This document shows, one piece after another, positions 1 to 10,031 of a stretch of DNA of 10,031 nucleotides. A model generated the notes under the pieces. The model had not been told where the DNA came from, searched no databases, and saw only the letters and a program-made list of their open reading frames with translations. The stretch is from Elusimicrobiota bacterium. Lineage in GTDB: Bacteria; CG03; SLGR01; PWQF01. Within the stretch, counting starts at the first letter, position 1, and every line of letters begins with the position of its first letter. The translations under genes were made by a program, and so were the position numbers. Location: contig PWOI01000057.1 in assembly GCA_003557485.1 (NCBI GenBank), forward strand, positions 1 through 10,031, in the 5' to 3' direction.

Positions 1-2
1 AA

Positions 3-47
3 GAAGTAATTGAGTCGGTCATTACTAATCTAATTAACATGGATTAA
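3..47 (+). CDS. possible C-terminal end of a truncated upstream gene
   Basis: A frame open from the window edge encodes 14 residues, EVIESVITNLINMD, and ends in TAA followed at once by TAG. The composition is compatible with the tail of a helical protein, but 14 codons cannot identify a family and the other forward frames close even sooner. It could be chance. Nothing coding is seen after it until 435 apart from one tiny frame at 339. Confidence 0.25.
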   Translation, partial: EVIESVITNLINMD

Positions 48-275
48 TAGTAGTGCTGGGACGGCCTCCGAACCGCCGCTGAGGAGGCCTTCAGGCGGCT
101 GTCTTAAAAAGAGGGGGGAGGATTTAAATGCCCGGGGCTTAAGGCGGGGAGAGTCCTGCCGGTTATGCCCGTTGGGGCTCAGTTTGGGATGTGATGTAAA
201 AAACGAACACCGGGTTTCTCATACCGCAACCGCCTGATTCCTGTAAATAATGTAACATTTTTATTCCTCGTTTTT
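48..275. other. non-coding flank with GC-rich dyads
   Basis: No convincing gene is seen here. A GC-rich stretch at 63-98 can form two mutually exclusive stems: GGCCTCC (63-69) with GGAGGCC (83-89), or CCGCC (73-77) with GGCGG (94-98). No T-tract follows on either strand, so it is not a standard intrinsic terminator. A short purine-rich Shine-Dalgarno-like run near 112-121 precedes an ATG at 128 that closes after four codons. The base composition is richer in GC than the cassette that starts at 307. Confidence 0.4.
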
Positions 276-306
276 TGTTATCACTGCCGTCCAGCCCGGG
301 GAGCCA
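276..306 (+). repeat. 31-bp direct repeat, outer copy (bracket of cassette 1)
   Basis: This 31-bp tract is identical to 1502-1532. The two copies bracket the first MNT/HEPN cassette with a period of 1226 bp. Its last nine bases (298-306) are the complement of the core TGGCTCCCC, which is found at all four cassette junctions. The sequence diverges immediately after the core, as expected for a site-specific recombination junction. The tail GGAGCCACAT (299-308 by the shared run) also matches the end of the tRNA fragment at 9033-9059 and the bases just after it. Confidence 0.85.
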
Positions 307-327
307 CATCTTTTCTCGATGATAAAA

Positions 328-378
328 AAGGAGGCGCAATGTCTATTCCTGTTCCCATTTCTATTGAATGACCTCCTT
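328..378 (+). promoter_or_regulatory. hairpin enclosing an 11-codon mini-ORF with a strong ribosome binding site
   Basis: AAGGAGG (328-334) sits four bases before an ATG at 339. The frame encodes MSIPVPISIE and stops at 371. Immediately after it, CCTCCTT (372-378) is the exact complement of the Shine-Dalgarno. Pairing would form a 7-bp stem with a 37-base loop and sequester the site. It lies just upstream of and overlaps the MNT1 -35 hexamer (377-382), so it would not be in the MNT1 transcript. It may belong to a read-through transcript or be the degraded start of a lost gene: AAGGAGGCGC also precedes the recombinase partner gene. Function unknown. Confidence 0.35.
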
Positions 379-405
379 GACAGAAACAAATTCGTTAATT
401 ATAGT
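377..405 (+). promoter_or_regulatory. sigma-70-type promoter of the first MNT/HEPN operon
   Basis: TTGACA (377-382) is separated by 17 bp from TATAGT (400-405), a near-consensus sigma-70 promoter. Transcription would start around 411-413, giving a leader of only about 23 bases before the ATG at 435. The -10 hexamer lies inside the upstream operator (393-410) and the start site at the edge of the downstream operator (413-430), so a bound repressor would block polymerase directly. Confidence 0.75.
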
Positions 406-430
406 TAACATATGTTAAGTAAAATTTACA
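393..430 (+). promoter_or_regulatory. tandem operator pair in front of MNT1
   Basis: Two 18-bp sites are separated by 2 bp. The downstream one (413-430) reads TGTTAAGTAAAATTTACA. The upstream one (393-410) reads TGTTAACTATAATTAACG on the minus strand. They meet in a perfect 14-bp palindrome, TTAACATATGTTAA (405-418). The same site type, duplicated with the same 2-bp spacing, lies before MNT2 (4808-4845). Position over the -10 and start region suggests repression. The winged-helix domain of the downstream gene is the obvious candidate binder; that part is inference. Confidence 0.65.
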
Positions 431-434
431 TAAT

Positions 435-1070
435 ATGGTTATAGAAAGATTACTAGATAGAATATTAAATACGCCTTCAAAGCTAAAAATCATCCGCTTG
501 TTTATTTCAAAAAGGCAGGATTTTGTTGCAACAGGGCGTGAAATTGCAAGGAAAACGGGACTTTCTCCGCCCGGTGCGCATACCGCTTTAAAAGAATTAT
601 ATGCCGAGGATGTTTTGAAGCGGGATATTATAGGAAAGCATCATCTGTACCGTCTGAATATAAATAACAGAAATGTGAAAAATATCCTTATTCCAGCATT
701 TACAAAAGAGATTTCTATAAAGAAGGATATTGAAAACTTTCTAAAAGGGAAAATAAAAGAGTACAAGTTAACAAATGAAATTGTCTCACTATTACTATAC
801 GGCAGCATCTCAAAAGGCAGAGATACCCCGGATAGTGACGTAGATGTTGCTGTGGTGACGGGGGATGATGTAAACCTGGAAAAAATAGAGACTGCATTTA
901 CAGATAAAATATCATCTGAATTCCGTGAGTATTTTGGTCTCCATCTTGATCCATATATAAAGAAAAAGAAAGAATTTGTTAAATTTCTTAATAACAAAAC
1001 ACCGCCTGTTTCAACTTTAATAAGGACATATACGCTTGTGTATGGGAAAGACCTGACGGATATTAGGTAA
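435..1070 (+). CDS. winged-helix/MNT-type nucleotidyltransferase (antitoxin-like), copy 1
   Basis: This 211-aa protein has an N-terminal winged-helix domain (about residues 10-80, core GREIARKTGLSPPGAHTALKEL) fused to a minimal nucleotidyltransferase domain (about 110-205). The NTase signature is YGS with G123-S124, then D135 and D137 in SDVDVAVV, and a third carboxylate D172 in FGLHLD, so the metal-binding triad looks complete. In the known MntA/HepT systems the MNT protein AMPylates and neutralises a HEPN RNase; a similar role is inferred from the HEPN gene 2 bp downstream. The winged helix is an extra, probably for autoregulation at 393-430. The ATG is taken from the N-terminal match to MNT2; no Shine-Dalgarno is visible before it. 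About 53% identical to the protein at 4167-4805 by ungapped eye alignment. Confidence 0.85.
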   Translation: MVIERLLDRILNTPSKLKIIRLFISKRQDFVATGREIARKTGLSPPGAHTALKELYAEDVLKRDIIGKHHLYRLNINNRNVKNILIPAFTKEISIKKDIENFLKGKIKEYKLTNEIVSLLLYGSISKGRDTPDSDVDVAVVTGDDVNLEKIETAFTDKISSEFREYFGLHLDPYIKKKKEFVKFLNNKTPPVSTLIRTYTLVYGKDLTDIR

Positions 1071-1072
1071 AA

Positions 1073-1477
1073 ATGGGCGCAGGAAAAATAAAGGTCAGAG
1101 AGGAAGATAAATCAAAAGCTTTAAAGTATCTTAAAAAAGCGGAAGATAATCATTCTCAGATGCTTAAATCTTTCAGAGAGGGTAATTATAACGCTTCGTC
1201 AACCCTGGCAATACAATGCGTTATTTCTGCAGCGGATGCTGTTTGTATACATGAGAAAGGCATTCGTTCGATATCACAAAATCATCTTGATCTGTGCGAA
1301 CTTATAAAATCTATACCGCTTCCCGAATCTAGGAGCAAGAGTAATTCCCTGAAGAAAATCATTTCAAAAAAGAACCTTATACAATATGAAAGCAGGAGTA
1401 TTTACGGCAGGGAAGCAGATGAAATAGTAAAAAATGCAAGCAGATTTTTCAGGTGGGCTGCTACTGTTTTAAAATAG
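1073..1477 (+). CDS. HEPN-domain protein (candidate RNase toxin), copy 1
   Basis: This 134-aa, mostly helical protein is of HEPN size and starts 2 bp after the MNT gene, so the two are surely co-transcribed. The candidate catalytic motif is R65-x5-H71 (RSISQNH), within the R-x4-6-H range of HEPN RNases. The Tyr two residues after His that is AMPylated in HepT (RX4HXY) is absent: here the sequence is H-L-D. A conserved C-terminal block, LIQYESRSI, is shared exactly with the second copy (3759-4166); overall identity is about 60%. Its last 17 bases overlap, tail to tail, the 3' end of the recombinase gene. Toxin activity is inferred from family and context; it could instead be a substrate-binding partner of the NTase. 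Confidence 0.8.
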   Translation: MGAGKIKVREEDKSKALKYLKKAEDNHSQMLKSFREGNYNASSTLAIQCVISAADAVCIHEKGIRSISQNHLDLCELIKSIPLPESRSKSNSLKKIISKKNLIQYESRSIYGREADEIVKNASRFFRWAATVLK

Positions 1478-3065
1478 AATTGAATCTTCTGTAAAAATTT
1501 ATGTTATCACTGCCGTCCAGCCCGGGGAGCCAGTTCTTCTTTTGACGGATTTTTACCCTTTTTTTTAATTTTTTTTTCGGGGTGCCCTTGGCACCTAAAG
1601 AGGGGGGTAAGTCTTTTTCTGAAAAAAGATCGTCGGAAAAATCTCCTGAAGAGATAAATCTGTAAGGCTCTCTAAAGGAAAACCTCAGCTTCTTCTCTTT
1701 TAGAAAAAAGTTCGAACCTGTTTTTTGGATAATTTTAGAGATTTCATCATAATTTTTTCCAGAAATAATTTTCTCGACGGAGTTGCAGGTGTTTACTGCT
1801 TCTTTTGCGAGTTCGAACCACTCCAGGTGCCCTTCGTCTAAATCGCTGATTAGCCCATTCAGTTCGGCCTTTCTTTCAATCATTTTTTTCTTCCTGCTCT
1901 GAAATTCTTCTTCGCTGAGATACTCAGCAAGAAAAGTATCTATTAGTTTTTCCATCTGTCCGGAAACTGCGGCGAGCTCGTCCCGGGCCTTGAGAATCTT
2001 TCTTTCTATTTCAGATTCATCAACGGTTTTATGTTCTTCTAATTGATTTAGAATAAGGGCACTGTCCTCATCATTAATATATATTGATTCAAGTGCCTCG
2101 GTGATCTGTGCCGCAAGTTCTTTTTCCTCAATGTATCCCTGCGAACATTTGCCTTTTCTCTTGGTGCAGTGGTAGTAAATATATTTTCCCTTCTTTTTTT
2201 CTGCGGTAATCATTGCGCCGCATTCGCCGCAGCTCATATAGCCTCTGAAAGCGAAATGATACTGCGCCTTTCTTGTAGGTTTTGATCTTTCCTGAAAAAC
2301 TTCCTGAACCCTGTCGAAAAGGGACTTTGTTATTAGAGGAGGGTGACTTCCTTCAAAGAGCTCTCCCTTAAGACTAAAAACGCCATAGTAAAAGGGGTTT
2401 TGAAGGGTTCTGACCATTATGCATTTTGAGATTGGCTTATTATAACGGCTTTTTAAACCGATCTGCTCTGATATCCGGCATATTTCACGGATTGAGTGCT
2501 CTCCATCTGAGTATACTTCAAATATTTTCCTGACCAGCGGGGCTTTTTCAGGGTCAAGGACAATGGTGTGGTTTCTTAAGTCGTTGTTATATCCTATAGG
2601 AGCCCATCCAGGAAACTCTCCTCTCTTAAGTTTCTCTCTTATTCCCCGCTTAACGTTTTCGGACAGATTATCGATATAATATTTGGATTGTCCAAAGGCT
2701 ATGTTAAGCATGAATTTCCCGTATGCCGAGTTGTCAAAGCGGAATGTCGGGAATTTAAGGTCTTTTATCATTCCGGTGTCTAAAAGAAAAAGTATCTTGC
2801 CCCCATCAATGGAATTTCTGGCCAGCCTGTCCGGGTGCCAGGCAATTATTGAGTCCGCCTCACCGGCCTCAATGGAGGTAAGCATTTCGTTGAAAATTTT
2901 TCTTCCAGGCTTTTTAGAAGTCCGAGCCTCTGTGTATTCCCTGATAATTGTAAGGTTCTCCTTTTTAGCCAGTTCGCGAAGTTCTCTAAGCTGTGAATGA
3001 ATAGATAGAACCTGTCTGTCTTCTGCATCGCTGGATTTTCTGGCGTAAAGGAGGTACCTATTCAT
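1461..3065 (-). CDS. large serine recombinase (resolvase/invertase superfamily)
   Basis: This 534-aa protein has the large serine recombinase layout. The N-terminal resolvase domain (1-145) contains YARKSS with the nucleophile probably S11, and HPDRLARNSID (77-87). A recombinase domain follows (about 150-265, with GWAPIGY and NPFYYGVF). A zinc ribbon (C279, C282, C300, C307) and a charged coiled coil (about 345-410) come next. Such enzymes recombine short attachment sites, which fits the core repeats around it. The ATG overlaps the stop of the upstream small gene by 4 bp (ATGA), implying translational coupling. The last 20 or so residues, from W512-L-P514 on, are encoded by the 31-bp junction repeat and by antisense of the HEPN gene, so the C-terminus depends on what lies beyond the core. 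A run of nine T at 1569-1577 is eight A in the inverted copy; with eight, the protein would stop near residue 499. Confidence 0.9.
   Translation of the reverse strand: MNRYLLYARKSSDAEDRQVLSIHSQLRELRELAKKENLTIIREYTEARTSKKPGRKIFNEMLTSIEAGEADSIIAWHPDRLARNSIDGGKILFLLDTGMIKDLKFPTFRFDNSAYGKFMLNIAFGQSKYYIDNLSENVKRGIREKLKRGEFPGWAPIGYNNDLRNHTIVLDPEKAPLVRKIFEVYSDGEHSIREICRISEQIGLKSRYNKPISKCIMVRTLQNPFYYGVFSLKGELFEGSHPPLITKSLFDRVQEVFQERSKPTRKAQYHFAFRGYMSCGECGAMITAEKKKGKYIYYHCTKRKGKCSQGYIEEKELAAQITEALESIYINDEDSALILNQLEEHKTVDESEIERKILKARDELAAVSGQMEKLIDTFLAEYLSEEEFQSRKKKMIERKAELNGLISDLDEGHLEWFELAKEAVNTCNSVEKIISGKNYDEISKIIQKTGSNFFLKEKKLRFSFREPYRFISSGDFSDDLFSEKDLPPSLGAKGTPKKKLKKRVKIRQKKNWLPGLDGSDNINFYRRFNSILKQ
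1502..1532 (+). repeat. 31-bp direct repeat, inner copy (cassette 1/recombinase junction)
   Basis: This tract is identical to 276-306. It lies 25 bp after the HEPN1 stop, and its core (1524-1532, complement of TGGCTCCCC) abuts recombinase-specific sequence. On the minus strand it supplies recombinase codons for WLPGLDGSDN. With the outer copy it brackets cassette 1 in the same orientation, so recombination between the copies would release a 1226-bp circle carrying MNT1 and HEPN1. Confidence 0.85.
1523..1710 (-). repeat. 188-bp inverted repeat, left arm (recombinase 3' end)
   Basis: Read on the minus strand, this segment runs from the codons for LKEKKLRF to the core TGGCTCCCC and matches the plus strand at 3480-3667. 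The differences are a few substitutions near the interior end, a synonymous change (ttaccc against ttacca), one base in an A-run, and a compensating one-base indel near the interior end. Near-identity over 188 bp, including synonymous sites, implies a recent duplication or ongoing homogenisation. The arms enclose the recombinase and its partner and end exactly at the shared core. Confidence 0.9.
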
Positions 3066-3364
3066 ACTATTCTGGGTCTTACGGTCCTCAGCATCTTAAG
3101 AGTTTTGTTTACCTCTCTGATCTTTTTCTCGGTTTCTCTTCTAATGGATATCTCTCTTATGAGCTGCCTGGGCTCTTCTTTACCTATATAGTCGTGCTTA
3201 AGCTTACCGCCTTTTGTATGGCTGTGATAATAATAAAACTGATTACCGATTTTTCTTTTTGTAACAGTGCCCTTTGGCAGAGGTTTAAGTTTTTCCTTTA
3301 AGCGCATGAGCTCATTATTGTATTCTGAATGTTTTTCTTTTAAGTATTTCTTAATCTCTTCCAT
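3062..3364 (-). CDS. small DUF6788-like protein, recombinase partner
   Basis: This 100-aa basic protein is helical at both ends, with a central strand-like segment FYYYHSHTKGGKLKHDYIGK (residues about 43-62). The preceding LPKGTVTKRKIG, then YYY and a YIGK motif, resembles the DUF6788 family of small uncharacterised proteins; this assignment is from memory of the family pattern. A strong ribosome binding site AAGGAGG (complement of 3373-3379) lies 8 bases before the ATG, and a good promoter precedes it. Its stop overlaps the recombinase start by 4 bp. The basic composition and coupling suggest a DNA-binding accessory or directionality factor, but no function is demonstrated. Confidence 0.75.
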   Translation of the reverse strand: MEEIKKYLKEKHSEYNNELMRLKEKLKPLPKGTVTKRKIGNQFYYYHSHTKGGKLKHDYIGKEEPRQLIREISIRRETEKKIREVNKTLKMLRTVRPRIV

Positions 3365-3388
3365 TTTCAGCGCCTCCTTGTATAATTA

Positions 3389-3417
3389 ATTATATAATAA
3401 AAAATATATTATGTAAA
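3389..3417 (-). promoter_or_regulatory. sigma-70-type promoter of the recombinase operon
   Basis: On the minus strand, TTTACA (3417-3412) is followed after 17 bp by a perfect TATAAT (3394-3389), about 25 bp before the AT-rich start of the small gene. The -35 hexamer is the end of TCAGCTTTACA, an 11-bp match to one of the MNT2 operators (4808-4825), so the recombinase may share a regulator with the MNT genes. The promoter lies between the inverted arms and would flip together with the genes. Confidence 0.75.
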
Positions 3418-3443
3418 GCTGAAAAAGAAAAAATGTTCGAAAA

Positions 3444-3486
3444 TAATCCTCTAAGGATTATAAGCCTCGGCAGGGGCTGCTTTTTT
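3444..3486 (+). terminator. tandem hairpins followed by T6, possible intrinsic terminator or small RNA end
   Basis: A perfect 7-bp stem TAATCCT/AGGATTA with a 3-base loop (3444-3460) is followed at once by a 6-bp stem AGCCTC/GGGGCT-like (3463-3478, one G-T pair, loop GGCA) and then GC plus six T (3481-3486). This is the shape of a rho-independent terminator for plus-strand transcription, yet no plus-strand gene lies just upstream. It may end a short unannotated RNA running divergently from the recombinase promoter, or insulate the recombinase segment. The T-run coincides with the interior end of the inverted repeat. Confidence 0.45.
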
Positions 3487-3667
3487 CTTAAAGGAGAAGA
3501 AGCTGAGGTTTTCCTTTAGAGAGCCTTACAGATTTATCTCTTCAGGAGATTTTTCCGACGATCTTTTTTCAGAAAAAGACTTACCACCCTCTTTAGGTGC
3601 CAAGGGCACCCCGAAAAAAAATTAAAAAAAAGGGTAAAAATCCGTCAAAAGAAGAACTGGCTCCCCG
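3480..3667 (+). repeat. 188-bp inverted repeat, right arm
   Basis: This is the inverted partner of 1523-1710. Both arms end at the core TGGCTCCCC plus one G, beyond which the flanks are unrelated (left GGCTGGACGG, right TTTTTAATTT). The orientation means recombination between the arms, by the serine recombinase or by homologous recombination, would invert 1523-3667 and swap the recombinase 3' flank. Confidence 0.9.
3486..3625 (+). pseudogene. orphan copy of the serine recombinase 3' end
   Basis: The plus strand here encodes the recombinase C-terminal residues KLRFSFREPYRFISSGDF and onward to GAKGTPKK, without the rest of the gene. An A-run of eight instead of nine shifts the frame and gives a stop at 3623-3625 (ending GTPKKN). 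Upstream of 3480 the similarity ends abruptly. It may be a remnant of a second recombinase, or, more likely, a functional arm of the invertible segment that gives the recombinase an alternative 3' end after inversion. Confidence 0.7.
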
Positions 3668-3701
3668 TTTTTAATTTTGTTCGAACCTGGGCTGTGGAAA
3701 A
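3642..3701 (+). repeat. 60-bp direct repeat, inner copy (recombinase/cassette 2 junction)
   Basis: This tract matches 5259-5318 at 59 of 60 positions, the one difference being G or T just after the core. It contains a recombinase-side arm (ending AAGAAGAAC), the core TGGCTCCCC (3658-3666) and an outer arm containing TTGTTCGAACCTGGGCTGTGG. Similarity to the outer copy stops at 3702, and the HEPN2 stop follows 57 bp later. With the outer copy it brackets cassette 2 with a period of 1617 bp. Confidence 0.85.
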
Positions 3702-3758
3702 GTCTGACTGTTAAGAGTGCTTTAAATTGGGTGTTGTGGAAAAAAGTAAACAAAAAAA

Positions 3759-4166
3759 TTATTTTTCGATTACAGAAACAACCCAGATATAAAATCTGCT
3801 CGCCCATTTAACGATCTCTTCAGCTTCGGTTTGGGTGATGCTTCTGCTTTCATACTGGATCAGATGTTTCTTCGCAATAATTCTTTTGAGAGAATTGGAT
3901 TTATTGGACGCTTCTTTGAGCGGGATTGATTTAACAAGGTCACATACATCTCTGTGATCCTGGGAAACAGATCTAATTCCCAGTTCATGGACACAGATTG
4001 CATCAGCTGAAGATATGGCGCATTGAACAGCTAATGTTGAGGCGGCGTTAAAATTTACATTTCCCAAAGCAGATAACATCTGTGCGTGGTTATCAGAGGC
4101 TTTTTTCAGGTAATCTTTTGAGGAGGCCGGGTTTTCTGTTTTAGTTTTTATTTTGCGCGCAGACAT
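3759..4166 (-). CDS. HEPN-domain protein (candidate RNase toxin), copy 2
   Basis: This 135-aa protein aligns without gaps to the HEPN protein at 1073-1477 with 81 of 134 identical residues by eye. It keeps R65-x5-H71 (RSVSQDH), the CAISSADAICVHELGIRS block and LIQYESRSI. As in copy 1, no Tyr follows the His (H-R-D), so the Tyr-AMPylation mode described for HepT is not supported by the motif. Its ATG follows the MNT2 stop with no gap, so the genes are tightly coupled. It is read towards the recombinase, mirroring copy 1. The strongest divergence is at residues 11-40 and 111-135, which may reflect partner specificity. Confidence 0.8.
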   Translation of the reverse strand: MSARKIKTKTENPASSKDYLKKASDNHAQMLSALGNVNFNAASTLAVQCAISSADAICVHELGIRSVSQDHRDVCDLVKSIPLKEASNKSNSLKRIIAKKHLIQYESRSITQTEAEEIVKWASRFYIWVVSVIEK

Positions 4167-4805
4167 TTATTTGAGTTCGGTTATATCCTTGCCGTACACA
4201 ACTATGTGGGATTGAATTAAACCAGATACCGGGGGCAACTGTTCCCTGATCCGCCTGATGAACTCTTCTTTACTTTTAATATACACATCAAGATGTGCTC
4301 CGAAGTAATTGTAAAAATCGTTGGAAATTTTCTCACGAAATATCTTCTCAACTTGATTAATCTCCGAATCATCCTTTACTACAATGGCTATGTCTACATC
4401 ATTGATATTATTACTATTCTCTCTCACAAAACTGCCATATAAATATACTGAAGATATTTTGTCAGTAATATTTGATCTAAACATCCGGTCTTTTATGAAT
4501 TGAGATATATCTTCTTTGAGGGAGAGTTCTTTAGTAAAAGCGGGTATAAGTATTTCCTTTACTAGCCTGTTATTAGAATTCAGGCTGTAGAGGTGCTGTT
4601 TTCCTATGATGTTTAGTTTAAGAATATCCTGGCTGTATAAATCCTTTAGCGCGGTATGCACCGCCGGTGCGGTAAAACCTGTTTTTCTCGCGACTTCTCT
4701 GCCATTAGCAGTATAATCCTCTCTCCGCGAAGTAAACAGCCTGATTATTTTGAGTTTCAGGTCAGTGTTCAATATGTTATCAAGCGTCTGTTTGTTAATG
4801 CTCAT
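4167..4805 (-). CDS. winged-helix/MNT-type nucleotidyltransferase (antitoxin-like), copy 2
   Basis: This 212-aa paralogue of MNT1 is about 53% identical and collinear. The winged helix is about residues 10-81 (GREVARKTGFTAPAVHTALKDL). The NTase domain has YGS (G124-S125), D136 and D138 in NDVDIAIV, and D173 in FGAHLD. The catalytic carboxylates are kept, but the usual Gly and Ser of GSxxxG...SDxD are replaced (ENSNNIND), so nucleotide handling may differ from copy 1. The stretch between the winged helix and the NTase and the region near residues 182-191 are the most divergent. The start lies 2 bp after the operator pair, and no Shine-Dalgarno is seen. Role by analogy: it neutralises HEPN2 and represses its own operon. 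Confidence 0.85.
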   Translation of the reverse strand: MSINKQTLDNILNTDLKLKIIRLFTSRREDYTANGREVARKTGFTAPAVHTALKDLYSQDILKLNIIGKQHLYSLNSNNRLVKEILIPAFTKELSLKEDISQFIKDRMFRSNITDKISSVYLYGSFVRENSNNINDVDIAIVVKDDSEINQVEKIFREKISNDFYNYFGAHLDVYIKSKEEFIRRIREQLPPVSGLIQSHIVVYGKDITELK

Positions 4806-4807
4806 AT

Positions 4808-4845
4808 TGTTAAGTCAGCTTTACAACTGTAAAGTATACTTAACA
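4808..4845 (-). promoter_or_regulatory. tandem operator pair in front of MNT2
   Basis: The plus strand reads TGTTAAGTCAGCTTTACA (4808-4825), then AC, then TGTAAAGTATACTTAACA (4828-4845), whose complement is TGTTAAGTATACTTTACA. The whole is a 38-bp dyad with only three mismatched pairs. Each half is itself a near-palindrome. Compared in gene direction, ATGTTAAGTA-nnn-TTTACA here matches the MNT1 site (412-430) at 17 of 19 positions. Size, 20-bp centre-to-centre spacing and location against the start codon suggest binding of two winged-helix dimers. Confidence 0.7.
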
Positions 4846-4860
4846 TAAGTAGGGCTGGTT

Positions 4861-4866
4861 TGTCAA
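4861..4866 (-). promoter_or_regulatory. probable -35 element of the second MNT/HEPN operon
   Basis: A consensus TTGACA is read on the minus strand 56 bp before the MNT2 start. The best -10 at 17-18 bp spacing (TTAAGT or TAAGTA) is poor, while a good TATACT inside the operator lies too far away (22 bp). The promoter is therefore likely here but its exact -10 is uncertain; either choice overlaps the operator pair. Confidence 0.4.
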
Positions 4867-4901
4867 TATGCTTATCACAAGTATTGGCGGGCTAAGTCTG
4901 G

Positions 4902-4941
4902 CAACCGGGAGTTTGCAAGTAGTACAACCGGGAATTTGCAA
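4902..4941 (+). repeat. two 17-bp iterons at 23-bp period (block A)
   Basis: CAACCGGGAGTTTGCAA (4902-4918) and CAACCGGGAATTTGCAA (4925-4941) lie 23 bp apart start to start. They match the four-unit block at 8860-8945, and the first unit is identical to the unit at 8929. They lie upstream of the second MNT/HEPN operon. They could be the multiple end repeats of a decayed insertion sequence (IS21-type ends have such repeats) or binding sites for a regulator. No transposase is in the window. Confidence 0.7.
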
Positions 4942-5001
4942 TTGTGCCTAATTTTGGTGGGGATATTGAGTGATGGAAAAGAGGATATATAAACACTGTC
5001 A

Positions 5002-5031
5002 TCTTAATTTAAGGCGTAAATGCTATTGGTT
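5002..5031 (+). repeat. 30-bp exact repeat, copy A
   Basis: This 30-bp tract is identical to 9009-9038. With the iterons upstream, it forms a longer diverged direct repeat (about 4902-5037 against 8906-9044). In copy B the tract runs into a clean tRNA 3' end; here the corresponding bases (TTTGGATCCC) no longer fit a T-loop, so copy A looks like the decayed one. Confidence 0.8.
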
Positions 5032-5040
5032 TGGATCCCC

Positions 5041-5258
5041 GAAATTTAAATTTTCAAACCCTGTTAATAACTTACGCAAACAGCATTCATGGGAATACAA
5101 CGTTGTTAATAAAATAATCACAGTTTTGTTCATTGAGTAAATAATTGAAATTAGGAACACAACTCAATTTTCCTGAGGTCTATCTACTACAGAAACTATA
5201 GGAAACTCTCAGTTTGTAATAAAATCTACCGAAAAAAATTATAAAACAGAGCAAAAAA
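5041..5258. other. non-coding spacer with a weak recombinase-end remnant
   Basis: No gene is seen. The last 30 bases or so (from CCGAAAAAAATTATAAAA, about 5229) resemble, with several changes, the poly-A stretch that precedes the core in the recombinase 3' end (3612-3641). The neighbouring 60-bp repeat may therefore be the surviving tip of a third, mostly eroded recombinase 3' end. Confidence 0.4.
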
Positions 5259-5318
5259 CCGTCAAAAGAAGAACTGGCTCCCCTTTTTTAATTTTGTTCG
5301 AACCTGGGCTGTGGAAAA
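5259..5318 (+). repeat. 60-bp direct repeat, outer copy
   Basis: This is the partner of 3642-3701 (59 of 60 identical), with the core TGGCTCCCC at 5275-5283. As at the inner copy, the 3' end of a minus-strand operon follows shortly afterwards (the TPR gene stop at 5393). The ATPase/TPR operon therefore occupies the same position relative to a site as the MNT2/HEPN2 operon does, and it may be a further cassette. Confidence 0.85.
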
Positions 5319-5392
5319 AGTGGAGTGAAAAAAGGGCCGTAGAAAAATCAGTGGAAAACTGTGATGAGCTTTTCGGGCAGCATTAAGAAGTA

Positions 5393-6532
5393 TCAGTATT
5401 CCGGGGGATCCCAGAATTTGTGTATATTGTTTTGTTCCCAAAGCAGGTTTTCTGATTTGGACCAGTCATGTATGCGGTTTCCCTCATCAAACATATCGTC
5501 AACGTCTTCTGGTAAAAACCCTGCGTAGAGTGCCGCGGCAAGATACCGGGCACCGATATTGTCATTGGGATTGAGTTTCAAAAGATGGCGGTACAGCTTG
5601 TCAGCTCTGTTTTTTTCGCCGTCTTCGTGAAAAAGCGCAGCCCTGGAGTAGATCGCCCGGAAATACTGACGGTCCTCGATCTCACCGTACGAAATATCCT
5701 CAGGCAACCCGCTGAAACGGGTTATGGTTTTATCGTAACCGGCGAGGATATGTACCCTGCGCTGTCTTTCGTCTCCAGTCTTTTCGTAGACAGCTACCAG
5801 GCCCACGTGTGCGGCGACAAAAGAATTATCCGTTTCAAGAGCTTTTTTCAGTAAGGATTCAGCGGTGCGCGCCCATCCGGCGTTAAGATTCTCCATCGCA
5901 TCATAGTACAAATCCCATTTGTCTAGGTTCTTGGCTACATACTTCAAAACTCTTTGACTTTCATAATAATCGCAGGAACTGATAAAGTTATTTTGAAGCA
6001 TCTGAAGACTCTTGTAAATACCTGTAGGTAGGGAACTGACATATTTATATCTTTTTAAGCCGGGAAACTCATGTTTTTTTATAGCGACAAATATTTTGTC
6101 TATAGCATCCTGATATTTAAGCAGCATTGAGGTCTCCGGATCTTCGCTATCATCAGTTTCGGCAAGTATATAGTGGCCGCTTCCCATAATAAGATAGTCG
6201 GCAATTCTCACTGCGGCCACCCTTATGTGGCCGTTCTTATCCTGGGCGCCTTTTATGATGATATCTGAAAGCCGCTCAAAGTATTCGGCGCCGTAGCGCA
6301 GGCAGGTCAGGTAAAGCGACCGGAGCAGGTTTGCCCTGGCCTTCGGGTCTTCCAGTGTTTCAAGTTTTTCCGCTTCCCTGATAATGATTGAGTGTACTTC
6401 CCTTGATGCGGCTGGATTTTCCCTGAGCGAACTATGGAGCTCCTTCAGTTCGTTTTTTGCCAGCTTAACAGTTTCCTTGTCTGGAGATTTTATCCTCTCG
6501 ACAATATCTTCTGCCAGGTGACTGTAATTCAT
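5393..6532 (-). CDS. TPR/HEAT-like repeat protein, last gene of ATPase operon
   Basis: This 379-aa, wholly alpha-helical protein has no signal peptide. Residues about 85-115 ([20 protein letters not shown]) resemble a HEAT-type helix pair. Residues about 216-345 contain TPR-like helices ([51 protein letters not shown]), as in protein-protein scaffolds. Its ATG overlaps the stop of the upstream SEC-C gene by 4 bp, so the two are probably made in fixed ratio and act together. No enzymatic motif is visible. The specific family is not recognised. Confidence 0.75.
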
Positions 6533-7557
6533 AACGTGCCTCCGCAGCAGTATTTATATTTTTTTCCAGAACCGCATGGGCAGGGGGAATTACGCCCAAT
6601 CTTATCGGCCTTTCTCTGCACAAATGCTTCTCTGTCCGAAAGAGTCGGCGTATCTTCAGGCAGGCCCGCTTCCCGGTCAATTTCATTATGAACCTCCCGG
6701 GCCTTGTCAAACTCACCTGCTTCGATATGGATTTCTTCCAGCCGGTAGAGAAGATCCTTCCTGTCCCGGATATTTGTCACCTGGAGGCCTTTTTTCAGAA
6801 TGTCTTCGGCTTTTTCAAGGTCGCTGATGCCCTTATTTATAAGCCAGTGGCAGTCTGACCATCCTATCCATCCCCAACCCCATTCGGGGTCTTTCCTGAG
6901 ATGCTTCTGGAATAATTTTTCCGCTTCGTTCAGATCCCCCTTAATGGCGTATGTTTCAGTGGCAGCCCGCTTCATGTTTTCAGTGGTCAGTGAACTTTCC
7001 TTACTGAATCTGTCTACATACTCATTGCAGAAGGCAATCCTCTCATCGTAATACTTGCTGTCTGTCCGTCCGGCCCACAAGAGCACTTCCTCAATATCGC
7101 TTACCATATTACACACCATCTCGGTGCCGAGGGTGATTTCATGATCGAATTTATCAATGGAATCTATGTTCAACCGCTTCATAAGCATCAGCAGCTCTTT
7201 CCAGCTTTCAAGGAAAAGATCAGCGCTGTCCGTATAATCTTTCCCGCGCATCAATTTATAGGCTGATCCGACTCTGCGGTCGAGCTTTTCAATGATTACG
7301 CTTTTAGGAAACCATTTGCCCCAAAGCAGGCCGAGATATGTTTTGATCTTAGCATAGGTTTCGGTGTCTTCCCTGATGCCGGTTTCCTTCAAGAGCTGTT
7401 GTGTAAATTCTGAGAGGCTGTAATGATCTCTGTCCCACTGGCGGAAAGCTTTTTTCGTAACCTGAACTCCAAGTGAGTCAAGGTTATCTATGATCTCACT
7501 GTCGCTTAGCGTTTCTGCATGCCGCAGAAAAGAATCGTCATCGAATTTGTTATTCAT
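6529..7557 (-). CDS. TPR-like protein with C-terminal SEC-C zinc motif
   Basis: This 342-aa protein is helical. Residues about 195-295 show TPR-like pairs ([58 protein letters not shown]). The C-terminus (320-340) is a textbook SEC-C motif, [19 protein letters not shown], with zinc ligands C326, C328, C337 and C338, as at the end of SecA and in many uncharacterised proteins. It starts 10 bp after the ATPase stop and overlaps the next gene by 4 bp. No ribosome binding site is obvious, so coupling to the ATPase is likely. The sequence shows a cytoplasmic adaptor-like architecture; the function is unknown. Confidence 0.8.
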
Positions 7558-7567
7558 TGTTAGATTT

Positions 7568-8818
7568 CTAGGGCCCGAGAGACCCGATCGGGATTACCGC
7601 AACTCCGTCTTTCCTTGTGTATCCGAAACTCTGTCCCGTTATGATTCCCAGTACTGAAGGCTTACCGCACTTAGCGGTATCTATCTTATCAGCAAAATCA
7701 AGTAGTTTTTCCGCGCTTTCTTCAATTTTTCCCGTACCCAGCTTGATCTCAAATGCCGCCCATGTCCCGTCAGAGCGTTCGATCACAGCATCAACCTCCA
7801 GGCCTACCGCGTCGCGGTAATGGTATACCTTTGCGTCGGAATCCTGCGAGTATACTCGCAAATCGCGGATAACCATCGATTCAAAGAGTAACCCGAACAG
7901 CTGCATATCGTTGAAAAGGCGCTCAGGTGACGCTCGCAGTGCGGCAACAGCCAGAGAGGGATCGATGAAGTGGCGTTTCGGCGATTTTCGAAGTCTGCTT
8001 CTGGACCGCAGATGGGGAGCCCAGGCCGGCTGGTCCTCAATAATCATCAACCGTGAAAGAACTTCAAGGTAATCCCTGACTGTGTCACCATGCAAAGCTG
8101 TATCCGAATCGCCCACATCAGATGCGAGCGTCGCTGCGGAAACGGGTGCTGCAGAGTTTCGCGCAAGAGATCTTAGCAGGAGACCGACTTTTTCGGGATC
8201 GCGTTTTGTCTGATCAACCCGCTTGATATCAACGCGTCTTATTTCTTCTAAATAATCCCTTACCGCCTGTAATGACGTCTGCAAATCAAGGTTCAGATGA
8301 ATGGGCCAGCCGCCTTTACAGATGAATTTCGCCAGATCTTCAGTGGTTAGACCAGGATCCTTGCAGCCTGAGAAAGTAGCGTTCAGCAGATCCCTAAGGG
8401 AAATCTCACCAGATGAATTCCCGGTCTCGATAAGGCTCATGGGTCTCATAATAATGCGTGTCAGGCGCCCGGCCCCGGTGTGCCGGGTAATATCATCGGA
8501 AGGGATAGCAGAACCGGTCAGTATGAACTGGCCCGGCCTTCTTCTGTCATCTACAGTGCGCCGGATATGGTTCCATATCTTAGGTTCAATCTGCCATTCA
8601 TCGATAAGGCGGGGGACCTGTCCTTCAAGAACCAAGTCAGGGGCAACCTGCAGGGCCATCTTCGCATTTTCATCAATATCAAGCAGAACCTCACTTGCCG
8701 CCACCTGTCTCCCGGTGGTTGTTTTCCCGCAGGCCTTGGGGCCCTCTATAACAACAGCCCCGGCAGACTTTAACTGCCTGGCAAGTTCATTATCAACTAC
8801 GCGCGGTAAGTACTTCAT
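7568..8818 (-). CDS. AAA-family ATPase with DUF4143 domain
   Basis: This 416-aa protein is typical of the AAA_14/DUF4143 family. Walker A is at 26-34 (GPKACGKTT), a Walker B-like LIDEWQ at 71-76, and a sensor-like ILTGSA at 99-104. The DUF4143 region is about 195-360. The C-terminus holds GLEVDAVIE (339-347) and FEIKLG (356-361), a pattern like the PD-(D/E)xK fold core. Family members are abundant and largely uncharacterised. The start has a good ribosome binding site, AGGAGGT, directly upstream. It is the first gene of an operon with the SEC-C and TPR proteins, which is not an arrangement I recognise. Its base composition is richer in GC than the MNT/HEPN genes. Confidence 0.9.
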
Positions 8819-8847
8819 AAACCTCCTAGACTAGTCATCTGTAGGCG

Positions 8848-8876
8848 ATAGTAATACTTAAACCGGGAAAATGCAA
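8848..8876 (-). promoter_or_regulatory. possible promoter of the ATPase operon
   Basis: On the minus strand TTGCAT (8876-8871) and TACTAT (8853-8848) are separated by 17 bp, 30 bp before the ATPase start. Both hexamers are imperfect. The -35 falls inside the first iteron of block B, so a protein bound to the iterons would compete with or contact polymerase. Confidence 0.35.
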
Positions 8877-8945
8877 GCCTTGTAGCCGGCAATTTGCAAT
8901 GATTGCAACAGTGGAAATGCAAGCATTTCAACCGGGAGTTTGCAA
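8860..8945 (+). repeat. four 17-bp iterons at exact 23-bp period (block B)
   Basis: Units start at 8860, 8883, 8906 and 8929, each 17 bp with a 6-bp variable gap. The last is CAACCGGGAGTTTGCAA; the others are degenerate, most conserved in the GG and the TGCAA end. Two further units of the same type lie at 4902-4941. The period is close to two helical turns. The short repeat, degenerate units and 6-bp gaps rule out a CRISPR array. Decayed insertion-sequence end and regulator-binding array are both possible. Confidence 0.75.
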
Positions 8946-9008
8946 TAAATGTTCAGTTCGGGTGGGGATGTTTAGTTCAGAAAATGAAGATAGAAAAATA
9001 CTATGTCG

Positions 9009-9038
9009 TCTTAATTTAAGGCGTAAATGCTATTGGTT
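9009..9038 (+). repeat. 30-bp exact repeat, copy B
   Basis: This tract is identical to 5002-5031. It overlaps the start of the tRNA-like fragment and so may represent the arm of an attachment site next to a tRNA target. Confidence 0.8.
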
Positions 9039-9059
9039 CGAGTCCAACTCGCGGAGCCA
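9033..9059 (+). tRNA. 3' fragment of a tRNA, resembling tRNA-Asn (partial)
   Basis: The tract has a T-arm GG-TTCGAGT-CC followed by AAC, an acceptor strand TCGCGGA, discriminator G and an encoded CCA. An acceptor partner TCCGCGA would be expected at the 5' end, as is common in tRNA-Asn, but it and the D and anticodon arms are not present upstream. The first T-stem base pair is also broken (A opposite C). It is therefore a 27-bp remnant of the kind left at integration sites in tRNA 3' ends. Confidence 0.6.
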
Positions 9060-9217
9060 CATGGTTTTGACCATTATTTTTCTATGCTTAAATAAATTTT
9101 TATTATTTTACATCCCTGTCTTCCAACCCGTAAAAGTATGTATCTCTCCAGTAGAAAAATATAGTTTTTATTCACATAGCTGGTAGTAAAAAGTCAGTAA
9201 AGAGTAGAAATAGGCAA
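9060..9217. other. AT-rich intergenic stretch
   Basis: No gene, repeat or clear hairpin is seen between the tRNA fragment and the promoter of the barrel gene. A plus-strand open frame crossing 8899-9186 runs through the iterons and the tRNA fragment and is not credible as a gene. Confidence 0.5.
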
Positions 9218-9246
9218 TTGTCTGTGCCCTCCCTGTTTTGTATTCT
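9218..9246 (+). promoter_or_regulatory. promoter of the barrel-protein gene
   Basis: TTGTCT (9218-9223) and TATTCT (9241-9246) are spaced by 17 bp. A transcript would start near 9253, about 34 bases before the ATG. AAGAGGA (9270-9276 region) serves as the ribosome binding site, with a rather long spacing. Confidence 0.5.
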
Positions 9247-9286
9247 ATTAATGAGAATGAAGGGAAAACAAGAGGATATGTAAAAA

Positions 9287-9751
9287 ATGAAAAAATTTTT
9301 CGTTGTGCTTTTCGGTATCTTAGTATTATCTTCCGGGGCAGAACTTCAGGCTGATAAAACCGGCCTGGGAATAATACTAGGGCAACCGACGGGTCTCAGT
9401 TTTAAGAGGTGGACAACCGAAAAAAATGCCCTGGCCGCCGGAGTGGCCTGGTCTTTTATCGGTATTGAATCGTTCCATCTTCATCTGGATTATCTCTGGC
9501 ATAGCGGTATCGATACCGCAACTGAGGATATTGAAGATGCCGGCAGCACCTTATTCTATTACGGCATAGGCGGAAGGGCAACGATAAGCGATGATCCGGA
9601 AACAGGAGTCAGGATTCCTTTGGGTATAAATTTTGTGCTCTCAGAGGCGCCACTGGATATTTTTATTGAAATTGTCCCGGTAATGCTGCTGTTGCCAGAT
9701 ACAGATGCGGAGTTAAACGGGGGGATAGGTATCAGGTACTGGTTTAACTGA
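9287..9751 (+). CDS. small exported beta-barrel-like outer-membrane protein
   Basis: This 154-aa protein has a signal peptide: MKKFF, a hydrophobic stretch to about residue 16, and a likely cleavage after LQA near residue 22. The mature part is rich in alternating strands with aromatic ends (GLGIILGQPTGLSFKRW, SFHLHLDYLW, LFYYGIGGRATI, IRYWF at the C-terminus). The terminal IRYWFN resembles an outer-membrane barrel end. The pattern LGQPTGLSFKRW...YGIGGR...IPLGI...DIFIEIVP is one I associate with small uncharacterised barrel proteins of Gram-negative bacteria, including spirochaetes. It has its own promoter and is independent of the mobile region to its left. Confidence 0.75.
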   Translation: MKKFFVVLFGILVLSSGAELQADKTGLGIILGQPTGLSFKRWTTEKNALAAGVAWSFIGIESFHLHLDYLWHSGIDTATEDIEDAGSTLFYYGIGGRATISDDPETGVRIPLGINFVLSEAPLDIFIEIVPVMLLLPDTDAELNGGIGIRYWFN

Positions 9752-9791
9752 AAGTTGTTATAACAAAAAGATCCCATAATTTATTTATAAA

Positions 9792-9944
9792 TTACATTGT
9801 TTGGCCAAGTAATTTGGCAAACCTTATCAGAGCTACAAGCAGATAAGGGATAATTATGTGGTTTAATCCATATGGCATTTGCAATATTAAAACTTTCTTA
9901 TAATAATCCAGGGTTGTGTCAAGATTTTTCTGTAATTTAGCCAT
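9792..9944 (-). CDS. small 50-aa hydrophobic/basic protein
   Basis: An ATG preceded by AAAAGGGAAGC opens a 50-codon frame, MAKLQKNLDTTLDYYKKVLI and on to AKLLGQTM. Residues about 27-42 (LNHIIIPYLLVALIRF) form one hydrophobic segment that could be a membrane helix. It begins 10 bp after the stop of the gene running in from the right edge, in the same direction, which suggests an operon. The family is not recognised. The ribosome binding site, the sensible composition and the position support a real gene. Confidence 0.55.
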   Translation of the reverse strand: MAKLQKNLDTTLDYYKKVLILQMPYGLNHIIIPYLLVALIRFAKLLGQTM

Positions 9945-9954
9945 GCTTCCCTTT

Positions 9955-10031
9955 TCAGACTATTGCCATTTCTTTTAGAAACGGCAATTCAATTCCTTCT
10001 TCCTTTACGCTCTTCCCGTCTTCTTCAACAA
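9955..10031 (-). CDS. C-terminal end of a gene entering from the right edge (partial)
   Basis: The minus-strand frame open at the edge encodes 24 complete codons, VEEDGKSVKEEGIELPFLKE then MAIV, and stops at 9955-9957. The codon use is protein-like and the other two frames close quickly. It is too short to name. It is followed by the 50-aa gene with a 10-bp gap. Confidence 0.5.
   Translation of the reverse strand, partial: VEEDGKSVKEEGIELPFLKEMAIV

Follow-up and report, generated by a model that had tools for sequence, protein, structure and literature searches.

The serine recombinase encoded in the window (the whole 10,031-nt stretch of Elusimicrobiota DNA analysed here) belongs to a family of small mobile elements that is widespread, apparently undescribed and docks at tRNA ends. 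We consider it likely that these are tRNA 3′-end elements with an extra, inverted attP, and that the window element lies in an accretion array anchored on tRNA-Asn. The window contains the following features.

276-330, plus strand: site S1, with left half L_a (276-297), core GGGGAGCCA (298-306) and right half R_a, ACATCTTTTCTCGATGAT
339-371, plus strand: conserved cassette leader micro-ORF MSIPVPISIE*, read from the sequence
435-1070, plus strand: cassette 1 wHTH-MNT nucleotidyltransferase, antitoxin-like (PF18765, 4e-8; PF01909, 1e-7)
1073-1477, plus strand: cassette 1 HEPN protein, toxin-like (PF05168, 6e-5, just above the gathering score)
1461-3065, minus strand: large serine recombinase, 534 aa (PF00239, PF07508 and PF13408 above cut-offs)
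1502-1532, plus strand: site S2, attL-like; L_a half and core (1524-1532) joined to the recombinase arm
1523-1710, plus strand: left inverted-repeat arm, P′ half of attP; holds the recombinase 3′ coding end
3062-3364, minus strand: small partner ORF with weak DUF6788 similarity, below cut-off
3480-3667, minus strand: right, inverted arm, upstream of the recombinase operon
3658-3701, minus strand: site S3, complete inverted attP; arm, core (3658-3666) and L_b half
3759-4166, minus strand: cassette 2 HEPN-like protein; Pfam match absent, assigned by similarity to the cassette 1 HEPN
4167-4805, minus strand: cassette 2 wHTH-MNT nucleotidyltransferase (PF18765, 2e-7; PDC-M05A, 1.5e-13)
5232-5318, minus strand: site S4, second attP-like site; 52 nt of arm, core (5275-5283) and 35 nt of L_b
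7568-8818, minus strand: AAA-DUF4143 protein, candidate defence system PDC-S01 (PF13635, 3e-35; PF13173; PADLOC PDC-S01, 2e-70)
9033-9062, plus strand: site S5, displaced tRNA-Asn 3′ fragment with T loop, B-type half, 93% identical to the tRNA-Asn of G001

The 9-bp core occurs four times in the window (298-306, 1524-1532, 3658-3666 and 5275-5283), twice in each orientation, against a chance expectation of 0.08; none of 200 shuffled sequences gave four. The left two cores are oriented opposite to the right two, as the original prediction held, and the direct repeats that it placed around the cassettes were likewise recovered: an exact 31-bp repeat around cassette 1 (276-306 = 1502-1532) and a 60-bp repeat around cassette 2 (3642-3701 and 5259-5318, 59/60 identical), the latter being part of an 87-bp repeat at 93%. 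The longest repeat of the window is inverted (189 bp, 98% identity; 97.9% over 189 columns, E = 4e-88; 1523-1710 and 3480-3667). It flanks the recombinase operon on both sides, and the 3′ end of the recombinase gene lies inside it. The core TGGCTCCCC with its flank corresponds to the 3′ end of tRNA-Asn(GTT), 18 nt being identical to G000:C174. At S1, 21 nt (289-309) are identical to the C174 tRNA-Asn 3′ end plus flank, and the fifth site, S5, is a 30-nt fragment of a tRNA-Asn 3′ end. In the L_b half of S3, the motif GTTCGAAC is located 29 nt from the CCA end, compared with 24 nt in tRNA-Asn. The motif is likewise 29 nt from the CCA end in S4, which is oriented as S3 and shares 93% identity with 3615-3701 over 87 nt. 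S1 and S2 lack the T-loop motif found at the sites of the window recombinase.

The recombinase ORF is intact and passes through the core of S2 (TGG CTC CCC, encoding W-L-P). Its catalytic residues are conserved, and the catalytic-type serine, S11, is invariant in alignment A1. By its domains, its catalytic serine and the 5-bp motif shift, the protein classifies on sequence grounds as a large serine integrase. The nearest NCBIfam model was CcrB (100.5 bits against a cut-off of 900). No near relatives were found among plasmid and phage records, where the nearest proteins are about 25-30% identical, and a plasmid or phage identity of the element was rejected on this ground. A homologous small partner ORF adjoins the recombinases of C198, C159 and G001:C102.

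Relatives of the window recombinase occur in Omnitrophota, Patescibacteria and other groups, and the family has well over 80 members. Near-identical inverted sequences of 75-330 bp were found in these relatives, an inverted copy being present in 67 of the 77 evaluable loci (median identity 98.9% over 101 bp) and also in the paralogues of the window element. None was found in distant viral serine recombinases (0/13) or in the remaining distant serine-recombinase loci that were tested; one further match there proved to be a family member (G009). Of the 69 loci with any such inverted repeat, 48 have the 3′ end of the recombinase gene directly next to that of a tRNA, and none shows the reverse orientation to the tRNA; the same abutment was found in 6/6 further copies from two genomes, and the opposite orientation is shown only by C159. 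The targets across the family are the tRNAs for Gln, Ser, Leu, Arg, Asn, Asp, Gly, Ala, His, Trp and Thr, plus tmRNA. In all 41 scorable loci the T-loop motif (GTTCGAA type) lies 29 rather than 24 nt from the CCA end, placing that of the upstream site exactly 5 bp further out. Serine integrases are known to follow a structural rule by which the ZD motif of attP is placed 5 bp more distally, relative to the centre, than that of attB (PMC3783163). The attP/attB-type shift therefore indicates that each element carries a complete extra inverted attP. The inverted orientation of the right-hand cores is no peculiarity of this array and belongs to a conserved plan of the recombinase family. At locus L208, outside the 41, the motif shift looks like 4 bp by eye.

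In most loci the second attP has the recombinase start on one side and the cargo on the other. A distal inverted L_b with core was found in 24 loci, with diverse cargo; the window yielded no distal L_b-core end oriented as expected, and the family plan does not account for S4, a complete attP-like site that has the orientation of S3. AP024682.1, deposited as a complete genome, carries two elements in tandem at tRNA-Ser, and the copy number reaches 5-6 per 0.6-Mb genome. Arm identity is 0.93-1.0 within an element and 0.6-0.85 between many sister elements, a few of the latter values being inflated because the alignment was end-gap-free. As read from these alignments, the two arms of an element evolve in concert. 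Inverted copies, tRNA abutment, the 5-bp shift, tandem elements and concerted arm evolution are thus all observed at the level of sequence. Broken copies were also found (C159, G005:C107 and LSR2 of L104). No transfer or replication genes were noticed in the smallest members, the ORFs of small elements having been inspected by eye for a Rep-like gene. A search of 14 family genomes for an empty site of the L124 insertion yielded separate tRNAs only and no joined site. The viral contig L144 was rejected as a free circle; it is not circular and stops in the arm. In literature searches that covered few subscription-journal papers and no bioRxiv preprints, we found no report of a family with inverted double att sites, nor of arrays of cassettes with a serine recombinase at tRNA genes.

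The recombinase unit (1523-3701) is probably a small integrative element entering tRNA 3′ ends. Its integrated plan would begin with the tRNA and the core, followed by an arm, the recombinase (which is antisense to the tRNA) and the inverted arm; then come the inverted core, L_b′, cargo, L_b, core and finally the chromosome. The outer cores would be ordinary, directly oriented attL and attR sites; between them, the middle site would be a complete inverted attP. The element is predicted to bring the terminal nucleotides of the tRNA along with its own arm, and because it supplies them the tRNA would stay whole. Excision would produce a circle carrying two identical inverted attP sites, and attP × attP recombination in this circle may keep the copies identical, as with the FLP sites in the yeast 2-micron plasmid. 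As far as is known, attP × attP is not a reaction of classical serine integrases, and inversion by a large serine recombinase would therefore be unusual. Homogenisation of the arms could be the work of RecA. Integration in the opposite sense would place the recombinase under the tRNA promoter; we propose that orientation is one-sided because such integrants would be lost. Free use of both attP sites would predict both orientations, of which the second is that of C159.

The window array probably grew by accretion of att-bounded cassettes (MNT/HEPN, AbiE, DUF4143 and Fic/RhuM). The L_a ends of the cassettes appear to mimic the final 18 nt of tRNA-Asn, and each insertion would thereby recreate a tRNA-like landing site. 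The comparison of related genomes proposed at the outset did uncover arrays in which the cargo between such sites varies: C141, from the same genome, has three sites in the same orientation, and C103 (G005; different family, same order) has at least five. Att-bounded units without an integrase lie in tandem in the window, C141 and C103. The AbiE cassette is common to related genomes at 92.7%, ending at a site, and cassettes are shared between contigs and families at 91-93%. In C174 and C103 the array adjoins tRNA-Asn at the syntenic porA/porB locus; the intact tRNA-Asn is on other contigs (C174; C103 in G005) and not in the window, which has the displaced fragment at 9033-9062. Only serine recombinases were found at these loci, with no IntI-type tyrosine integrase, and the L_a pattern was absent from viral contigs. 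The array is integron-like in layout and fits accretion of att-bounded elements.

Integron-like capture had been predicted originally, and the cassettes indeed share a common boundary site; the core, however, is a tRNA-Asn 3′ end, and the array is therefore tRNA-anchored and not an integron. We regard it as unlikely that the window recombinase itself moves the MNT/HEPN cassettes in and out at TGGCTCCCC cores, as that prediction also held, even though all cores are identical, direct repeats bound the cassettes, C141 and C103 hold arrays with variable cargo, and S3 and S4 are matched attP-type sites flanking cassette 2. The identity of the cores can be attributed to tRNA-Asn as the shared target. 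Moreover, the array sites of C141 and C103, like S1 and S2, lack the T-loop motif of the window recombinase, the right halves of all these sites resemble the arm of the C174 serine recombinase beside tRNA-Asn, and the window-type arm is absent from the C141 and C103 array sites. Therefore, the window recombinase is probably not the cassette loader. Judging from the resemblance of the arms, the cassettes are probably served by the second, C174-type serine recombinase beside tRNA-Asn.

Passive accretion, in which decayed att-bounded elements at tRNA-Asn are now immobile and their repeats are homogenised by homologous recombination only, is rather doubtful, although somewhat less so than capture by the window recombinase. 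Tandem accretion of decayed elements that keep their att sites is well known (PMC5704250), and the broken copies in C159, G005:C107 and LSR2 of L104 agree with it, but the window recombinase is intact with conserved catalytic residues, cassettes are 91-93% identical between contigs and families, arms are about 99% identical in most family members, and up to 5-6 copies occur per 0.6-Mb genome. The position of the second attP between recombinase start and cargo, a likely promoter region, would suit an operator at which the recombinase represses itself, with no inversion. Such repression needs a binding site of about 50 bp, whereas 75-330 bp are near-identical in both directions, and the concerted evolution of the arms implies physical exchange; we consider this explanation improbable. 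Most of the genomes are MAGs and many contigs end inside or beside an arm, as would be expected if collapsed or mis-joined contigs had created false inverted copies. Nevertheless, independent projects have yielded long contigs with the copies, among them AP024682.1 and one of 685 kb, and at many loci the two arms differ from each other at a few positions, which makes an assembly artefact scarcely credible. As a main reading, a plain inversion switch for cassette expression was rejected, given that the whole family has the inverted site and that orientation is one-sided. Transposon terminal inverted repeats were rejected because the elements are bounded on the outside by tRNA 3′ ends and their far ends are directly oriented.

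The tRNA-end elements resemble large serine integrases of phages, ICEs and IMEs (A118/LI, phiC31 and Bxb1 type) in their Resolvase, Recombinase and zinc-ribbon domains, 5-bp attP/attB half-site shift and very short core repeats. An attP within the integrase gene has a precedent in rumA ICEs (PMC4701971). Unlike these integrases, the family targets the conserved T arm and 3′ end of many tRNAs, keeps a second, inverted, complete attP once integrated, and can consist of a recombinase and one cargo gene. Serine recombinases in tRNA 3′ ends, such as those of phiRSM1 (tRNA-Ser) and Mycobacterium AICEs (tRNA-Leu), are described as rare (PMC3218068); each of those groups uses one tRNA, whereas here many tRNAs and the inverted attP are found. 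Genomic islands at tRNA genes usually employ tyrosine integrases (PMC4383910). Such islands and CIME arrays share with the present array serial insertion and integrase-less att-bounded cassettes, and the pairing of an intact tRNA with a displaced fragment may be a further likeness, but the cassettes here are toxin-antitoxin or defence units of about 1-3 kb with a shared leader. As in integrons, there is a same-orientation cassette array, a repeated site next to the recombinase and mostly co-oriented cargo; a tyrosine integrase is absent, however, the anchor is tRNA-Asn, and the short site, which resembles a tRNA 3′ end, appears to be a duplex att instead of a folded attC. SCC elements (CcrAB/C) also have a serine recombinase and tandem cassettes, and CcrB is the nearest NCBIfam model, but they target rlmH and not a tRNA, and the CcrB score is 100 against a cut-off of 900.

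The yeast 2-micron plasmid (FLP/FRT) is comparable to the predicted circle, with two identical inverted sites and two halves. Two identical inverted attP copies were found here, one as the middle site and one split over attL and attR. The differences are a serine instead of a tyrosine recombinase, chromosomal integration, replication and partition genes not noticed in small members, and a circle that is a prediction. A tentative extension is that the elements are a serine-recombinase counterpart of the 2-micron plasmid, with a circle, isomer flipping, T-loop-guided entry into any of many tRNA genes, gene ferrying and, at tRNA-Asn, the building of integron-like toxin and defence gene arrays. 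If so, such circles would move single genes between the minimal genomes of Patescibacteria, Omnitrophota and others.

The T-loop motif is present in nearly every tRNA, and a family of more than 80 members that uses many tRNAs and follows the 5-bp rule against the T loop provides a set of integrases with predictable targets. Serine integrases entering tRNAs have been described as rare or unknown (PMC3218068, PMC4383910). The family suggests a route by which small-genome, largely uncultured bacteria gain single genes and defence systems, and it raises the question of why a second, inverted attP is kept and homogenised.

With regard to the cargo, the two wHTH-MNT plus HEPN pairs and the serine recombinase originally proposed are supported by Pfam except for the second HEPN, which rests on similarity: the HEPN score is above the cut-off for cassette 1 only, and the two HEPN genes give an inverted nucleotide match (1127-1467 and 3772-4112). 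The cassette 1 MNT protein matched PADLOC PDC-M05A (2e-14), and the MntA model of the type VII (MntA/HepT) toxin-antitoxin systems gave 30 and 26 bits for the two MNT proteins against a cut-off of 60. A leader similar to the micro-ORF of the window follows sites T2 and T3 in C141 and s2 in C103. The AAA-DUF4143 protein is probable cargo. A copy of cassette 1 (339-1481) is also present in C141, in the same genome, at 91.3% nucleotide identity.

The repeats of the original prediction were confirmed where it had placed them in the window, which spans an entire 10,031-bp contig of a draft genome (2.07 Mb, 86.6% complete): four copies of the core TGGCTCCCC (0.08 expected), an exact 31-bp repeat and a 59/60 repeat. 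Pfam supported a serine recombinase of the large type (Resolvase, Recombinase and zinc-ribbon domains). It also supported wHTH-MNT and HEPN proteins in the two predicted cassettes, but the second HEPN had no Pfam hit. The strongest repeat of the window had been overlooked. It is inverted (1523-1710 and 3480-3667; 97.9% identity over 189 columns) and flanks the recombinase and a small partner gene, with the recombinase 3′ end lying inside the repeat.

A genome search revealed a single further copy of the core and its flank outside such loci, identified with ARAGORN as the 3′ end of a tRNA-Asn(GTT) gene on contig C174, to which sites S1 and S2 are identical over 21 nt and 18 nt, respectively. 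Judged from these matches, the shared core is the tRNA-Asn 3′ end, and each core thus marks which way a tRNA-end-like half site points. The five sites of the window can be read as follows (attP, element site of a serine integrase; attL, hybrid end after integration):
S1: cassette-cassette junction
S2: tRNA-like end fused to an arm of the inverted repeat, attL-like
S3: complete attP, inverted
S4: second attP-like site, oriented as S3, unexplained by the family plan
S5: 9033-9062, displaced tRNA-Asn fragment

Relatives of the recombinase were searched for in GTDB contigs with a six-sequence alignment, and the best 80 of at least 541 stretches encoding relatives were retained, of which 77 loci, one viral contig included, were evaluable. 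In 67 of these 77, the recombinase 3′ end recurs in inverted form just upstream of the recombinase start (median 101 bp, 98.9% identity). At control loci with more distant serine recombinases, such a copy was found in 0 of 13 viral loci and in none of the others. The window genome also encodes paralogues: one, on C198, is 70% identical and has a perfect 121-bp inverted repeat reaching both contig ends, and the other, on C159, has an arm starting about 60 bp past tRNA-Gln. Single Patescibacteria genomes of about 0.6 Mb carry five to six recombinases of the family (L073-L143, L190-L198), a heavy load for their size.

Of the 69 loci that have an inverted repeat of any kind, 48 have the recombinase 3′ end abutting the 3′ end of an opposite-strand tRNA gene, and none has the reversed arrangement. 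The abutted genes are those of tRNA Gln, Ser, Leu, Arg, Asn, Asp, Gly, Ala, His and Trp, plus tmRNA; six extra copies in two Patescibacteria genomes show the same abutment. In 44 of the 48 loci the recombinase ORF extends across the core and enters the tRNA in antisense; an attP within a serine integrase gene has precedent (PMC4701971). The same tRNA 3′ terminus closes both arms. In all 41 scorable loci, a GTTCGAA-like motif lies 29 nt from the CCA end in L_b, the outer flank upstream of the recombinase, and the T-loop motif of the tRNA lies at 24 nt; these loci share a single L_b spacing common to the family and do not count as 41 independent events. The window has the same two distances. A structure-based study found the zinc-ribbon motif of attB to be 5 bp nearer the centre than that of attP (PMC3783163). 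By this rule, the tRNA may be read as the B half and L_b as a P half, which would make the site upstream a complete attP. At L073, L114, L117, L127 and L130, the 3′ arm adjoins no recognised tRNA; several adjoin a GTTC-type motif instead, which suggests secondary targets or insertion into the L_b of another element.

In 24 loci, L_b and the core are repeated, inverted, farther out, delimiting elements mostly of 2.5-11 kb. The proposed layout is tRNA, arm - recombinase - arm′, L_b′ - cargo - L_b, chromosome. Judged by eye from the encoded proteins, the cargo comprises type I restriction genes, other defence-like sets, methyltransferases, lipoprotein-like proteins or one unrelated gene. No distal end of the element was found in the window. 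In AP024682.1, deposited as a complete genome, a tandem pair of elements lies at tRNA-Ser, with the tRNA-proximal recombinase broken. On viral contig L144 (recombinase 58% identical), the inverted arm is separated from the recombinase by a DNA methyltransferase and a possible restriction enzyme; cargo can thus sit within the arms in the window's own subclade. Integration by serine recombinases at tRNA genes has been termed rare, with phiRSM1 and Mycobacterium elements named (PMC3218068), and accretion of att-bounded elements without an integrase is well known (PMC5704250). We found no description of the inverted double-att family in the literature searched.

Among the sister elements compared (all but the last pairs), arms diverge by 15-40% between many of them, whereas identity within one element is mostly 93-100%; for L124 and L135 it is 1.0 and 0.99 within elements and 0.75 and 0.76 between them. 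This pattern indicates that the copies within an element are homogenised. After excision, the predicted circle would have two attP sites, identical and inverted, a topology like that of the yeast 2-micron plasmid. We prefer inversion inside this circle, via the recombinase or RecA, as the explanation of the two copies; the main rival is that the second attP acts as an operator. Loss of insertions setting the recombinase under the tRNA promoter could leave the one-sided orientation. The stronger 2-micron-like reading of the family seems less likely than not. At L104 (13535-15090) the recombinase is broken, yet the arms and att sites are still near-identical; the sites may thus go on being homogenised, or kept by selection, after the gene is lost.

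The window recombinase had been proposed to run cassette capture. Arrays of same-type sites with variable cargo do exist. Contig C141 of the window genome has three sites of the L_a type (the left half of cassette sites) flanking AbiE and MNT/HEPN cassettes, and on C103, from a genome of another family in the same order, five or more sites point the same way. The cargo there is AbiE, DUF4143, Fic/RhuM and methyltransferase genes, and the locus lies downstream of tRNA-Asn and is syntenic with that of C174. C141 also has a copy of the window's MNT/HEPN cassette (91.3%), and the AbiE cassette of C141 recurs in C103 at 92.7%. One edge of the AbiE homology is at a site; the other is 11 nt before C141's site, with no recognisable site on the C103 side. 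In most array sites, however, the right half (ACATNNTTTT...) is similar to the arm of another serine recombinase, which immediately follows tRNA-Asn in C174 and of which a fragment remains next to site s5 in C103. We infer that the L_a cassettes are served by this second recombinase rather than by that of the window, and that the window's element settled next to a cassette because L_a imitates tRNA-Asn.

A leader micro-ORF (MSIPVPISIE-like) with a strong ribosome site is conserved after the cassette site and before differing cargo genes (window 339-371; just past T2 and T3 in C141, L008; at s2 in C103, L160); it could be a regulatory leader or a portion of the site. A direct duplication of about 120 bp (4903-5045 and 8861-9061, 78%) with iterated AACCGGGAATTTGCAA motifs has one copy upstream of a DUF4143 gene and one without a gene, the latter likely a remnant of a lost cassette. 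An identical 68-bp repeat near contig ends (window 9912-9979; C159, L050, 4927-4994), which disrupts a recombinase gene in C159, probably represents an insertion sequence at which the assembly broke off.

Follow-up and report, generated by a model that had tools for sequence, protein, structure and literature searches.

Two wHTH-MNT and HEPN gene pairs

The window, by which we mean the whole stretch of 10,031 nucleotides that was analysed, carries two gene pairs of the same kind in opposite orientations. On the plus strand wHTH-MNT 1 (435–1070) is followed by its partner gene HEPN 1 (1073–1477), and on the minus strand wHTH-MNT 2 (4167–4805), which is 54% identical to MNT1, is followed by HEPN 2 (3759–4166), which is 60% identical to HEPN 1. 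MNT1 was assigned from Pfam (PF01909/PF18765), its catalytic motif, AlphaFold and Foldseek; the PF01909 scores of the two MNT proteins are 32.4 and 29 bits (cut-off 21). HEPN 1 is a PF05168-type protein (23.6 bits, cut-off 22) that lacks the RX4HXY motif, and HEPN 2 has no Pfam match of its own.

The MNT1 protein is composed of three parts, an ArsR/SmtB-like winged helix (residues ~1–76), a linker helix (79–109) and a minimal nucleotidyltransferase with a GSx10DxD motif (~110–205). The AlphaFold model (pLDDT 83, pTM 0.62) has a winged helix with its recognition helix at residues 45–57 and its wing at 61–74, then the long helix 79–109 and the MNT domain. Foldseek matched the N-terminal part to CadC, SmtB and NolR (TM-score about 0.6–0.7 by target length) and the second part to MntA (6m6u, 7bxo) and AAD(9). 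The fold predicted for the N-terminal domain is thus the ArsR/SmtB-type winged helix; the repressors of that family share it but act alone, whereas here the domain is fused to MNT.

Paired dyads at the promoters of the MNT genes

The earlier note on this DNA described twin 18-bp dyads, 2 bp apart, ending 2–4 bases before the ATG of both MNT genes, and these lie exactly where it placed them. In front of MNT1, CGTTAATTATAGTTAACA (dyad 1, 393–410), TA and TGTTAAGTAAAATTTACA (dyad 2, 413–430) are followed by four bases and the ATG at 435. In front of MNT2, read on the minus strand, the promoter-proximal dyad 1, TGTTAAGTATACTTTACA (4845–4828), is separated by GT from the start-codon-proximal dyad 2, TGTAAAGCTGACTTAACA (4825–4808), and two bases lead to the ATG at 4805. 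With up to three mismatches allowed, the palindromic consensus has four matches in the window, all at the MNT1 and MNT2 pairs, against 0.01 expected from shuffled sequence, which excludes chance as the origin of the dyads.

In the same assembly, contig C141 carries a third wHTH-MNT gene (89% identity to MNT1), in front of which the paired dyads recur at the corresponding position, TGTTAATTATAGTTAACA-TA-TGTTAAGTAGGGTTGACA-TAAT-ATG. When the whole assembly (2.07 Mb, 212 contigs) was scanned with the 26-bp core TGTTAA-N6-TTAACA-N2-TGTTAA, matches with at most two mismatches were found at the three wHTH-MNT promoters (MNT1, MNT2 and C141) and nowhere else; at three mismatches one more place appeared, which is the background level. 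No other promoter with the pair was found in the window's genome. The two best single-dyad matches elsewhere in the genome, on C99 and C147, lie inside unrelated open reading frames and were rejected as regulon members.

The dyads coincide with predicted promoter elements. MNT1 is preceded by an exact TTGACA −35 box (377–382, plus strand) and, after a 17-bp spacer, by a TATAGT −10 box (400–405, plus strand) which is inside dyad 1, while dyad 2 adjoins the predicted transcription start and occupies the space between it and the ATG. MNT2 also has an exact TTGACA (4861–4866, minus strand); its −10 box is weak, the best candidate having three mismatches (L003). Among the relatives described below, an exact TTGACA was found in 64 of 76, at a nearly fixed offset from the array within each subfamily (about −16, −30/−31, −34 or −8), and the −10 box lies within the array or a few bases ahead of it. 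An array that overlaps or directly follows the −10 box has the position of a repressor site, not that of an activator site.

The geometry is kept among relatives

Homologues were collected from the phylum of the window, from public genome contigs (Elusimicrobia and Omnitrophota records) and from the genomes behind those matches; the search also took in 384 genomes from the phylum to which G016 belongs (this genome was reached via an Omnitrophota record). This yielded 86 distinct wHTH-MNT homologues in Elusimicrobiota and Omnitrophota, down to ~26% identity. Viral contigs were scanned and plasmids were searched by tblastn, and neither held a relative, so that the family is known here from genome assemblies only. 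The HEPN gene is downstream of MNT in 73 of 80 relatives.

The upstream regions were scanned without any consensus, using a score that measures only the likeness of the four half-sites within each promoter, over dyad lengths of 14–25 and gaps of 0–8, in the 85 promoters with enough upstream DNA. The scan peaked at a length of 18 and a gap of 2 (mean 30.4, versus 19.3 for shuffled sequence), and the close (60) and mid (20) groups each showed this peak when taken separately. The remaining strong peaks have the same 20-bp period with the half-sites shifted, and a 19+2 layout was preferred only by the five most distant members; L048 and L105 score 36 with that layout. The earlier note had named homologous operons without the paired sites as one finding that would count against an operator, and the survey of relatives did not refute the proposal in this way. 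Upstream of the relatives, 67 of 80 homologous promoters reach a score of at least 27, compared with 12 of 1868 control windows from the same loci and 1 of 80 second-gene starts; relatives that show no array, such as L103, are few. The proposal that the dyads are a functional operator is strongly supported by a geometry kept in nearly all relatives and by a position that fits a repressor.

The two 18-bp dyads 2 bp apart amount to four half-sites of 8 bp that are alternately inverted and follow one another every 10 bp, with 2 bp between them, one per helical turn. Half-sites inside the array match the consensus at 6.1–7.3 of 8 positions, versus 2.2–2.6, about chance, at 10-bp steps outside it. 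Half-sites 2 and 3, which form a central dyad spanning the 2-bp gap, are on average the best conserved (7.3 and 7.1 of 8). In the MNT1 group half-site 4 is the least well kept, and this accounts for the imperfect dyads of the window.

Other layouts were met at the margins of the family. In L026 and L027 the array upstream of the MNT gene is longer by one 10-bp step, with a fifth half-site (TGTTTGG) after the other four. In L012 (801–1430) the DxD of MNT is broken (DVG for DVD) and no HEPN open reading frame was found downstream, and the twin operator is intact; this locus is possibly a repressor-only remnant. We do not extend the exact 18+2 geometry to the wider PDC-M05A family, where a search for it showed only a weak tendency to 21–22-bp periods. 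The genome of the window has further wHTH-MNT genes of PDC-M05A type, L107 and L108 (on C152 and C12), with other promoter dyads; that of L108 is GTGTA-N6-TACAC, present twice with 22-bp spacing.

The half-site word varies with the recognition helix

Within this common frame the letters of the half-site differ between subfamilies, the words being TGTTAAGT, TGTAAGGT, CGTAAGGT, TGTTTAGA, TGTTCGGT, TGTCCACA, TGTAACAT, TGACCTAA and TGGTAATA. Distances between half-sites correlate with distances between helices 3 (0.57–0.62). The partial correlation with helix 3 after removal of the MNT-domain effect is 0.43–0.47 (reached in 0 of 200 permutations), and the reverse partial correlation, with the MNT domain, is smaller (0.17–0.33). 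Of all protein columns, residue 46, at the start of helix 3, shares the most information with base 5 of the half-site (1.08 of 1.21 bits; the next column reaches 0.82). Proline or methionine at this position goes with A (35/35 and 15/15), alanine or lysine with T (7/7 and 2/2), and threonine or serine with C (7/8 and 6/7, hence 13/15 for either). The switch is also seen between two close pairs, whose MNT domains are 68% (L065/L066) and 77% (L068/L025) identical. On the tree base 5 changes seven times, and the independent-pairs test, which has low power, found two well-supported pairs, both concordant and not significant alone. The correspondence between helix 3 and half-site, given the few independent switches on the tree, is therefore best taken as suggestive. 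If the residue-46 code is true, changing P46 to A would move the preference from TGTTAAGT toward TGTTTAGT. The correspondence also offers a ready natural data set on protein–DNA recognition. Taken together, the conserved geometry, the promoter position and this covariation strongly support the earlier proposal that the fused winged helix is the likely binder.

Three paralogues of a single genome, G179, have three different words, TGTTAGGT, TGTTTGGT and CGTTAGGT, an observation which suggests that insulation between modules also occurs. In the genome of the window the three MNT copies have similar half-sites and a similar helix 3, which makes cross-binding among them likely and the cross-regulation raised in the earlier note plausible.

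A model for autoregulation and its alternatives

From these comparisons we consider it highly probable that the paired dyads serve the MNT–HEPN operon as its operator, that they are bound by the winged helix fused to MNT itself, and that the consequence is negative autoregulation. The other ways of reading the repeats differ widely in how well they agree with the data. They could act in RNA, as a leader hairpin controlling translation or transcription, and not as a DNA operator, which would suit the many relatives in which the array follows the promoter and precedes the start codon, and those in which it overlaps the ATG; but the −10 box of MNT1 is inside dyad 1, which would leave this dyad outside the transcript, and from one subfamily to another the array takes different positions relative to the promoter without a change in its 20-bp helical period. 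We disfavour an action in RNA and give it a vanishingly small chance. It is also very unlikely that the dyads serve another host-encoded regulator, such as a global repressor, with the fused winged helix having some other target, because the half-site word differs among paralogues of one genome, as in G179, because it follows helix 3 of the adjacent gene, and because the search of the window's genome found the pair at no promoter but those of the wHTH-MNT genes.

A different question is how the protein would sit on a real operator. The outer 18-bp dyads might be the wrong frame, with one dimer bound to the central dyad formed by half-sites 2 and 3 and further protomers extending to one or both sides. 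This arrangement would agree with the better average conservation of half-sites 2 and 3, and with the frequent absence of half-site 1 in the TGTAACAT subfamily and of half-site 4 in the TGTAAGGT subfamily. However, four near-perfect half-sites are common, and in such members the outer dyads are as good as the central one. Since the central dyad is the best conserved on average, sequence does not settle the dimer frame, and we regard a central dimer as a sizeable, if doubtful, possibility.

Returning to the wHTH-MNT protein as the repressor of its own operon, two dimers are probably bound on one DNA face, where they would stand side by side, 20 bp (about two turns) apart. Bound in this way they would cover the −10 box and the transcription start, block RNA polymerase and shut off their own MNT–HEPN operon. 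Binding by the two dimers may be cooperative, and repression could be relieved when the protein or its HEPN complex is titrated, degraded or AMP-modified. As in autoregulated operons of the toxin–antitoxin type, the putative operator sites overlap the operon promoter, and the first gene encodes a protein with a predicted DNA-binding domain that appears matched to the operator (from the structural model and from helix 3, with few independent switches). Judging from the layout that dozens of relatives keep, and from half-site letters that change in step with the recognition helix, the wHTH-MNT protein very probably represses its own two-gene operon.

More speculatively, the family may combine a rigid two-dimer frame with a fast-diversifying code in which residue 46 sets base 5, so that paralogues can be either wired together, like the three copies here, or insulated, and HEPN, which lacks the RNase motif, may act not as a toxin but as a co-regulator that is itself modified and influences DNA binding, linking AMP transfer to transcription. 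We think this larger picture rather unlikely, and offer it tentatively.

Relation to known HEPN/MNT systems

Archaea have many Class II HEPN/MNT modules, and bacteria have them too. In the pairs studied here the MNT motif GSx10DxD is kept in 78 of 79 relatives, and K100, Y105 and H71 are invariant in the 73 HEPN partners. RX4HXY is absent from these partners, which have no histidine at the motif position and read K-N-(L/M/I)-(V/I/A)-(Q/E/A)-Y-E there. Class II pairs (PF05168/PF01909) have been described as an HEPN without RX4HXY in which a tyrosine is conserved, with an MNT carrying GSX10DXD (PMC7641770), and these features place the module in Class II. The toxin function of this class was left open, no biochemical studies being known to the authors (PMC7641770). 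Because the partner HEPN belongs to the class that lacks the RNase motif, the antitoxin role that the earlier note gave to MNT is a putative one.

The type VII system HepT/MntA (Class I HEPN/MNT; SO_3166/SO_3165 of Shewanella) is similarly a two-gene operon with MNT first, GSx10DxD in MNT and a conserved HEPN tyrosine, but its HEPN has the RX4HXY RNase motif, absent here, and it lacks the fused ArsR-like winged helix and the like dyads at a fixed 20-bp spacing. In HepT/MntA the MNT transfers AMP to HEPN and neutralizes its toxicity, an activity for which the signs in the present family are the catalytic motif and the tyrosine alone. Gel-shift and promoter-fusion experiments showed that SO_3165 binds its own promoter, which contains two palindromes, and represses it; the protein has no predicted DNA-binding domain, the palindromes are dissimilar and the promoter effect is 1.6-fold (PMC4621449). 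In AbiE (type IV), the winged-helix protein AbiEi negatively autoregulates its operon through two 23-bp inverted repeats that overlap the promoter (PMC7319586). AbiE thus resembles the present case in winged-helix autorepression of a nucleotidyltransferase-containing operon through two promoter repeats, but its repeats have 3 bp between them, and its winged-helix antitoxin and its DUF1814 nucleotidyltransferase, which is the toxin, are separate proteins, whereas here wHTH and MNT are one polypeptide and the partner is HEPN. Among database models the closest is that of PDC-M05A, a candidate defence protein; it covers most of this MNT protein (residues 10–196, E 2e-14); the HEPN partner has no PADLOC match. 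PDC-M05 was described as a nucleotidyltransferase plus HEPN (PMC12988326).

Autoregulation by paired operators is of a known kind, and what is new is a built-in winged helix in a Class II HEPN/MNT module, together with a family-wide rigid putative operator frame and a changing recognition word. In the open-licence literature that was searched, paired operators of wHTH-MNT proteins, or their link to the fused winged helix, were not described. Doubts raised in 2009 over whether MNT–HEPN pairs are true toxin–antitoxin systems rested partly on the absence of any evident transcription-regulating component (PMC2701414). Here a predicted DNA-binding part is fused to MNT, and dozens of genomes have a putative operator ahead of the gene, so that experiments can directly address self-regulation, cooperativity and whether HEPN or AMP transfer affects DNA binding.

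Repeats and a recombinase gene in the window

The MNT1–HEPN1 cassette is bracketed by direct copies (278–306 and 1504–1532) of a 29-bp repeat, TTATCACTGnCGnCCAnCnCGGGGnGCCA. On C141 the same repeat occurs at 1845–1873, 3196–3224 and 4957–4985, bracketing the third MNT–HEPN cassette and a neighbouring cassette; it looks like a boundary (att-like) repeat of mobile gene cassettes. Between the two MNT–HEPN cassettes of the window lie a large serine recombinase gene (1461–3065; Resolvase, Recombinase and zinc ribbon) and a small gene (3062–3364), and a 159-nt inverted repeat of 94% identity (1551–1709/3482–3640) joins the 3′ end of the recombinase gene with the region upstream of the small gene. 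Tandem repeats with a period of ~23 bp (AACCGGGAnTTTGCAA type) at 8861–8951 precede a DUF4143 ATPase gene and have a partial second copy at 4903–4947; the adjoining segment 4956–5038 resembles 8961–9045, as if the ATPase cassette had been duplicated and the copy had lost its gene.
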